The notes below the pieces were generated by a model. The model made no database searches. It had not been told where the DNA came from and worked only from the letters and a program-made list of their open reading frames with translations. This document shows, piece by piece, positions 1 to 64,000 of a stretch of 64,000 nucleotides of DNA. Every line of letters begins with the position of its first letter. Position 1 is the first letter of the stretch. This DNA comes from Sharpea azabuensis DSM 18934 (GTDB lineage Bacteria > Bacillota_I > Bacilli_A > Erysipelotrichales > Coprobacillaceae): NCBI RefSeq assembly GCF_000702165.1, contig NZ_JNKU01000005.1, forward strand, positions 1 to 64,000, in the 5' to 3' direction. The translations under genes and the position numbers were made by a program.

Positions 1-145
1 AATATAGCGGATCACAGATATCATAGATAAAACTCCAGTCTACATATCTATCAAGTTTTCTTACCAGGTGGTCCTCTGGGACCAGGTCATCAAGCAGTGC
101 ACAGATCATGTACTGTTGCTTCTGTTCAGTCTTATTCTTAGCCAT
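1..145 (-). CDS. IS1182-type transposase, N-terminal 48 codons (runs off left edge)
   Basis: The minus strand opens at an ATG (143-145) after an AAGGAG site and reads without a stop to the window edge. The peptide has the signature start of IS1182-family DDE transposases: a basic, Gln-rich beginning, then DLVPEDHLVRKLD (about residues 20-33) and WSFIYDIC. The catalytic domain lies outside the window. The coding bases are visibly richer in G+C than the flanks, as expected of an insertion sequence. The outer end of the element must fall between here and the host terminator at 218, but I cannot define its inverted repeat. Confidence 0.8.
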   Translation of the reverse strand, partial: MAKNKTEQKQQYMICALLDDLVPEDHLVRKLDRYVDWSFIYDICDPLY

Positions 146-217
146 GCCACATCAGCTCCTTCATGCATATATTATACCATATATGAAGTATCATCTTGAT
201 ATTTCTATTCTCCATAC

Positions 218-284
218 AAAAAAGACTGTCCACAATCATTTGATTGTCAACAGTCTGTAAAGGGTGGACATTTGTCCACCCTTT
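218..284 (-). terminator. Double-hairpin terminator of the GntR/ABC operon
   Basis: Two hairpins follow each other on the minus strand. A perfect 12-bp stem (AAAGGGTGGACA at 259-270 with its complement at 273-284) overlaps the stop codon of the 67-residue gene. A second stem (224-238 with 241-255, two mismatches) is followed by six U residues (223-218). The second is a standard Rho-independent terminator; the first may protect the 3' end. Confidence 0.85.
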
Positions 285-486
285 AATGTGTTGTTAGATT
301 TTGTGTTGCATATTCCTGATATAGATCTAATAGATTGCCCCAGGCTTTTGTGAGCATGGTATTGTAGGCAGTGATGAATTGGGCCTGATCAGGTGGTAAT
401 TTCTCAATAACCTGATCCGATGACATCAAAACATCTTTCACCATCTCAATACTCTCCCACAGCTTTTCACTCTCTTCAAATGTCAT
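283..486 (-). CDS. Small acidic protein of unknown function (67 aa)
   Basis: I do not recognise a family. The ATG follows an AGGAGAGA ribosome site and the product is a soluble, acidic, mostly helical peptide of 67 residues without Cys or membrane segments. It lies 49 bases after the ABC permease gene on the same strand and just before the operon terminator, so it is probably the last gene of the GntR/ATPase/permease unit. Its role could be regulatory or accessory to the exporter, but nothing in the sequence shows this. Confidence 0.6.
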   Translation of the reverse strand: MTFEESEKLWESIEMVKDVLMSSDQVIEKLPPDQAQFITAYNTMLTKAWGNLLDLYQEYATQNLTTH

Positions 487-535
487 ATTTTCTCTCCTGA
501 TACCATCTTACCATATCAGCACACAGTCACAAAGC

Positions 536-1360
536 TTATTCTAAATTAAGTCGCTTTTCTAAGAAATACCAAGTCACAAACCAATAGATTGCAGCTACAA
601 TACCAAAGCCAACAATCATGATAAGCAAACCAAAGCCAAAAGGATTGGCAACACCATCCATATCAAATGGACGATTCAATAAAGCAAAGATATAGTGACT
701 TGCATAGCCTGTCATACCTAAGATTGTCATAATAACGGCTTCAGCAATCTGGAATCCCCCATAAGCAAGAATACTGCCAATAATACGATGTTCATTCCAT
801 TGTGAGCCAATAGCCATTGCTGCATAGATACGAATAATCATTAAAGATATGATGACAATCAAGACAACAATACCAAGAATGATATTGATTATCATTGTAG
901 GGGTAACTTGACTTAAGGTATGTGCTATTTCTTCAAATGTTGGTGTGACGATCGTTACTGGATCTTCACCACTAAGACCAATCATTGCAAATGCAAGAGC
1001 ACTTGCTGAAATAATGAAAGCTAAGACACTAAAGATAATCCAGATGACATTGGAAATCACTTTAGCACTAATCAGCTTATTTGTTGAAACAGGCAAAGAA
1101 AACATCAGATAGCCTTCACGCCCCAGCAGGTTCTTATAGAAGCTATTGATAAGTAACACAATGGTCATCACCCCAACAGCGACAAGAATAACGCCATAGA
1201 CAATAGGCATGAATGCCATCAAATATTCATCAAGCACATTATTCATGACAGCTGATAAACTTAAGCCTGTAATAACTGAAGTTGCGATTAACAAGCCATA
1301 GAGTGGCAATAAGATTCTGCCAAACATCTTCATTTCATATTTCAATAACTTCCCTAACAT
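536..1360 (-). CDS. ABC-2 type transporter permease
   Basis: Integral membrane subunit of an ABC exporter. About six hydrophobic segments are visible (near residues 15-38, 50-72, 100-130, 155-178, 190-212 and 240-265), with a soluble loop between the third and fourth, as in ABC-2 permeases that work with YtrA-type regulators. The start is preceded by GGGAGG and overlaps the end of the ATPase gene by seven bases, indicating translational coupling. It presumably forms a dimer with the ATPase encoded upstream. The substrate is unknown; many such GntR-controlled modules respond to cell-envelope stress or peptide antibiotics. Confidence 0.85.
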   Translation of the reverse strand: MLGKLLKYEMKMFGRILLPLYGLLIATSVITGLSLSAVMNNVLDEYLMAFMPIVYGVILVAVGVMTIVLLINSFYKNLLGREGYLMFSLPVSTNKLISAKVISNVIWIIFSVLAFIISASALAFAMIGLSGEDPVTIVTPTFEEIAHTLSQVTPTMIINIILGIVVLIVIISLMIIRIYAAMAIGSQWNEHRIIGSILAYGGFQIAEAVIMTILGMTGYASHYIFALLNRPFDMDGVANPFGFGLLIMIVGFGIVAAIYWFVTWYFLEKRLNLE

Positions 1361-2049
1361 TTAAATACCTCCCTGAAATATTCATCAACACTCATTCCTG
1401 TCTTTTCTCTAAGTTCATCGGCATTCTCATGAAGCACAACTTCCCCTTCTTTTAAGAAGACCACTTCATCAAGAATGGACTCAACATCATTAATAAGATG
1501 TGTTGAGATAAGAACAACCGCATTTTCATTATAGTGCGATACAATCGTATGAAGAATATAATCTCTAGCTGCTGGATCAACCCCAGCAATAGGTTCATCA
1601 AGTAAATAGATTCTCGCCTGTCTGCTCATTGTGAGAATAAGCTGAACCTTTTCACGATTACCTTTAGAAAGCTTTTTGATGGTTTTCGTACAATCAATAT
1701 GTAAGTTCTCCAGCATTTCTCTCGCAATCTTTTCATCAAAGTCTTCATAGAAATCTTTATACATCTTGATTAAGTCGTTGACTTTCATCCAGTCCGGTAA
1801 GAAATCACGATCAGGTAAATAAGAGACAAAGCTCTTTGTCTTCGCTCCTGGTGCTAATTCGTTGAGTATAATTAGCCCACTTGTTGGTACAAGCAAGTGC
1901 TCTAATAGCTTAATCAGCGTAGTCTTACCACTGCCATTAGGCCCAAGCAAGCCGACAATACGCCCTGCTTCTAAAGACAAATTCACTTGTTTTAAAGAAA
2001 CTGTACTTCCATAGTTCTTACTAACATCCTTACATTCAATAAGTGCCAT
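1354..2049 (-). CDS. ABC transporter ATP-binding protein
   Basis: Nucleotide-binding subunit of 231 residues. Visible motifs are Walker A GPNGSGKTT (about residues 35-43), a signature region LSKGNREKVQL (the usual LSGGQ is replaced by LSKGN), Walker B IYLLDEPIAGVD and the switch histidine in STH. Its ATG directly abuts the TAA stop of the GntR regulator gene (2050) and its 3' end overlaps the permease gene. It powers the permease encoded next. The altered signature loop is common in exporter-type ATPases of Bacillota and need not mean loss of activity. Confidence 0.9.
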   Translation of the reverse strand: MALIECKDVSKNYGSTVSLKQVNLSLEAGRIVGLLGPNGSGKTTLIKLLEHLLVPTSGLIILNELAPGAKTKSFVSYLPDRDFLPDWMKVNDLIKMYKDFYEDFDEKIAREMLENLHIDCTKTIKKLSKGNREKVQLILTMSRQARIYLLDEPIAGVDPAARDYILHTIVSHYNENAVVLISTHLINDVESILDEVVFLKEGEVVLHENADELREKTGMSVDEYFREVFKC

Positions 2050-2424
2050 TTACTTCTCCTCCTTATCTTCCCCATAATTCTTCACAGCAGCAATAATCTC
2101 CTGCTTATCCATTCCCATCTTTTCAAGATTATGAAATAATTCAGCGATATATTGTTCACTCATAGCCTTTCTTAATTCCTTCATCACATTCTCATCCTCA
2201 CTTACAAATCTACCTGCTGTTCTTTGTGTATAAAGCAAACCTTCTTGTTCTAATTGTGTTAAGGCACGTTGCATTGTATTGGGATTCACACCAGCATCAA
2301 CTGCCATTTCTCTAACTGGAGGGATTTTACTGCCGGCAGTCAATTCCCCACTAGCAATCATCCCTTTAATCTGAGCAATGATCTGGAGATAAATAGGAAT
2401 ACCATTCTTAAATTCCCATTTCAT
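2050..2424 (-). CDS. GntR-family regulator, YtrA subfamily
   Basis: A 124-residue transcription factor with an N-terminal winged helix-turn-helix (about residues 8-75: IYLQIIAQIKGMIASGEL, then the recognition helix around NPNTMQRALTQLEQEGLL). The short C-terminal tail instead of a sensor domain is typical of the YtrA subgroup, which usually represses its own operon of ABC exporter genes. First gene of the operon, followed without a gap by the ATPase gene. A matching inverted repeat lies just upstream of the start, between the -10 element and the ribosome site. Confidence 0.9.
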   Translation of the reverse strand: MKWEFKNGIPIYLQIIAQIKGMIASGELTAGSKIPPVREMAVDAGVNPNTMQRALTQLEQEGLLYTQRTAGRFVSEDENVMKELRKAMSEQYIAELFHNLEKMGMDKQEIIAAVKNYGEDKEEK

Positions 2425-2437
2425 ATTTTCACTTCCT

Positions 2438-2492
2438 TTGTATTACCTTCTTAGTACAATAACACAATATCACGAGACTCATCTTGTGTCAA
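2438..2492 (-). promoter_or_regulatory. Promoter and probable GntR operator of the ABC operon
   Basis: On the minus strand TTGACA (2492-2487) and TATTGT (2469-2464) are 17 bases apart, a good sigma-A promoter. Just downstream an inverted repeat TTGTACTA-N6-TAATACAA (2459-2438, one mismatch) sits at the transcription start, ahead of the ribosome site. This placement suits repression by the YtrA-type protein. A further TTGTATTAA half-site lies upstream near 2499-2507. Confidence 0.7.
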
Positions 2493-2516
2493 TGCATTAA
2501 TACAATAATTCAAGAA

Positions 2517-2541
2517 GAAAAAAAGAGCACCGAAGTGCTCA
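2517..2541 (-). terminator. Rho-independent terminator after the AAA-ATPase gene
   Basis: Minus-strand stem GAGCAC, loop TTCG, stem GTGCTC (2540-2525) followed by seven U residues. The stem overlaps the TGA stop codon of the upstream gene. Confidence 0.9.
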
Positions 2542-4182
2542 TTGTTCATCCGTCTTTACGACATAACATTGTTTCTTATTGAAGGATATGCCATAGCCTA
2601 CTGCATGTGCATATTTCTTAAATCTCTTCTCTCCGAAATAATTGCGATCCGTGATTTGTTTTGCGCCATCTACTGCATCTTCAATCAGGTCATCATCGCT
2701 TAGCGAATGCTTGCATTCAATAATGACTACAGTACCAAGTATCGAGTCAGGCAAGATGCACAAGTCAAACCTGCCATCTCCCGCCTCTCTGTTGGAGATG
2801 ACTTCATGATCATTCAGCAGTCCTACTAAGAATCCATGGTAGAAGCTTTCCTGGTTGTCATAGTAGCTGATGCTTCTCATTAATATGTCATTAAGTATCT
2901 CATTCACGCTTGCTTCATTTCCTGAAATGAGTTCCTGATAGAGTGTGTTCTTTCTTGCACTTGCATAGTCCCTGAAGTAGCTCATGAAGGACTGCCGATA
3001 GATCTCGTAGACTTCCCTGTTTGGGATGACGAGTTCATACCGGTGATCACCCAGGTCATTGATTGCCTTGAGATAGCCTGTAAGCAGTAGGAAGCTGTAG
3101 ATGTTGTTGATGTTGTCCATCTCACGGTACGTCAGCTCCGCCTTGATGTCCTTTATGATGGACTGACCGTTCATGAGCTGCTCAAACTCGTTTCTTAGCC
3201 TTCTGTCACCACTCTGGATATACTGCATGACAATACTATTGCTGCTCGTATTAGCCCAGAAGGATACCGGCCTGAAGGAGACATCCCTTATCCTGTACTT
3301 CACATAGCTTAGGGTGCTCCATGGATTATAGATCTCAAGATCTCCAAACCTGTATCCATCATACCATTCCCTGACCTCATTCATGCTCTGAGATAACTGA
3401 TAGTCAGATAAGAGCTGCTCAACCTCTTTGGTGGTGAAGCCAAAACACTCATTGGCGATATTGTCAAGGATTGAATAGGATGAGAAGTTATTGAGGCCTG
3501 TAAAAATGCTTTCCTTGGATATTCTTAGACAGCCTGTCATGATGCCTTTCTCTAGTGCATCATTGGTCTTGAGAGATGACGAGAATACGCTTCTTAGAAA
3601 ATCAACCATCTTATCATAATAATCATTCTGGTAAGCTGCCTGCATAGGAACGTCATATTCATCTATCAGGATGATGACTTTCTCGTGGTAATGTGCGAAC
3701 ATTGCCTGAGATATTATGCGCAATGATGTACTCAGGTCCTCTATGGAAGCAGTCTCGCTATGCAAGCTGTTAAGCTTATTCTTTGTGATATCTGTGAGAT
3801 GATCAGATTCTAATAGTTCTAAGTTTTTTTCTAATAATTCATAGATGATATTTGAAAATGCATTCAGTTGTCGCTCATATGATAAGTTTGTCATTTCTTT
3901 CAACGAGAGAAAGATAACAGGATACTGGTTCTGATGCTTCATTGCTTCGCTGTTATGTGAGATGTTCAGGCCATCAAAGAGATAGCTATTCTCTTTCTCC
4001 TTGTTGGAGAAGAAATAGTAAAGCATCGACATGTTCAGTGTCTTGCCAAAGCGTCTAGGGCGTGTGTAGAGAACAACTTGTTCATTAAGGACTTCTGAGA
4101 TGAAGTTTGTCTTGTCTATATAGTAGGCATTCTTATCAATCAGCGTCTTGAAGTTCTCTATTCCAGTTGGTATCAGCTTCAT
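2539..4182 (-). CDS. AAA-ATPase-like protein with C-terminal PD-(D/E)XK nuclease-like domain
   Basis: Member of the large family with an N-terminal AAA-ATPase-like domain and a C-terminal PD-(D/E)XK-like domain (Pfam AAA-ATPase_like and PDDEXK_9, formerly DUF1703). Visible are the family start LIPTGIENFKTL, the nucleotide-binding loop RPRRFGKTLNMS (about residues 43-54), a Walker B-like IILIDEYDVPM, and near the C-terminus GDGRFDLCILPD followed by IIECKHS. The family's function is not established. I place the start at 4182, where AAAGGAAG has correct spacing, rather than at the GTG 18 bases upstream. The gene stands alone, and its base composition and codon choice (frequent CTG, CTC, AGG) differ from the neighbours, suggesting recent transfer. 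Confidence 0.85.
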   Translation of the reverse strand: MKLIPTGIENFKTLIDKNAYYIDKTNFISEVLNEQVVLYTRPRRFGKTLNMSMLYYFFSNKEKENSYLFDGLNISHNSEAMKHQNQYPVIFLSLKEMTNLSYERQLNAFSNIIYELLEKNLELLESDHLTDITKNKLNSLHSETASIEDLSTSLRIISQAMFAHYHEKVIILIDEYDVPMQAAYQNDYYDKMVDFLRSVFSSSLKTNDALEKGIMTGCLRISKESIFTGLNNFSSYSILDNIANECFGFTTKEVEQLLSDYQLSQSMNEVREWYDGYRFGDLEIYNPWSTLSYVKYRIRDVSFRPVSFWANTSSNSIVMQYIQSGDRRLRNEFEQLMNGQSIIKDIKAELTYREMDNINNIYSFLLLTGYLKAINDLGDHRYELVIPNREVYEIYRQSFMSYFRDYASARKNTLYQELISGNEASVNEILNDILMRSISYYDNQESFYHGFLVGLLNDHEVISNREAGDGRFDLCILPDSILGTVVIIECKHSLSDDDLIEDAVDGAKQITDRNYFGEKRFKKYAHAVGYGISFNKKQCYVVKTDEQ

Positions 4183-4296
4183 TCTGTCACTTCCTTTCAC
4201 TATCTAGGTTGATTCCTCTTGTCATATTATATCCTATATCCATTTTTATTGCATTATGGGAAAAGTTTTATATTCATTTATATCATTCGCGCCAAA

Positions 4297-4321
4297 GAAA
4301 AAAGGATGGAATAATCCATCC
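4297..4321 (-). terminator. Rho-independent terminator after the SDR gene
   Basis: Minus-strand stem GGATGGA, loop TTAT, stem TCCATCC (4321-4304) followed by six U residues. Confidence 0.9.
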
Positions 4322-4330
4322 CTTAGCATA

Positions 4331-5122
4331 TTAATATGTAGATTTAACCATACCACCATCAACATTAAGTGCAACACCATTAATATAATGAGCCGGTTCA
4401 GAACTTAAGAAGACGGCTGCATTTGCGATTTCTTCTGGCTTTGCATAACGTCCAAATGGAATATTTGTCTTGGCATACCATTTAATAGCTTCTTCTTTTT
4501 CCATGCCTGTTGCTTCTGAAAGCTGATCACCCAACTGACCCTTAGCACGCCATAATGGTGTATCTACTGGACCAGGGCATACTGCGTTGACATTGACATT
4601 AAATGGAGCACAATAATTTGCATAGTCCTTAGATATCATGATATCTGCAGCTTTAATAGAATCATAGCTCAATAAGCCACCTGGCTGTTTACCAAACATG
4701 GATGCCATGTTGACAACAGAGCCCCAGCCATTTTCTTTGAAATATGGAATACAAAGTTGAATAAAACGAACAGGTGCATAAAGCATTAATTCAGAATGTT
4801 TTCTAAAGACATCTTCAGGGAATGTTGCTAAATCCATAATCTTAGCTGTACCAGCATTATTAACCAATACATCAATACGTCCATATTCTTTATGAACATG
4901 ATCAACAAATGTCTTACAAGATTCAGCATTTGTGACATCTACCTTTTCTATATACACCTTGGTATCCTTCAATTCATCCTTAAGTGCCTTCAAGCCATCA
5001 TAGTTAATATCAGCCAATGCCAGGTTAGCACCTTCTTTTGCATAAGCCTCTGCTGTTGCTTTACCAATACCACTTGCAGCACCAGTGACAATAACTGTAC
5101 GACCTTCCAAACCTAATTCCAT
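4331..5122 (-). CDS. Short-chain dehydrogenase/reductase (SDR)
   Basis: NAD(P)-dependent oxidoreductase of the classical SDR family, 263 residues. Visible are the cofactor loop TGAASGIG (about residues 13-20), an aspartate after the second strand (ALADIN) that favours NAD(H), the NNAG motif, a catalytic Ser in VVNMASMFG and the YDSIK catalytic pair. It is transcribed alone, with an SD of GGAGG and its own terminator. The substrate cannot be told from sequence; sugar alcohols, 3-oxoacyl groups and hydroxysteroids are all handled by close relatives. Confidence 0.85.
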   Translation of the reverse strand: MELGLEGRTVIVTGAASGIGKATAEAYAKEGANLALADINYDGLKALKDELKDTKVYIEKVDVTNAESCKTFVDHVHKEYGRIDVLVNNAGTAKIMDLATFPEDVFRKHSELMLYAPVRFIQLCIPYFKENGWGSVVNMASMFGKQPGGLLSYDSIKAADIMISKDYANYCAPFNVNVNAVCPGPVDTPLWRAKGQLGDQLSEATGMEKEEAIKWYAKTNIPFGRYAKPEEIANAAVFLSSEPAHYINGVALNVDGGMVKSTY

Positions 5123-5283
5123 AAAAATCCGCCTCCAATTTACTTTTATGTTACCATCGGTATAGTCTTCTTCATTGGAGTTGTTAAGTTATATGACTTA
5201 TTATTTGAATAGATTTCATAGAGATATGATAGATATTATGTAAATACACAACATCTATCACATTAACAGCAACTTCACTAAGC

Positions 5284-5320
5284 TGGCTAAAAAGCTATGG
5301 GAAACATTCTCATAGCTTTT
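5284..5320 (-). terminator. Rho-independent terminator of the ABC/SdpI operon
   Basis: Minus-strand stem AAAAGCTATG (5320-5311) pairs perfectly with CATAGCTTTT (5299-5290), with an 11-base loop and a U run. Confidence 0.85.
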
Positions 5321-6119
5321 AGACATATATATCCTTTTTTACAAATATGATACAGCTTAATACACAAAGTATTATTGCAACAGCAAGCAAAAGAAAGCTT
5401 GAGGATAATCCATGAGCTTTGTTTGTAATGATGCCATTGGCATCAAAGAGCGTAAAAAATGTAAAGTATTTTGCGTCTTCAGCCTTTCCTCCAACATTCG
5501 CAAGCATTTGTAGAACATACATGAAGATAGGAATACCTGCGCCAAATCCAAGGGAATATTTTGTATCCTGGAAAATACATGAAAAGAAAAAGCATATTGA
5601 GGCAATAAAGTAATGCAGAAATAATAAGCCTAGATTCAGTTTTAATAATGCCATTGTATCTAAGCTATGTGGGAATTGATGTCTAGCATAAATGAGTTCT
5701 AATACTGTTGTATAGCCTATTAATAGACTTACTGCCAACAATAAGACAGCCAATTGTGTTATGACAATTGTCTTACGCTTATGTCCACCTGTAAGCAGTA
5801 AAGCCATTGTGCCATTATCCGTATATTTCGCAATCAAGTTATTTGCTCTTAAAATAGAAAATAAGATCGGAAACAACAACAATATAAAACCATATAAATA
5901 TGAAACCATAAATCCCAATAGTGTATGAGTCCCTGTATTCATGCCTACAGATGCCATTAAATCAGGCATCATCTTACTAAATGAATCCAAAGTCTTCATC
6001 ATTTGGGGATCATACATATTTATAATAATGACAATATACATCGTCATAACAGCTCCTAGAATTAATAAAAGCTTAATGCTTCGTTTTAATTCATAGAAAA
6101 AAAGCGTGCGATTGAACAT
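5319..6119 (-). CDS. ABC transporter permease
   Basis: Membrane subunit with about six hydrophobic helices and a loop carrying KYTDNGTMALLL before the third or fourth helix, a pattern of ABC-2 permeases for exporter systems. The start at 6119 (MFNRTLFFYELKRS) is chosen because GGGAGATG lies at proper distance upstream; an in-frame ATG 18 bases earlier would include that site. The gene ends the operon that begins with the ATPase at 7272 and follows the SdpI-like gene. Substrate unknown. Confidence 0.85.
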   Translation of the reverse strand: MFNRTLFFYELKRSIKLLLILGAVMTMYIVIIINMYDPQMMKTLDSFSKMMPDLMASVGMNTGTHTLLGFMVSYLYGFILLLFPILFSILRANNLIAKYTDNGTMALLLTGGHKRKTIVITQLAVLLLAVSLLIGYTTVLELIYARHQFPHSLDTMALLKLNLGLLFLHYFIASICFFFSCIFQDTKYSLGFGAGIPIFMYVLQMLANVGGKAEDAKYFTFFTLFDANGIITNKAHGLSSSFLLLAVAIILCVLSCIIFVKKDIYV

Positions 6120-6133
6120 AGAATCATCTCCCA

Positions 6134-6463
6134 TCATATTTGTTTATTAACAGCATATGTTATAGCTAATAATGCCAATATATTTATTGAGGCAATAAGC
6201 ACAGAATTCCATTCCATCGCCAAGAGTTTCAAAAACCGCAATAAGACAACAAGTACTAATAAGACAATACCAACACGTACACAATACTTCCCACAAAGCA
6301 ATTGAGCCTTTTTCCAGTTTTCTTTGTTTTCCATAGAACGTGTTGTTCTCATGCCGGAATACTGACTGATATCTCCATTAGCGATTTTCTTCCACCAAGG
6401 ATAAGAGAAAATCATAAACAAAGGAATGCTGTAATCAATAATCATAAAGAAATATTTCATCAT
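6134..6463 (-). CDS. SdpI-like small membrane protein
   Basis: A 109-residue protein with a hydrophobic N-terminal helix, a central hydrophilic stretch MRTTRSMENKENWKKAQ and two C-terminal helices. The stretch matches the conserved region of the SdpI/YhfL family (consensus like R-T-x-x-S-x-x-x-x-x-x-W-x-x-A). In Bacillus subtilis SdpI gives immunity to the killing peptide SdpC and acts as a signal receptor. Here the gene is wedged between an ABC ATPase gene (four-base overlap at its start) and the permease gene, so the three may form one export or self-protection unit. That role is inferred from context. Confidence 0.7.
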   Translation of the reverse strand: MMKYFFMIIDYSIPLFMIFSYPWWKKIANGDISQYSGMRTTRSMENKENWKKAQLLCGKYCVRVGIVLLVLVVLLRFLKLLAMEWNSVLIASINILALLAITYAVNKQI

Positions 6464-7272
6464 TGATCTCCTTGATAGTAGTCCATAAAGATATGTTCAA
6501 GACTGGATGTAGAAGTCACATGTACTTTATTCCCCTCAGCAATACCATCAAAGTCCCTAGCAAATGCTTCAGCTTCTTGGTTAGAAGATAATGTAACAGT
6601 GTATTGATGCATATGTCTCTTACGTAATATTTCAATTGAATCTACCGTAACCATCTTTCCTTGACGTATAATACCAACACGATCACAAGTACGTTCAACT
6701 TCTTCAAAGATATGACTTGAAAGTAGTATTGTTTTACCTTTTTCTTTCTCTTTGGCGATAAGTTCAATAAAGTGTTTTTGCATAAGTGGGTCCAACCCAC
6801 TAGTAGGTTCATCGAGAATAAGAATATCAGGATTATGCATGAAGGCTGAAACAATGCCTAGCTTCTGTTTCATACCTTTGCTCATTTTCTTGATTTTACC
6901 TTGAGGATTGAGTTCAAAGAGTTCAATGAGTTCTTGTTGTCTTCTCATATCAACATGACCACGATATTTAGTCATAAAGCCAAGGAATTCATGACCAGTC
7001 ATATCATCAAAGAAAGCCATCTCACCAGGAATATAGCCTAGATGCTTATTAATATAAGCACTCTCTTTCCAGCAATCATGACCATTAATCGTACAAGTGC
7101 CTGACTGATTCTTAATGAAGCCTACTAAATGCCTTATTGTCGTTGTCTTACCTGCACCATTTGGGCCTAGAAAGCCAAACACTTCTCCTCTATTCACATC
7201 AAACGAGATATCAAAGACACCTTTGCCATGCCCATAGTCTCTTGTAAGATGCTTGATTTCAATAACACCCAT
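6460..7272 (-). CDS. ABC transporter ATP-binding protein
   Basis: ATPase of 270 residues with Walker A GPNGAGKTT (about 36-44), signature MSKGMKQKL, Walker B DILILDEPTSGLD and the SSH switch. The C-terminal 50 residues form the extra domain often seen in drug or peptide exporter ATPases (DrrA/CcmA-like). It is the first gene of the unit and overlaps the SdpI-like gene by ATGA. It should energise the permease two genes downstream. Confidence 0.9.
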   Translation of the reverse strand: MGVIEIKHLTRDYGHGKGVFDISFDVNRGEVFGFLGPNGAGKTTTIRHLVGFIKNQSGTCTINGHDCWKESAYINKHLGYIPGEMAFFDDMTGHEFLGFMTKYRGHVDMRRQQELIELFELNPQGKIKKMSKGMKQKLGIVSAFMHNPDILILDEPTSGLDPLMQKHFIELIAKEKEKGKTILLSSHIFEEVERTCDRVGIIRQGKMVTVDSIEILRKRHMHQYTVTLSSNQEAEAFARDFDGIAEGNKVHVTSTSSLEHIFMDYYQGDQ

Positions 7273-7326
7273 ATGATCACATCCTTTACCCTTTATCTAT
7301 AACTATCATATCTATTTTCTAAGCAA

Positions 7327-7357
7327 AGAAAAAGCACCTGTTATACAAACAAGTACT
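7327..7357 (-). terminator. Rho-independent terminator after the PASTA-Ltp gene
   Basis: Minus-strand AGTACTTGT (7357-7349) pairs with ACAGGTGCT (two G-U pairs), followed by UUUUUC. Confidence 0.75.
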
Positions 7358-7365
7358 TTTGTCAC

Positions 7366-8052
7366 TTATTCACTTAAATGATCAACTGCATATTGAGCTT
7401 CAGCTGGTTCGAATTGTTCTCCATAAGCCGATACGAGCTGATCATAAATAGCTTTCTTAGACATATTCATATCACTTTGATAAGTTTTAGCCTTTTCTAA
7501 TGCATTTGCATTCCAGTCTGCTTTTACATGATCAATTGCATATTGAGCTGCATCAGCCGGGAACTGTTCACCATATTCAGAAGTTAACTGTTTATAAATG
7601 CCTTTCTTAGACATATGCATGTTATCTGAATAGCTTTTAGCTTTATGTAATGCATTAAGATATTCTATCGATGGCTTTTTGCCTTTTGAATAGGTAATTG
7701 TAAGTGAAGAGCCTTGTTTAACTGATGTATCAGCTTTAACACTTTGACTCACATAACCGCCTTCAGCAACACTATCAGAATAATCATCAACAAGCTTGTA
7801 GTTCATTTTATTATCCTGACACCATTTTTCAACGTCAGCTCTTGCCATCTTAGAAAAATCAACAACTTTGACTTTTACACTCTTTTCGGCAGTTTTTGGC
7901 GCAGTCTCCTTTGTTTTTGACTTGTCGTCGCCACCCATACTTGAAAAAGCAATGACAACAACGACTACAATAAGCCAGAACCACCATTTCTTAAATAATG
8001 GTTTCTTTTGTTTTAGTTGATCTAGGTCTTTATTCTTTGATTTCATCTTCAT
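7366..8052 (-). CDS. Membrane-anchored protein with PASTA and two Ltp (host cell surface-exposed lipoprotein) repeats
   Basis: A 228-residue surface protein. A basic N-terminus is followed by one membrane helix (about 23-38), a Lys/Thr-rich stalk, a PASTA-like domain (about 61-124) and two near-identical repeats (132-178 and 183-227) of the Ltp type, each reading KAK-Y-x-x-x-M-x-MSKK-x-IY-x-QL-x-S-x-YGEQF and ending in a Tyr-Ala-x-Asp-His motif. Ltp repeats are known from the superinfection-exclusion lipoprotein of phage TP-J34. There is no lipobox here; the anchor is a helix. GGGAGG precedes two possible ATGs, at 8052 and 8046, and the second has better spacing. PASTA domains bind muropeptides in other proteins, which may matter beside the MurNAc locus. 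Confidence 0.8.
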   Translation of the reverse strand: MKMKSKNKDLDQLKQKKPLFKKWWFWLIVVVVVIAFSSMGGDDKSKTKETAPKTAEKSVKVKVVDFSKMARADVEKWCQDNKMNYKLVDDYSDSVAEGGYVSQSVKADTSVKQGSSLTITYSKGKKPSIEYLNALHKAKSYSDNMHMSKKGIYKQLTSEYGEQFPADAAQYAIDHVKADWNANALEKAKTYQSDMNMSKKAIYDQLVSAYGEQFEPAEAQYAVDHLSE

Positions 8053-8151
8053 ATTCCTCCCATTTTCTCAAAAAATACATAATCCCATAGAAATATTATA
8101 TCAAGATGAAACAATTGATTGTAGAGACATATTTGTCTCATAAAGAACATA

Positions 8152-8988
8152 TTAATGCTTTAAATGATAGATATAGCCACCATAAACTGGTTCATGTTTT
8201 GCCACTTCTATATGTATATGAGGTAAATAAGATTGAATGGCATCCATATAGTATTGGCTATGTGATAAGCCTCCAGTAATAACGACAGGCAGGTCATCTG
8301 TTTGCGCACTAGTAATCAGTTTTGCCGCATTGCTTGCAGAAGTTTTAATAATTTCTAAACATTCTTCAGGATGATCCAAGGCTATTCTTGCTGCCTTCGC
8401 AATTAGTGTTCGCTTAACAATACCATGATCAACAACTTTTGTGATAAGTTCATTTGGCGTATTGAGCTCATATAGTTCAGTGACTGAATCAATGATGATA
8501 CCTTTTCTCTTTCGTCCATCTGCTTCCAAGGCAAATGTTTTAAGTACATTTTGTCCAAGTTCATATCCAGAACCTTCATCACCCAAGACAAATCCCCAAC
8601 CACCAATTTGCGTTGTTTTTGCGCTCTCTTTGCGAAAGGCAACACTGCCCGTACCAAGAATCACAGTAATACCATCGTGTCCTAACAATGTACTATACAT
8701 GGCCATTTCTGTATCTGGAATAATGTGGTAGGGATGATTGCCGCATGCCTTAGCTACAAGCCAATCAATTTTATCTTTTAAGCTTTGGGAACGGCCATAG
8801 CCTGCAAAACCAAAGACAATAGGTGCATTGTCATCTAGAATACATGCCTGAATATTATTAATAATGGTCTCATCATCATTTTGCATGGGATGACAGCTGC
8901 CCACAACAACTTCGTTAAGTACATCTCCATTTTCATTATATAGAACAGCTTTTGACTTTGTTCCTCCTACATCAACACTAATGACCAT
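8152..8988 (-). CDS. BadF/BadG-type amino-sugar kinase (GlcNAc/MurNAc kinase)
   Basis: Sugar kinase of the ASKHA fold, 278 residues. It opens with the phosphate-1 loop SVDVGGTKSKAVL (about 4-16) and has the phosphate-2 motif VILGTGSVAF (about 108-117), IGGWGFVLGDEGSGYELG and the adenosine motif VVITGGLSH. This is the N-acetylglucosamine kinase branch, which in Clostridium includes MurK, active on GlcNAc and MurNAc. It follows mupG with two bases between them. MupG releases GlcNAc from MurNAc-6P-GlcNAc, so phosphorylation of that GlcNAc is the natural job here. Confidence 0.85.
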   Translation of the reverse strand: MVISVDVGGTKSKAVLYNENGDVLNEVVVGSCHPMQNDDETIINNIQACILDDNAPIVFGFAGYGRSQSLKDKIDWLVAKACGNHPYHIIPDTEMAMYSTLLGHDGITVILGTGSVAFRKESAKTTQIGGWGFVLGDEGSGYELGQNVLKTFALEADGRKRKGIIIDSVTELYELNTPNELITKVVDHGIVKRTLIAKAARIALDHPEECLEIIKTSASNAAKLITSAQTDDLPVVITGGLSHSQYYMDAIQSYLPHIHIEVAKHEPVYGGYIYHLKH

Positions 8989-8990
8989 AA

Positions 8991-10082
8991 CTACATCTTT
9001 GTGAATTCAAACTTCTGCCATGGCTTGATGACATCGATTAAGAATTCTTCTTCCTTTCTCATGTGACCAACAACATTTGTCTTACCACTATTCATCATAT
9101 CTTTTTTCGCAATCTGTACTTCACCTGCATAATGTCCATACTCAGAACTTTCAACAAGAATATCACCTCGATGAATATATTCTGGAGCATTGATAATTGG
9201 GAAATTCTCACCACGATATTTTACACGTGTCAATGTTGAACGAATAATATTTTCATTGATATCTCCCCTGTTCATTTGAAGTTCTCCAAAAAGAACCTTT
9301 TCAAAGATTTCAGGTAGTTCATTTATTACAGAAATAGAGAGATTAAGTACTTGTAAGTTAACTTTATTTAATGCTTGTAGTTCTTTTTTTGAAGGATAAC
9401 AATTGGCTATAACAATATCATCAATATTGCCCATCGATACATAATGCTTAACCTGGATATCTAATGGAAGATGACGATGCATTTCAAGCGTACAAAGTCC
9501 TTCCTTTACTGGCCATGGTCCAAAACTATCTTTTTCCTGTGAACCAACAAATGCTGCTGTTTTAAGGCCATATTGTTTAAATCTCTTTGTGGTGTTATAG
9601 AAGTGTTCGTATGTTAATCCTGTGTAGGGATGAGGATAGAAATTATGACAACCTTGTAAATGATAGATATCTGGCTGATAATCCATAATTGTATCAAGTG
9701 TATGAGTGTTATTTGACATATTGATTTCAATAATGAGATGTTGAGGATTATAAGTCATTAGTGATTCTTCCATACCTGTAAAGCCCTGATCAAGGCGTAT
9801 GCCATCTGCCTCTATTTCTTTAAAGAAAGATAAATCTTGATATGAAATACCTAGCTTACTAAAGACTGCAGGTGAAATATCTAAGATAACTTCATAGCCT
9901 AGTTGATGGGCATAATGATTCATTTCATAGAATTCTTTCTTAATAGCTTCTGGTTCTTTTGTTGCTGATAGCAAACAAGAAAAGATTCTTGATGCACCTA
10001 TCTTCTGTGCATCTTTTAGATAGTTTTTAATATGTTCTAGATTGTCTTTTTCGGGATAAATAGAAAGACCTAATCTTCTCAT
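8991..10082 (-). CDS. mupG: MupG-family 6-phospho-N-acetylmuramidase (DUF871)
   Basis: A 363-residue cytoplasmic glycosidase of the DUF871/MupG family. In Staphylococcus aureus MupG splits MurNAc-6-phosphate-GlcNAc after PTS uptake. The family start RRLGLSIYPEK, the TIM-barrel segments FSCLLSATKEP, EVILDISPAVF and ADGIRLDQGF, and the motif HNFYPHPYTGL (about 177-187) are all present, as is the C-terminal domain with NINENIIRST-like and RGDILVESSEYGHYAGEVQ sequences. It lies between the PTS EIIC and kinase genes, in the order expected for uptake, cleavage and phosphorylation. The start has a GAAAGGAAG site. Confidence 0.9.
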   Translation of the reverse strand: MRRLGLSIYPEKDNLEHIKNYLKDAQKIGASRIFSCLLSATKEPEAIKKEFYEMNHYAHQLGYEVILDISPAVFSKLGISYQDLSFFKEIEADGIRLDQGFTGMEESLMTYNPQHLIIEINMSNNTHTLDTIMDYQPDIYHLQGCHNFYPHPYTGLTYEHFYNTTKRFKQYGLKTAAFVGSQEKDSFGPWPVKEGLCTLEMHRHLPLDIQVKHYVSMGNIDDIVIANCYPSKKELQALNKVNLQVLNLSISVINELPEIFEKVLFGELQMNRGDINENIIRSTLTRVKYRGENFPIINAPEYIHRGDILVESSEYGHYAGEVQIAKKDMMNSGKTNVVGHMRKEEEFLIDVIKPWQKFEFTKM

Positions 10083-10113
10083 AATACTTACTTCCTTTCA
10101 TTAATAGACTTAA

Positions 10114-10134
10114 AGCGGATCACAGTGATCCGCT
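10114..10134 (-). repeat. Intercistronic hairpin between EIIC and mupG
   Basis: A perfect 9-bp stem AGCGGATCA / TGATCCGCT with a three-base loop lies between the EIIC stop and the mupG ribosome site. Downstream on the minus strand there are only three U residues, so it is more likely an mRNA-stabilising or weak attenuating hairpin than a full terminator. Confidence 0.6.
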
Positions 10135-10145
10135 ATGAGATAATA

Positions 10146-11435
10146 TTAAGCATTTGCTTCGTTCTTTTCTTCTTCAACAAGTAATTCATTATCCCACATT
10201 TTAAAGAAAGGATAATAGATGACTATGCTCAATGCAATTAAAAGAATACTCAGAATAATTGCACGCCAGTCAGCACCTGTGGCAAGATAAGCACCAATAG
10301 GTCCTGGTAATGTCCATGGGGCATTGACGGATACACGATTAACAAGTCCAGCTGCAGTTGCTCCATAAGCAATAACTGCATTAAGGATTGGGCTGATAAT
10401 AAATGGAATCATAAGCGTTGGATTAAGAACAATTGGTGTACCAAAGATAATTGGTTCATTGATATTGAAGATACATGGTAATAATGCCGTCTTACCAAGA
10501 CTCTTAGCATAGCTTGAACGAGATCTAAAAGCCATCAAGATTGCTAGACCAATTGTACAGCCTGCTCCACCAATCCAGATAAACCACTGATAGAATGGTT
10601 CAGGAGCAATATTAGGTAGAGCCTGTCCGTTTGACATAGCTGTTGTATTAGCTTCAAGAAGGATTAACCATACTGGACGTGCAAGAGAACCAACGATTGA
10701 AGCACCGTGAATACCAAAGCACCAGAAGAAAGTTGTTAAGAAGACAATAAGAATAACGCTTCCTAATGAATCACTTGCTGAAACAAGAGGGGTAATAAGT
10801 TTTCCAATAAAACCATGCCAATCAAAACCAAGCCAGAAAGTAATGCCACCAATGACTAAGATCACAACTGCTGCTGGAGTTAAGTTTTCAAAACTTTTAG
10901 CAACTGCTGGTGGTACAGCATCAGGCATCTTGATTTTTAAGTTCTTGGCATCCATGAAATGATATATTTCCACGGCAATAATAGCAGTAATAATACCAAC
11001 GAACATACCTGCTGAACCAAGTTTTGCCATTGGTAATGCCCAGCCCTGTAACTCTGCACCTTTAGCTGTAATATTGACAGGAACAATTGTAAGCAGGTAG
11101 GCTGTTTCAGCAAGAATAGAACCTGATAAGCCATCCAAGCCATAAGATTCAGCTAGTGAATGACCAATTCCAAATACTGCATACAATGTCATGATGAACA
11201 TTGTCATACGATAAGGTAATACAATATTCGCCGCATTAGCAGTTAAGAATTTTGATATTCCCCAAGATGCAGGAAGTGGTGGATTAGCAACAATCAAAAA
11301 GAATGAGCCAACGATAATTAAAGGTAATGTTGCAATAATACCATCACGTACAGCTAAGAGATGGCGCTCACTGCCAAGCTTCGTCATTGGTCCTGAAAGC
11401 TTTGCATTGAGTAAGTTTGCAAATTTCTCAAACAT
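10146..11435 (-). CDS. PTS EIIC, lactose/cellobiose family, of the MurNAc locus
   Basis: Membrane permease of a sugar phosphotransferase system, about ten helices, with the family stretches VRDGIIATLPLIIVGSFFLI near the N-terminus and NINEPIIFGTPIVLNP (about residue 320), the substrate-binding loop of CelB-type EIIC. The start at 11435 (MFEKF) follows GGGAGGAAATATT; an ATG 15 bases upstream overlaps that site. No EIIA or EIIB is encoded in this unit, so it must use partners from elsewhere, plausibly those at 20500-21154. Its place directly before mupG suggests import of MurNAc-GlcNAc. Known MurNAc importers (MurP) are glucose-family EIIBC proteins, so this would be a different transporter type. 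Confidence 0.85.
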   Translation of the reverse strand: MFEKFANLLNAKLSGPMTKLGSERHLLAVRDGIIATLPLIIVGSFFLIVANPPLPASWGISKFLTANAANIVLPYRMTMFIMTLYAVFGIGHSLAESYGLDGLSGSILAETAYLLTIVPVNITAKGAELQGWALPMAKLGSAGMFVGIITAIIAVEIYHFMDAKNLKIKMPDAVPPAVAKSFENLTPAAVVILVIGGITFWLGFDWHGFIGKLITPLVSASDSLGSVILIVFLTTFFWCFGIHGASIVGSLARPVWLILLEANTTAMSNGQALPNIAPEPFYQWFIWIGGAGCTIGLAILMAFRSRSSYAKSLGKTALLPCIFNINEPIIFGTPIVLNPTLMIPFIISPILNAVIAYGATAAGLVNRVSVNAPWTLPGPIGAYLATGADWRAIILSILLIALSIVIYYPFFKMWDNELLVEEEKNEANA

Positions 11436-11487
11436 AATATTTCCTCCCATTTATGTTTATGAGCTTTGTAAGCCCTTTGATAATCTT

Positions 11488-11547
11488 ATTATAACAGTAT
11501 GTAATATTATTTCAATACATAATTTATATTCTTGTAATGTTATTTCA
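11488..11547 (-). promoter_or_regulatory. Promoter with two probable MurR operators upstream of EIIC
   Basis: Minus strand TTGAAA (11515-11510), 16 bases, TATAAT (11493-11488). Two 15-bp sites, TGTAATATTATTTCA (11500-11514) and TGTAATGTTATTTCA (11533-11547), lie 33 bases apart (about three helical turns). The first covers the -35 element. Both match the perfect palindrome TGAAATGCAATTTCA in the murR promoter at 11 or more of 15 positions, so one repressor probably controls both units. Confidence 0.7.
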
Positions 11548-11549
11548 TA

Positions 11550-11849
11550 TTAGAGTAAAAAAATAAGAACACTAAAAGACAATCCAAAAATAATACCCAT
11601 ATTCCTATAAAAGCCTAAACAAATTCCACGCTTAGTATCAATAAAATAACGGGCAATCCCAGTTAATAACGCTAGCGAAATACTTAATGTAAGCGTAAGG
11701 GCTATTTTATTTGCAGGAAACAAATAAAGATCAAGTAACGTGAAAAGTAATAAGCCTCCCTGAATAAAGATAGCACTCTTATAGAAAAAACGAGGTATCG
11801 CATATTGTGTTTTTGTCGTTATAGTAAAAGGATTTTGTTTCTTTGTCAT
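11550..11849 (-). CDS. Small membrane protein of the MurNAc operon (99 aa)
   Basis: No family recognised. Three hydrophobic helices are visible (about 27-46, 48-68 and 80-98) after a basic, polar N-terminus; the loop before the last helix reads FIDTKRGICLGFYRN. The ATG overlaps the anmK stop (ATGA) and is preceded by AAAGGAGG, so it is made together with AnmK. Its constant partners would show whether it helps transport, for example as an EIIC accessory or an anhydro-MurNAc carrier component. At 99 residues it is too small to be a transporter alone unless it forms oligomers. Confidence 0.65.
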   Translation of the reverse strand: MTKKQNPFTITTKTQYAIPRFFYKSAIFIQGGLLLFTLLDLYLFPANKIALTLTLSISLALLTGIARYFIDTKRGICLGFYRNMGIIFGLSFSVLIFLL

Positions 11850-12982
11850 TTAAAGACCTCCTTTGTTGAAGGGGTAATTGTACCTAAGATCATTTTTCTT
11901 TTTGCCCCTGTTGCGCTGATCATATTGGCATAATGGTGATGTAATGTTTCGTTACCAAGAATCACAAAAGCAATGGCTTCTTTCGCATTAGAAGAATAGC
12001 CTATCTCTTCTTGTGTCAAGACACGTACATGAGGAAGCTGTGATTGGAGACGTTCAAGTAATGTCCTATTAAAAGCACCACCACCTGCAACAATAAGTTC
12101 ATCACAGCCATTTGTGAATGTCTTGATGTTATAGGCAATACTATCTGCTGTGAAATAAGTTAATGTTGTGATGAAATCATCAGCTGGTATTTTATAGCGT
12201 TCAAATAAAACATGGGCTAATTGTTTACCAAAGAGTTCTCTGCCTGTACTTTTTGGTGGAACCATATGAATATACTCCATGTGCATAAGTTCCTGATATA
12301 GAGCTTCACAAAGCCTTCCTCTTTTTGCATGCTTGCCATCACAATCATACTCTTGTCCATAGAAGTATCGCATTGCTTCATCAATGAGCATATTACCCGG
12401 TCCTGTATCAAAAGCGTATACATCTTCCTCTAAGCATCCCTTTTTAAGATAAGTAATATTAGAAATCCCCCCAATATTTAAAAGTATGCGATCAAGATGA
12501 TCATCCCGATACAACAAATAATCCGCATAAGGCACGAGTGGCGCACCCTGGCCTTCTGCTGCCATATCCATCGCCCGAAAGTTCGCAATCACCTGAAAAC
12601 CTGTCTTATAAGCAATAAGAGCTGGTTCACCTATTTGTAATGTACTTTTATGGTAATTCTTAGTATCTTCAGGAATATGATAAATAGTCTGTCCATGTGA
12701 GGCGATATAATCAATAGATGTAATATTTCTTTCATCCATAAAGTTCTTTGTGCATTGACCAAACCAAGAACCTAGTTCAAAATTCAATGAACAAATATCC
12801 TGGACATGTCCACCATCAGTTTGACAACAATATTGAATTTTTTCTTTTAGATGATGAGGCATTTTCACTTCACGATAATCAAGTAATTTCACTTTGGTAT
12901 CCGTATAGTTACCCTGAATATCACAATAAGCAATATCGAGACCATCCAAGCTTGTTCCCGACATCAGTCCTATTGCTTTCAT
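11846..12982 (-). CDS. anmK: Anhydro-N-acetylmuramic acid kinase
   Basis: AnmK phosphorylates 1,6-anhydro-MurNAc while opening its anhydro ring, giving MurNAc-6-phosphate. The 378-residue protein has the family start AIGLMSGTSLDGLD (about 3-16), IASHGQTIYH, the FRAMDMAAEGQGAPLVPYAD stretch and FDTGPGN, all typical. It overlaps murQ by ATGA, so kinase and etherase are coupled: the product of one is the substrate of the other. In a Gram-positive, anhydro sugars would come from lytic transglycosylases or from other bacteria in the gut. Confidence 0.95.
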   Translation of the reverse strand: MKAIGLMSGTSLDGLDIAYCDIQGNYTDTKVKLLDYREVKMPHHLKEKIQYCCQTDGGHVQDICSLNFELGSWFGQCTKNFMDERNITSIDYIASHGQTIYHIPEDTKNYHKSTLQIGEPALIAYKTGFQVIANFRAMDMAAEGQGAPLVPYADYLLYRDDHLDRILLNIGGISNITYLKKGCLEEDVYAFDTGPGNMLIDEAMRYFYGQEYDCDGKHAKRGRLCEALYQELMHMEYIHMVPPKSTGRELFGKQLAHVLFERYKIPADDFITTLTYFTADSIAYNIKTFTNGCDELIVAGGGAFNRTLLERLQSQLPHVRVLTQEEIGYSSNAKEAIAFVILGNETLHHHYANMISATGAKRKMILGTITPSTKEVFK

Positions 12983-13884
12983 AACTTGTTTGCCTCATTA
13001 ATAGCTTCATGCACATTGCCCCCATTATGTGAAAGCAGATTCTTAGCATCATCATAGCTAATCTTACCAACACCCATAATCACCGCAATCTTGACATCAT
13101 TATGACTCTCCTCAAGTAATCGCTTTGCTTGTTGGTGATTGCAGTGTACACATTTTTCAACTATACCAATAGCTCGTTGTTCAAGTTTTTCATTTGTTGG
13201 CTGTACATCAACCATGAGATTCTCATAAACCTTTCCGTAACGAATCATGCAACCTGTTGAAATCATATTACAGATCATCTTTTCAGCACTACCAGCCTTC
13301 ATACGTGTAGATCCGGTAATGACTTCAGGACCAGTAATAACTTCAATAGGTGTAGAAGCATATTGACTAATGACAGCATTTGTAACACAGGCTACTGAAG
13401 CACTATAAGCACCTACTTCATTCGCGTAGCTCAGCCCACCGGCAACATAAGGCGTTCTTCCGCTTGCTGCTAAGCCGACAACTGTATCATTTTCGTTAAG
13501 ATCCAGTGCTTTTAAATCATCTTTGCCTTGATTTTCATTATCTTCAGCCCCCTCCTGGGATCTAAACATGGCCTGATAACCACCAGCAATAAGGCCTACA
13601 ACAAGATCATTTGATACACCATACGTAGGTGGGCATTCAGAAGCATCAAGAATACCAATACGACCACTCGTACCAGCACCCATATAAATAAGACGTCCAC
13701 CCTTTTTCATACGAGCACTACATTCATCAATAACTTCAGCAATTTTATCTAGTTGCAAAGCAATTGCATCAGCTACTTTATGATCTTCAGCATTAATCTT
13801 TTCAACAATCTCCAACGTACTCACCCGATCAATATCCATTGTATGGATATTGCGTTGTTCCGTTTCAATACGCTCTAAATCCAT
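12979..13884 (-). CDS. murQ: N-acetylmuramic acid 6-phosphate etherase
   Basis: MurQ removes the lactyl group of MurNAc-6P to give GlcNAc-6P and D-lactate. Family start TEQRN, the SIS-domain loop MGAGTSGRIGILDASECPPTYG (roughly residues 60-85), AASGRTPYVAGGL and TGSTRMKAGSAEK are all present. The start at 13884 follows GGGAGG with good spacing and overlaps the murR stop as TGATG; an upstream in-frame ATG would sit inside the ribosome site. The GlcNAc-6P made here should enter glycolysis through NagA and NagB, not encoded in this window. Confidence 0.95.
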   Translation of the reverse strand: MDLERIETEQRNIHTMDIDRVSTLEIVEKINAEDHKVADAIALQLDKIAEVIDECSARMKKGGRLIYMGAGTSGRIGILDASECPPTYGVSNDLVVGLIAGGYQAMFRSQEGAEDNENQGKDDLKALDLNENDTVVGLAASGRTPYVAGGLSYANEVGAYSASVACVTNAVISQYASTPIEVITGPEVITGSTRMKAGSAEKMICNMISTGCMIRYGKVYENLMVDVQPTNEKLEQRAIGIVEKCVHCNHQQAKRLLEESHNDVKIAVIMGVGKISYDDAKNLLSHNGGNVHEAINEANKL

Positions 13885-14720
13885 CAAGATAACCTCCCTG
13901 TCCATTTTCTCGTTTTCATAAGCGTTTCTTTATGCTCATCGAGATGTCGAGAGAAAAGTGTGAGATATACGATATCTGTAATCATTAAGGAAGCATCCCT
14001 GCTCGCAATAGCACCAGCACGTAAAGAATCTTCCTGTACTGGCAAGAAGAAATTAATATCACTCAAAGCTCTTAGAGATGTATTGCCCAAATGAGAAATA
14101 CCAATAACTGTTGCACCTTGTTCTTTCGCAACCTTAACACTTTCTAGCACTGAAGCTGTTTCACCTGAATAACTAATCGCAATAACAGCATCACCCTCTC
14201 TTATTCCTGCAAGAGAAGCAAGCTGAATATGAGCATCAGTATTAAATATAGCCCGATAGCCAATACGATTAAGCTTGTGATAAAGGTCCATACATACATT
14301 ACCACTACCACCTATCCCAATAAGATAGATACAGCTTGCCTTTTCAAGTATATCTGCACTTTGACTAACAACTTCTTCATCAATGAGTTCTTCAGTTCTT
14401 TGTAAGTTGCCTAAGCGATGGGAATATGTAGCTTTAATAAGGTCTGAAGGCTTCTCATCTTGTTCCAGTTCTTTTGTAAGATCAGGAATCTCTTCTTTTT
14501 TAGTAACTAATAAATCAACTTTTAATTGAGACAATCCACTATAGCCTAACGTTCTTGCGAAACGAATGATTGTTGGAGCACTTGTATGACAAACTTCTGC
14601 CATTTGTTTAGCTGAATAACTTGCAAGCTGTTCACCATGATCTAAGAAATAATCTGCAATTTTCTTCTCGCTTTCTGTTAAAGCACTATAAGAATCACGA
14701 ATTCTATCATTTACACTCAT
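13884..14720 (-). CDS. murR: MurR/RpiR-family regulator of the MurNAc locus
   Basis: Transcription factor with an N-terminal RpiR-type helix-turn-helix (about 1-75, recognition region HTSAPTIIRFARTLGYSGLSQLK) and a C-terminal SIS sugar-phosphate-binding domain (about 120-250, with IGIGGSGNV and AISYSGETASV). In Escherichia coli MurR is a repressor released by MurNAc-6P. It is the first gene of murR-murQ-anmK. I place the start at 14720 because AGGAGG is nine bases away; a GTG six bases earlier is too close. Its own promoter carries the best copy of the proposed operator. Confidence 0.9.
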   Translation of the reverse strand: MSVNDRIRDSYSALTESEKKIADYFLDHGEQLASYSAKQMAEVCHTSAPTIIRFARTLGYSGLSQLKVDLLVTKKEEIPDLTKELEQDEKPSDLIKATYSHRLGNLQRTEELIDEEVVSQSADILEKASCIYLIGIGGSGNVCMDLYHKLNRIGYRAIFNTDAHIQLASLAGIREGDAVIAISYSGETASVLESVKVAKEQGATVIGISHLGNTSLRALSDINFFLPVQEDSLRAGAIASRDASLMITDIVYLTLFSRHLDEHKETLMKTRKWTGRLS

Positions 14721-14743
14721 CTTCACTTTCCTCCTTCTATTTT

Positions 14744-14777
14744 ATTATATTTCACGTTTTTGTGAAATGCAATTTCA
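14744..14777 (-). promoter_or_regulatory. murR promoter with palindromic operator
   Basis: Minus strand TTGCAT (14772-14767), 17 bases, TATAAT (14749-14744). A perfect palindrome TGAAAT-GCA-ATTTCA (14763-14777) covers the -35 element, and an overlapping inverted repeat TTTCAC-N6-GTGAAA (14750-14767) fills the spacer. Binding of MurR here would block RNA polymerase. Confidence 0.75.
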
Positions 14778-14862
14778 TTTTTATATTTTATACACGTAGA
14801 CCACATTTTTTTGGCCTTTTAAGCAAATAAGTGACTAATTAATGAAATACCACTTATAGCAC

Positions 14863-14891
14863 AAAAAAGATATCAACCTCAGTCAATATCT
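14863..14891 (-). terminator. Rho-independent terminator after vsr
   Basis: Minus-strand AGATATTGAC (14891-14882) pairs with GTTGATATCT (14877-14868, G-U pairs allowed) across a four-base loop, followed by six U residues. The stem overlaps the end of the coding region. Confidence 0.8.
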
Positions 14892-15283
14892 TTGATTTCT
14901 TCTATAAGATTTTCCATTGTTGCTTCAAAAGCATCCTTGATTTCACATTCCCAGACAGTAAGAACCCGATAATCCATTTGTTCTAGAAGATGGTAGTTCT
15001 TGGCGTCATTAGCCATATTACGTTCAATCTTCTTAACCCAATAGTCATGATGACTCTTAGGGACAGTAGCTAGCTTACAATGATAGTGATGATGCCAGAA
15101 ACAGCCATTCACAAAGATACATACATGATATTTATCGATGACAATATCAGGTGTACCTGGTAATCCTCTCACATTCTTACGATAACGAAAACCATGATGA
15201 TAGAGATATTTGCGTACTTTAAGTTCTAAAGACGTATCTTTGCCCTTAATAGCTTTCATATTGTTTGAACGCTTCTCATCCAT
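14879..15283 (-). CDS. vsr: Vsr-type very short patch repair endonuclease
   Basis: DNA mismatch endonuclease of the Vsr fold, which nicks next to T:G mismatches formed when 5-methylcytosine deaminates. Visible are RSNNMKAIKGKDTSLE (family start), the metal-binding core GLPGTPDIV and the zinc and catalytic region CIFVNGCFWHHHYHC, then KIERN. The start at 15283 (MDEKRS) follows AGGTGG; a GTG start 12 bases upstream is less likely. Vsr genes normally sit beside a cytosine-C5 methyltransferase gene, but none is nearby, so this is an orphan copy with its own terminator. Confidence 0.9.
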   Translation of the reverse strand: MDEKRSNNMKAIKGKDTSLELKVRKYLYHHGFRYRKNVRGLPGTPDIVIDKYHVCIFVNGCFWHHHYHCKLATVPKSHHDYWVKKIERNMANDAKNYHLLEQMDYRVLTVWECEIKDAFEATMENLIEEIKDID

Positions 15284-15360
15284 ACCATCACCCACCTGCT
15301 TCTATTATACCAAAGAACAAGTTAGATCTGAAAAACAAACAGAAAATATTCCTTCTTATA

Positions 15361-15401
15361 AAAAACGTATTCTATGTTATTTGAGCGTAGAATACGTTTT
15401 T
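15361..15401 (-). terminator. Terminator after the YitT gene (14-bp stem)
   Basis: AAAAACGTATTCTA (15361-15374) and TAGAATACGTTTTT (15388-15401) form a perfect 14-bp stem with a 13-base loop, two bases after the stop. It ends the long PTS/asparaginase operon. Confidence 0.9.
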
Positions 15402-15402
15402 A

Positions 15403-16290
15403 TTAATCTAATGGTTGTCTATAGAAATGCCCAACAAAGCGTTCAGTAGATATTACATTGATGATAGCTTTAGGATCAACCCTCTTGATTAAACGAATAG
15501 CATCTTCTAGTTCATAGAACGAAATAACCGTATGAATTAATGATAGATTTTTATGTTCATATCCACCAATACCAGCAACCTCTGATAACCCATGACGATA
15601 ATGTTTGATGTATGCTTTGCATATTTCTTTTGGATGATATGTAGTTATCTCTAATGTTACTAGTTTATACCTCTTATAAAATGAATCTATTGTTTTTGTG
15701 GAAATAAACTGAAATAGAATTGAATATCCAGCATATTTCCATCCAAACATATACCCAAAAATTAGAAGTAAAACTGAATTAAAGACAAAGACATATTCAA
15801 ATATTGACTTCCCAATTTTATTAGAAACCCATAAGGCAATAAAATCAGTACCCGCTGTTGAAGCATTTCCTCTTAGTGCTAGCGATATCGCAATACCATA
15901 TAGAAAGCCACCAAAACATACATTAAGCAGTAGATCATCAAATAACAATGTATAATGAAAATTAAGAAATATACTCAATAATATGACTTGTAGAATTGAG
16001 AAAAAGACAAACTTCTTACCAATACTTCTAAAACATAAAACGCCTAAAGGTATATTGAGTATTAATACAAGTAATGATACCGGGATTGTAAAACCAAATA
16101 GAGAAGAAATCTTATTAATAAGAATTGCCAAACCCGTAAAACCACTTGAAAGTAGCTTAGATGGAGTAATGAAAACGTTAATACAAAAGGACTGTAGAAG
16201 AGCTGACAAAAAGACACAAAATAATGTTTTAAGATATTTATTGTGTATTATGAATAAGCTTGCTGACTTGGTCACAATTGACAACCTCAT
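15403..16290 (-). CDS. YitT-family membrane protein
   Basis: Family with a six-helix YitT (DUF161) membrane domain and a C-terminal soluble DUF2179 domain (here about 215-295, ending in AIINVISTERFVGHFYRQPLD). The loops SSGFTGLAIL and GNASTAGTDFIAL are family hallmarks. Function is not established. The gene overlaps the end of cutC. The ATG at 16290 has no good ribosome site, whereas GTG at 16275 has GAGG nine bases upstream and may be the true start. It is the last gene of the PTS/asparaginase unit and has a paralogue at 54201-55094. Confidence 0.8.
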   Translation of the reverse strand: MRLSIVTKSASLFIIHNKYLKTLFCVFLSALLQSFCINVFITPSKLLSSGFTGLAILINKISSLFGFTIPVSLLVLILNIPLGVLCFRSIGKKFVFFSILQVILLSIFLNFHYTLLFDDLLLNVCFGGFLYGIAISLALRGNASTAGTDFIALWVSNKIGKSIFEYVFVFNSVLLLIFGYMFGWKYAGYSILFQFISTKTIDSFYKRYKLVTLEITTYHPKEICKAYIKHYRHGLSEVAGIGGYEHKNLSLIHTVISFYELEDAIRLIKRVDPKAIINVISTERFVGHFYRQPLD

Positions 16291-16972
16291 ACTTCATTTC
16301 ATTGTCATGATAATAGCCATAAGACACCTTGCCATTTGATGTTGTTGTATCGATTTTATAGGATTTGCATGATGAATGAAGCTGTTTGACATGTGTATAG
16401 TTCTTAAAACCTAATGCATTATCCGCATTAATACCACAACCAGCTAATATCTCTATTTGACTGCCAAAATGTTCTTCAAGTCTCTTAATAGTATTCTTTC
16501 CAGCAATCGCATTAGCTTCACCACCACTTGTCAGTATGCGATCCACATGTAGAGTGATAAGTTCAGCAATAGCTTTTTTCAAATCTGCTGTGCAATCAAA
16601 CGCTCTATGAAATACTGCTTCTTTGTGATATGAATGTATAATCTTTACAAATTCACTTGTCTTTTCCTTGTCAACAAGAAAGTCGTTTGTAAGAAAGCCA
16701 AAAGCAATACCATCAGCCCCATTTTCTAAAAAGTCTTTAGCCTCTGCTTTCATCTGAATAAATTCATTCTCATCATAACAGAACCCTGCTCCTCTAGGTC
16801 TAACCATACAAATAATTTTAAGATCTGTTTTTGCCTTTAGAAGCTTCAATGTACTTACTGTAGGTGAAAGGCCACCAAGATATAGAGCACTATTAAGCTC
16901 AATTCTTTTTGCACCGCCATAATATGCATTCATGCCATCTTCAAAACTTCCACAACAAACTTCAATCATCAT
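16238..16972 (-). CDS. cutC: CutC-family TIM-barrel protein
   Basis: A 244-residue CutC homologue: start MIEVCCGSFEDG, then GGAKRIELNSAL, ICMVRPRGAGFCY (about 54-66), GADGIAFGFL, FHRAFD and RILTSGGEANA. CutC was named for copper tolerance in E. coli, but its reaction is unknown and the fold is that of an enzyme. Here it overlaps the dipeptidase gene by ATGA, inside an operon for PTS sugar and amino-sugar-asparagine use. The context suggests an enzymatic step on a sugar or amino sugar rather than copper handling. That is inference. Confidence 0.9.
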   Translation of the reverse strand: MMIEVCCGSFEDGMNAYYGGAKRIELNSALYLGGLSPTVSTLKLLKAKTDLKIICMVRPRGAGFCYDENEFIQMKAEAKDFLENGADGIAFGFLTNDFLVDKEKTSEFVKIIHSYHKEAVFHRAFDCTADLKKAIAELITLHVDRILTSGGEANAIAGKNTIKRLEEHFGSQIEILAGCGINADNALGFKNYTHVKQLHSSCKSYKIDTTTSNGKVSYGYYHDNEMKYEVVNCDQVSKLIHNTQ

Positions 16973-18066
16973 AAATGTTCCTCCAGACCTAACCGATATA
17001 ATGTCAATGCATAGATTTTCGTAATCATAATGAGATCATCAATTTTCATCCATTCATTAGGATTGTGTCCAATCCCTTTTTGTCCAGGGAATGATGGACC
17101 AAAAGGTACAATATGAGGCATTAACTTTGCATAGGTTCCACCTGTTGTTGTCACTGGCGTACCGTCCAATCCCGTTACTGCTTCATATGATTCTTGCATA
17201 ATGGAAATCATTGGTGCATTGCGATTAAAATATACAGGATCATAGTTTCCTACAACATCAACTTCAAAACCTTTATTTTTCAATTTCTCTACAAGCTCAT
17301 TAGAAGTAATCCCATAAGGATAGCTTATCGCAAACTGAAATGTTTTGTCATCTATGATCTTGTAGTTTCTTGTTTCTAGCTTTCCAAATTCATCATTCTT
17401 ATAGTCAATCTCTAACTTAACACCACTATTATCACTATTAAGTATATAAGTATTCAAGAACTGATGAAGTGCTGGCGTATTTGCATATTTTACATTGACA
17501 CCAAGTCGTCCTCTTTCAGCATAGACAACCGGGAACTTACAATCAGGTGTAAAACCAGCTAAAGGTGGTTGCTTTTTTGAAAGATAGTATTTTAAGTCAT
17601 GAAAACCTGTCTCTTCATTACAGCCAAAAATAATTCTGATTTCTCTGTTGGGCTTATATCCAAGTTGCTTGAGTGCAAATAACGCATATAGACATGAAAG
17701 AATAGGTCCTTTATTATCAAGAATTCCTCTTGAATAAATAACGCCATCTTCTTCATAAGCTGAAAATGGATCATGCTTCCATCCTTCGCCAACAGGAACA
17801 ACATCAAGATGCCCTATTGCCGCAATATAACCATCTTTATTTTTAGGACCAAAAGAAGCATATCCAATATGGTTATCAATATTCACAGTCTCAAAACCAA
17901 GCTCTTCACATAGATTTAGTGTTTCTACAAGTGCTTTTCTTGTATTCTCTCCATAAGGTGCATCTTCAGTGGCTGTATCTTGAACAGATGGTATTCTCAC
18001 AATTCTTTTAATACCGTTGATAAGTTCTGGTACAATCTTGTCAACTTGATTCATTATTTTATCCAT
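16969..18066 (-). CDS. M20-family (Sapep/PepV-like) dipeptidase, short form
   Basis: Metallopeptidase of the Sapep/PepV group of family M20. Conserved metal and catalytic residues are visible: GHLDVVP (His near 84), GILDNKGP (Asp near 118), NEETG (Glu pair near 150), FTPDCKFPVVYAERG (Asp near 175) and GHNPNEWM near the C-terminus. At 365 residues it is about 100 shorter than PepV or Sapep (around 460-470); the missing part falls in the lid domain, which holds the substrate in PepV. Coupled to cutC by ATGA and adjacent to the glycosylasparaginase gene, it may trim peptides from Asn-linked GlcNAc. Confidence 0.85.
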   Translation of the reverse strand: MDKIMNQVDKIVPELINGIKRIVRIPSVQDTATEDAPYGENTRKALVETLNLCEELGFETVNIDNHIGYASFGPKNKDGYIAAIGHLDVVPVGEGWKHDPFSAYEEDGVIYSRGILDNKGPILSCLYALFALKQLGYKPNREIRIIFGCNEETGFHDLKYYLSKKQPPLAGFTPDCKFPVVYAERGRLGVNVKYANTPALHQFLNTYILNSDNSGVKLEIDYKNDEFGKLETRNYKIIDDKTFQFAISYPYGITSNELVEKLKNKGFEVDVVGNYDPVYFNRNAPMISIMQESYEAVTGLDGTPVTTTGGTYAKLMPHIVPFGPSFPGQKGIGHNPNEWMKIDDLIMITKIYALTLYRLGLEEHL

Positions 18067-19020
18067 TTACTTTTTCTCCAAAGGTGCTGTTCTACTTCTC
18101 ATATACTCATCCATCCATTGTTGACTTGCCACCTTAAAAACACAATGTCCATTCTCATGTTCAACAAGATAAACTGTTGGCTTTAATGAATCTGTTGCAA
18201 CAACGAAAGAAAAGCCTTCAATATTGGTTGCACAGCCCCATTCACCTTTATTATTCAAAGCAATAAGACTCATATCACCAGCTTTTCCTCTCTTTTTAAT
18301 AAGTAATGCATTGATATGAGATACTGCCTTTTCACACGCCTCTTGTGGATGCATACCTTCTTTCATCATTCTAACGATTTCATAAGACACACAGCCCTTC
18401 ATCACATCTTCGCCTAGCCCCGTAGCAGAGGCACCACCAATTTCAGAATCAACATAAAAACCAGAACCAGACACAGGAGAATCACCAACACGACCAGCAC
18501 GTTTCATAAATAAACCACTTGTCGATGTTGCCGCTGTCATCTTTTCCTGCTGATCAAGACATATCATACCAACCGTATCATGTCCTGAATAGGGCTTGAT
18601 TTCCATTTCAATTTCTTTTGAGCGATTGTGATAATGTATTTTTGCACGTTCTGTCAACATATTCTTTCTTTCAAAGCCATTCTTATGCGCATATTTTTCT
18701 GCACCTTCTCCAACTAAAAAATTATTGACAGGCTCATGGGATAACTTTCGTGCTATAAGCACTGGATTCGCAAAGTCTTTGATTGCGCCAACAGCTCCAA
18801 TAGATAATGTATTGCCATTCATATAAGCTGCATCAAGTTCAACTTCCATCTCCTCATTAGGCAGTCCTCCATATCCTACAGACTTGTAAAACGGAAAATC
18901 TTCTACTTCTTTAACTGCCCGTACTACTGCATCACCAGCATCACCTTTTTCCTTTAATATTTTGCTAGCTGAAGTAACACCTTCAAACGCCATTCTCCAT
19001 GTTGCGATAATGCCCCACAT
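18067..19020 (-). CDS. Glycosylasparaginase (N4-(beta-N-acetylglucosaminyl)-L-asparaginase)
   Basis: Ntn-hydrolase that cleaves the amide between GlcNAc and asparagine. The proenzyme cuts itself before Thr149 in the motif GHDTVGM; after cleavage this Thr is the nucleophile. The substrate pocket RVGDSPVSGSGFYVD (about 170-185) and GGASATGLGED follow. The start at 19020 (MWGIIATW) has AGGAGG eight bases upstream. No signal peptide is seen, so the enzyme acts inside the cell on imported substrate. It lies after a complete lactose-family PTS and before a dipeptidase gene, suggesting use of GlcNAc-Asn or glycopeptides. Confidence 0.9.
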   Translation of the reverse strand: MWGIIATWRMAFEGVTSASKILKEKGDAGDAVVRAVKEVEDFPFYKSVGYGGLPNEEMEVELDAAYMNGNTLSIGAVGAIKDFANPVLIARKLSHEPVNNFLVGEGAEKYAHKNGFERKNMLTERAKIHYHNRSKEIEMEIKPYSGHDTVGMICLDQQEKMTAATSTSGLFMKRAGRVGDSPVSGSGFYVDSEIGGASATGLGEDVMKGCVSYEIVRMMKEGMHPQEACEKAVSHINALLIKKRGKAGDMSLIALNNKGEWGCATNIEGFSFVVATDSLKPTVYLVEHENGHCVFKVASQQWMDEYMRSRTAPLEKK

Positions 19021-19041
19021 ATTCATTTCCTCCTTCAATAG

Positions 19042-19073
19042 AAAAGTGCGCTGATAAGTTCAAACGCACTTTT
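19042..19073 (-). terminator. Intercistronic hairpin/attenuator between EIIC and glycosylasparaginase
   Basis: Minus-strand AAAAGTGCG (19073-19065) pairs perfectly with CGCACTTTT (19050-19042) over a 14-base loop, then continues UUUUC. It probably ends part of the PTS transcripts, so that transporter genes are expressed more than the enzymes downstream. Confidence 0.65.
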
Positions 19074-19094
19074 AATGATTATTTACAATGATTA

Positions 19095-20462
19095 TTAAAG
19101 ATCATCAAAAGAAATGTTATCTAAATCAATTGAATCTTCTTCTTTTTGATTGCTTGCTTCAATTTCTTCTTTCGTATACTGCTTATCAATAACCTTGATA
19201 AATGGAAGATAAATAAATACACCCATAATAATAAGAAGCAACTGTAATACAGCACCAGCCCAGTTTGTCGCAAGGAAACCAGAAATGATTGGTGGTGTTG
19301 TCCAAGGAATAGCAATACCAGAGCATACTGGAACAATCTTAGCAGCCATAGCTAGATAAGATATGATGATATTAAGAGTTGGAACTAAGATAAATGGAAT
19401 AATGAGCGTTGGGTTAAGGACAATTGGAATACCAAATACAATTGGTTCATTGATACCAAAAATACCTGGGATTAGTGCTAGTTTTCCTAATTCAGTAACA
19501 CGTTTAGACTTACAGAAAGCTAACATTGCAATAATTAATGAAATTGTTGATCCACAGCCACCAAATGTCGCAAAGAGATCCTGGAATTGCTGATTGATAA
19601 TATGCGCACTACCAATGCCTTTAGTGAAATATGCAATGTTTTCAGCAGATAATGTCTGCAAAATAGGATTGAATACAGCACCAACAACTGAACCACCATT
19701 GATTCCAAAGAACCAGAAGATATGCAAGAAGATATACGCTGTGACCATAGCTCCCAATGTATCACCTAAGTTAAGAAGTGGCGTCTGTAAGAATGTAAAG
19801 ATAATAGTAAATGCATCTGTTCCTAAGAAACCAAGTAACAAATTAATTAAGAAGAAGAATGTCATAACAAGTGTTGCTGGAATCAAGGCAGAGAAAGATT
19901 GCACAACTGTTGGTGGAACACCCTTAGGCATCTTAATTGTCCAACCTTTTTTCTCAACATAGGAATAGATATGAACTGATAGGAATGCAACAATAATTCC
20001 TAAGAAAATACCTTTTGCACCAACCCATCCAGTAGGAATACCAGATAACTTTACTGAAACCTGCTTTTTACCGATTGTTGCAGTCCCTTCAACAACATAT
20101 GGCATAAGCAAGAACCATGACATTAATGCTGTTGCTGAAGCGAAGAGTTTATCCGTCTTCATTTCTCTTGCAAAAGAATAAGCAATCCCCATAACCGCAA
20201 AGATAGCCATGATAGAGAATGTTGCAGCAGATGGTTTTTCCAACAATGCGCCAAGCGTTAAGCCTGTTGTTTTATTGACAACAATACTACCAATCCAATT
20301 TGTCCATGCAGGAATTGGGAAGTTCGCAATCAATAAGAAAATAGAACCTGCAATAAGTAAAGGCGTAGACAATAAGAAACCATCACGTACCGAAACTAAA
20401 TACTTATTTCTCCCAATAGCTTCAGCTAATGGCATCAAATACTTTTCAATTTTTTCAGTCAT
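19095..20462 (-). CDS. PTS EIIC, lactose/cellobiose family
   Basis: Membrane permease of 455 residues with about ten helices. Family stretches are SVRDGFLLSTPLLIAGSIFLLI near the start and GINEPIVFGIPIVLNPTLIIPF near residue 335. It is encoded after EIIB and EIIA of the same family, giving a full enzyme II. The acidic C-terminal tail (about 30 residues) is soluble. Lactose-family PTS proteins mostly carry beta-glucosides, chitobiose or other disaccharides; here the linked glycosylasparaginase points to a GlcNAc-containing conjugate. Confidence 0.9.
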   Translation of the reverse strand: MTEKIEKYLMPLAEAIGRNKYLVSVRDGFLLSTPLLIAGSIFLLIANFPIPAWTNWIGSIVVNKTTGLTLGALLEKPSAATFSIMAIFAVMGIAYSFAREMKTDKLFASATALMSWFLLMPYVVEGTATIGKKQVSVKLSGIPTGWVGAKGIFLGIIVAFLSVHIYSYVEKKGWTIKMPKGVPPTVVQSFSALIPATLVMTFFFLINLLLGFLGTDAFTIIFTFLQTPLLNLGDTLGAMVTAYIFLHIFWFFGINGGSVVGAVFNPILQTLSAENIAYFTKGIGSAHIINQQFQDLFATFGGCGSTISLIIAMLAFCKSKRVTELGKLALIPGIFGINEPIVFGIPIVLNPTLIIPFILVPTLNIIISYLAMAAKIVPVCSGIAIPWTTPPIISGFLATNWAGAVLQLLLIIMGVFIYLPFIKVIDKQYTKEEIEASNQKEEDSIDLDNISFDDL

Positions 20463-20499
20463 TCAACTCATCTCCCTTATATATATTTCGACATTAATA

Positions 20500-20826
20500 T
20501 TATTTACTGTTTTTCTTAATCAATAATATTGCTTTCTTGAGAACACGTTCACCGTTCATCATGCCATAGTCATCTTGATCAATTACAGCAAAGGGAATAC
20601 CCTCGTTGCCATATTTTTTTACAGTTTCATCATACATATACTGTACTTGGGGGCCAAGAAGTATGCAGTCTGGTTTGTCACTTTCAATAATTCTTCCCAT
20701 TTTTTCAATCGGATGGGCTGCCACTTTGATAGGAAGCTTATGTTCATTGGCAACATCTTGCATAGCTGACGCTAACATACTTGTTGACATACCTGCACTA
20801 CAAAACAGATAAACCTTTTTCATCAT
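20500..20826 (-). CDS. PTS EIIB, lactose/cellobiose family
   Basis: Cytoplasmic phosphotransfer protein of 108 residues. The phosphorylated cysteine is Cys9 in YLFCSAGMSTS, the P-loop of CelB-type EIIB. It receives phosphate from EIIA (His76) and passes it to the sugar at EIIC. The gene overlaps the end of the EIIA gene by 29 bases and has its own AGGAGG. Confidence 0.95.
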   Translation of the reverse strand: MMKKVYLFCSAGMSTSMLASAMQDVANEHKLPIKVAAHPIEKMGRIIESDKPDCILLGPQVQYMYDETVKKYGNEGIPFAVIDQDDYGMMNGERVLKKAILLIKKNSK

Positions 20827-21154
20827 TCAAATCCTCCTTTTTTAATTCATTCATTTGTTTGTACATTTTTATCATTTGGAGTGCCATAATTTTAATTGTT
20901 TCGGCTGATAAAAGCTGATCCTCAGCATGCATAAGTAAAATTGTAGGTATCGTCCTATTTCCTTTAGCTTCCTCAGTAATAAGCTTGGCATGTACTTCAT
21001 GTCCTTTATTAAACTCATTATCACCATCAACAATGAAACGCTCTGCTTTTTCAAAATCACCTTCTTCAGCTTTTTTCACAGCTTCAAGATATTTCGACTT
21101 CGCAACTCCAACAAACGAAATAATCCTAAAGCTTATTAAATCCAAATTCTCCAT
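20798..21154 (-). CDS. PTS EIIA, lactose/cellobiose family
   Basis: Phosphocarrier of 118 residues, all-helical LacA/CelC type, forming trimers in the family. The start is at 21154 (MENLDLISF) after GGAGGAG, not at the earlier in-frame ATG. The active histidine is His76 in LLMHAEDQL. Its own weak promoter and an inverted repeat lie upstream, after the RDD gene. Confidence 0.95.
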   Translation of the reverse strand: MENLDLISFRIISFVGVAKSKYLEAVKKAEEGDFEKAERFIVDGDNEFNKGHEVHAKLITEEAKGNRTIPTILLMHAEDQLLSAETIKIMALQMIKMYKQMNELKKEDLNDEKGLSVL

Positions 21155-21175
21155 ATGTCTCCTCCAACTACATTC

Positions 21176-21239
21176 AGTATATCTCTTAAATTTCACTACA
21201 TTTCACAAATACTTTTCCTAATAAATTCATACTTAGGAA
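21176..21239 (-). promoter_or_regulatory. Candidate activator site and promoter for the PTS genes
   Basis: An inverted repeat TTCCTAA-N11-TTAGGAA (21215-21239) lies about 55 bases upstream of the probable start of transcription set by TATACT (21181-21176). No good -35 element is visible, which fits an activator-dependent promoter. A related repeat occurs in the leader of the PRD regulator gene (23724-23740). Confidence 0.5.
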
Positions 21240-21240
21240 A

Positions 21241-21774
21241 TTACACTCTTACAACGATTGTATGGGCGATACGGTCATGTAAAGACTGTGCATTTTTACT
21301 CAATACAACAAGTAATGCACTTACAATTGTAATAACCCAGAAAATAGTAACAACAGCTCTAACAACCTGAATATGTGTTAGTAAAGTAAATAACTGTTGT
21401 AAAATAGTAGAAATATTGTACATTCTCTCTTCAAAAAGCATGATGACTAGCACTTCTCTAATAAGCATTGTCTTAAGATTTATATCATCATTATTATTTC
21501 CAACAATCTTTAAATGCAGAATATGTTTTCCTAGTGTTTGTCCTTTCCATATCCATGTAGGCACAACAACAAAATAGAATAGTCCACAGATCATACTCAA
21601 AATGCCAGCAATAACACCATAAGATTCAGGAAATTTCAATAAATTCAAATTATTCGCTGTGCCAAATAGCTTTTGTGAAAAAAGACCTATAGGAAATGAT
21701 ACAACCAAGGCTCCTACATACCAGTCAACTAAATATGCGATAAACCTTCTCATCAACACCTTTCTATCATTCAT
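21241..21774 (-). CDS. RDD-family membrane protein
   Basis: A 177-residue membrane protein with about four helices and the family signature RRFIAYLVDW near the N-terminus, GQTLGKHILHLKIV in the middle and SLHDRIAHTIVV at the end. RDD proteins have varied or unknown roles; some act in ion exchange. The ATG abuts the regulator's stop codon (TAAATG), so it is translated together with the PRD regulator and may sit in the same control circuit. Confidence 0.85.
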   Translation of the reverse strand: MNDRKVLMRRFIAYLVDWYVGALVVSFPIGLFSQKLFGTANNLNLLKFPESYGVIAGILSMICGLFYFVVVPTWIWKGQTLGKHILHLKIVGNNNDDINLKTMLIREVLVIMLFEERMYNISTILQQLFTLLTHIQVVRAVVTIFWVITIVSALLVVLSKNAQSLHDRIAHTIVVRV

Positions 21775-23664
21775 TTAAATATCCTCCTTTATATTTTTCA
21801 TGAGCTCGTCATAGGATTTTGTTGAGAACAGTTTTGAAATCATTTCTGGATTTGTCACAATATGGGTCAGCCACTCAAAGAATATGCGAATAAGTTCACT
21901 ATCATCATTATTAATGCCCATAAGTATGACAAGTCCTACCTCAAATTGTCCCCATTGAATAGGATGCTTCAATGTCATCAAGGAAATATATTGCTTTGTC
22001 GTTTTTACAGTTAATGAATGTGGAACCGCAAAACCTTGGACAAAAGATGTTGAAGAAATGTTTTCTCTTTTAAGAACATCTTGTTCATATCCCTCTGGTG
22101 CGATACCTTTTTTCACTAGCTCATTACATAAATACGCAATACATTCTTCCTTTGTTTGAAAATCATAGCCAAAATAACAATAATCTTTTCTGATTACTCT
22201 CTTAAGAAGGGCAATAAATTCTTTTTGATTCTTTTGTCTCTCAAGAGTATCCAGTGTTCTCATAATCATACTTTCATCTTCATAGTCAAAAAACAGCTTG
22301 ATTTCAACAATAGGGGCCTTTAGCTTTGTATTGATGGGAATGGTAGAAATAATAAGATCAGGCGATAATAGATTAATCTTCACTTCATCAACGAGCTTAA
22401 AATTATCAACAATATCAATACGATCATCAAAATGCTTTTTAATTTTCTCTAAGCATGCATTTGCAAGAACGACATTATGGGGAATGATTGTAATAACCCG
22501 ATATTTATCATTGGTTATCTTTCTTTCATATGCCGCTCCAAGATGGAGTGCTATAAGTGCAATTTCATTCTCATCAACCGATTTATTTATCCTCTCAGCA
22601 ATGATTTCAGTTGCATTTACTGCCATATCAAATACTAAAGGGTATTTTTTCTTCACTTCTTTAAGATAGAGATTACTTACTTTTGTACACGTATTTACAC
22701 GAGATATAAGAGAGAGCACATGGGAAGTCAAACCACTCACAAGCTCATTGTCCCCCGTAAAATCAATATCATAGATATTATTTATGTGATTAATGATTTC
22801 ATTTACAATTTCCTGCACATTAATATTTTCATTACTCTTTATGCAATCATAGCTCTTCCCTCTTAGCAGATAAGAAAACCAAATAACTTCATCTTCGACA
22901 TAAGGAATTCTTAAATTTGCAGATACATTCTTGAAGAAATGCTTGCTGACATTATATTCAAGATCCATATCGCTGCTAATAGGTTTGACATTGGATATAA
23001 AAGCCGAATCCCTGATCCGTTCAATAGCTATTCCTGCATGTAGCAAAGTCATCACATATGTATCTTCTCTAAGATGATAATCAAACATATGACAAACCCT
23101 ATCGAAGATTCTCGAAACTTCAAGAATATCAAAATCGTCCCAAAGCTTGCCCAATGCCGTCAGGTTCATGAAATTACCTTTAATTTCTTGATCAAGAAGA
23201 ATCTTGTAAAGAATCCTTTTCTCATACTCATCTCCAGCTAACGAAATACTATGATCAGATTTCACAAGCTTTAGCGTCTCAAAGCTTTCTAACTTATTTC
23301 TAATCTTCTTAAGATCATTATCAATCGATGATTCACTGACATACATCTTACTTTCTAGTTCAATTAAGGAAATACTCTTTGTTAAAAGCATTTGTTTGGC
23401 AATCCAGACACATCTATTCTCCGGTGTATATGATTCAATTTGACTTTCATCAACCTTATTTAAAAGCAAAACATCAGAATTAATCTCATAACCGTATCTT
23501 TTGTTGGAAAGGATAAGAGTATTATCACTCATCTCATTGATTTTACTAATATCTGAACGAATAGTACGATCACTTACATTCAACATTCTAGATAAATCAG
23601 AGCCTGTTACCCAAGACCCATTGTCCTGTAGTATTTCTACTATATTACGCTGTCTCTCATTCAT
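21775..23664 (-). CDS. PRD-containing transcription activator (MtlR/LicR type)
   Basis: PTS-controlled regulator of 629 residues: N-terminal helix-turn-helix domain (about 1-65, with LSRMLNVSDRTIRSDISKI) and a second HTH-like region (about 90-150), two PRD domains (roughly 175-285 and 295-390, conserved histidines in LLHAGIAIERI and IALHLGAAYERK), an EIIB-like segment (about 400-480) and a C-terminal EIIA-like domain with the phospho-histidine His549 in GFAVPHSL. Such proteins bind DNA and activate PTS genes when inducing sugar drains phosphate. It heads the operon of RDD, EIIA, EIIB, EIIC and the asparaginase. Confidence 0.9.
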   Translation of the reverse strand: MNERQRNIVEILQDNGSWVTGSDLSRMLNVSDRTIRSDISKINEMSDNTLILSNKRYGYEINSDVLLLNKVDESQIESYTPENRCVWIAKQMLLTKSISLIELESKMYVSESSIDNDLKKIRNKLESFETLKLVKSDHSISLAGDEYEKRILYKILLDQEIKGNFMNLTALGKLWDDFDILEVSRIFDRVCHMFDYHLREDTYVMTLLHAGIAIERIRDSAFISNVKPISSDMDLEYNVSKHFFKNVSANLRIPYVEDEVIWFSYLLRGKSYDCIKSNENINVQEIVNEIINHINNIYDIDFTGDNELVSGLTSHVLSLISRVNTCTKVSNLYLKEVKKKYPLVFDMAVNATEIIAERINKSVDENEIALIALHLGAAYERKITNDKYRVITIIPHNVVLANACLEKIKKHFDDRIDIVDNFKLVDEVKINLLSPDLIISTIPINTKLKAPIVEIKLFFDYEDESMIMRTLDTLERQKNQKEFIALLKRVIRKDYCYFGYDFQTKEECIAYLCNELVKKGIAPEGYEQDVLKRENISSTSFVQGFAVPHSLTVKTTKQYISLMTLKHPIQWGQFEVGLVILMGINNDDSELIRIFFEWLTHIVTNPEMISKLFSTKSYDELMKNIKEDI

Positions 23665-24038
23665 AATGCTTGCCTCCTATTAATAGTTTACAAAAGAATG
23701 AATACTTATTTTTATAAATCCATTTCCTATCACTTAGGAACTCTATTCTCATTATAGTCTTATAGATATTGTTATAAAATATTATATCTTCATTTAATAT
23801 ATGTATGCACAAAAATACTGTGAGAAAATTCAACTCACAGTCATTTCGTCATATTGGAATATAATCCGAGAAATACAAGCAATTTAGATAATTCATATAA
23901 ACAACATTCTTATTCACAAGTTAAATATTACTCTCTATTCATCCTACAGCACTATCTACCGAATTATACCAAACATGTTATTTTTATTGCTTTGCTTTAG
24001 CGTACTTTCTAAAATAAAAATAGAGAGGGGGCCTTTTT
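23665..24038. promoter_or_regulatory. Divergent control region of the PRD regulator and the 216-aa lipoprotein
   Basis: No gene seen. On the minus strand TATAAT occurs at 23756-23751 without a clear -35 element, followed by an inverted repeat TTCCTA-N5-TAGGAA (23724-23740) just after the expected transcription start. Further upstream a 7-bp stem CTGTGAG/CTCACAG (23818-23840) is followed on the minus strand by a U-rich run and could act as a terminator. The plus-strand lipoprotein gene has GAGAGGGGG before its ATG. Confidence 0.5.
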
Positions 24039-24689
24039 ATGAAGAAGTTTCTATGTTTGATTCTATCATTGATATTAGTAGGTTGTAGTCAAACTGGTTC
24101 ACTTGATACACGAGAGCTTAAAATAGGCAGCCATGGTGCAAGCTATTATGATGGAATGTTGCGTTATGGTGTTGTTCTCAAGAATAGTAGCGAGGATGCT
24201 ATAAGCATGAAGCCTGCTATTAAGGTATCTGCGAAAGATGAAAAAGGTCGAGTGATTGCTTCAGCTACACATTATGCAAGCTATGTCTTACCTAATGATC
24301 ATACTTATTTTGGTGATAGTTTGAAATGTGCTAAGAAACCTGATCATGTTGACTTTGAGGTCAAGACAAGTCAATGGAAAGCGAAGAGTGATTTTAAACG
24401 TATTATTAAAACTGATTCTTTTAATGTTAATATGAAAGGTAAAGTTAATGATGATGAAGATAATAATCATTATCATGGTACAATTACGAGTAAGAGTCGT
24501 TATAATGCGAAAGATGTTGAGGTTGTATTGATATTCAAGAAGGATAAGAAGGTTGTCTTTGTTTCTAAGGTTGATGTTGGTAATCTGAGAGCTGATGAAA
24601 CAAAGGAATTCAATACCATTATGGATAGTCATTTTGAATATGATGCATTATCTTTCTATGGACAACTTAAGAATGTTGAAGAGGCCTAG
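24039..24689 (+). CDS. Putative lipoprotein of unknown function (216 aa)
   Basis: A typical signal peptide ends in a lipobox (LILVGC, Cys16), so the protein should be lipid-anchored outside the membrane. The mature part is beta-rich and has two similar halves: one around LRYGVVLKNSSEDAISMKP and one around HYHGTITSKSRYNAKDVEVVLIFKKD. This resembles FxLYD-type domains that occur in tandem, with phrases about conserved hydrophobic strands after a gap in residues. I do not recognise a named family. It is transcribed alone, with a terminator immediately after the stop. Confidence 0.75.
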   Translation: MKKFLCLILSLILVGCSQTGSLDTRELKIGSHGASYYDGMLRYGVVLKNSSEDAISMKPAIKVSAKDEKGRVIASATHYASYVLPNDHTYFGDSLKCAKKPDHVDFEVKTSQWKAKSDFKRIIKTDSFNVNMKGKVNDDEDNNHYHGTITSKSRYNAKDVEVVLIFKKDKKVVFVSKVDVGNLRADETKEFNTIMDSHFEYDALSFYGQLKNVEEA

Positions 24690-24706
24690 CAACGCTAGGT
24701 CTTTTG
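24685..24706 (+). terminator. Terminator of the lipoprotein gene
   Basis: Stem CCTAGC (24685-24690), loop AAC, stem GCTAGG (24694-24699), then TCTTTT. It overlaps the stop codon. Confidence 0.75.
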
Positions 24707-24719
24707 ACAAATCATCACC

Positions 24720-24742
24720 AAAAAAGGGAGACAACCTCTCCC
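24720..24742 (-). terminator. Terminator of the ABC operon 24742-27049
   Basis: Minus-strand stem GGGAGA (24742-24737), loop of five, TCTCCC (24731-24726), then six U residues. Confidence 0.9.
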
Positions 24743-26340
24743 TAATGCATATTCATTAATTTCTCATTTCCATGGTGATCAAAATAACGAATAATCATAT
24801 AAGATAATAACAACAGTAAAACAGATATCATCAGTAAGTAGATTCCTGCACCAAGATGATGGCCGATATACATATATAACAAACCCATTGCGAAGCTAAC
24901 GCCCCATCCCCCAAATAAACAGATGGTTACTGATAATGATTGTTTAATAGGATAAAGTTCATTGGTCCATTGTAGATTTGCACGCATCATGCCAATCCAT
25001 GATGCAAATAAGGCTGTAAATAGACAATAGAGTTGCGGGAAGATCAAGATAATCAGACTTGAAACAAATGATAGTTTAAAGGCAATCATCACACAAATAG
25101 ATAAGAAACAAACAGGTATGCCAGTTAATATATATTGCATGCAGGCTTTTGCTTTTAAAAGCATTTTAGCATCAACAGGTAGTGATTGAATAATCCAGGC
25201 ATTCTTCCCCTCAAGTGACATTGAAGGAGCTGCCATATCATTCATTGAAGCAAGCATACATATGCCACTACATGCAAGTACCACGATAGCCCCTTGAACA
25301 TTTTGGCTTAACGCATTCATAACAGCTATCACTTCCTGACTTTTAATGATGAGCGCAATCCCGGCAATAGGCATGAAGAGGATGGCTAAGCCACAATTCA
25401 ACATATAGTTGGCACTGCTCATAAAGCGACCAAATTCTTTATTAAGCAATGCCTTAAAAAGAGAATGTTGTTGAAAGGTTTTATTGTTGATTTTTGTATG
25501 CGTTGTAGTCTTTGTCATGGTTGCTATTTTCAAGAAGCTATAACTTAAAGTATGCCATAAGAGATAAATAATCAAGAGCGACAAAGCTAAATAGCCAACA
25601 ACACCTACAATACTACCTTCTGCCATTGTGCCAAATAAATAGAGAGGATAAGCGGAATTTTTAACGGATTGACCATAAAGAACAGTATTCTTGACAAGTT
25701 CTTGCATCATATCAATAGCCTTAGCATAGAATACATAATAGATTGCTAGGAAGATGACAGAGATGAAGACTGTAACGATATTCTTACGTTTGAGTCTTGC
25801 CGCTATCTGCGCAACGACATAGCCTAGCAAACAGCTTAATGCAAAAACAAATATACTAATAACTATTAGCCAGCTTAAACACCCAATGATCTTAAGGAAA
25901 CTGATGGCTGAAACGGTAAAGTAGACAATGATAGAAGGTATGCAGACAATTGCACTATACATCAGTCCCATGATATAGACACTGACCAGTCTTGAAACAA
26001 TGAGATCCTTAACAGGAATAGGCATACTAAGTAATAAGTCATTGTCTTTGGCAAGATAGAGCGTTGAATAAGTATTGAAGACACTGCCAAATACTCCTAA
26101 AAACAAAGCTACAAGTCCCATAACGATATAATAGAACCAGCCATAACCAAGCGTAATAATCGAACGTATACCCATCGCCAAAGAGAAAAACATTCCCCCA
26201 AGTATACCAATCATAAGAAAGGCGAATAAAACAATCATGATGATCTTTGAAGAAAGCGTACGCGCTTTATTTCTTTTAGGATCATAGAAAAAGCTTCGAA
26301 AGATTTCAGCAAGCTGTTTCTTTACGAGAATATACAACAT
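24742..26340 (-). CDS. Large ABC exporter permease
   Basis: Membrane protein of 532 residues with about twelve helices, consistent with a fused or double-sized ABC-2 type permease (the kind annotated as putative ABC exporter). The N-terminal soluble segment FRSFFYDPKRNKARTLSSK precedes the first helix, and NTYSTLYLAKDNDLLLSMPIP is a hallmark of this permease group. I choose the ATG at 26340 (MLYILVKKQL): GGAGGAAG lies upstream and the start falls directly after the ATPase stop. Substrate unknown. Confidence 0.85.
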   Translation of the reverse strand: MLYILVKKQLAEIFRSFFYDPKRNKARTLSSKIIMIVLFAFLMIGILGGMFFSLAMGIRSIITLGYGWFYYIVMGLVALFLGVFGSVFNTYSTLYLAKDNDLLLSMPIPVKDLIVSRLVSVYIMGLMYSAIVCIPSIIVYFTVSAISFLKIIGCLSWLIVISIFVFALSCLLGYVVAQIAARLKRKNIVTVFISVIFLAIYYVFYAKAIDMMQELVKNTVLYGQSVKNSAYPLYLFGTMAEGSIVGVVGYLALSLLIIYLLWHTLSYSFLKIATMTKTTTHTKINNKTFQQHSLFKALLNKEFGRFMSSANYMLNCGLAILFMPIAGIALIIKSQEVIAVMNALSQNVQGAIVVLACSGICMLASMNDMAAPSMSLEGKNAWIIQSLPVDAKMLLKAKACMQYILTGIPVCFLSICVMIAFKLSFVSSLIILIFPQLYCLFTALFASWIGMMRANLQWTNELYPIKQSLSVTICLFGGWGVSFAMGLLYMYIGHHLGAGIYLLMISVLLLLLSYMIIRYFDHHGNEKLMNMH

Positions 26341-26341
26341 A

Positions 26342-27049
26342 TTATTCTTCCTCCAGCTCCAAGAAGACATCTTCGAGACTTTCATCCCCTTTGACTTCTT
26401 CCATTGTCCCTTGTTTAATCAGCTGACCTTCTTTGATAATCGCAATCTTATCACAAAGCTTTTCAGCTACTTCTAATACATGAGTAGAGAAGAAGATAGC
26501 GCCATTCGCTTCACAGACTTCATGCATCATGCCTTTAAGAATATGGGAGGCTTTAGGATCAAGACCAACAAATGGTTCATCCATAATGATGAGTTTAGGA
26601 TTATGCATCCAGGCCGCAATAATTGCCAGTTTTTGCTTCATCCCATGGGAATAGGTACTAATAGGCTGTCCAAGATCATTGGTGATTTCAAATAGATCAC
26701 CATATGTTTTTATTCTCTCCTGTCTTAATACACTGTCAACATTGTAGATATCGGCAATAAAATTCAAATACTTATAGCCGGTCATGAATTCGTAGAGATC
26801 TGGATTGTCGGGAATATAGGCAATGATTTTTTTACAGGCAAGAGGTTCTTTTTGAATACTGTGTCCATCAATAAGAATCTCTCCTTGATCAAATTGCTGG
26901 ATACCAACGACAGAACGTAATGTTGTTGTCTTGCCAGCCCCATTATGGCCAATAAATCCATAAATTTCACCTGGCTTTATATGCAGATTTAAGTCTTTCA
27001 CCGCAATCTTATCGCCATATGTTTTTGTCAGATGATTAATTTGAAGCAT
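26342..27049 (-). CDS. ABC transporter ATP-binding protein
   Basis: ATPase of 235 residues with Walker A GHNGAGKTT (about 35-43), signature YSHGMKQKL, Walker B LIIMDEPFVGLD and STH switch. The next gene begins two bases after its stop, so ATPase and large permease form a two-gene exporter. It differs from the pair at 27133-28918 and is a separate transporter. Confidence 0.9.
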   Translation of the reverse strand: MLQINHLTKTYGDKIAVKDLNLHIKPGEIYGFIGHNGAGKTTTLRSVVGIQQFDQGEILIDGHSIQKEPLACKKIIAYIPDNPDLYEFMTGYKYLNFIADIYNVDSVLRQERIKTYGDLFEITNDLGQPISTYSHGMKQKLAIIAAWMHNPKLIIMDEPFVGLDPKASHILKGMMHEVCEANGAIFFSTHVLEVAEKLCDKIAIIKEGQLIKQGTMEEVKGDESLEDVFLELEEE

Positions 27050-27132
27050 ATGTTTTCCTCACTTTATATTGTTTTTCTTATTTTACCATAACTAGATATT
27101 ATATACTATGTCACATGTTGGTAATATGGTTA

Positions 27133-28026
27133 TCATCTTTTAGAAGCATGCTGGCTTAAGAAGAGATAGAGAATACAAAGAACAATAGTAGCTACAACAA
27201 GCATTAATACCATCATCTCAGTTCTTACAAGATGCCCCATGAATTTTGGCTTACAATCCAGGCTTATGGCTATTTCATGAATGACCGCTTTTGGCACACC
27301 TGCTTCCTGCATTTTTATAAAAGGACGTTCTAAGAAATGATTTTTTAATAGCGATGTCGCATAAGTACTTGGAAAGAAACTCATAACTTTTTGAAGTGTC
27401 GTCCCAAAGTAATGAAGTGGCATATAAGCTCCACATAAGAAACCATAGCCAGCCGAAACAATTGTCCCCACGGCATTACGTGCCCCTTGTGTCCTCAAAG
27501 GAAAACAAACAATACCGGAAAGCACCGCTCCAAACATCACCAATAAAATCACATCACCAATTAAATACAAAACATCTCCAAACTGTAAATACCAGCCCCT
27601 TGAAGCAATATAAACCAAGCCTAAAATAAGAGCAATCATATTGACAATTAAGCTATTGAAAATAGTTGCGAAAAGATAGCTTAAATAAAGGATGCTTTTT
27701 TTAACAGGTGAGACATCAAAATCCTTTCTTATCCCTAGGGCATAATCTTGCACCATTGTCATATTGACACTAAATGTCACAGTCACGCATGTCACTGCCA
27801 GTAATGAAGCAACGAGCTGTGATGCGATTGTGGCATTAATAATGCAATCTGGTAATGAAAAATTTTTAGGCATATAGGCCACAAAATTATTGTGATAGAT
27901 TTGATCTAGAAATGTCATATAGAGGACAATGAGAATAACAGGTGTAATAAGGGATGAGAGAAACATGCCTTTGTCTTTGAAAAAGAGTTTCTGATGTCTA
28001 TGCATTAAGATCAACATTGTCTTCAT
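27133..28026 (-). CDS. ABC-2 type permease (DrrB/YadH-like)
   Basis: Membrane subunit of 297 residues with six helices. The first is followed by an external loop (FLDQIYHNNFVAYMPKNF), and the C-terminal half has the ABC-2 stretch GIVCFPLRTQGARNAVGTIVSAGYGFLCGAYMP. This is the architecture of DrrB-type drug or polysaccharide exporters. Its start overlaps the end of the ATPase gene by 29 bases, implying tight coupling. Confidence 0.85.
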   Translation of the reverse strand: MKTMLILMHRHQKLFFKDKGMFLSSLITPVILIVLYMTFLDQIYHNNFVAYMPKNFSLPDCIINATIASQLVASLLAVTCVTVTFSVNMTMVQDYALGIRKDFDVSPVKKSILYLSYLFATIFNSLIVNMIALILGLVYIASRGWYLQFGDVLYLIGDVILLVMFGAVLSGIVCFPLRTQGARNAVGTIVSAGYGFLCGAYMPLHYFGTTLQKVMSFFPSTYATSLLKNHFLERPFIKMQEAGVPKAVIHEIAISLDCKPKFMGHLVRTEMMVLMLVVATIVLCILYLFLSQHASKR

Positions 28027-28918
28027 GTTCGTTGCCCTTCTTTCCTGTTACGTTTAAGAATACGCTGTCCATATCTCCTTTGATGATTTCATAATCCGTA
28101 AAGAATTGTGGGTAGGTAAGAATTAGTTTTGTGGCTTCTTTTGTATTATTAAGCATGATGGCATAACCATGCTCTATCTTGTGGTAAGGCATATGAAATG
28201 ATTTGATATCTTCCTTATTTACACCATACAAATAAAGCGTGTCTTGTCCATAGCGATTCTTAAGTTCACGTGGTGTCCCCTTGGCGACAATATGCCCATG
28301 ATCAATAATGACAACATAACTTGCATCATTTGCCTCTTCCATATAATGGGTTGTTAAAAAGACTGTGAGTTCTTCTTCCTGACGTAGTCTTTCAATAATC
28401 GACCAGATCATTTTTCTTGTTCCTGGATCAAGTCCGGTCGTCGGTTCATCTAGGATGAGCACTTGTGGTCGATGAATAAGAGCTCGAGCGATATCAATAC
28501 GTCTTCTCTGTCCCCCAGAAAGATGTCTTAAGGGACGATTCATAAATTCATGCATTTCAAATATCTCCACAAGTTCTTCAAAACGTCCTTTGAAAGCTTT
28601 ACCTGTGATCCCATAAAGTGCTGCCCGGCATTTAAGATTTTCATAAGCCGTGAGTTCTTGATCAAGAGCTGTATCCTGGAAAACAACGCCAATCTTCTCT
28701 TTAATCAGATTACTTTCATCCTGAACATTGACACCATCAATAAGAGCAATGCCACTTGTTGGCGTAAGCTCACTTGTCAGCATGGAAATCGTTGTACTTT
28801 TGCCTGCACCATTAACGCCTAAAAAGGCAAACAGCTGCCCTTTTTTCACAGTAAAACTGATATCATTCACAGCTTTAATCTTTCCATATAACTTACTTAA
28901 ATGTTTGACTTCAATCAT
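27998..28918 (-). CDS. ABC transporter ATP-binding protein (DrrA-like)
   Basis: ATPase with Walker A GVNGAGKST, signature LSGGQRRRIDIARAL, Walker B VLILDEPTTGLDPGTRK and an extended C-terminal domain of about 80 residues, as in DrrA-type ATPases of drug exporters. Start at 28918 (MIEVKHL) follows AAAGGGGGTGG; a longer in-frame start eight codons upstream would include that site. The pair with the permease at 27133-28026 probably forms a homodimeric exporter. Substrate unknown. Confidence 0.9.
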   Translation of the reverse strand: MIEVKHLSKLYGKIKAVNDISFTVKKGQLFAFLGVNGAGKSTTISMLTSELTPTSGIALIDGVNVQDESNLIKEKIGVVFQDTALDQELTAYENLKCRAALYGITGKAFKGRFEELVEIFEMHEFMNRPLRHLSGGQRRRIDIARALIHRPQVLILDEPTTGLDPGTRKMIWSIIERLRQEEELTVFLTTHYMEEANDASYVVIIDHGHIVAKGTPRELKNRYGQDTLYLYGVNKEDIKSFHMPYHKIEHGYAIMLNNTKEATKLILTYPQFFTDYEIIKGDMDSVFLNVTGKKGNEHEDNVDLNA

Positions 28919-29014
28919 ATTATGCCACCCCCTTTCTAACATTATGCCAAACGTTACCTTTTAATACAAGTTCATAGGATTTTCTTCACGAATGATTAAC
29001 GAAATGATAATATT

Positions 29015-29043
29015 AAAAAGAAAACTCCCTATTCAAGGGAGTC
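29015..29043 (-). terminator. Terminator of the 55-residue gene
   Basis: Minus-strand ACTCCCT (29042-29036) pairs with AGGGAGT (29030-29024) across a five-base loop, followed by UUUUCUUUUU. The stem overlaps the stop codon. Confidence 0.85.
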
Positions 29044-29196
29044 TCTATTGAGTCTTATGAGAAGGTCATCAATTTTTAATGCGAGGTATTCAAGATAGGC
29101 AAGTGAGCCATCTTCATCATGTAAGCTGATCAGATGCATAATCTGGCTAATGGCATTGAGCTCTAAATAAATATCATGGATGTTTTCTTTTTTCAT
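29029..29196 (-). CDS. Small protein of unknown function (55 aa)
   Basis: A short reading frame with a well-placed AGGAG five bases before its ATG and a strong terminator overlapping its TAG stop. The peptide starts MKKENIHDIYLEL and ends IRLNRDSLE; it is acidic, Leu/Ile-rich and likely helical, with no membrane segment or Cys. I recognise no family. It stands alone between an ABC operon and the divergent nuclease operon. Confidence 0.65.
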   Translation of the reverse strand: MKKENIHDIYLELNAISQIMHLISLHDEDGSLAYLEYLALKIDDLLIRLNRDSLE

Positions 29197-29305
29197 ATAT
29201 TCTCCTAGTGGCTGCTAGTGAAACATATTGAAATTCATACATAGTATACATGATTTAAGTATCAATGTCTTTAAAAAATATAATTGTTACAAAAAGGAGG
29301 AATAT

Positions 29306-29710
29306 ATGAAAATATTATGTGTAATTGAAGATAATTATGGCATCCTGTTTAATCATCGCAGAGTTTCAAGAGATCGTCTTATGAATGAGAAAATACTTGA
29401 GATAGTTGGCTCAAACAAACTTTATATCAGCCCTTTCTCAACATCTCTCTTTAATACAAAAGAGAATATTATTATTGATGAAGATTATTTAGAACATGCA
29501 GGAGACAATGACTATTGCTTTGTAGAAGATAAAGAGCTTCTTGCATACAAAGATAAAATCAATATGTTCTATCTATTCCATTGGAATAGGCATTATCCAA
29601 GTGACTTCTCACTTGACTATCAACCATCTCTCGATATGCATTTAATTGATTCTATAGAGTTTGCGGGATCTTCCCATGATGATATTTTATTGGAGGTTTT
29701 TGAAAAGTGA
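29306..29710 (+). CDS. Conserved protein upstream of the EndA-like nuclease (often mislabelled ribonuclease Z)
   Basis: A 134-residue soluble protein. The ATG at 29306 follows AAGGAGG, and upstream in-frame ATGs lack a ribosome site. The start KILCVIEDNYGILFNHRRVSRDRLMNEKIL resembles a small Bacillota family that databases tend to call ribonuclease Z, but it lacks the HxHxDH metal motif of true RNase Z, so I do not accept that label. It overlaps the EndA-like gene by GTGA, which suggests joint function, perhaps control or immunity of the nuclease. Confidence 0.7.
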   Translation: MKILCVIEDNYGILFNHRRVSRDRLMNEKILEIVGSNKLYISPFSTSLFNTKENIIIDEDYLEHAGDNDYCFVEDKELLAYKDKINMFYLFHWNRHYPSDFSLDYQPSLDMHLIDSIEFAGSSHDDILLEVFEK

Positions 29711-30771
29711 AACAACAGTTCAAACGTTTTCTTACTGCCATCCTTTTAGCTACATTAATGCTTACAGGATGTGCAAGTGAGACATCGACAAAGAGCGAAC
29801 CGAAAACAAATGAAGTCGCTAAAGAGAAAAAAACAGAAAATAAAAATAAAGAAGAGAATAAAAAGACTCAAACTGCACAACAGAAAACACCAAACAAAGA
29901 AACACCTGCACCTGTCACAACGACACCGACAACAAGCTTCTCACTCGCAAGCATTCCTGCTTATAGTGGTAAGCCCTATGTCGCAGTTAATGACAATAAG
30001 CCATTCTTTCCAAATAACTTAAGCAATAAGCCATTTGAGAGCTATTCTAACTTGGATCAGTTAGGCCGATGCGGGGTAGCAACGGCATGTATTACAAAAG
30101 CTTTGATGCCAACGACAAAACGTGGCTCGATTGCATCAGTTAAGCCAAGTGGCTGGCAGACAGTCCGTTATGAAGTTGTTGGTAAAGGAAGCTCTGGTTA
30201 TCTTTATAATCGTTGTCATCTGATTGGTTATCAGTTAACTGGGGAAAATGCGAATGTAAAAAATCTTATCACAGGAACACGTTACCTCAATATTGAAGGC
30301 ATGCTGCCCTTTGAAAATATGGTTACCGACTATATCAAAGAAACAAATCAACCTGTCTACTACCGTGTCACACCTATCTTTGATGGCAATAATCTTGTGG
30401 CTTCTGGTGTTCTTATGGAAGCGAAGTCCCTTGCTGATAATGGTGCTTCAATTCTCTTCAACGTCTTCTGTTATAATGTACAGCCAGGTGTAAACATCAA
30501 TTATGTGAATGGTACAAGCAGTGTGGCAAATACGTCAAATGCATCTTCAAAACAACAAGCGCAAACGACAAAGCAGGCTAAAAGTACACCTCAGCCAAAA
30601 CAAAATACACCTGTCACTGCATCTTATATCGGTAATAAAAATACAAGAAAATTCCATCGTGGAGATTGCCGTATGGTTGCCCGCATGTCACAATCAAACA
30701 AAGTCACTTTCAACAATCGTGATAGTGCCGTAAGTCAAGGCTATAATCCATGTAAAATCTGCAATCCATAG
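29707..30771 (+). CDS. EndA-like DNA/RNA non-specific endonuclease, lipoprotein
   Basis: A 354-residue secreted nuclease. Signal peptide with lipobox LMLTGC (Cys22), then a Lys/Thr-rich linker (about 25-75), the nuclease core (about 85-255) with catalytic motif NRCHLIGYQL (His in the beta-beta-alpha-metal fold) and the downstream NLITGTRYLN, then a Gln/Thr-rich linker (about 265-305) and a C-terminal Cys-rich domain (FHRGDC, CKIC) like the metal-binding tail of other EndA relatives. Start is GTG overlapping the upstream stop. Roles include DNA uptake, nutrient scavenging or escape from DNA nets; no competence gene lies nearby. Confidence 0.85.
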   Translation: MKQQFKRFLTAILLATLMLTGCASETSTKSEPKTNEVAKEKKTENKNKEENKKTQTAQQKTPNKETPAPVTTTPTTSFSLASIPAYSGKPYVAVNDNKPFFPNNLSNKPFESYSNLDQLGRCGVATACITKALMPTTKRGSIASVKPSGWQTVRYEVVGKGSSGYLYNRCHLIGYQLTGENANVKNLITGTRYLNIEGMLPFENMVTDYIKETNQPVYYRVTPIFDGNNLVASGVLMEAKSLADNGASILFNVFCYNVQPGVNINYVNGTSSVANTSNASSKQQAQTTKQAKSTPQPKQNTPVTASYIGNKNTRKFHRGDCRMVARMSQSNKVTFNNRDSAVSQGYNPCKICNP

Positions 30772-30799
30772 AATGAGCAAAATTGCTCATTCTTTTTTT
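30771..30799 (+). terminator. Terminator after the nuclease gene
   Basis: Perfect 10-bp stem GAATGAGCAA/TTGCTCATTC (30771-30792) with a two-base loop, then seven T residues. Confidence 0.95.
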
Positions 30800-31166
30800 A
30801 TTTTCTTCATTTTTCATTTTACTTAATATTCATCTTATTTATAGTAATTATTTACTATTTATTTTTTATCTTCAATTATCACCAATAAGAATTTATTCGT
30901 TTATAAGGTTGTTTAACTTGTAAGCAATTTCATAACAAGAATATTCGTACGTATTGATGCATTATCAATAGCGTGTTTTCTCTCACATATCATTACTTAA
31001 TATTAAGTTATATGTAAGTAAATTATCGAAGAAAAACGAAGGACAAAGAAATGTAAGCGCTTCATCATTTTACTACAAATAAGATTCACAAAATTCATTA
31101 CTATATGTTTTGACATAAGCATACAGTTATTGTAGAATATCACCATATTCCTACTTATGAAGTAGG
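30800..31166 (+). promoter_or_regulatory. Control region of the cystine-type symporter gene
   Basis: No gene seen. A strong promoter TTGACA (31110-31115), 17 bases, TAGAAT (31133-31138) is present. Upstream at 31052-31065 TGTAAGCGCTTCAT resembles a CcpA catabolite (cre) site with the central CG but imperfect right arm. Just after the expected start of transcription a hairpin CCTACTT/AAGTAGG (31150-31166) sits at the 5' end of the message. The first 200 bases are AT-rich without visible signals. Confidence 0.6.
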
Positions 31167-31206
31167 TTTATAGGGAAATAAAGTTATAGAAATGGAGGAA
31201 AGTATT

Positions 31207-32544
31207 ATGACTTTTACAGTTTTAGATTTTGTCGCTGCAGCAGTCGCATTAGTCATGTTTGCAGTGCTATTCTTCCTAGATAAGAAAAAGAATTTGGATT
31301 TTAGCCTTCTTATCTTATTAGGAACAGCTTTTGGTATTCTCTTGGGAGTTCTCTTTACAACACACTATAATATCGTAGCGATGGTTGGTACGATTTATTC
31401 ACAGGCGCTTTCAGCCTTCGTCGTTCCTCTTCTTCTCTTTAGCGTTACGGCAAGTATTACGAACTTAAGTGATTCTATTCGTTTAAAGAATATTGGTCTT
31501 AAATCAGTTCTATGGTTATTATTCCAGACTTTATCAGCTTCTGTTCTTACTTTAATTGCTGCAGAAATCTTCAATGTTGGAGCTAATTTCCACTATGTTC
31601 CTGAAGCTGCCACTAAGGCAAGAGAGGTCCCTTCGGTTATTGATACAATCGTTGGTTTATTCCCTTCTAATCTTGTTGCACAATGGTCTACTAACGCTGT
31701 TGTTCCTGTCATTGTCTTTGCGATTATCGTAGCATTAGCTTATAACAGCTTAGTCAAGGATAATCCTGATGTTGTTTACTTTAAGAAGTTTATTGATGCA
31801 GGTAATAAAGTGATGTCTGGGGCTATTGGTATTGTCATTGACTTTACACCATATGCCGTTACGGCCTTAATCTTCCGTGCTGTTGGCGCAAATAAGATTT
31901 CTGACATGCTGCCACTCTTACTTGTCTTAGTTATTGCCTATGCTTTAAGTGCTATTCAGATCTTTGGTGTTGAAACATTATTAATTAAGTTTGTCGCTAA
32001 ATTAAATCCTATTCAATTCTTAAGGAAGGTTGCTCCTGCAGGTGTTGTAGCCTTTACTTCAGAAAGCTCTATTGGTACGCTTCCTGTAACAATTCGTCAG
32101 TTAAAAGAAAAGATGGGCGTGCATGAAGATATCGCATCCTTCACAGCATCACTTGGTGCTAACCTTGGCATGCCTGGATGTGCCGGTATGTGGCCAATGC
32201 TTCTTGCCATCTTTGTTGTACACATGCAGAAACTCAATTACACAGCTGGTGATTATGGTCTATTGATTGTTCTAACATTACTTGTCTCTATTGGTACAGT
32301 TGGTGTTCCAGGTACGGCTACAATTACAGCTACAGCCCTCTTTACTGCTGCTGGATTACCTATCGAAATGATCGTGCTCTTCTCCCCTATCTCAATGATT
32401 GTTGATATGGCTAGAACTGCTACAAATGTAATTGGTGCTGCAACAGCAACAGTCTTAGTTGCAGAAAGTGAAAATATGATTGATCACGAAGTTTACAACG
32501 CTGATAATGCTGATCAAAAAGGAATCGCGAAAGCAAATGCATAA
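31207..32544 (+). CDS. Dicarboxylate/amino acid:cation symporter, TcyP-like
   Basis: Member of the DAACS family (445 residues, about eight helices plus two re-entrant loops). Closest in pattern to L-cystine transporters of the TcyP type: SQALSAFVVPLLLFSVTASITN, SSIGTLPVTIRQLKE (the serine-rich hairpin), GANLGMPGCAGMWP and GVPGTATITAT. The start at 31207 (MTFTVLDF) follows GGAGGAAAG; the ATG 15 bases earlier precedes that site. It is transcribed alone under its own promoter. Cystine is the likeliest substrate; glutamate or serine are alternatives. Confidence 0.85.
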   Translation: MTFTVLDFVAAAVALVMFAVLFFLDKKKNLDFSLLILLGTAFGILLGVLFTTHYNIVAMVGTIYSQALSAFVVPLLLFSVTASITNLSDSIRLKNIGLKSVLWLLFQTLSASVLTLIAAEIFNVGANFHYVPEAATKAREVPSVIDTIVGLFPSNLVAQWSTNAVVPVIVFAIIVALAYNSLVKDNPDVVYFKKFIDAGNKVMSGAIGIVIDFTPYAVTALIFRAVGANKISDMLPLLLVLVIAYALSAIQIFGVETLLIKFVAKLNPIQFLRKVAPAGVVAFTSESSIGTLPVTIRQLKEKMGVHEDIASFTASLGANLGMPGCAGMWPMLLAIFVVHMQKLNYTAGDYGLLIVLTLLVSIGTVGVPGTATITATALFTAAGLPIEMIVLFSPISMIVDMARTATNVIGAATATVLVAESENMIDHEVYNADNADQKGIAKANA

Positions 32545-32551
32545 CTCTTAG

Positions 32552-32579
32552 CTCCAGTGCTTAGGCATTGGAGTTTTTC
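32552..32579 (+). terminator. Terminator after the symporter gene
   Basis: Stem CTCCAGTGC, loop TTAG, stem GCATTGGAG (one G-U), then five T residues. Confidence 0.9.
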
Positions 32580-32604
32580 TTGAATATTTGTTGTAACATA
32601 TTTG

Positions 32605-32632
32605 TTGACATCTATAAAGAAATAGTTATACT
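32605..32632 (+). promoter_or_regulatory. Promoter of the ywnB-like gene
   Basis: TTGACA (32605-32610), 16 bases, TATACT (32627-32632); AAGGAGG precedes the ATG 40 bases downstream. Confidence 0.7.
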
Positions 32633-32674
32633 AAATACTGTAATAGATTTACTTACATCAAGGAGGATGCAACT

Positions 32675-33307
32675 ATGAAAATTGCAGTAGTAGCCGCTAA
32701 TGGAAGAGTGGCAAGAAAAGTCATTACTGAAGCTATCAAGAGAGGTCATGATGTAGCCGCCTTTGGTCGTCATGAAGAAAACAATACTGATGCTTCAAAT
32801 TATATTATCAAAGATATTTTAGATTTAACCAAAGAAGATCTTGTCGGTTATGATGTTGTTGTGGATGCCTTTGGAACTTGGGCTAGTGAGACCATGCATT
32901 TACATACGGATACGTCCCAGCATTTAGCTGATTTACTCGAGAACACAAATACACGTTTACTCATTGTTGGTGGTGCAGGTAGTCTCTATACAAATAAAGA
33001 ACATACTGAAACAGTTTCATCAGGTCCTGATTTCCCTCATGACTGGTTGCCGGTTGCCAATGCAATGGCTGATGCCCTTAATAAGCTTCGTAAGCGTAAT
33101 GATGTGCATTGGACTTATTTATCTCCAGCAGCTAACTTTGTCGCTGATGGTGAAGCAAGTGGCAAGTATACATTTGCCAATGAAGAGTTTACTCTCAACA
33201 GAAACAATGAGTCCTCTATTTCCTATGCTGATTATGCTAGTGCTATGCTGGATGTCATTGAAAGTGGAAAACATGATCAAGAACGTATCTCAGTCTTTCA
33301 AGATTAA
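32675..33307 (+). CDS. NAD(P)H-binding protein, YwnB-like
   Basis: Atypical short-chain dehydrogenase fold, 210 residues. N-terminal nucleotide loop AAVAANGRVARKV-like (VVAANGRVARK) replaces the usual GxxGxxG by AxxGxxA, common in this NmrA/BVR-B branch. LLIVGGAGSLY and WTYLSPAANF are further family hallmarks. In Bacillus subtilis the homologous ywnB lies beside the Rrf2-type repressor ywnA, as here. The function of YwnB is unclear; redox or thiol-stress roles are suspected. Confidence 0.8.
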   Translation: MKIAVVAANGRVARKVITEAIKRGHDVAAFGRHEENNTDASNYIIKDILDLTKEDLVGYDVVVDAFGTWASETMHLHTDTSQHLADLLENTNTRLLIVGGAGSLYTNKEHTETVSSGPDFPHDWLPVANAMADALNKLRKRNDVHWTYLSPAANFVADGEASGKYTFANEEFTLNRNNESSISYADYASAMLDVIESGKHDQERISVFQD

Positions 33308-33309
33308 AT

Positions 33310-33334
33310 AGCTGTCTTAATAAGGCAGCTTTTC
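33310..33334 (+). terminator. Terminator between ywnB-like and Rrf2 genes
   Basis: Stem AGCTGTCTT/AAGGCAGCT (33310-33330, one G-U) with a short loop, followed by TTTCG. A new promoter (TTGTAC, 17 bases, TATATT) starts directly after it. Confidence 0.7.
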
Positions 33335-33388
33335 GTTTGTACTTAAATGCCCGGTGTGATATATTATCATGCAGAAGAAGGTGACGAC

Positions 33389-33829
33389 ATGCAAGTATCT
33401 ACAAAATTCACTGTTGCAGTTCATATACTAACCTATGTTGCTTATGTCAAAGATAGCAGTAAAAATACCAGCGAGGCTATTGCTAGCAGCGTTGGAACCA
33501 ACCCTGTTATTATCCGTAATAGTATGTCAGCATTAAAAAAAGCTGGTTTAATAGATGTCAAGAGAGGTCCTGGAGGTATTGTTTTAAAGCACCCTTTATC
33601 AGAAATTACGCTACTTGATGTTTACCGTGCTGTTGAAACAAAAGCCGATGATACACTCTTTAGATTCCATGAACATCCTAATCCTGAATGCCCTGTTGGT
33701 AAACATATCCATGATGGCTTAGATGATGTACTCAATTCTATTCAAAACCATTTTGAAGCAGATCTCGCAAGTCATACACTTGAAGAAATCTATCAAAACT
33801 CAACACTTCCAAAAACAGTATCTGATTAG
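33389..33829 (+). CDS. Rrf2-family transcriptional regulator, YwnA-like
   Basis: A 146-residue winged-helix regulator. HTH region STKFTVAVHILTYVAY and IIRNSMSALKKAGLIDVKRGPGGIVL is typical of Rrf2 proteins. Only one cysteine is seen in the region (ECPVGKHIH), so it lacks the three-cysteine iron-sulfur ligand set of IscR/NsrR and is more like YwnA or CymR. Start at 33389 follows AAGGTGA. It probably represses its neighbour and itself in response to a thiol or redox signal. Confidence 0.85.
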   Translation: MQVSTKFTVAVHILTYVAYVKDSSKNTSEAIASSVGTNPVIIRNSMSALKKAGLIDVKRGPGGIVLKHPLSEITLLDVYRAVETKADDTLFRFHEHPNPECPVGKHIHDGLDDVLNSIQNHFEADLASHTLEEIYQNSTLPKTVSD

Positions 33830-33845
33830 CGATACTGTTTTTTAT
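33812..33845 (+). terminator. Terminator of the Rrf2 gene
   Basis: AAAACAGTATC (33812-33822) pairs perfectly with GATACTGTTTT (33831-33841), then more T residues. Confidence 0.9.
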
Positions 33846-34069
33846 CTTTATGTCATTATTTCTATTACCCTTATCAACAATATCCTCTTCTCTTCAATTA
33901 TTTAGCGCCCCTATTAATATGCAGTTACAATAAATACACTTTTGAAGAGATCTACAATAATTATCACAAATTTCTTTAAAGAGTTTACTAAGGCAGATAT
34001 CCATATTTATATCGAAAAAGCTTCATTATTAGAATATTTTTTCAATTTACGAAAATATGCACTTTTCTC

Positions 34070-34098
34070 TTGTAAGCGTTTACATGTGATGCTATTAT
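34070..34098 (+). promoter_or_regulatory. scrB promoter with palindromic cre/LacI-type operator
   Basis: TTGTAA (34070-34075), 17 bases, TATTAT (34093-34098). A perfect palindrome TGTAAGCGTTTACA (34071-34084) covers the -35 element. It matches both the CcpA cre consensus and operators of LacI-type sucrose repressors, so sucrose or glucose control is expected. No regulator gene is nearby. The 220 bases upstream (33846-34069) are AT-rich and hold no visible gene. Confidence 0.75.
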
Positions 34099-34101
34099 AT
34101 A

Positions 34102-34450
34102 AGTGCAAAGAAGGGATAAAGTCCTTCTTAAAAAGGTACTTGAAATAAAAGTCATCATAGTATTTGGCATAACAAAGTTTGAGAAATGTTTATGAAGTGA
34201 CATGTAAAATACGGTAAAGCCAAATAAGTGCAAAGCCAATGTATATGAGCAACTCTCCATTGAGGCGAGGCGGTATGCAAGAAGCTTAAAATCCAAGCAC
34301 AAGGTTGAGTTCTGGCTGGGTGTTATTTAGGTGAAAGATGAGTAATACTCCTTAAGAGAAAGTGTCAGGACAAGAAGGAACGAGAATAATAATGTTCCTA
34401 AAGGATCGCAAACAGATCAAATGATGATAATAAATAGAGTATCTTTTTTC
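34102..34450 (+). ncRNA. Long, apparently structured leader upstream of scrB (possible group II intron relic)
   Basis: About 350 bases between the promoter and scrB with no credible coding frame and clearly more G than the flanks. It has several short stems, such as AGAAGG/CCTTCT near 34108-34127 and AGGAAC/GTTCCT near 34376-34400, a repeated AAGTGCAAAG (34101 and about 34229), and purine-rich single-stranded stretches such as GGTGAAAGATGAG and AGAGAAAGTGTC. The last recalls domain I of bacterial group II introns, and the start GTGCA is close to the intron 5' consensus GUGYG. No intron protein and no domain V were found. The expected transcription start coincides with its left end. Confidence 0.4.
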
Positions 34451-34471
34451 ATATAATGTGAGGAAATAATT

Positions 34472-35926
34472 ATGAAAGAATGGACAAAAGAAGAACGTTA
34501 TACAGTATTGAAATCGGCTGATGAAATCAAGCCATTATACAATCGCATTCAGCTCACCCACTATCGCCAGCATTTCCACATCCAGCCTATTACTGGCTTA
34601 TTAAACGATCCAAATGGTTTTGTTTACCATGATGGCAAATGGCATTTGTTTTATCAATGGTGTCCTTGGGGAGCTGTACATGGCTTAAAATATTGGTATC
34701 AGACCGAGTCTAAAGATCTTGTACATTTTGAAAACAAAGGTGTATGTATTAAACCAGATTGTGAATATGACAACAAAGGTGCTTACAGTGGCTCAGCCCT
34801 TGTCACAGAGCATTCCATCTATCTCTATTATACCGGCAATCACCGTGATGAAGACTGGAAACGTATACCTTATACATGCCTTGTCAATTTACGTGATGAC
34901 GGCAGTGTTCATAAATATTCAAAGCCTCTATTTGGTCCAAATGACAACTATACTGAGCATCAACGTGATCCTAAGATCATCTATCACAAAGAAACAGAAA
35001 CTTACTATATTGTCCTTGGGGCACAAAATAAACAAAAACAAGGGCGTATCATTCTTTATAGATCAAAATACTTTAATCGTGACTGGGCGTTTGCCGGAGA
35101 ATTAAAAGTACCTGGTTTTGAAGATTTTGGTGATATGTGGGAATGCCCTTCTATTGAACATATTGGTGATCATGATGTTCTCATCTTTTGTCCACAACAT
35201 ATCAAGATAAAAGGACGGGGTGATAGTATTCATCATAATGGTTACTTAATTGGTAAGATGGATTATGAGACTTTGACCTTTACTCCTATTGGCGATTTCC
35301 ATGTCCTTGACTTTGGCTTTGATTCCTATGCAGCTGAATGTGCTGCTAATATTGGTGATAATGGCAAAGCAATACTAGTTGCCTGGATGGGCTTACCCGA
35401 TGCATCTTATCCAACGGATGAAGATGAATGGTCCGGCTGTCTGACAATGCCTCGTGAGCTGACAATTCGTAACCGCCGTCTTATTCAGCGTCCATTAGAT
35501 GCCCTTAAGAGTTTACGTCATCAAGAAATCGATCCTGATGAAGGTATTCTGCCTGAAGCTTGTGAAATTGAAATGCATACTTCAGGTAACTTAGAAATGC
35601 ATCTCTTTAATACCCCACAGACTGATGGTATTACAATCCTCTATGAAGATGACACTAAATCAATTACCATTGATCGTAGTGGTATGAAGAAACGCTTCAA
35701 TAAAGAACAAGGTGAAGCACGCACACGTCAGCTTGATCATCCATTAACACATTTACGTCTCTTTATCGATACATCTTCCCTAGAAGTCTATGTCAACGAT
35801 GGAGATGCACTCTTTACAACTCGCGTTTTCCCTGAAGCAGAAGAACATCACTTTACGCTTATTGGCCTAGCCGATATGAAGATATGGACTCTTGAAGATG
35901 CTATGAAAAATGACTTTATTATATAG
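34472..35926 (+). CDS. scrB: Sucrose-6-phosphate hydrolase (GH32)
   Basis: Intracellular invertase of family GH32, 484 residues, without signal peptide. The nucleophile Asp46 lies in NDPNG (45-49), the stabilising Asp166 in RDP and the acid/base Glu224 in the EC motif (MWECPS). The C-terminal beta-sandwich (about 350-484, with SLEVYVNDG) is complete. It splits sucrose-6-phosphate made by a sucrose PTS; no such PTS or ScrR is encoded nearby. SD is GAGGAA. The gene lies 370 bases after its promoter, behind an unusual leader. Confidence 0.9.
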   Translation: MKEWTKEERYTVLKSADEIKPLYNRIQLTHYRQHFHIQPITGLLNDPNGFVYHDGKWHLFYQWCPWGAVHGLKYWYQTESKDLVHFENKGVCIKPDCEYDNKGAYSGSALVTEHSIYLYYTGNHRDEDWKRIPYTCLVNLRDDGSVHKYSKPLFGPNDNYTEHQRDPKIIYHKETETYYIVLGAQNKQKQGRIILYRSKYFNRDWAFAGELKVPGFEDFGDMWECPSIEHIGDHDVLIFCPQHIKIKGRGDSIHHNGYLIGKMDYETLTFTPIGDFHVLDFGFDSYAAECAANIGDNGKAILVAWMGLPDASYPTDEDEWSGCLTMPRELTIRNRRLIQRPLDALKSLRHQEIDPDEGILPEACEIEMHTSGNLEMHLFNTPQTDGITILYEDDTKSITIDRSGMKKRFNKEQGEARTRQLDHPLTHLRLFIDTSSLEVYVNDGDALFTTRVFPEAEEHHFTLIGLADMKIWTLEDAMKNDFII

Positions 35927-35954
35927 AAATAGGTGCAGAAAACTGCACCTATTT
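35927..35954. terminator. Bidirectional terminator between scrB and the VanZ gene
   Basis: Perfect 12-bp stem AAATAGGTGCAG/CTGCACCTATTT with loop AAAA, serving the two convergent genes. Confidence 0.85.
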
Positions 35955-36532
35955 TACACTTCACGTATAGAAGCATTATACTTCTTAATTTTATAAGCCT
36001 GATAGGAATGATAAATCGTATAGATGATACAAAAGAGAATCAAGGCAACAATAATACCCATTGAAGCTCCAAAAGTATCAATGAGAACATCTCTAAAAGA
36101 TGGTCCCCTGCCATAAGAAAATGACTGATGAAATTCATCCGTACAGGCATAGAGAAAACAGCCAAATACACTCAGCAGCATCCTTACAAGCATCGGTATT
36201 CTATCAAAAGTAAAGAGCAGCAGCATTGCGGTTATCGCAAGAATAAAATAAATAAACATATGAGCTAGCTTACGAATGCCATATTCAAACTGACTGCGAT
36301 AAGTGACTGTTAGCTTGATTTTTATATGATCATTGCCTGTAACTTTCGCAATGACATCGCCAAAGACTTCAACGACCTGATCACTAGCCTGAGTACTTTG
36401 TGTGCCATTCTGTGCGGAAAAATTAAAAATAACAGACATCCACCACAATAAGATAATAATCAAGACGATTCTTAATGCAATAAGCCATTTATGTGTATTG
36501 TTCGCAAGAACTTTCTTTAATGGATAAGCCAT
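35954..36532 (-). CDS. VanZ-like family membrane protein
   Basis: A 192-residue membrane protein with about five helices. Family residues are visible: FNFSAQNG after the first helix, RKLAHMFIYFILA (about 87-99), TDEFHQSFSYGRGPSFRDVLIDTFGA (about 132-157). VanZ gives low teicoplanin resistance in enterococci, but most homologues have no known function and are common in Bacillota. There is no van operon here. SD AGAGGTGATG. Confidence 0.85.
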   Translation of the reverse strand: MAYPLKKVLANNTHKWLIALRIVLIIILLWWMSVIFNFSAQNGTQSTQASDQVVEVFGDVIAKVTGNDHIKIKLTVTYRSQFEYGIRKLAHMFIYFILAITAMLLLFTFDRIPMLVRMLLSVFGCFLYACTDEFHQSFSYGRGPSFRDVLIDTFGASMGIIVALILFCIIYTIYHSYQAYKIKKYNASIREV

Positions 36533-36615
36533 GATACATCACCTCTTTGTTTCATGTATCATACGCTCATTATATGAAGAATGCAATTTTGTCTTCTTCT
36601 TCACATAAATTCTCA

Positions 36616-37665
36616 TTATTCCTTACAGCTTTTAATAGCCCAGCGTAGTTTTGTAGATTTAGCACGGGGGTTGCGATGACATTCCTCGCTTGTTGGACGA
36701 ATGACATTGCGAGCTACGTCACTATAGATACCAAGATTCTTCATTTCTTTAAAGCTCTTCTTCACAATACGGTCTTCTCCCGAATGGAATGTCAAAATAA
36801 CCGCACGACCACCCGGTTTTAGGACTGTTGGAAGTTTATCCATGAATTCATAGAGAACTTCGAATTCCTGATTCACTTCTATGCGAATAGCCTGAAAGAC
36901 TCTGGCTGCAGTTTTATTTATGAGATCCTTACGTCTTGAATCACTGTTATGAGGTAGAGATTTATCGATAATTTTATAGAGAAGTGATGTTGTATCGATT
37001 GTCATGCCACTCTTTTGATAGCTGTCAATCGTTTTCGCTATTTCAGATGCATAGGGTTCATCACTATTTTCTGATAATATATGTTCAATATCCCACTTGG
37101 AAAGCGTTTTAAGATATTCACTAGCCGGAATACCCTTTGTCGGATCAAGGCGTAAGTCAAGGGGACCATTTGCTTTATAACTAAAGCCACGTTCAGGGTT
37201 ATCAATCTGCATGCTTGAGACACCTAAATCAGCAAGGACAAAATCAAACTTCCCATATTCTTCTGCAACCTTATCAATATTTCTAAAGTTTGTATGAATA
37301 GCGGTAAAAATATCTTGACCATAACCCAGTTTTGAAAGACGCTCTTTCGTCTTTTCAATTTCAATTGCATCAACATCAAGGCCATAGATATGTCCTTTGC
37401 CTTCTAGCTTTTCCAACATATGTCTTGTATGTCCACCATATCCAAGCGTACAATCAAGCCCATGATCTCCTGGCATGATTTCCAAATGTTCTAAACACTC
37501 ATCAACCATGATAGAGATATGCATACCTGCCGGTGTTGCACCTTTCTTGATACGATGCTCGATAATACCGGCATATTGTTCAGGATGCAATTCCTTATAT
37601 TTCTCATCAAAATGCTTGGGATATTTCCCACTATATCTTTTTCTACGTTTATGTTCTTCTGCCAT
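36616..37665 (-). CDS. rsmH: 16S rRNA (cytosine1402-N4)-methyltransferase RsmH, N-terminally extended form
   Basis: SAM-dependent enzyme that methylates C1402 of 16S rRNA. Motifs: LDCTLGYGGHT (SAM loop, about 66-76), IYGLDVDAIEI, FVLADLGVSSMQIDNPERGFS (about 142-162), RIEVNQE and RAVILTFHSGEDR. Canonical RsmH has about 310 residues and starts with HxxVLL; this one has 349, with a basic extension of about 45 residues (MAEEHKRRKRYSGKYPKHF...). It is not in the mra/dcw cell-division cluster where rsmH normally lies, so it may be the second, free-standing type of the enzyme. Solitary gene with SD AGGAGA. Confidence 0.9.
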   Translation of the reverse strand: MAEEHKRRKRYSGKYPKHFDEKYKELHPEQYAGIIEHRIKKGATPAGMHISIMVDECLEHLEIMPGDHGLDCTLGYGGHTRHMLEKLEGKGHIYGLDVDAIEIEKTKERLSKLGYGQDIFTAIHTNFRNIDKVAEEYGKFDFVLADLGVSSMQIDNPERGFSYKANGPLDLRLDPTKGIPASEYLKTLSKWDIEHILSENSDEPYASEIAKTIDSYQKSGMTIDTTSLLYKIIDKSLPHNSDSRRKDLINKTAARVFQAIRIEVNQEFEVLYEFMDKLPTVLKPGGRAVILTFHSGEDRIVKKSFKEMKNLGIYSDVARNVIRPTSEECHRNPRAKSTKLRWAIKSCKE

Positions 37666-37738
37666 ATTCTTCTCCTGTTCGTTTCGATTCTATCACAAAG
37701 ACTGATACAAATATATACTATAGGAACAAACTATTATT

Positions 37739-37800
37739 GAGGAATGGAAATTGATATCACACTTACAAAACAATTTCTAGAAATTTCTTTCTCATTCCTC
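37739..37800. repeat. Inverted repeat in the leader of the AGCS symporter gene
   Basis: GAGGAATG (37739-37746) and CATTCCTC (37793-37800) are perfectly complementary, with a palindromic AGAAATTTCT inside (37779-37788). A TATGAT box follows at 37802. It could be an operator or part of an RNA switch; the sequence does not match a SAM riboswitch that I can recognise. Confidence 0.4.
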
Positions 37801-37835
37801 TATGATAAACCTATCTAGTTATAGGGGAGTATGGT

Positions 37836-39263
37836 ATGGTTGTAAAGTTTTTAGTTGATATTTCGAATTTTATGTGGGGAACTTGGATGACAGTATTTCT
37901 GCTTGGTACAGGGATATTCTTATCGATTCGTTTCCGTTTTATGTATAATTTTAGAAAGATAGGTTTTCACTTCAAGAATACCTATGGCAAGATGTTTAAA
38001 TCAGGCGAAGGAACTGGGACGGTCTCAGGTTTTGCTGCTGCCTGTACAGCCATGGCTAATACGATTGGTGTTGGCAATATTGGTGGCGTCGCTACGGCGA
38101 TTGTAGCAGGTGGGCCAGGTGCTGTTTTCTGGATGTGGTTCTCAGGTCTGTTCGGGATGTCAACAAAAGCCTGTGAAATTATTCTTGGACAGCGCTATCG
38201 TACAAAGTATTCTAAAAGTATGGATGAATATATGTGTGATCGTTCATTCGTCATGAAGAATGCCCTTGGCTGGAAGAAAGGCGCTATCATGCTTGCCTTT
38301 GCCTGCTTCCTTTTAGGACCATGGACATGTGCTGTTCAGACGGAATCAGTAACTGGTTCTTTAAAACAGGCCTTTAATCTTGATCCACGTATTGTCGTTA
38401 CGGTATTAGGACTTACTTGTTTTGTGACAATCTTTGGTGGGTTAAAGCGTATTTCTTCAATTATGGAAAAGGTTGTGCCTTTTATGGCTATGATTTATAT
38501 TCTTGGTGGATTAGGCATTCTTGTTATGCATATTACTGCCCTTCCTGAAGCTTTCTTCTTAATCATCAAAAGTGCCTTTACACCAATGGCTGGTGTTGGT
38601 GGCTTTGCCGGGGCTACTGTTCGTGATGCGATGCGTTATGGTGTTGCGAGAGGGCTTTATTCCAATGATGCTGGTACGGGGTATGGTATTATCGCTCATG
38701 CTTCTGCCAAAACTGATCATCCGGTTAGACAATCATCATGGGGCTGGGGGGAAGTCTTTCTTGATACAATTGTCGTCTGTTCAGTAACAGCTTTCTCGAT
38801 TATTCTGACAAATGCCTATATTGATTTTCCTGGTGTAGACTCAGCTTCTCTAACAACAATGGCTTTTAAAGTCTCTTATGGTCAGTTAGGTGCCTGGTTT
38901 ATGGCGATATCGATTACTGTCTTTGCCTGGACAACAATTATTGGCATGTATTATAGCTGTGAGAAATCCGTAAATTATGTCTTTGGTGATACAGAGAAGA
39001 ACAAGATTGCGACAAAGATTTATATGATTTACTATCTTTTCCCATGTATCTTCTTCTATAATGTCAAAGCGCAAAGTCTCTGGGCTATGACTGATATTCT
39101 CTCTGCTATTTATATCCTGATTACCTTTATCTTCATTATCACAAAACAAAAAGAAATTATGCGCCTATTCAACGATTTCTGGAATCGTTTCATCCCGGCA
39201 AAAGAACGTGGTGAAAATGTTCCTGATGTTGTCTTTGGCACTATTGAAGGAGAACTCGAATGA
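37836..39263 (+). CDS. AGCS-family amino acid:sodium/proton symporter
   Basis: Alanine/glycine:cation symporter of 475 residues with about ten helices. Family motifs: GTGTVSGFAAACTAMANTIGVGNIGGVATAI (about 58-88), GGPGAVFWMWFSGLFGMSTKACEIILGQRYR and RGLYSNDAGTGYGIIAHASAKTDHP (about 272-296). Substrates in the family are alanine, glycine or glutamine. Here the gene overlaps a homocysteine S-methyltransferase gene by ATGA, so S-methylmethionine or another methyl donor is a plausible cargo. SD GGGGAG. Confidence 0.9.
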   Translation: MVVKFLVDISNFMWGTWMTVFLLGTGIFLSIRFRFMYNFRKIGFHFKNTYGKMFKSGEGTGTVSGFAAACTAMANTIGVGNIGGVATAIVAGGPGAVFWMWFSGLFGMSTKACEIILGQRYRTKYSKSMDEYMCDRSFVMKNALGWKKGAIMLAFACFLLGPWTCAVQTESVTGSLKQAFNLDPRIVVTVLGLTCFVTIFGGLKRISSIMEKVVPFMAMIYILGGLGILVMHITALPEAFFLIIKSAFTPMAGVGGFAGATVRDAMRYGVARGLYSNDAGTGYGIIAHASAKTDHPVRQSSWGWGEVFLDTIVVCSVTAFSIILTNAYIDFPGVDSASLTTMAFKVSYGQLGAWFMAISITVFAWTTIIGMYYSCEKSVNYVFGDTEKNKIATKIYMIYYLFPCIFFYNVKAQSLWAMTDILSAIYILITFIFIITKQKEIMRLFNDFWNRFIPAKERGENVPDVVFGTIEGELE

Positions 39264-40231
39264 AACAAACAATCGATCAGATCTTAAAAGACAATACTGT
39301 CATGGTTGTGGATGGATCAATGTCTAGTGCATTAGAAGCATTAGGCTGTAATCTTTCCAATAAGCTTTGGACAGCAACAGTGTTAATAGAAAATCCAGAA
39401 TTAGTTAAAGAAGTACATAAATACTATTTTCGTGCTGGGGCTAATTGTGGCATTACATGTTCCTATCAAGCTTCAATTCCCGGTTTAATGGCTGTTGGCT
39501 ATAGTGAGAAAGAAGCTGAAGATTATATTCGTTTATCTGTAAAGTTGTTTTTAGAAGCACGTGATGAATGGTGGGAAGAAGAAGGTAAAAAGGCAAACTG
39601 TACTTACCCAATCTGCCTTGCCTCCGTTGGTCCTTATGGTGCCTATCTTGCCGATGGTAGTGAATATAAGGGACATTATCATGTCAGTGATGAAGAGCTT
39701 TATCATTTTCATAAGCGTCGCATGGAGTTGCTTCTTGAAGCAGGAGCTGAAGTACTACTTTGTGAGACGGATCCTTCTTTGCCAGAAGCACTTATTGAAG
39801 CGAAAATCTGTGAAGAGCTTAATGCAGACTTTATCATCAGTTTCTCTTGTCGTGATGGACTTCATACATATGAAGGTCAATCCATCATCACATGTGCAGA
39901 AAGTCTAAAAGACTTCCCCCATCTTAAAATGATCGGTGTCAACTGTACTTACCCTACTTATATTGAATCACTTATCACTGCCTTAAAATCAGCTACAGAC
40001 CTTCCTATTATTGTCTATCCTAATAGCGGTGAAGTTTATGATCCTAAGACAAAGACATGGTCTAAAGGCAAAGAAGATGTTTCTTTTGAAGACTATGCTT
40101 ACTTATGGTTTAAATGTGGTGCTAAGGCGGTTGGTGGATGTTGTACAACTGTCGATAAGCACATTAAGCAGGTCGTTTTGGCAAAAAATCGTTATCTTAA
40201 AGACCTTTCCATCAAGAAAATTTCTTTGTAA
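39260..40231 (+). CDS. mmuM: Homocysteine S-methyltransferase (MmuM-like)
   Basis: Enzyme of 323 residues that moves a methyl group from S-methylmethionine (or S-adenosylmethionine) to homocysteine, giving methionine. The zinc ligands Cys229 (GVNCTYP) and Cys294-Cys295 (VGGCC) are present, as are the start VVDGSMSSALEALG and the ANCGITCSYQAS strand. It is translationally coupled to the AGCS symporter. In E. coli mmuM is coupled to mmuP, an APC-family permease; the partner here is from another transporter family. Start follows AAGGAG. Confidence 0.9.
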   Translation: MKQTIDQILKDNTVMVVDGSMSSALEALGCNLSNKLWTATVLIENPELVKEVHKYYFRAGANCGITCSYQASIPGLMAVGYSEKEAEDYIRLSVKLFLEARDEWWEEEGKKANCTYPICLASVGPYGAYLADGSEYKGHYHVSDEELYHFHKRRMELLLEAGAEVLLCETDPSLPEALIEAKICEELNADFIISFSCRDGLHTYEGQSIITCAESLKDFPHLKMIGVNCTYPTYIESLITALKSATDLPIIVYPNSGEVYDPKTKTWSKGKEDVSFEDYAYLWFKCGAKAVGGCCTTVDKHIKQVVLAKNRYLKDLSIKKISL

Positions 40232-40262
40232 AGAACTATAATAGGAGCAGGAGGTATTCAAG

Positions 40263-40667
40263 ATGAATGATAAAGAAAAAGTATTAGAGTTTCTTAATGA
40301 CGCAAAAGTTTGGTATCTAGCGACAGTGGATGATGAAGGCAACCCCCATGTAAGACCTTTTGGCGCACAGGCAATTCTGGATGACAAGCTTTATATCCAG
40401 ACTGGCTTGAAAAAGAATGTAGCAAAACAAATGTTGGCCCATCCCCAAGTAGAAATCTCTGGCATGGCAGAAGGCAAATGGATTCGTTTGGAAGCTACTG
40501 TTGTTCATGATGATCGTGTTGAACAGGAAGCACGCTTTCTCGACGCAGTCCCTTCATTAAAGAAAATGTATGCCGCAGGTGATGGCAATACAGCTATCTT
40601 CTATCTTAAAGATGCACATGCCACAATCTGCAGCTTCACTGAAGCTCCAGAAACTTACGATTTTTAA
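40263..40667 (+). CDS. FMN-binding pyridoxamine 5'-phosphate oxidase-family protein
   Basis: A 134-residue split-barrel flavoprotein. The phrase VWYLATVDDEGNPHVRPFG (about 16-34) and LYIQTGLKKNVAKQM are typical of small PNPOx-like proteins that bind FMN. Such proteins in anaerobes often reduce quinones or nitro compounds; true pyridoxamine phosphate oxidase is larger. It follows mmuM by 31 bases with a strong AGGAGG and may share its message. Terminator follows. Confidence 0.85.
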   Translation: MNDKEKVLEFLNDAKVWYLATVDDEGNPHVRPFGAQAILDDKLYIQTGLKKNVAKQMLAHPQVEISGMAEGKWIRLEATVVHDDRVEQEARFLDAVPSLKKMYAAGDGNTAIFYLKDAHATICSFTEAPETYDF

Positions 40668-40694
40668 AAGCACCTCACTTTTGTGAGGCTTTTG
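40667..40694 (+). terminator. Terminator after the FMN protein gene
   Basis: CCTCAC (40673-40678), loop TTTT, GTGAGG (40683-40688), then CTTTTG; A-rich stretch upstream extends the stem. Confidence 0.7.
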
Positions 40695-40758
40695 TGTTTA
40701 TAACAACATTTTCTTTTTTTAGAATACATTACAATCTTGTTGAAAGGAAGGTGTTGAT

Positions 40759-41421
40759 ATGAAAACAATGTCAGAAAAAGCTGGTGTTACTTTCTCGATT
40801 GCAAAGGATAATCCAGCAATTGCTCATTGTACCATTTCTAAAGAAGTTATTGGTGGTCCACATGCCATAAATTACTTTTCTTTAGGTGAAGATACGGATA
40901 TTAGTGCCGAAATTCATCCCTATCACAAGTTTATCATTGTGAATGAGGGTGAGCTTGAAGTCTATACAAATACTGGTGAGAGCTGGTTGCTTCATACGTT
41001 GGATGGCCTTATGACACCAAGTGATATTGCCATCGGTATGCGTACAAAGACATCAGCTGTTTATACAGAAATACAGATAAGGAGTGAAGAAATGATGAAT
41101 AGTGTTATAAAAGCAGGAGAAGTTTTCAAATTAGCTGATCTTCTCCCATATCAGGAAGGTCGTATTGTCAACATGGATATTGTCAATAATGACAGTATGA
41201 AATTTGTTGTAATGAGCTTTGATAAAGGAACTGGTCTTAGTGAACATGCTGCACCTGGAGAAGCTATTATCTTTGCCTTGGATGGTGAAGCTGTCATTAC
41301 TTATGAAGGCGTTGACCATGTCATTAAGGCAGGCGAAAACTTCCACTTTGCCCGTGGTGGTAAACATGCCGTAAAAGCAACAAGTCAGTTTAAAATGGGA
41401 CTACTGCTTACATTAGAATAG
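40759..41421 (+). CDS. Double-cupin protein
   Basis: A 220-residue protein with two cupin barrels: one around IHPYHKFIIVNEGELEVYTN (about 52-71) and one around LSEHAAPGEAIIFALDGEAVITYEG (about 155-179). The second has the His and Glu of cupin motif 1 and a His in motif 2 (HFARGGKHAV), so it can bind a metal; the first is less complete. Substrate unknown; similar proteins are sometimes called cupin-domain regulators of stress. SD AAGGAAGG. Transcribed alone. Confidence 0.85.
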   Translation: MKTMSEKAGVTFSIAKDNPAIAHCTISKEVIGGPHAINYFSLGEDTDISAEIHPYHKFIIVNEGELEVYTNTGESWLLHTLDGLMTPSDIAIGMRTKTSAVYTEIQIRSEEMMNSVIKAGEVFKLADLLPYQEGRIVNMDIVNNDSMKFVVMSFDKGTGLSEHAAPGEAIIFALDGEAVITYEGVDHVIKAGENFHFARGGKHAVKATSQFKMGLLLTLE

Positions 41422-41426
41422 AATTC

Positions 41427-41470
41427 AAAAAAGGTCTGATATTGAGGGCAGCTCATCATCAGGCCTTTTT
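41427..41470. terminator. Bidirectional terminator between cupin and GNAT genes
   Basis: AAAAAGGTCTGAT (41428-41440) pairs with ATCAGGCCTTTTT (41458-41470), one G-U pair, serving both convergent genes. Confidence 0.85.
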
Positions 41471-42022
41471 CATATCTTGATAATTAATAATTGATGGCAT
41501 TGGAATTTGGTGTTCACCAATTATCTTTTCATACCAAACCATGTCATACCAACGATCAAATTTATATCCACATGTATGAAAACGTGCAATCTCTTTGTAT
41601 CCCATATGGGCATGAAAGTCCATACTGTTTGTATCAAGATAGGGATCATTGCCATCTTTTGGAGCAGAAATACAAGCATACATATTCGTTATATGCATCT
41701 TTGCGCATATCTCTTCTAGTGCTTCATAGATTTTTCTTCCGATTCCCATCTTTTTCGCATTGTGATCAACATAGATGGAAGTTTCAACAGACCAGTCATA
41801 GGCTGCACGCCCTTTGAGAGGGCCAACATAGCCATAACCAAGCACAACCCCCTTATCTTCATATACGATATAGGGATAGTGCTCTAATGTATGTTGAATA
41901 CGGTTTGTAAATTCTTCAATACTTGGGGTTGCATATTCAAAGGTAATTGCCGTGGAAGTCACATAATAATCATAGATTTCTACAAGCCTCTTTGCATCTT
42001 CTAAACGTACTTCTCTAATCAT
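41459..42022 (-). CDS. GNAT N-acetyltransferase, phosphinothricin/methionine sulfoximine-type
   Basis: Acetyltransferase of 187 residues of the Pat/YwnH type. N-terminal start IREVRLEDAKRLVEIYDYYV, then ITFEYATPSIEEF, WSVETSIYVDHNAKKMGIGRKIYEAL (acetyl-CoA loop near 105-120) and FHAHMGYKEI, the family fingerprint. Usually acetylates amino-acid-like compounds such as methionine sulfoximine. It follows the other GNAT gene (42031) by eight bases, probably as one unit. Confidence 0.85.
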   Translation of the reverse strand: MIREVRLEDAKRLVEIYDYYVTSTAITFEYATPSIEEFTNRIQHTLEHYPYIVYEDKGVVLGYGYVGPLKGRAAYDWSVETSIYVDHNAKKMGIGRKIYEALEEICAKMHITNMYACISAPKDGNDPYLDTNSMDFHAHMGYKEIARFHTCGYKFDRWYDMVWYEKIIGEHQIPMPSIINYQDMKKA

Positions 42023-42030
42023 CCTAACAC

Positions 42031-42540
42031 CTACTTTATCTCTGGTAATTGTTTATCCAGTATTTGGATTGTCTTTTTATAGCTTTCCATATCAAATCCT
42101 GGGGTTGAGAGGATGGCATATTCACCATGTGCTAGCAATAATTTATAATGTGTATTCATAAAGCCATTCTTCTTATAAAACACATAGCGTCTCAAGCGTT
42201 CATTGATATTGCTGCTAGAGGGGTCAAGTGCCTCAATGTTCAAATTGATGGCTTTTTCGTATCTTTCTTTCAATAGCTTCAATATTTCCGATCCATAACC
42301 CTTATTCCTGAGTTTCTGATTAACCGCAAAATATAGCACAAAAACACTTTGTGGACCAATAATACTAAAAGTAAAGCCGACAAACATCTGATGATCATAA
42401 TATGCCAAAAATTCAACATCCCTTCTTGCACTTAAATTCATTAATTGATCAAAGGGAAACTTTTCTTCAGGAGGAAAGCAGCTATGATAGAGCTCAATTA
42501 CTTCCCGCTGGTTAGCCTTTACTTTCTCACTCTGTAACAT
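42031..42540 (-). CDS. GNAT-family N-acetyltransferase
   Basis: A 169-residue acetyltransferase. The acetyl-CoA loop QKLRNKGYGSEILKLLKER (about 76-94) and the closing YVFYKKNGFMNTHYKL stretch are visible. Substrate unknown. First gene of the two-GNAT unit with an AGGAG site. Confidence 0.8.
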   Translation of the reverse strand: MLQSEKVKANQREVIELYHSCFPPEEKFPFDQLMNLSARRDVEFLAYYDHQMFVGFTFSIIGPQSVFVLYFAVNQKLRNKGYGSEILKLLKERYEKAINLNIEALDPSSSNINERLRRYVFYKKNGFMNTHYKLLLAHGEYAILSTPGFDMESYKKTIQILDKQLPEIK

Positions 42541-42621
42541 CTAATCACTCCTAATTCTATTAGTATATTAACTGAACAATCTTCACTCTACAACACCCTA
42601 TTTTTTCTTAATCGAAATATG

Positions 42622-42637
42622 ATCCCATATATGGGAT
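42622..42637. repeat. Perfect 16-bp palindrome between divergent genes
   Basis: ATCCCATATATGGGAT lies between the GNAT pair (minus) and the 111-residue gene (plus). It may be an operator for a dimeric regulator. No promoter is clear enough to define its effect. Confidence 0.4.
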
Positions 42638-42710
42638 TTAAACAGCCTATTTTCCTGCAAGACATCTATCTTTCCTCTACAATAATACATGAAGAGAGGT
42701 GTAATAAAAT

Positions 42711-43046
42711 ATGATTACGAAAGTAGAAAGTGATATTTCCCATCTCTTTATTCAAAGAGATGATCGTGTCGTTGTTAAGATTCCCATGCATGACCAGATG
42801 GGTGTTTCCTATGGTCAGAAGTTTGTTGTTGTGCGTTCTTATTGTAATGGGCCTGAAGCTTTCATCTATAACGAAGGGGGCTATCTTACTGATGCCCTTT
42901 ATTCCCATGATGGCCACTATATTACAGATGTCTCGAAGGACAAAGTTACTTCCATAGAATTCATTGATAAGAAGAATCATCAAATCACCTATCAAGTCAA
43001 CAATGGCAAGTTTGTCAAAATCAAAGATGAAATACTAAATCTCTAG
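42711..43046 (+). CDS. Conserved small protein of unknown function (111 aa)
   Basis: A soluble protein of 111 residues, beta-rich, with a Gly/Asp/His-rich middle (NEGGYLTDALYSHDGHYITDV). It has a GAGAGGTG site and a strong terminator after the stop, which favours it over the antisense frame at 42666-42995. I recognise no family. Confidence 0.65.
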   Translation: MITKVESDISHLFIQRDDRVVVKIPMHDQMGVSYGQKFVVVRSYCNGPEAFIYNEGGYLTDALYSHDGHYITDVSKDKVTSIEFIDKKNHQITYQVNNGKFVKIKDEILNL

Positions 43047-43072
43047 CCCATAGTATTAAACTATGGGTTTTT
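43047..43072 (+). terminator. Terminator of the 111-residue gene
   Basis: CCCATAGT/ACTATGGG with a five-base loop, then five T residues. Confidence 0.9.
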
Positions 43073-43075
43073 ACC

Positions 43076-43103
43076 TAAAAAGAAGTAGCCAAAGCTACTT
43101 CTT
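43076..43103 (-). terminator. Terminator of the methyltransferase gene
   Basis: AAGAAGTAGC/GCTACTTCTT with loop of four (43080-43103), then UUUUUA on the minus strand. Confidence 0.9.
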
Positions 43104-43679
43104 TAAAATGACATTTAGCCATCTCACGTTTCTATTTGATCGATCATCCGTAATCATGACATCAATCATCTTAAAATCACCAATATACTCTTTTATACTC
43201 TCATCAGTAATATCTGAGTAATGGCGGCCATTGCGATCTTCTTCCTTATCCCCATACTTAAAAGAACAATATAATATGCCACCTTCCTTAAGGGCATTAT
43301 AGAGCTTCGAAAAAGCAGCCGCGAGTTCTTTCTTGCGATAATGCAAAAGTACGGCACATGCCCATATGCCATCAAACATGTCAAGAAATTCGATATGTGC
43401 GACATCACTTTGATAGGCATCAATTTGAAAGTTACGCGCATGTTCGACAAATTCCACATTAGGATCAATGGCAATGACATGGTGACCCTGACTTTTAAAA
43501 TAGCGTGCATCACGTCCACTTCCGCAGCCAACATCAAGGATGAATTGTTGTCCTTCTCCTAGATGTCTTTCAAACATTTCATGTTCCCTGCTCATATCGA
43601 TATTTTCAGTAGCTTTAATATATTCTTCTGCATGTTCTTTATAGTATGCATTTGTATCTACAATTTGATTTGTATCCAT
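43095..43679 (-). CDS. Class I SAM-dependent methyltransferase (TehB-like)
   Basis: A 194-residue methyltransferase. SAM loop FILDVGCGSGRDARYF (about 47-62), acidic residue IAIDPN (motif II), WACAVLLHY (motif IV). This pattern is seen in TehB-like and UbiE-like enzymes; the substrate is not predictable. Start at 43679 follows GAGGGAA. Solitary gene. Confidence 0.85.
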   Translation of the reverse strand: MDTNQIVDTNAYYKEHAEEYIKATENIDMSREHEMFERHLGEGQQFILDVGCGSGRDARYFKSQGHHVIAIDPNVEFVEHARNFQIDAYQSDVAHIEFLDMFDGIWACAVLLHYRKKELAAAFSKLYNALKEGGILYCSFKYGDKEEDRNGRHYSDITDESIKEYIGDFKMIDVMITDDRSNRNVRWLNVILKK

Positions 43680-43739
43680 AGATTTTTCCCTCATACATAA
43701 AGAATACTAAAAGATTGGCCTGTTGTAAATATGAAGAAT

Positions 43740-45161
43740 TTAGGCATCAGAGCGACTGAAGGCATTCTTCATACCATTGCTTGATGTATAAAGAACTTTA
43801 TTGAGGCAGTCATCAGTTTCTTTATGAACCATATTTGTCAAGGCTTCATTTGCTTCTTCAATGACAGCTAAGTCTTTCTTTTCAACAAATAAATCATCAT
43901 ATTTATTGATTAATGCATGTGAAGAGGCAGCAACTTTATTCTGATAACGTTCAATATGAATCTCTGTGGTATTGAAATGTGCATCAGCTAATGCCCCAAT
44001 TAAGCGATTAGCCCAATAGAAATTATTTGTATCAACAAGGGCTGTTGTATTAGCCACATAATCAGGCGCTTTTGAAGTATTGGCATAAAGAGGCAGGAAT
44101 GTATTGAAAACATTCGAACCAAATGTCATCCATTCAATGGCACTGATTTCTTCAGGTACATAATCACGAATTTGAATTAAACCTAAGAAATCTGTTCTAT
44201 TGATACCAATAGGACGATATTTACATTCCTTGTTTTCTCCTTTTCCATAAGGATCATAAGGTGTTCCCTGATAATGGTTGCTTAATGCCCATTTGACGTC
44301 TTCAACAGTAATCTTTCTTTCTGGCACTAATGACCATGGTAAGTCATCATCTTCTGGTCTTAATTCATTATCCCAGTCATATGTACGTGGGTTAAAATAG
44401 CGCAGTAATGCCCATGATCTTGGTGTGTTATAAGTATGATCACTATCATCATGGGAACCAAAGACAAAACGAGCATTAAAGCGATCACCCATATTAAGAT
44501 TCAAGTGATTCTTTTCAATGAATGTCTGCATATCTTTAGAACACATATATTCTTTTTGTGAAGTCAGAGCGTCTTCTAAATCAAATTCACTAATGCCTTG
44601 TTGGTTTGGCATAATGACATATTCATCATCAGGGACACGTTTCGCAATCCAGTGATGTCCACCAATTGTTTCAAGCCACCAGATTTCATTCTTATCACTA
44701 AAACCGATTCCATTCATTTCATATGTGCCATATTGTTCCAGCAAGCTTCCTAAGCGTTCAACACCTTCTCGAGCGCTATGAATATAAGGTAATGTGAGAA
44801 CAACGATATCTTCTTCACCAATTCCTTTTTCAACAAGTGGGTCTGCACCTAAAACAAGGGCGTTCGAAGTAATGGTTTCCGTTGCACTCATCCCGACATT
44901 TGCTTCATTGACACCACATGCTGCCCAGATTCCCTCACCTTTTAAGGCATTTGGCATGGCAGTATAGCGCATTGGGTTATCAGGAAGTTTAATTTCAACA
45001 CCTGATATTACTGATTTATAATCTCTTGGCTGGTCTTTGCTTTCAACGACTGCAAACTTCTTGGCAGCGAATTTACCAGCTGATGCATCATCATTACGGG
45101 CAATCATTGTTGAGCCGTCATAAGATGCTTTTTTTCCTACTAAAATTGTTGTACAAGCCAT
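43740..45161 (-). CDS. pepD: C69-family dipeptidase (PepD)
   Basis: Ntn-hydrolase dipeptidase of 473 residues. It begins MACTTILVGKKASYDGSTMIARNDD; Cys3 becomes the N-terminal nucleophile after loss of the leader residues. AACGVNEANVGMSATETI, NPRTYDWD and SRSDA-like C-terminus are in line with PepDA/PepD of lactobacilli. No signal peptide, so it works in the cytoplasm on imported dipeptides. Single gene with AGGAGG. Confidence 0.9.
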   Translation of the reverse strand: MACTTILVGKKASYDGSTMIARNDDASAGKFAAKKFAVVESKDQPRDYKSVISGVEIKLPDNPMRYTAMPNALKGEGIWAACGVNEANVGMSATETITSNALVLGADPLVEKGIGEEDIVVLTLPYIHSAREGVERLGSLLEQYGTYEMNGIGFSDKNEIWWLETIGGHHWIAKRVPDDEYVIMPNQQGISEFDLEDALTSQKEYMCSKDMQTFIEKNHLNLNMGDRFNARFVFGSHDDSDHTYNTPRSWALLRYFNPRTYDWDNELRPEDDDLPWSLVPERKITVEDVKWALSNHYQGTPYDPYGKGENKECKYRPIGINRTDFLGLIQIRDYVPEEISAIEWMTFGSNVFNTFLPLYANTSKAPDYVANTTALVDTNNFYWANRLIGALADAHFNTTEIHIERYQNKVAASSHALINKYDDLFVEKKDLAVIEEANEALTNMVHKETDDCLNKVLYTSSNGMKNAFSRSDA

Positions 45162-45364
45162 AAAATAATCCTCCTGCTGCTTATTCTAGCACCATTAATG
45201 TCACTTGTCCTATCAAATGCCATAAAGACAACTTATTTTCAATATGATTATCCAATAAACATGAAAGTATTTAGTAAATTCAAACAATCCATGATCTATA
45301 ATTGTTTTCTAGACAAATAATGATGAAATCTATAAAATAGTAAAAAAAGAAAGAAGGAATCATT

Positions 45365-46678
45365 ATGTATCGACTAACATCAAAGCTCATTGTCTATCGC
45401 TCAATAGATAAACAAAGTATTCTTTATCGACTTGCAGATATCTGCCATGAGTTTGATCAGGGACATTATGAGAAAGAAGATCTACGTGGACGTATTCTTG
45501 ATGAAATCAATCGCTTGCTGGAGTTATCGACAAAATATGGTTTTAACCATAACCTCTGGCATAACTATCTAGCCTACTTACTAGCAAGCACAGAAGTTCC
45601 TTTCTCTTTAGTTAGTGAGAAAGTTGGCGCTAATGAAGGTTCAGTAAATCTCTTTGCGAAGAATGATTTACATATCTTCAAAGAGCTTTTTGATTATGAT
45701 TTTTCAAGATTAGAAGAAGCTTTAGATTTGAATTGTTTTACGATTATTGAACATTATGATGCCCTTACAAAAAAGGAACGCATCTTCAATAAATCTGTGA
45801 GTGAAAAGGTGATTGCCCTTTCCACACAAATTGAACAAACAACAACTGATGATGAACTCTATCACGTTTTAACAACATTCTATAAAGATTATGGTGTTGG
45901 TAAGCTTGGCTTGAATAAAGCATTTAGAGTACGTATAAAAGAAGGAAGTTCTTCCGTACTAGAGCCAATTACAGCTACTGGTACTATGGTTCTTGATGAT
46001 TTAGTAGGTTATGAAATTCAGAAGAAAAAGCTTGTCGAAAATACTGAAGCCTTCATTGAAGGTCGACTTGCGAATAACGTTCTCTTATATGGTGATGCTG
46101 GAACGGGTAAATCCACTTCTGTCAAAGCAATTATGAATGAATATTATGATCGTGGCTTACGTATGATTGAGGTCTATAAACAGGACTTTGTACATCTTTC
46201 TAAAGTCATTAATGAAATCAAGAATAGAAATTATCGTTTTATTATCTTTATGGATGATCTTTCTTTTGATGAAGGTGAATATGAATACAAATATCTCAAA
46301 GCGGTTATTGAAGGTGGTCTTGAAACAAAGCCTGATAATGTTTTGATCTATGCTACAAGTAATCGTCGTCATTTAGTGCGTGAAAGCTGGAACGACCGTA
46401 ATCAGGAAAGCGAAGATGATGATTTACATAGAAATGATACCGTACAGGAGAAGCTCTCCCTAGCAGCGCGTTTTGGCTGTTCCATTGGTTACTTCAAGCC
46501 AAATAAGAAGGAATATAACAACATCGTTAAGACACTTGCTCAAAAGTATCCAGAAATCACTTTAAATGAAAAAGAGCTTGAACTAGAAGCTAATAAATGG
46601 GAAATTGCTCACGGTGGATTCTCCGGCCGAACAGCCCAGCAATTCATTAATTATCTTGTTGGAAAGAATGGAGAATAG
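45365..46678 (+). CDS. DUF815 AAA-family ATPase
   Basis: A 437-residue protein with an N-terminal helical region (about 1-210) and a C-terminal AAA domain of the DUF815 type: [18 protein letters not shown], Walker [18 protein letters not shown] (about 239-255), Walker [16 protein letters not shown], sensor [12 protein letters not shown] and arginine motif [14 protein letters not shown]. Its role is unknown; it may be a remodelling ATPase. Transcribed alone, with a clean terminator. Confidence 0.85.
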
Positions 46679-46702
46679 GGATGTCACAAGACATCCTTTT
46701 TT
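46679..46702 (+). terminator. Terminator of the DUF815 gene
   Basis: GGATGTC, loop ACAA, GACATCC, then six T residues. Confidence 0.95.
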
Positions 46703-46723
46703 CAATGGATGATTTGTCAATGC

Positions 46724-46753
46724 AAAAAAGAAAGTAAACCTTAGTCTACTTTC
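46724..46753 (-). terminator. Terminator of phoR
   Basis: Minus-strand GAAAGTA (46753-46747) pairs with TACTTTC (46736-46730), then six U residues. It ends the pst-pho transcript. Confidence 0.8.
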
Positions 46754-48429
46754 TTCATAGGTAATGAAATAGTAATTTGTGTTCCAACATCAAGTTGTGA
46801 CTGTAACTGAATCTTACCATCATAGTAGGATACAATATGCTTCACTATGGCAAGACCCAGCCCTGTTCCACCAAGCGCTCTTGAGCGCCCTTTATCAACA
46901 CGATAGAAACGTTCAAAAACACGTGCCTGATCAGCACTAGGTATACCAATACCAGTATCTGAAACAACGAGTACCATTTGATCATTAGCTTCATGAAGCT
47001 TGATCATTAAATCACCATTTTCCTTATTATACTTAATGGCATTGCTGACAAGATTAGAAATAAGTGTTTGTAGCTGCTGGTCATTACCAATATAGATAAC
47101 ATCCTCTAGATCAGTATGAACATGAATATTTTTCTTCATGATACTTGCATCATAATTCTCAAGAACATTCTCCACTGTCGTCTTGATATGCAAAGGAACT
47201 TCTTCAACAAGCAGATCCCGGCTATCAAGTCTTGATAACATGAGAATATCACTAATGAGATTGCTCATATTTCTCACCTGATCGAGAATCTTATTGAGGA
47301 CTTCTTTTTGTTTATCTTCATCTGTAATCACCCCGGCAGAAAGCAATTCTGTATAGCCTCTAATTGAAGTAATAGGCGTCTTAAGTTCATGGGATACAGA
47401 CGAGAAGAAGTCTTCACGCATCTTTGTCGCATTATGCAGCATTGTAATATCGACAAAGAAGAGTGCTTTACCAAATGGTAAATTAGAAATATAACAACGA
47501 TAATAATAATCACCAATAGGCATTTCAACATGCAAATGCTTTTCTTCACTCTTTAAAGCATCTAGGAGTTCGTGATGAGTCACATGTTCAATAAAGGACT
47601 GCTTCTCTTCAAGCCCACCTAGTATTTCTTTAGCTGCTTTATTGATAGTGAGAATACATCCTTTTTCATCAAGAAGGAGGAAGCCTTCACGCATCTGACT
47701 TATGATTTCATCCTGCTTATCACGTTCAAATGCAGTTTCACGCATTGACTTACGTAAACGATGAGTTAAGTTCTCAAGTGTACTTGTGATTGTCTCAACT
47801 TCTTCATAATCATATTCCTTGAGCTTAAAACGGAAATCATCCGTCATATTGTTGAGGGCATCAACAAGTTCATCCAAAGGCTTGGTGACATGTCTAGCAA
47901 GCTTTCTTGACATGATGAATGATATCACAAAGGAAATAATCGCCGAGATGAGTATTGCCGGGGCAATAACGGACGCATACTCAAAGACAGAGTGATAAGG
48001 CATGGAAAGTCTTATAACCTGATTGCCATTAAAATAAGCAACATAGAGCATCATTTCTCTTGTTGTATCACTCTTACGGATTGCATAGCCATAATGATCT
48101 TTATGATGAAGAGCTTCCTGTACTTCTTCACGATGTAAATGATTTTCTGCAATAAAATTCTTGTAAGTGTCAGCCAAAACCGTTCCATTCTTGTCAATAA
48201 TGGATATTCGCGTATGGTCAGAATAGGCAAAAGGGGCAAGTTCTTCAATCTGACTTATCAAATTTCCTTTATAATCAATTGAATGCGAAATTAAGCGTAC
48301 TGAGTAGCCCATTTCCTTTTCTGTATTACTGAGCATTGAACTAGAAATCAAGGCAAAGCTTAAACCTAGCGTAATGACCATGCTGATGAGTGTGACTGTT
48401 ATGAAATAGCGCAATATACTTTTATACAT
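46741..48429 (-). CDS. phoR: Phosphate-sensing histidine kinase PhoR
   Basis: Membrane sensor kinase of 562 residues: first helix about 8-30, external sensor about 31-150, second helix about 153-174, HAMP (about 175-230), PAS (about 240-330), HisKA with the phospho-acceptor His347 in SSVSHELKTP, then the ATPase domain with NAIKYN (N box), DTGIGIP (G1) and GGTGLGLAIVKHI (G2). It passes phosphate to PhoP, whose gene it overlaps by eight bases. Low phosphate is the usual signal, read through PhoU and the Pst transporter. Confidence 0.9.
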   Translation of the reverse strand: MYKSILRYFITVTLISMVITLGLSFALISSSMLSNTEKEMGYSVRLISHSIDYKGNLISQIEELAPFAYSDHTRISIIDKNGTVLADTYKNFIAENHLHREEVQEALHHKDHYGYAIRKSDTTREMMLYVAYFNGNQVIRLSMPYHSVFEYASVIAPAILISAIISFVISFIMSRKLARHVTKPLDELVDALNNMTDDFRFKLKEYDYEEVETITSTLENLTHRLRKSMRETAFERDKQDEIISQMREGFLLLDEKGCILTINKAAKEILGGLEEKQSFIEHVTHHELLDALKSEEKHLHVEMPIGDYYYRCYISNLPFGKALFFVDITMLHNATKMREDFFSSVSHELKTPITSIRGYTELLSAGVITDEDKQKEVLNKILDQVRNMSNLISDILMLSRLDSRDLLVEEVPLHIKTTVENVLENYDASIMKKNIHVHTDLEDVIYIGNDQQLQTLISNLVSNAIKYNKENGDLMIKLHEANDQMVLVVSDTGIGIPSADQARVFERFYRVDKGRSRALGGTGLGLAIVKHIVSYYDGKIQLQSQLDVGTQITISLPMKKVD

Positions 48430-49102
48430 TTTGGTCCCCTACAAAGCGGTAGCCAACAGAACGAATAGTCTTAATATAATGACTACCATCATCACCTAGC
48501 TTACTTCTTAATGAACGAATATGGACATCCAGTGCTCTACTTTCGCCCATGAAATCATAGCCCCAGATATTATTGAGAAGTTCTTCTCTTTCCACAACTC
48601 TTTCTCTGTTATCAATTAAATAGACAAGTAATTGATATTCTTTATGTGTTAATTCGAGCTGTTCACCATTCTTCTTAATAACATGTTTTGACTTATCTAC
48701 AGAGAGGTCAGCTGTTTTAATCAGCTTTTCTTCTTTCTTCGTACGTCTTAGCAGTGAACGTACTCTAGCCGAAAGCTCAAGGACCCCAAAGGGTTTTGTC
48801 ATATAGTCATCACAACCACTATCTAGTCCTTTGACTTTATCAATTTCTCTATCTTTAGCCGATAAGACCATGATTGGTAGGGTTGTATTTGTTTCTCTGA
48901 TTTTTTTAATGGCAGAAATGCCATCAAGCTCCGGTAACATTATGTCGAAAATAGCCATGTCAGGCGTGTCATCATGAATGGCCACGATGGCGTCAATTGC
49001 ATTATCAAATTGTCTGATTTCATAGCCATTGCTTTCTAAGGCTAATTTGATGATTTCCTGGATATTCTCATCATCTTCTACCACATATATACGTTCATTC
49101 AT
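48422..49102 (-). CDS. phoP: Response regulator PhoP
   Basis: OmpR-type response regulator of 226 residues. Receiver with acidic pair VVEDDE, phospho-Asp53 in IFDIMLP, Thr/Ser and Lys (SAKD, TKPFG), then a winged-helix DNA-binding domain (about 130-226) ending RSVGYRF. Expected to bind TTAACA-like direct repeats and switch on pst genes. Such repeats are seen upstream of this gene and of pstS. Confidence 0.9.
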   Translation of the reverse strand: MNERIYVVEDDENIQEIIKLALESNGYEIRQFDNAIDAIVAIHDDTPDMAIFDIMLPELDGISAIKKIRETNTTLPIMVLSAKDREIDKVKGLDSGCDDYMTKPFGVLELSARVRSLLRRTKKEEKLIKTADLSVDKSKHVIKKNGEQLELTHKEYQLLVYLIDNRERVVEREELLNNIWGYDFMGESRALDVHIRSLRSKLGDDGSHYIKTIRSVGYRFVGDQNV

Positions 49103-49150
49103 AATTACTGCCTCCTTGATGACTATTTTAGCACTATTGTTAGGGATATA

Positions 49151-49167
49151 TGTTAAGAACAGGTTAA
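49151..49167 (-). promoter_or_regulatory. Probable Pho box upstream of phoPR
   Basis: On the minus strand TTAACC (49167-49162) and TTAACA (49156-49151) are repeated with an 11-base period, the spacing PhoP dimers need. This suggests self-activation of phoPR apart from read-through from phoU. Confidence 0.6.
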
Positions 49168-49185
49168 GAAATTAACAATTCTTTT

Positions 49186-49836
49186 CTACTGCGTATTCTC
49201 AAGTTCACCTGTCATTAAGAATTCTAACCATTCATAAATATTCGTCGCATGATCACCAATACGTTCTAAATACTTTGCAATAATCAGATAATTCAAACAG
49301 TCATCAATATTCTCTTTACCTTCTTTTAAGATTTCAACAATCTCTGCCTTTACCTCACTAAAGAGCACATCAACCTGATCATCCATTGCATCAGCACGCT
49401 TGCCTCTTTCAAGATCTTTTGTGACATAAGCACGAATAGCTTCATGAACCATTTCACGACAGACTTTCATCATTGTAGGAATATGTTCAACTGTCTTATA
49501 GGGATATTTACCATTGAAGGATAAAGACATTTCACTAATATCAGCAGCCTGATCGCCAATTCTTTCTAGGTCAGTGACAACTTTTAAGGCTGTGGCAATG
49601 ACTCTTAAGTCTGTTGCAACAGGCTGTTGTCTTAACATCAGCTTAAAACATAATGCCTCAATATCATGTTCAAGATTATTGATACTTTGATCGCCTCTGA
49701 CAATATCTTCAGCTAAAGTCTTATCCTGTTCTTTGAAGGCCTTCTTGCTTTTTTCAAGAGAAATTTCCACAAGATTACCCATTTCTACAAGCATATCATT
49801 TAATTTCTTTAAATCTTCATTATATTGTTCACGCAT
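49186..49836 (-). CDS. phoU: Phosphate transport regulator PhoU
   Basis: All-helical PhoU of 216 residues with two repeats, each with the metal-binding pattern E/D-x-x-x-D (LERIGDQAADISEM and LERIGDHATNIYEW). It links the Pst transporter to PhoR and dampens the kinase when phosphate is ample. The gene lies four bases after pstB. Confidence 0.95.
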   Translation of the reverse strand: MREQYNEDLKKLNDMLVEMGNLVEISLEKSKKAFKEQDKTLAEDIVRGDQSINNLEHDIEALCFKLMLRQQPVATDLRVIATALKVVTDLERIGDQAADISEMSLSFNGKYPYKTVEHIPTMMKVCREMVHEAIRAYVTKDLERGKRADAMDDQVDVLFSEVKAEIVEILKEGKENIDDCLNYLIIAKYLERIGDHATNIYEWLEFLMTGELENTQ

Positions 49837-49839
49837 AGT

Positions 49840-50592
49840 TTATCCGAACCTTCCTGTGATATAGTCTTCTGTACGTTTATCTTCTGGGAATGAGAAGATC
49901 TTTTCTGTATCACCATATTCAATAATTTCCCCATGTAAGAAGAATGCTGTTTTATCAGCAATACGACTTGCCTGCTGCATATTGTGTGTAACAATAACAA
50001 TCGTATACTTATCCTTTAATTCCATAAGCAAGTCTTCAATCTTACTTGTTGAAATAGGATCAAGGGCACTTGTTGGTTCATCAAGAAGAATAACTTCTGG
50101 TTCAACCGCAAGTGTACGGGCAATACAAAGACGCTGCTGCTGTCCTCCGGATAAGCCTAAAGCTGATGAATGAAGACGATCCTTGATTTCATCATAGAGT
50201 GCTGCACTCTTTAAGCTCTTTTCAACAATCTCATCAAGCTTCTTTTTATTCTTAATGCCATGAATTCTTGGTCCATAAGCAACATTGTCATAGACACTCA
50301 TAGGGAATGGGTTAGGCTGCTGGAAAACCATCCCAACCTTTTTTCTTAACAGTGTTGGATCAACACCCTTGCCAAAGATATCTTCGCCATCAAGAGATAC
50401 GAGACCTTCAATTCTTACCCCTTTGACATAATCCTGCATTCTATTAAGGGTCTTTAAGAATGTTGACTTACCACATCCTGAAGGACCAATGAAGGCTGTT
50501 ATTTTGTTTTCTTCAATTTCCAGGTTTGTATCTTTTAAAGCATGCTTCTCTCCATACCAGAGATTCAAATGCTGTACTGATATTTTACTCAT
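49840..50592 (-). CDS. pstB: Phosphate ABC transporter ATPase PstB
   Basis: ATPase of 250 residues. Walker [10 protein letters not shown], the PstB-typical LNRMQD and [16 protein letters not shown] loop [12 protein letters not shown], signature [33 protein letters not shown]. Powers high-affinity phosphate uptake with PstA and PstC. SD AAAGGAG. Confidence 0.97.
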
Positions 50593-50599
50593 ATTAAAA

Positions 50600-51460
50600 C
50601 TACTCCTTTGTATTTACGTCGAAATGCTTAGTGATCCATTTTGCTAAAGCATTCATCAGGAAGATTAAGACAATCAAGATCATCCCAATCACAAAAGCCT
50701 GACCATACTGGGCATTTGTCATAGCGATATAAAGCTGAATCGTTAATGTGCCACCACTTTCCAAGAAATGCGAGAAGAAATCTCTTGGCATTAAATAGGC
50801 AGAACCGGCAGTAAAGAGCAATGCAGCTGATTCGGCAATAATACGTCCCATCGCCAGAATGACACCAGTTAAAATACCTGGCAAACAGCTTGGCAAAATG
50901 ACTGTATGAATCATATACCACTTTGTTGCACCAAGGCCTCTTGCTGCTTCACGGTAGCTTTCAGGTACTGAAGCCAATGCTGTCTGTGTGCTTCTAATAA
51001 TAATAGGGAGAATCAATAATGTCAGAGTGAAACAACCTGTTAAAATAGAATACTTAAAGCCAAGCAATTCACCAAAGAAGATCATCCCAAACAAACCAAA
51101 GATAATCGACGGAATACCGGATAAAACTTCAGTCGCAAAGCTAACAGCTTCAACGAACTTCTTATTTTTAGCATATTCATTCAAATAAATAGCTCCACCA
51201 ATACCAATTGGACAAGCAAGAAGCAATGTACCCAAGATAATATAGAGCGTATTAATAATATTCCCTAATAAGCCATTTGGGTTAGTAAGTGCTGATTGAG
51301 GGGAAATGAGATCTTTAAATTTGAAGAAAGGAATGCCCTTAGAAAAGACATAGACAATAATGACAACAATAAGGGCTGCTGAGAAGAATGTACATATGCC
51401 AATAAGAGCAAGCAAGATATTGTCAGAAATACGAGTCTTTTTTGCAGTAATACTAGTCAT
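50600..51460 (-). CDS. pstA: Phosphate ABC transporter permease PstA
   Basis: Membrane permease of 286 residues with six helices and the EAA loop [28 protein letters not shown] (about 165-192), where the ATPase docks. It overlaps pstC by eight bases. [15 protein letters not shown] is typical of PstA. Confidence 0.95.
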
Positions 51461-52370
51461 CTTCTTCTCCTTTCTTCAATATACGTGACAAGATAATATT
51501 GATAACCATAATAAATACAAAGAGTACTAAGCCAATCGTAAAGAGCACTTGTCGATGCAAGCCCTGTGAGTAGCCCATTTCACTGACGATTGCGGTTGTT
51601 AAGAAACGAACCGAGTTGAATGGCCAAGGTGCTTTAACGGCATTACCAGCAACAAGCAAGATAGCCATAGCTTCACCGATTGCACGACCAACACCTAAGA
51701 CAATTGCTGAGAAGATACCATTCTTAGCTGCCGGAATGACAACCTTAAAGATTGTTTGAATCTTTGTTGCCCCTAGTGCTAATGAAGATAAGCGTAAATG
51801 CTGAGGAACTGTTTCAAGGGCTGTTTCTGAAACATTGACCAATGTTGGCAGAATCATGATCACTAAGACGAGAATGGTAGCAATAAGATTGGCGCCACCT
51901 GTCATCTGGTGATGTGGATTGCCAGCATAGATGGATCTCTCCAAAGCATACATCGCAGGGTTGATAATAAGGATACCAAGCAAGCCATAGACAACTGATG
52001 GAATACCTGCCAGCATTTCAATCGCACTTTTAAGAACTTTCTTAAATTTCTCATTCACAAGTTCACTTAAGGCAACGGCTGTTAATAAGCCAATAGGCAC
52101 GGCTAATAAAACCGCAAAGAATGTACCAATAATAGAAGTAAGAATAATATAGAGAATCCCGAACTTACCAGCAGTTGGCTGCCAGACTGTTGAAAAGAGA
52201 ATATCAACGAGACCAACTTTAAAGATTGCTGGAGTACCGGAGATAATCATATAAGCAGTAATGGAAACAACAGCGATTATAGAAAGAGCGGCACACGCGA
52301 TGAAGATGTATGCCGCTGCTTTCTCTTCTCTTGTCGTTGTTTTATTACTACCGACAATTGAATATTTCAT
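51453..52370 (-). CDS. pstC: Phosphate ABC transporter permease PstC
   Basis: Membrane permease of 305 residues with six helices; EAA loop LRLSSLALGATKIQTIFKVVIPAAKNGI and the family stretch KSAIEMLAGIPSVVYGLLG. It follows pstS by two bases and has no clear SD of its own, so its translation probably depends on that of pstS. Confidence 0.95.
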   Translation of the reverse strand: MKYSIVGSNKTTTREEKAAAYIFIACAALSIIAVVSITAYMIISGTPAIFKVGLVDILFSTVWQPTAGKFGILYIILTSIIGTFFAVLLAVPIGLLTAVALSELVNEKFKKVLKSAIEMLAGIPSVVYGLLGILIINPAMYALERSIYAGNPHHQMTGGANLIATILVLVIMILPTLVNVSETALETVPQHLRLSSLALGATKIQTIFKVVIPAAKNGIFSAIVLGVGRAIGEAMAILLVAGNAVKAPWPFNSVRFLTTAIVSEMGYSQGLHRQVLFTIGLVLFVFIMVINIILSRILKKGEEDD

Positions 52371-52372
52371 AT

Positions 52373-53209
52373 TTATTTTGCAGAGATTAAACCAACTTTT
52401 TTAATGATGGCCTGGCCTGCATCACTATTAATGTAATTGAATAATGCCTGAACTTTTTTATTCTGTTTTGAAATCTTACCTTTAGTAGCCATAACGAATG
52501 GACGCTGTAATGGATATTTACCTGCTTTGATATTCGCGACTGTAGCTTTAGCACCATCAAGTTCCATTGTATTGATAGAGTTATCTACAGCATCAAGTGA
52601 TACATAACCAATAGCACCTGTAGTTGCTGCACACTTGGCAACAACGGCACCTGTGTTATCAAGTTCCTGAGCATATTTACACTGGTTTTCAATTTTTAAT
52701 AATTCTTCAAAGGCACTACGTGTACCTGAAGCAGCTTCACGACCAATGACAACGATCTGTTCATCAGCACCACCAACATCTTTCCAGTTCGTGATCTTAC
52801 CTGTATAAATATCAGCTAATTGCTGTTTTTTAAGAGATTTAACTTTGTTAGCTTTATTAATAGAAACTGCAATACCATCAATAGCCACAACATTTTCAAT
52901 TAAGCCACTATTCTTTTCATCATCAGATAAAGCTCTTGAACTATCAGCGATATCACAAGTACCCTTCTGTAAAGCTGCAATACCAGCTGAAGAACCAGTG
53001 AACTGAGCTTCAACATTGACATTTGGATATTTTTCTTTGAAACTTTCACCAAGTGCTGTTACAAACTTCTGCATTGAAGTAGATCCATTTAATGAGATCT
53101 TACCGCTTAAATCACCTTCATTAGATTTTGTAGATGTGCTTCCTCCTCCACATCCTGCAAGTGTGAATGCCATAAGCATTGCCACAAATATAGAGACGAC
53201 CTTTTTCAT
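52373..53209 (-). CDS. pstS: Phosphate-binding lipoprotein PstS
   Basis: Extracellular phosphate receptor of 278 residues. Signal peptide with lipobox TLAGC (Cys19), then the phosphate-binding loops NGSTSMQKFV, FTGSSAGIAAL, SSRAL and REAASGTRSAF. Start at 53209 (MKKVVSIF) follows AAGGAGG; a start ten codons upstream would include that site. First gene of pstSCAB-phoU-phoPR; Pho-box repeats lie upstream. Confidence 0.95.
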   Translation of the reverse strand: MKKVVSIFVAMLMAFTLAGCGGGSTSTKSNEGDLSGKISLNGSTSMQKFVTALGESFKEKYPNVNVEAQFTGSSAGIAALQKGTCDIADSSRALSDDEKNSGLIENVVAIDGIAVSINKANKVKSLKKQQLADIYTGKITNWKDVGGADEQIVVIGREAASGTRSAFEELLKIENQCKYAQELDNTGAVVAKCAATTGAIGYVSLDAVDNSINTMELDGAKATVANIKAGKYPLQRPFVMATKGKISKQNKKVQALFNYINSDAGQAIIKKVGLISAK

Positions 53210-53312
53210 TGAATATTCCTCCTTGTCTCTTTTAGACACGTATATCTTAGGATATGTACAATTATGTAAAAATCCTATTTATGTATTGATTCAATAAAGG
53301 TTCTCTAAAGAT

Positions 53313-53349
53313 TGTTAAGAAGAAAGAATAATTGTAAAGGAAGTGTTAA
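53313..53349 (-). promoter_or_regulatory. Probable Pho box upstream of pstS
   Basis: Minus-strand TTAACA (53349-53344), five bases, TTTACA (53338-53333), then a further TTAACA (53318-53313). The pattern resembles PhoP-binding repeats of Bacillus (TTAACA-like, 11-base period), although the third copy is slightly out of phase. Confidence 0.65.
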
Positions 53350-53428
53350 TTGAAAGAAAAATAATATAGATCATCACTTTCATTAGCATGAAATAAGAGA
53401 AATAGACTGTTAGCTTTTAAATTTTACG

Positions 53429-53454
53429 TAAAAAACAGGATAAAGCACTCCTGT
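53429..53454 (-). terminator. Terminator of the orphan antitoxin gene
   Basis: Minus-strand ACAGGA (53454-53449) pairs with TCCTGT (53440-53435) over an eight-base loop, followed by six U residues. Confidence 0.75.
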
Positions 53455-53485
53455 TCAATATATTATATCGATTCTTTCTTCTATT

Positions 53486-53797
53486 CTAAGTATTAATTTC
53501 AATGATTTTCTTTGAATTCAAAAAAGCTTTAGCGGCATTCGGTACGCTTCCCGCCGCTATATCGTCATAGCCTTTTTCTAATTTTTGATAGAATTCTTCT
53601 AGTATCATAAGATCAGCATTCATAGATGCTGGTGTTTTTGGTAAAGAAATAGAAAACGAAATTCCATCAGAAAGAGATGTCTGACTTAAATACATATTAA
53701 TAGCTGTTGACATAGGAATACCTAATTGTGATAAAACTTTTTCTGCTCGTTCCTTAACCGCTGGATTGACTCTTAAAGTTAATGTTGTTTTTTCAAT
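53486..53797 (-). CDS. RelB/DinJ-family antitoxin without toxin, apparent ATT start
   Basis: The frame reads EKTTLTLRVNPAVKERAEKVLSQLGIPMSTAINMYL, the ribbon-helix-helix start of RelB/DinJ antitoxins, followed by FSISLPKTP. The family normally begins with Met at the place of an ATT codon here (53795-53797); upstream in this frame there is a stop and no ATG, GTG or TTG. So either ATT is the start (rare) or the start has been lost and only the shorter form from ATG 53713 can be made, without the DNA-binding strand. No RelE/YafQ-type toxin gene follows; a terminator and the pst promoter do. Probably a decaying or solitary antitoxin. Confidence 0.65.
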   Translation of the reverse strand: MEKTTLTLRVNPAVKERAEKVLSQLGIPMSTAINMYLSQTSLSDGISFSISLPKTPASMNADLMILEEFYQKLEKGYDDIAAGSVPNAAKAFLNSKKIIEINT

Positions 53798-54152
53798 ATT
53801 TACGCATCTCTTTTATTTATAATGTTTTGTCATTACATTTTCATTATTTCTTCATTAATTGAATTTCTTTAGATTCACATGCTTAGTAGTAAAGACTACC
53901 AGTATTTAATTCGCTTTACTTTGTAGCATTTGTATTAGAAATATAAACGAGAGAATTGTTTATTACAAAGATTACTTATGTATTCACATGGTTTCATCAT
54001 AAAAGGCTTATGTTAAATAAACAAAATTCATGTTTAATAAGCTATGTTTATAAGAGTTTTCATGTTAATATCATAGTAAAGAAGGAGAAAATGGGCTTTT
54101 TACGTGAATATTCAGTAAATATGTATTTTTCGTTCAAAAAGAGAAAAAAGAA
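53798..54152. other. AT-rich spacer without a visible gene
   Basis: About 355 bases between the antitoxin and YitT genes. I see no convincing coding frame, repeat or terminator. An open frame on the plus strand from 53956 lacks a ribosome site and has the base use of non-coding DNA. Confidence 0.5.
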
Positions 54153-54181
54153 TTGTATTTTCTTTTGTACAATAGTAGAAT
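54153..54181 (+). promoter_or_regulatory. Promoter of the second YitT gene
   Basis: TTGTAT (54153-54158), 17 bases, TAGAAT (54176-54181), about 20 bases before the chosen ATG. This leaves a very short leader. Confidence 0.65.
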
Positions 54182-54200
54182 GCTCATTTGGGTGGTTTAT

Positions 54201-55094
54201 ATGCATAACAACATCTTCAAAACAATCGATCAATCCACTAATCGAAAAGTAAAGACCATTCGTACAATAATCTTAGTAGCGATAGCTTCCCTAATCATGT
54301 CTATTAATATTAAGACATTTGTACATTCAGGAGGATTACTTCCTGGTGGTATTACTGGATTATCATTACTAGTACAACGTATCTTTCTTCGTTTCTTTAA
54401 TTTAACTTTACCCTATTCTTTAATTAATATTATCTTGAATGCAATACCTGCAATAATTGGTTTCAAGATGATATCAAAACGTTTTACGTTCTACTCAGTA
54501 GTCATGATTGTTTTAAACTCTCTCTTAGTCGATGTTATTCCAGCATATACAATCACCAGTGACCCCTTATTGGTTGCTTTATTTGGTGGCTTGTTGAATG
54601 GTATTGCAATTGTCATAGCGCTATATGGGAATGCGAGCAGCGGTGGTACAGATTTCATAGCCGTGTACCTTAATCGCCGCTTTAATATTTCTTCTTGGAA
54701 CATTATTCTCTTATTCAATTCTGCAATCCTGCTCACAAGTGGAATGTTATTTGGCTTTAAAGCTTCTCTCTATTCTATTATATTCCAGTTTGTCTCTACC
54801 CAGACAATCTCTACATTCCATAAAAGCAATCAGAAAGTTACAATGTTGATCATCACAAACTACGCTGATGCTATTGAAGACGATATCCTGAACACTACCC
54901 ATCATGGTATCACGAAGTTTATGGGCGAAGGTGTTTATGACAAAGCACCTCGCTGTATGTTATATACCGTTGTCTCAGCCGATGAAGTCAACCTGGTAGC
55001 CGACATTGTGCATATGCATGACCCCCATGCTTTTATCAATGTCCTCAGATCAACATCTGTCAAAGGCAAATTCTATCAGAAGCCTTTAGACTAA
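54201..55094 (+). CDS. YitT-family membrane protein
   Basis: A 297-residue YitT/DUF2179 protein: membrane domain with HSGGLLPGGITGLSLL (about 41-56) and GNASSGGTDFIAVYLN, C-terminal soluble domain ending HAFINVLRSTSVKGKFYQKPLD. It shares overall layout and several loops with the protein at 15403-16290, so the window holds two paralogues. I start it at ATG 54201, since the promoter overlaps any earlier start. Function unknown. Confidence 0.85.
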   Translation: MHNNIFKTIDQSTNRKVKTIRTIILVAIASLIMSINIKTFVHSGGLLPGGITGLSLLVQRIFLRFFNLTLPYSLINIILNAIPAIIGFKMISKRFTFYSVVMIVLNSLLVDVIPAYTITSDPLLVALFGGLLNGIAIVIALYGNASSGGTDFIAVYLNRRFNISSWNIILLFNSAILLTSGMLFGFKASLYSIIFQFVSTQTISTFHKSNQKVTMLIITNYADAIEDDILNTTHHGITKFMGEGVYDKAPRCMLYTVVSADEVNLVADIVHMHDPHAFINVLRSTSVKGKFYQKPLD

Positions 55095-55095
55095 G

Positions 55096-55131
55096 AAAAC
55101 CCTCAGCACTTATAATAGCTGAGGGTTTTTT
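55096..55131 (+). terminator. Terminator of the second YitT gene
   Basis: Perfect stem AAAACCCTCAGC/GCTGAGGGTTTT with a ten-base loop and T run. Confidence 0.95.
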
Positions 55132-55570
55132 ATGCAAAAATTCATGAACTATGCTCACTCAACCCTCTTTTTATTTATAATAATCTTCAGCGTATATTGA
55201 TTGCTGATCACTTTCATGTTTTCTCAATGATGTCTTTATTATATTCACTATAGTAAAAAGTTTTATTTCAATCCTTGAATCTAATCTTTCAAAAATGATT
55301 TATAAGCTTTTATCTTAAAGAAAAGACATTCTCACAAAGATGTAAGTATTATTTTAGCAAGCTTCATTCAGCATATAAACATGCTCAATGCACACTGCTT
55401 TCTCAAGAATGTTGATATCTCTTATTCACATTGTTATCTTTGTGCATCAAAAATGTTCTTTTCTATTTTGTGTTGTAGTTGGAGCCTAGTACAATTATAG
55501 TATTAGGATACTTTCTTTATTACTTTGCAAAGGCTTGAGTGAAATCTAAGAAAATCCGAATTTCATATTT
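55132..55570. other. AT-rich spacer without a visible gene
   Basis: About 440 bases. I find no coding frame with a ribosome site, no long inverted repeat and no tRNA-like fold. The region is bounded by terminators that point towards it from both sides. Confidence 0.5.
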
Positions 55571-55573
55571 ATG

Positions 55574-55603
55574 CAAAAAATGGGATAGACATTACTATCC
55601 CAT
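55574..55603 (-). terminator. Terminator of the 111-residue minus-strand gene
   Basis: Minus-strand ATGGGATAG/CTATCCCAT (55603-55580) with a six-base loop, followed by six U residues. Confidence 0.95.
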
Positions 55604-55611
55604 AATTTATT

Positions 55612-55947
55612 CTATTGTCCTGGAGTATGTGTCATAGAAACTTTGACATTAAGGTTCTCAGCATGTTTGACAGTTGTCGTCGTTACAGTATAAGAACAGT
55701 CATGACCTTCTTCTTTTGTAAGGACATACATTTTTTCATAAACCATCTTGGCAACTTCTTCTGGAAAGATAGCTTTACGATCAATTGTCTTTTTAATCCA
55801 TTGATCCAACAAGGAATAGGAGAACTGAATTGGATCATAATCTTCAAATTCAACTGTAATAAGTAATTTGTATTTCTTGTTCTTGGCATCAAAGCATTCT
55901 ACTTCTTTATTGAGCGTTGTGACTAACTTTGCATGATCATTCAACAT
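55612..55947 (-). CDS. Conserved protein of unknown function (111 aa)
   Basis: A soluble alpha/beta protein. The start at 55947 (MLNDHAK) has GAAGGG at proper distance. It contains IQFSYSLLDQWIKKTIDRKAIFPEEVAKMVYEKM, suggesting helices, between two beta stretches (KYKLLITVEFED, CSYTVTTTTVKHAENLNVKVSM). No family recognised. Single gene with strong terminator, beside the serine biosynthesis genes but not in their unit. Confidence 0.65.
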   Translation of the reverse strand: MLNDHAKLVTTLNKEVECFDAKNKKYKLLITVEFEDYDPIQFSYSLLDQWIKKTIDRKAIFPEEVAKMVYEKMYVLTKEEGHDCSYTVTTTTVKHAENLNVKVSMTHTPGQ

Positions 55948-55998
55948 AAGCATCCCTTCTTTCACACTTTTCTAAAGACATTATACCACATAAAAATG

Positions 55999-56035
55999 AA
56001 AAAAGTCCCACTTGCGGCTATGAGGGAACTTTTTT
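55999..56035 (-). terminator. Terminator of serC-serA
   Basis: Minus-strand AAAAAAGTTCCC (56035-56024) pairs with GGGACTTTTTT (56009-55999), one bulge, followed by U residues. Confidence 0.75.
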
Positions 56036-56061
56036 CAAAGGATTTAGGAAGTTTTCGGAAA

Positions 56062-57228
56062 TTAGAAAACCGCTTTGGCAATGACGCGTGCACGAATAAC
56101 ACCATCATGCTTCTCAATGACTTTTGTGATATCTTCACTCAGATCATTTGTATCAATGATTGTATAAGCGATATCTCCTCGAGCCTTATTGACCATATTT
56201 TCGATGTTCATGCCTTTTTTTGCAAAAGCATTAGCGAACACTGCCAACATATTTGGAATATTCTTGTGGATAATGCAGACACGATAATTTGTCGCACGTG
56301 CTTCCACAACTGTAGGCATATTGACAGAATTCTGAATATTACCATTTTCTAGGAAATCTTTTAATTCAGTAACTGCCATTCTCGCACAGTTTTCTTCTGA
56401 TTCTGGTGTTGAGGCCCCTAAGTGTGGCATAACAATGACATTTGGTGTATTCACCAAATCCTTATTACCAAAATCAGTCACATATTTCGCAACCTGTTCT
56501 TTCTTAAGAGCCGTAATCATATCTTCGGTATTAACTAAAGCATCTCTTGCGAAATTCAATATACGGACATCACGCTTCATTAACGCAATGGTTTTCTTAT
56601 TGATCATATTCTTTGTTTCTTCGTTGGCAGGAACATGAATTGTAAGATAGTCAGCTTCACGATAGACTTCTTCTGGTGTTGTGGCATGTTTAACCCACTT
56701 AGATAAGCCCCATGCAGCCTTAACAGAAATGTATGGATCATAGCCCACAACATGCATGCCAAGCTTGATAGCTGCATTCGCAACGGCAACACCTATTGCA
56801 CCTAAGCCAATGACCCCCAGTGTCTTACCATCAATTTCCGGTCCGACAAACTGTTTCTTGCCAGCTTCAACAGCCTTACCAAAATCGTCATCTTCAATTG
56901 TTTTTGCCCATTCAATACCTTCAACAACCTTTCTTGATGAAAGGAAGAGTCCACATAATACTAACTCTTTAACAGCATTGGCATTAGCCCCTGGTGTATT
57001 GAATACTACAATACCTTTGTCACTGCAGGCATCAACTGGGATATTATTAACCCCTGCCCCTGCTCTTGCAATGGCTTTTAAATTATGTGGTGGGTCATAA
57101 TCATGAAGCTTAGCGCTCCTGACAATAATCGCATCCTCATCTTCAAACTTATCATCCACTTCATAAAGATCTCCAAAGAGCTTTAAGCCTTCATTAGAAA
57201 TCTTATTCATTGTTTTAATTTTATACAT
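56062..57228 (-). CDS. serA: D-3-phosphoglycerate dehydrogenase
   Basis: First enzyme of serine biosynthesis, 388 residues. NAD-binding GLGAIGVAVANAA (about 145-158), catalytic Arg in FARDALVN, Glu, and His in MPHLGASTPESEENC (about 266-280), then an ACT domain (about 315-388, NYRVCIIHKNIPNMLAVFANAFAKKGMNIENM) for feedback by serine. Short type without the intervening domain. It overlaps serC by one base (TAATG), so the two are coupled. serB is not in the window. Confidence 0.93.
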   Translation of the reverse strand: MYKIKTMNKISNEGLKLFGDLYEVDDKFEDEDAIIVRSAKLHDYDPPHNLKAIARAGAGVNNIPVDACSDKGIVVFNTPGANANAVKELVLCGLFLSSRKVVEGIEWAKTIEDDDFGKAVEAGKKQFVGPEIDGKTLGVIGLGAIGVAVANAAIKLGMHVVGYDPYISVKAAWGLSKWVKHATTPEEVYREADYLTIHVPANEETKNMINKKTIALMKRDVRILNFARDALVNTEDMITALKKEQVAKYVTDFGNKDLVNTPNVIVMPHLGASTPESEENCARMAVTELKDFLENGNIQNSVNMPTVVEARATNYRVCIIHKNIPNMLAVFANAFAKKGMNIENMVNKARGDIAYTIIDTNDLSEDITKVIEKHDGVIRARVIAKAVF

Positions 57229-58316
57229 TACTTATTCTCCTCTTCGAATTTCTTCATAAAGTTCACTAAGTATTCCACACCTTCATAAGTCATTGCATTA
57301 TAGATAGAAGCACGAATACCCCCAACCAAACGATGGCCTTTAAGGTTTGTCATACCAGCCGCAATACTTTCCTTCACAAATTTAGCATCCAATTCCTTAG
57401 AAGGTGTTGTAAACGCAACATTCATTCTTGAACGACTGCCTGCTTCTGTAGGATAGTTATAGAAATCCGATTGATCCAAGTAATCCTGTAAGAGTTTTGC
57501 TTTCTTTTCATTACGCTTAGCCATTTCTTCAAGACCACCCTGATCTTCAACCCACTTCGCAACTAAGCCTGCCATATAAATGGCATATGCAGGTGGTGTA
57601 TTATACATAGAATCCTTAGCTGCCATTGTGTCATACTCTGCTAAGACCGGGATATTTTCTTTATGTGGCTTGATGAGATCTTCACGAATGATCACAACAC
57701 CAAGACCAGCAATTCCCATATTCTTCTGCGCACCGGCATAAATTACACCATATTTAGAAACATCAACTGGACGTGATAAAATATCCGAACTCATATCTGC
57801 CACAAGGGGAGCACCCTTTGTGTCAGGAACATAATTCCATTCTGTACCATAGATTGTATTGTTTTCACATAAGTGCACATAATCCACGCCTTCTCTAATA
57901 TCAAGTTCATCCTGTGTTGGAATATGTGTATAGTTATTCTCTTTACCATCATAGGCTATATGTACATCCCCAAACTTAGCTGCTTCTTTAGCCGCTTTGC
58001 CTGAGAAACTACCTGTAACAATATAATCAGCCTTGCCTGTCTGCATTAAGTTTAAGGCAAGAGCACTAAATTGCTGGGTAGCACCACCATGTAAGAGTAA
58101 GATTTTATAGTTATCAGGAATCTTTAATAATCTTTTTAAAGTTGCTTTTGTTTCATCAAAAATCTCCTGGTATGCGGACGAGCGATGACTCATCTCCATT
58201 ACGCTCATGCCTGAGCCTTTATAGTTCAGCATTTGTTCCTGGGCTGTCTTTAGGACTTCTAACGGAAGTGTTGAAGGACCTGCCGCAAAATTATAAACTC
58301 TCTTTTGATCAGTCAT
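57228..58316 (-). CDS. serC: Phosphoserine aminotransferase
   Basis: PLP enzyme of 362 residues converting 3-phosphohydroxypyruvate to phosphoserine. Family start YNFAAGPSTLPLEVLKTAQ, SHRSSAYQEI, LLHGGATQQFSAL, PLVADMSSDILSRPVDVSKYGVIYAGAQKNMG with the PLP-binding lysine (near residue 195), and MNVAFTTPS. First gene of the unit; SD AAGGAGG. Confidence 0.96.
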   Translation of the reverse strand: MTDQKRVYNFAAGPSTLPLEVLKTAQEQMLNYKGSGMSVMEMSHRSSAYQEIFDETKATLKRLLKIPDNYKILLLHGGATQQFSALALNLMQTGKADYIVTGSFSGKAAKEAAKFGDVHIAYDGKENNYTHIPTQDELDIREGVDYVHLCENNTIYGTEWNYVPDTKGAPLVADMSSDILSRPVDVSKYGVIYAGAQKNMGIAGLGVVIIREDLIKPHKENIPVLAEYDTMAAKDSMYNTPPAYAIYMAGLVAKWVEDQGGLEEMAKRNEKKAKLLQDYLDQSDFYNYPTEAGSRSRMNVAFTTPSKELDAKFVKESIAAGMTNLKGHRLVGGIRASIYNAMTYEGVEYLVNFMKKFEEENK

Positions 58317-58347
58317 TGATTGACTCCTCCTTTAATAATTTAAGTGT

Positions 58348-58376
58348 ATACTATATGTTTTTCATAAATTTGTCTA
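58348..58376 (-). promoter_or_regulatory. serC promoter
   Basis: Minus strand TAGACA (58376-58371), 17 bases, TAGTAT (58353-58348). The leader of about 30 bases is too short for a T-box or riboswitch. Confidence 0.55.
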
Positions 58377-58568
58377 CCTTAATTATAATTTTTTACAAAT
58401 ATTTTATTAATTTTATATTATTGTATACAATCTTTTAGTATATTCCTTATTTATCTAGCGATATTCCTAATAAATTAATCATGCCAATAAACATTTATCA
58501 TCCACAAATCAGTTTCTTAATAGTCATTTTGTTTTATTTTCGTTATAATAAATAAGCTGGAGGTTTAT

Positions 58569-59864
58569 ATGATATTAAAAATTATTCTTATAGCCATCAT
58601 GGTTATTCATACAATATTCGATTTCATCCTACGCTCAATCGCCATAAAACATCGTGAGCTTCCTTTACCAGAAGAAGTTTCTGATATTTATAGTGAAGAA
58701 CGTTTTCAAAAATTTAAAGCCTACAAGAAAGACTATCTTTTCCCAGGTATTTTCCAAAGTCTTCTTTCACTTATTGTTGATATTGTCATTATTGTGTCAC
58801 CCTTCTATTCTCTTATGGAAAGACTGGGAAGAAATAATATCTATTTAATCTTTATTGTGACACTTTTAATTACTTCGCTTATTGAAGAAATAGTGAATCT
58901 GCCTTTTGATTATTATGCGACATTTGTGATTGAAGAAAAATATGGCAAAAACAAAAAGACCCCTCTCATCTTCTTCAAAGATGAATGCTTAGGTTTTGTT
59001 TCAAATCTTGTCATCATGTGTATGATTGTTCTGCCATTAACAGCACTTGTCCTGCATCTTATTCATCACACAGCACTTACTTCCTTCACCCTTACTAACA
59101 GTATTGTCTTTACGCTTATTCTCGCAGTCGGTATTGGTGTAGTCATGCTTATCGCTATGGGATTATCTTATATTGTTCTCAATATACAATATAAATTTAC
59201 TGACTTAGAAGATGGTGAACTTAAAGATAAAATCATCTATCTCATGCGTGATTCAAAGAAGAAAGTCAAACATATTAAAGTCTATAATGAATCTAAGAAA
59301 TCCACAGGAAAGAATGCCTTTCTATTAAAGATGTTATGGTATAGGGAGTTTGGTATTGCGGATAACTTTATTAATGAAAATGATGAAGATGAACTCTTAG
59401 CTGTCTTAAGTCATGAGATTGGTCATCTCAAACACAAAAAGAATATCTATAACTATCTTCGCTATATATTTATATCTATGCTTCTGATTGTATTGATTGT
59501 TGTACTGACACATTTGCCATTCTTTAACAAACTCTATATCTACTTCCTTCAAGCTTTTAATATCAAGACACTTAACATCTTACTGCTTGGCGAAGTCATC
59601 GTCACACTGTTTAGGCCAATCATGCGTATGTTAAGCATCTTCAATAACTATGTCTCAAGAAAAGAAGAATATGAAGCTGATGATAATGCGGTCAAGGAAG
59701 GTTATGGTGAAGCACTGATACAAACCTTTAAAACACTTAGTTCTGATGAGCTTGTTGATGTCAATCCTGCTCCTATAATCGAATTCATAGAATTCGATCA
59801 TCCTGGCATGTATAACCGTATTCATCATATTCACCAGCAAATACAAGAAAAACAAAATAAATAA
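58569..59864 (+). CDS. M48-family metallopeptidase (Ste24-like)
   Basis: Membrane zinc protease of 431 residues. Hydrophobic helices near 1-22, 60-80, 92-112, 145-165 and 180-205, then the catalytic site HEIGH at 282-286 (Leu-Ser before it), two more helices (about 297-318 and 333-350), and the third zinc ligand Glu in SRKEEYEADDNAV (near 365). This is the layout of CAAX-protease-1 (Ste24) relatives found in bacteria. Probably degrades or processes membrane proteins. The downstream gene begins 11 bases later. Confidence 0.9.
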   Translation: MILKIILIAIMVIHTIFDFILRSIAIKHRELPLPEEVSDIYSEERFQKFKAYKKDYLFPGIFQSLLSLIVDIVIIVSPFYSLMERLGRNNIYLIFIVTLLITSLIEEIVNLPFDYYATFVIEEKYGKNKKTPLIFFKDECLGFVSNLVIMCMIVLPLTALVLHLIHHTALTSFTLTNSIVFTLILAVGIGVVMLIAMGLSYIVLNIQYKFTDLEDGELKDKIIYLMRDSKKKVKHIKVYNESKKSTGKNAFLLKMLWYREFGIADNFINENDEDELLAVLSHEIGHLKHKKNIYNYLRYIFISMLLIVLIVVLTHLPFFNKLYIYFLQAFNIKTLNILLLGEVIVTLFRPIMRMLSIFNNYVSRKEEYEADDNAVKEGYGEALIQTFKTLSSDELVDVNPAPIIEFIEFDHPGMYNRIHHIHQQIQEKQNK

Positions 59865-59875
59865 GGAGGAAACTT

Positions 59876-60463
59876 ATGGACAAAACAATATTCAAACCTA
59901 TTCACACAAAAGTTAATTATTCTGATGATTGTATTGAAGTCATCAAAAAAGACAAGGCAGCACCTGATGAAAATACCTATCTTAGAAATACATTATATGA
60001 TTTTCACAACGGTACAATTGAGGTAGATGTGCTCAGTAAGCTTACAAAAGACGCCCCAGATTATGCTAGAGGATTTATCGGCATCGTCTTTCGTGCTAAC
60101 GCAAATGATAGTGAATTTGAGTCATTCTATATTCGTCCTACTAATGGCATGAATTGCTTAGATCCCGTTAGAAAGTCACATGGCTGTCAATATTTTTCCT
60201 ATCCAGGCTATACCTTTGCCTATTTCCGTGAATTTGGTATAGAAGGATATGAAAATGCAGTAGATACAATTGCACTTGAAAAATGGTCACATATTAAAGC
60301 AGAGATTCATGACAATAAGGGTATCTTCTTTGTAGATCATAAAAAGGTGCTAGAAGTTAATGGTTTTAAACATGGCGCAAATGCTAGAGGAGCTATTGGA
60401 CTCTATGTTGACATTGGAACTGATGGCTTCTTTAAGAACCTTAAAGTGACATGTACAGACTAA
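59876..60463 (+). CDS. Concanavalin A-like jelly-roll protein of unknown function
   Basis: A 195-residue soluble protein without a signal peptide. The pattern (YDFHNGTIEVDVLSKL, RGFIGIVFRANANDSEFESFYIRP, WSHIKAEIHDNKGIFFVDHKKVLEVN, GAIGLYVDIGTDGFFKNLKV) is that of LamG/glucanase-like jelly-roll domains, near DUF1080-type sugar-binding or hydrolase folds. Likely binds a carbohydrate. It is close behind the M48 protease with its own AAGGAGG, so the two are co-transcribed; why is unclear. Confidence 0.7.
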   Translation: MDKTIFKPIHTKVNYSDDCIEVIKKDKAAPDENTYLRNTLYDFHNGTIEVDVLSKLTKDAPDYARGFIGIVFRANANDSEFESFYIRPTNGMNCLDPVRKSHGCQYFSYPGYTFAYFREFGIEGYENAVDTIALEKWSHIKAEIHDNKGIFFVDHKKVLEVNGFKHGANARGAIGLYVDIGTDGFFKNLKVTCTD

Positions 60464-60524
60464 AACATAAGTTATAATAATATCAAAAAAGTGAATCATA
60501 TTTTCATATACTTGTCATATGCAC

Positions 60525-60563
60525 AAAAACCGATCATTCCTATTTTAGGATTGGTCGGTTTTT
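60525..60563. terminator. Bidirectional terminator between convergent genes
   Basis: AAAAACCGA...TCGGTTTTT long stem (60525-60563) with one G-U and small bulges, able to end both the plus operon and the LysR transcript. Confidence 0.8.
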
Positions 60564-60599
60564 CTCTTAATTCTTAACACATCAACTTTACTATATAGT

Positions 60600-61451
60600 T
60601 TAGAACTGATCAAAGTAATCAACTGCTTCAAGAGAAACAGGATTGTTGAGATAAACATAGTTGAACTGATGATAAATAATATAATCTTGAATATGAAACC
60701 TACAAAGACCATTATCATGCTTAAGAACGGATTTATAAGCAAAAGTAATACCTTTTAGCTCTTTGATTAGATGCATCATCAAGCCAAAGTCACTAATTGT
60801 TGTGACAGCACTGAATTCATTTAAATCATGATTATATTCTTTGAGAATACTTTCAAAGATATGTCTTGTCCCCGATCCTTCTTCACGCAGAAAAAGGTGC
60901 TCTTTAAACATATCTTGGGCAGGGATAATTTTATTAGCGAAAGGATGGCTCTTATGGCATACCCCGACAAACTCTTCTTTCTTATAAGTCCTGCTGGCAT
61001 ATTGATTACGATCAAAAGTCCCTTCTACGAGAGCAAAATCAAGTTCTCCTTCGGATAAGAGTTGTAATAAGTGATCCGTATTATCCATCACAACACAGAT
61101 ATTATTACCTTTTACTTTTAAATAGTTGGTGATCTTTTCATCGATTTCAAAACCGCCAACTGTTTTCGTAACACCGATACGCAGCGTTCTCCCTTCATGT
61201 TGTTGAAGCTTAAGCTGGAGTTGTTTTTCTTGATAACACATGTTTTGGGCATATGTCTGCAATATTTTTCCTTGCTTAGTAAGTGTGAGAATACGATTTT
61301 CATAGTGAAAAAGTCTACAGTTATAGGCTTGTTCGAGGTAATGAATATGTTGTGTGACAGCAGGCTGTGTCATATGCAGTGCTTCTGCTGTCTTACGATA
61401 GTTTCTTATCTTACAAAGCATGAGAAATGTCTTGAGTCTTGTATCAATCAT
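60600..61451 (-). CDS. LysR-family transcriptional regulator
   Basis: A 283-residue LTTR. Winged HTH at 1-60 (RLKTFLMLCKIRNYRKTAEALHMTQPAVTQHIHYLEQ), effector domain about 88-283 (TLRIGVTKTVGGFEI, ELDFALVEGTFDR, REEGSGTRHIFE). It is divergent from the YeiH-type gene, the usual arrangement in which the regulator controls the neighbour (as YeiE/YeiH or CysB-like control). SD AAGGGGGG. Confidence 0.9.
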   Translation of the reverse strand: MIDTRLKTFLMLCKIRNYRKTAEALHMTQPAVTQHIHYLEQAYNCRLFHYENRILTLTKQGKILQTYAQNMCYQEKQLQLKLQQHEGRTLRIGVTKTVGGFEIDEKITNYLKVKGNNICVVMDNTDHLLQLLSEGELDFALVEGTFDRNQYASRTYKKEEFVGVCHKSHPFANKIIPAQDMFKEHLFLREEGSGTRHIFESILKEYNHDLNEFSAVTTISDFGLMMHLIKELKGITFAYKSVLKHDNGLCRFHIQDYIIYHQFNYVYLNNPVSLEAVDYFDQF

Positions 61452-61564
61452 GTATCCCCCCTTTTTAATAAAATATATTTATCAACCCATATTTATTAAT
61501 AATTGGATATTATCATAATACTGTTTTATACTCAACGAGAATACTAAAGGGGAATTTTCATATT

Positions 61565-62578
61565 ATGCAAAAATATCTTAAAGGTATCATTCTTTGTTTA
61601 GTGATATCCATTGTTTCATGGTTATTGGGAAAGCAGTTTCCTATTGTTGGTGGAGCTGTAATAGCGATTATTATGGGGATGATTATTACGTTGTTCTATC
61701 ACAATGAGGAAACAAATGCAGGTATAAACTTTACCTCTAAATATATCTTACAGCTTGCCGTTGTCTTACTTGGGTTTGGCATGAATTTAGGGTTGATTGT
61801 ACATACTGGTGTGGAATCTTTACCTATTATTCTCTGTACTATTTCCACTTCACTTATTATTGCAGCCATACTCGCTAAAGCGATGCATATACCAACACGT
61901 ATTACGACATTAGTTGGGGTAGGTTCTTCTATTTGTGGAGGTTCAGCGATTGCTGCAACAGCACCGGTAATTGATGCTGATGATAATGAAGTCGCCCAGG
62001 CTATTTCCATTATTTTCTTCTTTAATGTCCTTGCTGCCTTGTTCTTCCCCATGTTGGGTAAATTCATCGGCATGAGTACAACATCAGGACATGCCTTTGG
62101 TTTATTTGCCGGTACAGCCGTCAATGACACATCTTCCGTTACAGCCACAGCTTCTACATGGGATAGTATGTGGCATTTAGGGACAAGCACACTCGATCAA
62201 GCTGTCACAGTCAAGCTCACAAGAACACTTGCGATTATTCCTATTACACTTGTATTAGCTCTAATGCAGATGAAGAAAAACAAAAACAAAGGCCAGTTCT
62301 CTTTAAAACAAGCCTTCCCAACATTTATTCTTTACTTTATTCTTGCCGCAATCATTAGCACTATTGCCTTACATTTTGGCGTAGGTTCAAGCCTCTTTGC
62401 CTTCTTAAAAGAACTCAGTAAATTCTTAATTGTCATGGCAATGGCTGCAATTGGTCTTAAAAGCAACATTATTCAGCTTATTAAGACTGGTGGTAAACCT
62501 ATCTTACTTGGGGCATGTTGCTGGGCAGGGATCACTGTTGTCAGTCTTACTCTTCAGCATCTTCTTGCCATCTGGTAA
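61565..62578 (+). CDS. YeiH-family putative sulfate exporter
   Basis: Membrane protein of 337 residues with about ten helices. Family fingerprints: LLGFGMNLGLI, GVGSSICGGSAIAATAPVI (about 118-136), FGLFAGTAVNDTSSVTAT (about 177-194) and AMAAIGLKSNI. Homologues are proposed sulfate or sulfonate-derived anion exporters (UPF0324). Divergent from the LysR gene, with SD AAAGGGGAA. The substrate has not been proven in the family. Confidence 0.9.
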   Translation: MQKYLKGIILCLVISIVSWLLGKQFPIVGGAVIAIIMGMIITLFYHNEETNAGINFTSKYILQLAVVLLGFGMNLGLIVHTGVESLPIILCTISTSLIIAAILAKAMHIPTRITTLVGVGSSICGGSAIAATAPVIDADDNEVAQAISIIFFFNVLAALFFPMLGKFIGMSTTSGHAFGLFAGTAVNDTSSVTATASTWDSMWHLGTSTLDQAVTVKLTRTLAIIPITLVLALMQMKKNKNKGQFSLKQAFPTFILYFILAAIISTIALHFGVGSSLFAFLKELSKFLIVMAMAAIGLKSNIIQLIKTGGKPILLGACCWAGITVVSLTLQHLLAIW

Positions 62579-62604
62579 TTCTCACAACAACTCCTATATA
62601 GAAA

Positions 62605-62643
62605 CAAAAAGTGACTCATTCCATTAAAGGGATGGGTCACTTT
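62605..62643. terminator. Bidirectional terminator between YeiH and DUF1015 genes
   Basis: AAAAGTGACTCATTCC (near 62607-62622) pairs with GGGATGGGTCACTTT (62629-62643), with G-U pairs; A and T runs flank both sides. Confidence 0.8.
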
Positions 62644-62646
62644 ATA

Positions 62647-63900
62647 TTAGCGTTCAATTTTATGAATAAATAAACCACTTCTTAACTTTGGTTCAAACCA
62701 AGTTGACTTAGGAGGCATGAGTAAATGTGCGTCAGCCACATTGAGCAGCTCTGTAATAGATGTTGGATACATCGCAAAAGCAACACCTGCATTTTTAGTT
62801 TTTTCAACATCTTTTACAAGTTCATCAATACCTCTTATTCCTCCGACAAACTTAATACGCTGATCAGTTCTAGGATCACCAATACCAAGAATTGGGGCTA
62901 AGAGTTCATCTTGTAAGATAGCTACATCAAGTGAATCGACAGGAGAAGCAGCTTTGGCTTTTAAGACATCTTTCTTAACTTTAAGCTTGTACCAGACTTC
63001 ATCTAAATACATAGTTATTTCGCCCTTTTTTTTAGGTTTATCTTTTTTAGGTAATGACTTAATATCAAACTTCTCACCTACTTTACGCAAGAAAGCTTCG
63101 TCAGTTAATCCATTTAAGTCTTTGACAACACGATTATAATCTAGAATGGCTAGTTCATCATCAGGGAAGAGAACGGATAAGAAATAATTGAATTCTTCAT
63201 TTCCCTGATAGTCTGGATGCTCTTCTCTTCGCTTTAAAGCAACCTTAACAGCACTGGCGGCACGATGGTGCCCATCGGCAATATAAGTACATGGGACTTG
63301 ATTGAAATTTTCTTCAAGCATGCTGATATCTTGTTCATCACTAACAATCCATACACGATGATGAATGCCATCATCACTGATAAAGTCATAGAGTGGTGTA
63401 TCTGTTTTGACTTTTTTGACAACCTCTTTAATACTCTTCTGGCTACGATATGTCAAAAAGATAGGTCCTGTCTGGGCTGATGTTGTATCCACATGATGTA
63501 TACGATCAGCTTCTTTCTTTGCCACAGTTAATTCATGTTTCTTACATACATCATTAAGATAATCATCAACAGCACTCAATGCAACAATACCTGTTTGTGT
63601 ATGATCACCCATAGTGAGTTCATAAAGATAATAATAAGGCTTTTCATCCTGGACAAAGATGCCTCTTTCCTCTTCTTCTATAAGCATCTCATTTGCCTTA
63701 TCATAAACATCATCACCATACATATCATGATTATCATCAAATTGTGTTTCAGGTCGATCTATATTCAAGAAGGATAAAGGCTTATCCTTTACATATGCTT
63801 TTGCTTCTTCACGATCATATACATCATAAGGTAGTGCTGCTACATCCTTTGCATATTGTACAGCTGGTCTTAATGCTTTAAATGGTTTTACTATTGCCAT
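62647..63900 (-). CDS. DUF1015-family protein (SerK-like)
   Basis: A 417-residue member of PF06245. It starts AIVKPFKALRP and contains ALPYDVYDREEA (about 26-37) and YIADGHHRAASAVK (about 209-222); the DGHHR motif is shared with ParB/sulfiredoxin-fold kinases such as archaeal ADP-dependent serine kinase SerK and SbnI. In many Bacillota this gene lies beside serA and serC; here they are about 4.3 kb apart. A role in serine or phosphoserine metabolism is likely but unproven. Start at 63900 chosen for spacing to GAAGGA. Confidence 0.85.
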   Translation of the reverse strand: MAIVKPFKALRPAVQYAKDVAALPYDVYDREEAKAYVKDKPLSFLNIDRPETQFDDNHDMYGDDVYDKANEMLIEEEERGIFVQDEKPYYYLYELTMGDHTQTGIVALSAVDDYLNDVCKKHELTVAKKEADRIHHVDTTSAQTGPIFLTYRSQKSIKEVVKKVKTDTPLYDFISDDGIHHRVWIVSDEQDISMLEENFNQVPCTYIADGHHRAASAVKVALKRREEHPDYQGNEEFNYFLSVLFPDDELAILDYNRVVKDLNGLTDEAFLRKVGEKFDIKSLPKKDKPKKKGEITMYLDEVWYKLKVKKDVLKAKAASPVDSLDVAILQDELLAPILGIGDPRTDQRIKFVGGIRGIDELVKDVEKTKNAGVAFAMYPTSITELLNVADAHLLMPPKSTWFEPKLRSGLFIHKIER

Positions 63901-63930
63901 AATCATCCTTCTTTCGTTCTTTTGACAAAT

Positions 63931-63959
63931 ATTATACTGATATTTTATGATATATACAA
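63931..63959 (-). promoter_or_regulatory. Promoter of the DUF1015 gene
   Basis: Minus strand TTGTAT (63959-63954), 17 bases, TATAAT (63936-63931), about 30 bases before the start codon. Confidence 0.75.
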
Positions 63960-64000
63960 TATTATATTCTTATTATTCTCGTTGCCTTATCATATCATAT

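Follow-up and report, generated by a model that had tools for sequence, protein, structure and literature searches.

A locus in the window, the 64,000-nucleotide stretch of Sharpea azabuensis DSM 18934 analysed here, probably encodes a salvage pathway for peptidoglycan disaccharides controlled by MurR (probability roughly 0.58). In this pathway, GlcNAc-MurNAc and GlcNAc-anhMurNAc would be imported by a PTS, a GH170 glycosidase of clade C would split them, and AnmK and a MurK-like kinase would supply MurQ. A broader statement is made at about even odds: loci of this kind may represent a widespread, undescribed PTS family for GlcNAc-MurNAc and GlcNAc-anhMurNAc of the lysozyme and lytic transglycosylase type, with GH170 replacing NagZ and AnmK/MurK feeding MurQ. 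Such a route would be independent of AmpG and NagZ, and a single regulator would control either it or the MurP-MupG cassette, the two replacing each other at one site. The literature search found no publication describing a GlcNAc-anhMurNAc PTS or an operon that combines murQ, anmK and PTS genes.

According to open reading frames and family profile matches, the minus-strand gene order from 14726 to 8152 is murR, murQ, anmK, a 99-aa ORF, EIIC, GH170 and a BadF-type kinase (Table 1). All the genes named in the earlier note on this DNA are present on this strand, in their places and with family matches; the 99-aa ORF was missing from its gene list. The 99-aa protein is hydrophobic and probably a membrane protein, and its relatives occur in 48 of 68 named loci combining EIIC and GH170. 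The reading frames of murR and murQ overlap by 22 bases, those of murQ and anmK by 4, and those of anmK and the 99-aa ORF by 4. The anmK gene is the sole copy in the genome.

Table 1. Features of the locus and its surroundings (positions in the window)
Feature	Position	Strand	Remarks
MurK-like sugar kinase of the BadF type; MurNAc/GlcNAc predicted as substrate	8152..8988	-	PF01869
GH170 6-phospho-glycosidase, clade C (ChbE side)	8991..10082	-	PF19200 + PF05913
PTS EIIC, lactose/cellobiose family	10146..11450	-	TIGR00410 lacE subfamily, 398 bits (cut-off 236)
99-aa hydrophobic protein, family unassigned	11550..11849	-	ORF, no Pfam match
anmK, anhydro-MurNAc kinase	11846..12982	-	NF007142, 492 (cut-off 435)
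murQ, MurNAc-6P etherase	12979..13905	-	TIGR00274, 383 bits (cut-off 302)
murR, RpiR-family regulator	13884..14726	-	HTH_6 + SIS; 71% identity to same-genus MurR (orthologous)
MurR-box-like palindrome TGAAATTGCATTTCA	14763..14777	-	upstream of murR
MurR-box-like site, distal	11533..11547	-	upstream of EIIC
MurR-box-like site, proximal	11500..11514	-	upstream of EIIC, overlaps promoter-like site
Promoter-like site	11488..11515	-	before EIIC; 11 of 12 matches, extended -10
Inverted repeat AGCGGATCACTGTGATCCGCT	10114..10134		between EIIC and GH170; 10-bp arms, no T-run
Block common to same-genus genome	13912..15363	-	one cassette edge; 80% DNA identity
56-bp segment (87.5%)	8088..8143	-	other cassette edge; also just downstream of same-genus mupG
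Lactose-family EIIA of neighbouring operon	20798..21196	-	possible partner in trans (predicted)
Lactose-family EIIB of neighbouring operon	20500..20826	-	possible partner in trans (predicted)

The lactose-family EIIC, with EIIA and EIIB supplied in trans, would import peptide-free GlcNAc-beta-1,4-MurNAc and GlcNAc-beta-1,4-anhMurNAc, phosphorylating C6 of the non-reducing GlcNAc. The GH170 enzyme of clade C, a predicted phospho-GlcNAc-(anh)MurNAc hydrolase, would release GlcNAc-6P and either MurNAc or anhMurNAc. Both sugars would then be converted to MurNAc-6P, anhMurNAc by AnmK and MurNAc by the BadF/MurK-like kinase, and MurQ would yield GlcNAc-6P and lactate. The active-site loop of the BadF kinase reads Gly-Gly-Trp, which is compatible with both MurNAc and GlcNAc kinases. 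Such a small-residue loop at the lactyl-group site is also shared with GlcNAc kinases (PMC10465942), and the enzyme could phosphorylate either MurNAc or GlcNAc.

A genome of the same genus carries the same vsr-murR block (protein identity 98% for vsr and 71% for murR), followed there by murQ-murP-mupG. The block kept in front of a different set of genes indicates that the cassette is exchanged in place against murP-mupG. The MurQ of the locus is nearer to that of another EIIC-type locus, L163 (65% identity), than to its same-genus counterpart (55%). The two box-like sites before EIIC are 33 bp apart, and a pair with equal spacing is found upstream of murQ-murP-mupG in the same-genus genome; MurR presumably binds at these sites. 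Similar systems occur in dozens of other bacteria of several phyla. The murQ gene accompanies EIIC in 50 of the 68 named loci, and the murQ-linked loci belong to Clostridia, Erysipelotrichia, Bacilli, Coriobacteriia and Fusobacteriia. A simple chance clustering of the locus genes is ruled out by this recurrence together with the box sites.

The transporter of the locus is a TIGR00410 lactose/cellobiose EIIC, and a glucose-family EIIBC of the MurP type is absent from the locus; a family profile search found no EIIB domain in the EIIC. It had been proposed that an EIIC of this family was recruited in place of MurP within a MurR-linked pathway forming MurNAc-6P, and the in-place exchange, the box-like pairs and the recurrence across classes all bear this out. 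The suggested search for such EIICs beside GH170 in other genomes yielded the 68 loci described above. A search with the same-genus MurP found no MurP orthologue elsewhere in the genome (best match 31%). The description of the EIIC as the only transporter is true of the locus but not of the genome, which contains 21 PTS_EIIC domains. One other EIIC of the genome adjoins GH1 enzymes and a deacetylase resembling ChbG. The operon itself contains neither an EIIA nor an EIIB of the lactose family, and the nearest ones lie in the neighbouring operon (20500-21196). When the genome was ranked with EIIB and EIIA profiles of Mur clusters, several candidate partners appeared with no clear winner. The phylogenetic analysis placed the EIIC in a separate murQ-linked clade, split from the EIICs of chb-like loci by a well supported branch.

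The orientation of the disaccharide is suggested by AnmK. In anhMurNAc, C1 already takes part in the 1,6-anhydro bridge, and in a disaccharide this sugar can occupy only the reducing-end position; import of GlcNAc-MurNAc and GlcNAc-anhMurNAc is predicted for this reason. In loci with EIIC and murQ, AnmK adjoins 17 of 20 GH170 genes and the BadF kinase 18 of 20, compared with none of nine for either gene in loci with murP and murQ (L186 and L223 being counted as murP loci). Genome-wide, AnmK is present in 17 of 19 EIIC-type genomes, missing from the other two, and in none of seven MurP-type genomes (Fisher p 5e-5, a value overstating independence, as the loci are related). The GH3 search found no GH3 protein, NagZ included, in the Sharpea genome, which has AnmK, and 11 of the 17 AnmK-positive EIIC-type genomes are also devoid of any GH3. 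The association of AnmK with the GH170 clade is imperfect, since a small group of MupG-clade GH170s (L118, L134, L205 and L281) also adjoins lactose-type EIICs, murQ and anmK.

The GH170 protein of the locus contains both Pfam domains (PF19200 and PF05913) and the core residues common to both GH170 clades (D68, R96, D98, N121, H146, N147, E200, R203, R272 and E321). The clade was assigned from the tree because NCBIfam gave no match for the GH170 proteins tested. The tree placed the MurP-linked MupG proteins in one clade (support 100/98) and the GH170 of the locus in another (100/100), with 23-24% identity between them. Two positions discriminate the clades, being Leu38 and Asn227 in the locus protein and mostly His and Asp in the MurP-linked clade. 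The clade of the locus protein also includes the Borreliella cp26 EIIC/A/B-GH170 cluster and chb-like loci with EIIA/B/C, DUF3284 and GntR genes, arranged as the L. paracasei chb operon; ChbE was placed in clade C by operon organisation.

These results bear on the substrate and enzyme name given in the earlier note, MurNAc-GlcNAc and mupG, both of which are probably wrong. The MurNAc-GlcNAc assignment is unsupported, since AnmK makes sense only with anhMurNAc at the reducing end and tracks the EIIC type, not the MurP type; the name mupG conflicts with the strongly supported clade; and the "full path from MurNAc-GlcNAc and anhydro-MurNAc" merged two different substrates. The corresponding alternative, with the EIIC importing MurNAc-GlcNAc like S. 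aureus MurP, GH170 acting as MupG (6-phospho-N-acetylmuramidase), the BadF kinase phosphorylating freed GlcNAc and AnmK serving separately imported anhMurNAc, is unlikely. It would account for the common GH family, the murQ/murR linkage, the exchange with murP-mupG at the same place with the same boxes, and the MupG-clade enzymes adjoining lactose-type EIICs (L118, L205, L281). It agrees poorly with the clade and the residues at positions 38 and 227, and with the lack of AnmK and the kinase in all nine MurP-type loci. Moreover, in Streptococcus sp. 263_SSPC and a Clostridium MAG the EIIC-type and MurP-type systems stand side by side in one locus, which argues for different substrates.

There is a small chance that the system is of broad specificity and handles several beta-1,4 amino-sugar disaccharides (GlcNAc-GlcNAc, GlcNAc-MurNAc, GlcNAc-anhMurNAc and possibly MurNAc-GlcNAc), as both chb-like and murQ-linked loci fall within clade C and GH1 enzymes in 20 of the 68 loci suggest more than one substrate. 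The dedicated EIIC clade and the MurR linkage, which points to MurNAc-6P as inducer, speak against it. A slimmer chance is given to EIIC, GH170 and kinase being a system for diacetylchitobiose (or for GlcNAc2 of the N-glycan core) that merely adjoins murR-murQ-anmK: the chb-organised and Borreliella members of clade C and a possible GlcNAc kinase fit it, but the murQ linkage in several classes, the box-like pair at the EIIC promoter, the branch separating the chb EIICs, the absence of DUF3284 and GntR genes from the operon, and the other EIIC beside the ChbG-like deacetylase and GH1 enzymes do not.

In the literature covered, the PTS route described for peptidoglycan disaccharides is MurP, for MurNAc-GlcNAc. 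If the salvage of GlcNAc-MurNAc and GlcNAc-anhMurNAc is correctly predicted, a second PTS family would handle the other disaccharide register, and AnmK would gain a source of substrate in bacteria without NagZ. The locus would also illustrate how a bacterium swaps muropeptide diets while retaining the regulator and operators. In many gut and oral bacteria, testable functions would be assigned to genes for EIIC, GH170 and kinase whose present annotation goes no further than cellobiose PTS, MupG-like and BadF family.

The MurP-MupG-MurQ-MurR system of S. aureus salvages MurNAc-GlcNAc (PMC6262408) and shares with the locus a GH170 6-phospho-glycosidase, linked MurQ and MurR and, as predicted here, uptake of a disaccharide from peptidoglycan through a PTS. 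At the corresponding position, the same-genus genome has a locus of this type that shares the box motif. The Sharpea locus differs in having a lactose-family EIIC without EIIB instead of a glucose-family EIIBC, a GH170 of the other clade, the additional AnmK, BadF kinase and 99-aa protein, and a predicted opposite disaccharide. In the Lacticaseibacillus paracasei chb operon (ChbR, ChbABC, ChbD, ChbE), the GH170 gene chbE is required for growth on diacetylchitobiose (PMC12791066). Common to both are a lactose/cellobiose-family PTS and a GH170 whose predicted action is to cut GlcNAc-6P off the non-reducing end, whereas murQ, anmK, the kinase and MurR stand here instead of DUF3284 (ChbD) and GntR (ChbR), and the EIIC is of a different clade from those of chb-like loci. 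The BadF kinase resembles the MurNAc/GlcNAc kinase of solved structure 8zo3 (MurK type) in its BadF-type fold and in the non-bulky Gly-Gly-Trp loop near the lactyl-group site, with low sequence similarity (phmmer E 6e-17). The anhydromuropeptide recycling of E. coli by AmpG, NagZ, AnmK and MurQ (PMC5061867) likewise leads from anhMurNAc to GlcNAc-6P through AnmK and MurQ; here, PTS import is predicted and, with no GH3/NagZ, GH170 would take the role of NagZ on the phosphorylated disaccharide.

The murR, murQ, anmK, EIIC and BadF-type kinase genes named in the earlier note are all present on one strand, together with the GH170 gene that it called mupG, and no orthologue of MurP, whose presence elsewhere would have spoken against that note, was found in the host genome (2.41 Mb, completeness 100). 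The genome encodes 21 PTS_EIIC domains, one AnmK and two GH170 proteins; the second GH170, which has a same-genus copy in locus L152, has no PTS or mur gene nearby. The overlap of murR, murQ, anmK and a 99-aa ORF indicates that they are probably one unit, and a 99-bp gap with a good promoter-like site precedes EIIC, GH170 and kinase. EIIA and EIIB genes of its own are missing from the locus, as from its closest relative (L163). The 99-aa protein, with no match in a Pfam search and relatives in 48/68 EIIC+GH170 loci, is a probable small membrane protein of this PTS. Between EIIC and GH170 stands a 10-bp inverted repeat that lacks a T-run, possibly an mRNA processing or stability element.

Coordinates of features in the window and in compared loci (L-numbers)
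Feature	Position	Strand	Context
murR, murQ, anmK, 99-aa ORF, lactose/cellobiose-family EIIC, GH170, BadF-type kinase (in this order)	14726 down to 8152	minus	
99-aa protein	11550-11849		
Inverted repeat	10114-10134		
TGAAATNNNATTWCA	14763		before murR
TGAAATNNNATTWCA pair	11500 and 11533		before EIIC, 33 bp apart
TGAAATNNNATTWCA	13258		inside murQ
DNA shared with G031	15363 to 13912		
56-bp segment	8143-8088		just past kinase gene
Neighbouring operon	15403-23664		
MupG-clade GH170, murQ, anmK, different lactose-type EIIC	L118:4423-9958, L205:6391-9974, L281:3268-9013		
Borreliella cp26 cluster	L184:2476-5866		
Second GH170 of the window genome	L051:5027-6118		

PF05913 was searched in order, class and phylum samples, and the neighbourhoods of the matches were fetched. 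The scan of named genomes yielded 80 loci; 68 named loci with window-type GH170 and EIIC form the base of the counts. They include murQ in 50/68, the BadF kinase in 57/68, anmK in 38/68, and their own EIIA and EIIB in 50/68 and 51/68. The 50 murQ-bearing loci belong to Clostridia (20), Erysipelotrichia (11), Bacilli (7), Coriobacteriia (6), Fusobacteriia (2) and Tissierellia (1), with three unplaced.

The pattern TGAAATNNNATTWCA, derived from the window, L163 and the same-genus genome G031, has four exact matches in the 64-kb window, always within this locus (0.08 expected). The pair in front of EIIC recurs in L163, as does a single site in front of murR. In G031 a single site likewise precedes murR, and two sites spaced by 33 bp precede murQ-murP-mupG. 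Across all loci the pattern was found in 37/94 with murQ versus 4/112 without it, and 44/50 sites in murQ loci are intergenic. The genes vsr (98%) and murR (71%) are collinear in G031 and the window; next in G031 come murQ (55% to the window's), murP and mupG. The 56-bp segment matches sequence just past G031 mupG, and the box-bearing promoter before the window EIIC resembles that before G031 murQ. Together, these similarities indicate that the stretch between the two shared edges was exchanged in place, the regulator and putative operators being kept.

In the first sample, AnmK adjoined 17/21 GH170 genes in EIIC+murQ loci versus 0/7 in murP+murQ loci (Fisher p 5e-5, a guide only, since the loci share ancestry); with murP-bearing L186 and L223 moved to the murP side, the counts are 17/20 and 0/9. 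Genome-wide, AnmK is encoded by 17/19 EIIC-type and 0/7 MurP-type genomes (p 5e-5, with the same reservation), and the BadF kinase is split likewise, 18/20 versus 0/9. The window genome has no GH3 and hence no NagZ, and GH3 is likewise absent from 11/17 AnmK-positive EIIC-type genomes, so anhMurNAc must be freed by something else. In uncultured relatives AnmK travels instead with NagZ-like and NamZ genes, in one case with an ABC permease; in uncultured class members (L198, L200 and relatives) GH170, BadF kinase, AnmK and MurQ adjoin such genes, and no PTS gene was found near these sets. In Streptococcus sp. 263_SSPC (L248) and Clostridium MAG.206 (L280) an EIIC/GH170 set and a murQ-murP-mupG set stand side by side.

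Lactose/cellobiose-family PTSs phosphorylate the non-reducing sugar, which is MurNAc in MurNAc-GlcNAc and GlcNAc in GlcNAc-(anh)MurNAc. C1 of anhMurNAc is tied in the 1,6-anhydro bond, which bars this sugar from the non-reducing position in a disaccharide, and cleavage of MurNAc-GlcNAc can never give the substrate of AnmK. Combined with the co-occurrence of AnmK and kinase, the absence of GH3 and the coexistence with MurP sets, this chemistry favours GlcNAc-MurNAc and GlcNAc-anhMurNAc as the predicted substrates, in place of the MurNAc-GlcNAc proposed in the earlier note.

The label mupG given to the window GH170 is also probably wrong. In a tree of 71 rows, MurP-linked MupG proteins form one clade (14 rows, support 100/98) and the window protein belongs to another, clade C (51 rows, 100/100). 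Its nearest relatives show 68-69% identity to it; identity falls to 42% for a Borreliella cp26 protein and to 23-24% for the MupG proteins linked to MurP in L. paracasei and Collinsella. Likely active-site residues are common to both clades, and positions 38 and 227 differ. A few MupG-clade GH170s (L118, L134, L205, L281) do adjoin lactose-type EIICs with murQ and anmK, the arrangement that MurNAc-GlcNAc import by EIIC would predict; the window locus is of another type. A further EIIC-like protein, 378-419 aa long and divergent, is encoded in L118, L205 and L281.

The Borreliella protein, a clade-C GH170 encoded with EIIC, EIIA and EIIB, is annotated as an alpha3-beta1 integrin-binding protein and is by family a predicted cytosolic 6-phospho-glycosidase. 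The operon neighbouring the window locus contains lactose-family EIIC/EIIB/EIIA, a PRD-type regulator, and YitT-like, CutC-like, M20 peptidase and isoaspartyl peptidase/glycosylasparaginase-like genes. Similar sets in L130, L132 and L142 include a clade-C GH170, which suggests a PTS for a compound of the N-glycan GlcNAc-Asn type.

The murQ-linked EIICs group apart from those of chb-like, Borreliella and MupG-adjacent loci. Clade C also includes loci with EIIA/B/C, DUF3284 and GntR genes, the organisation of the diacetylchitobiose (chb) operon of L. paracasei, where ChbE, a GH170, is needed for growth on diacetylchitobiose (PMC12791066); the link is one of operon organisation.
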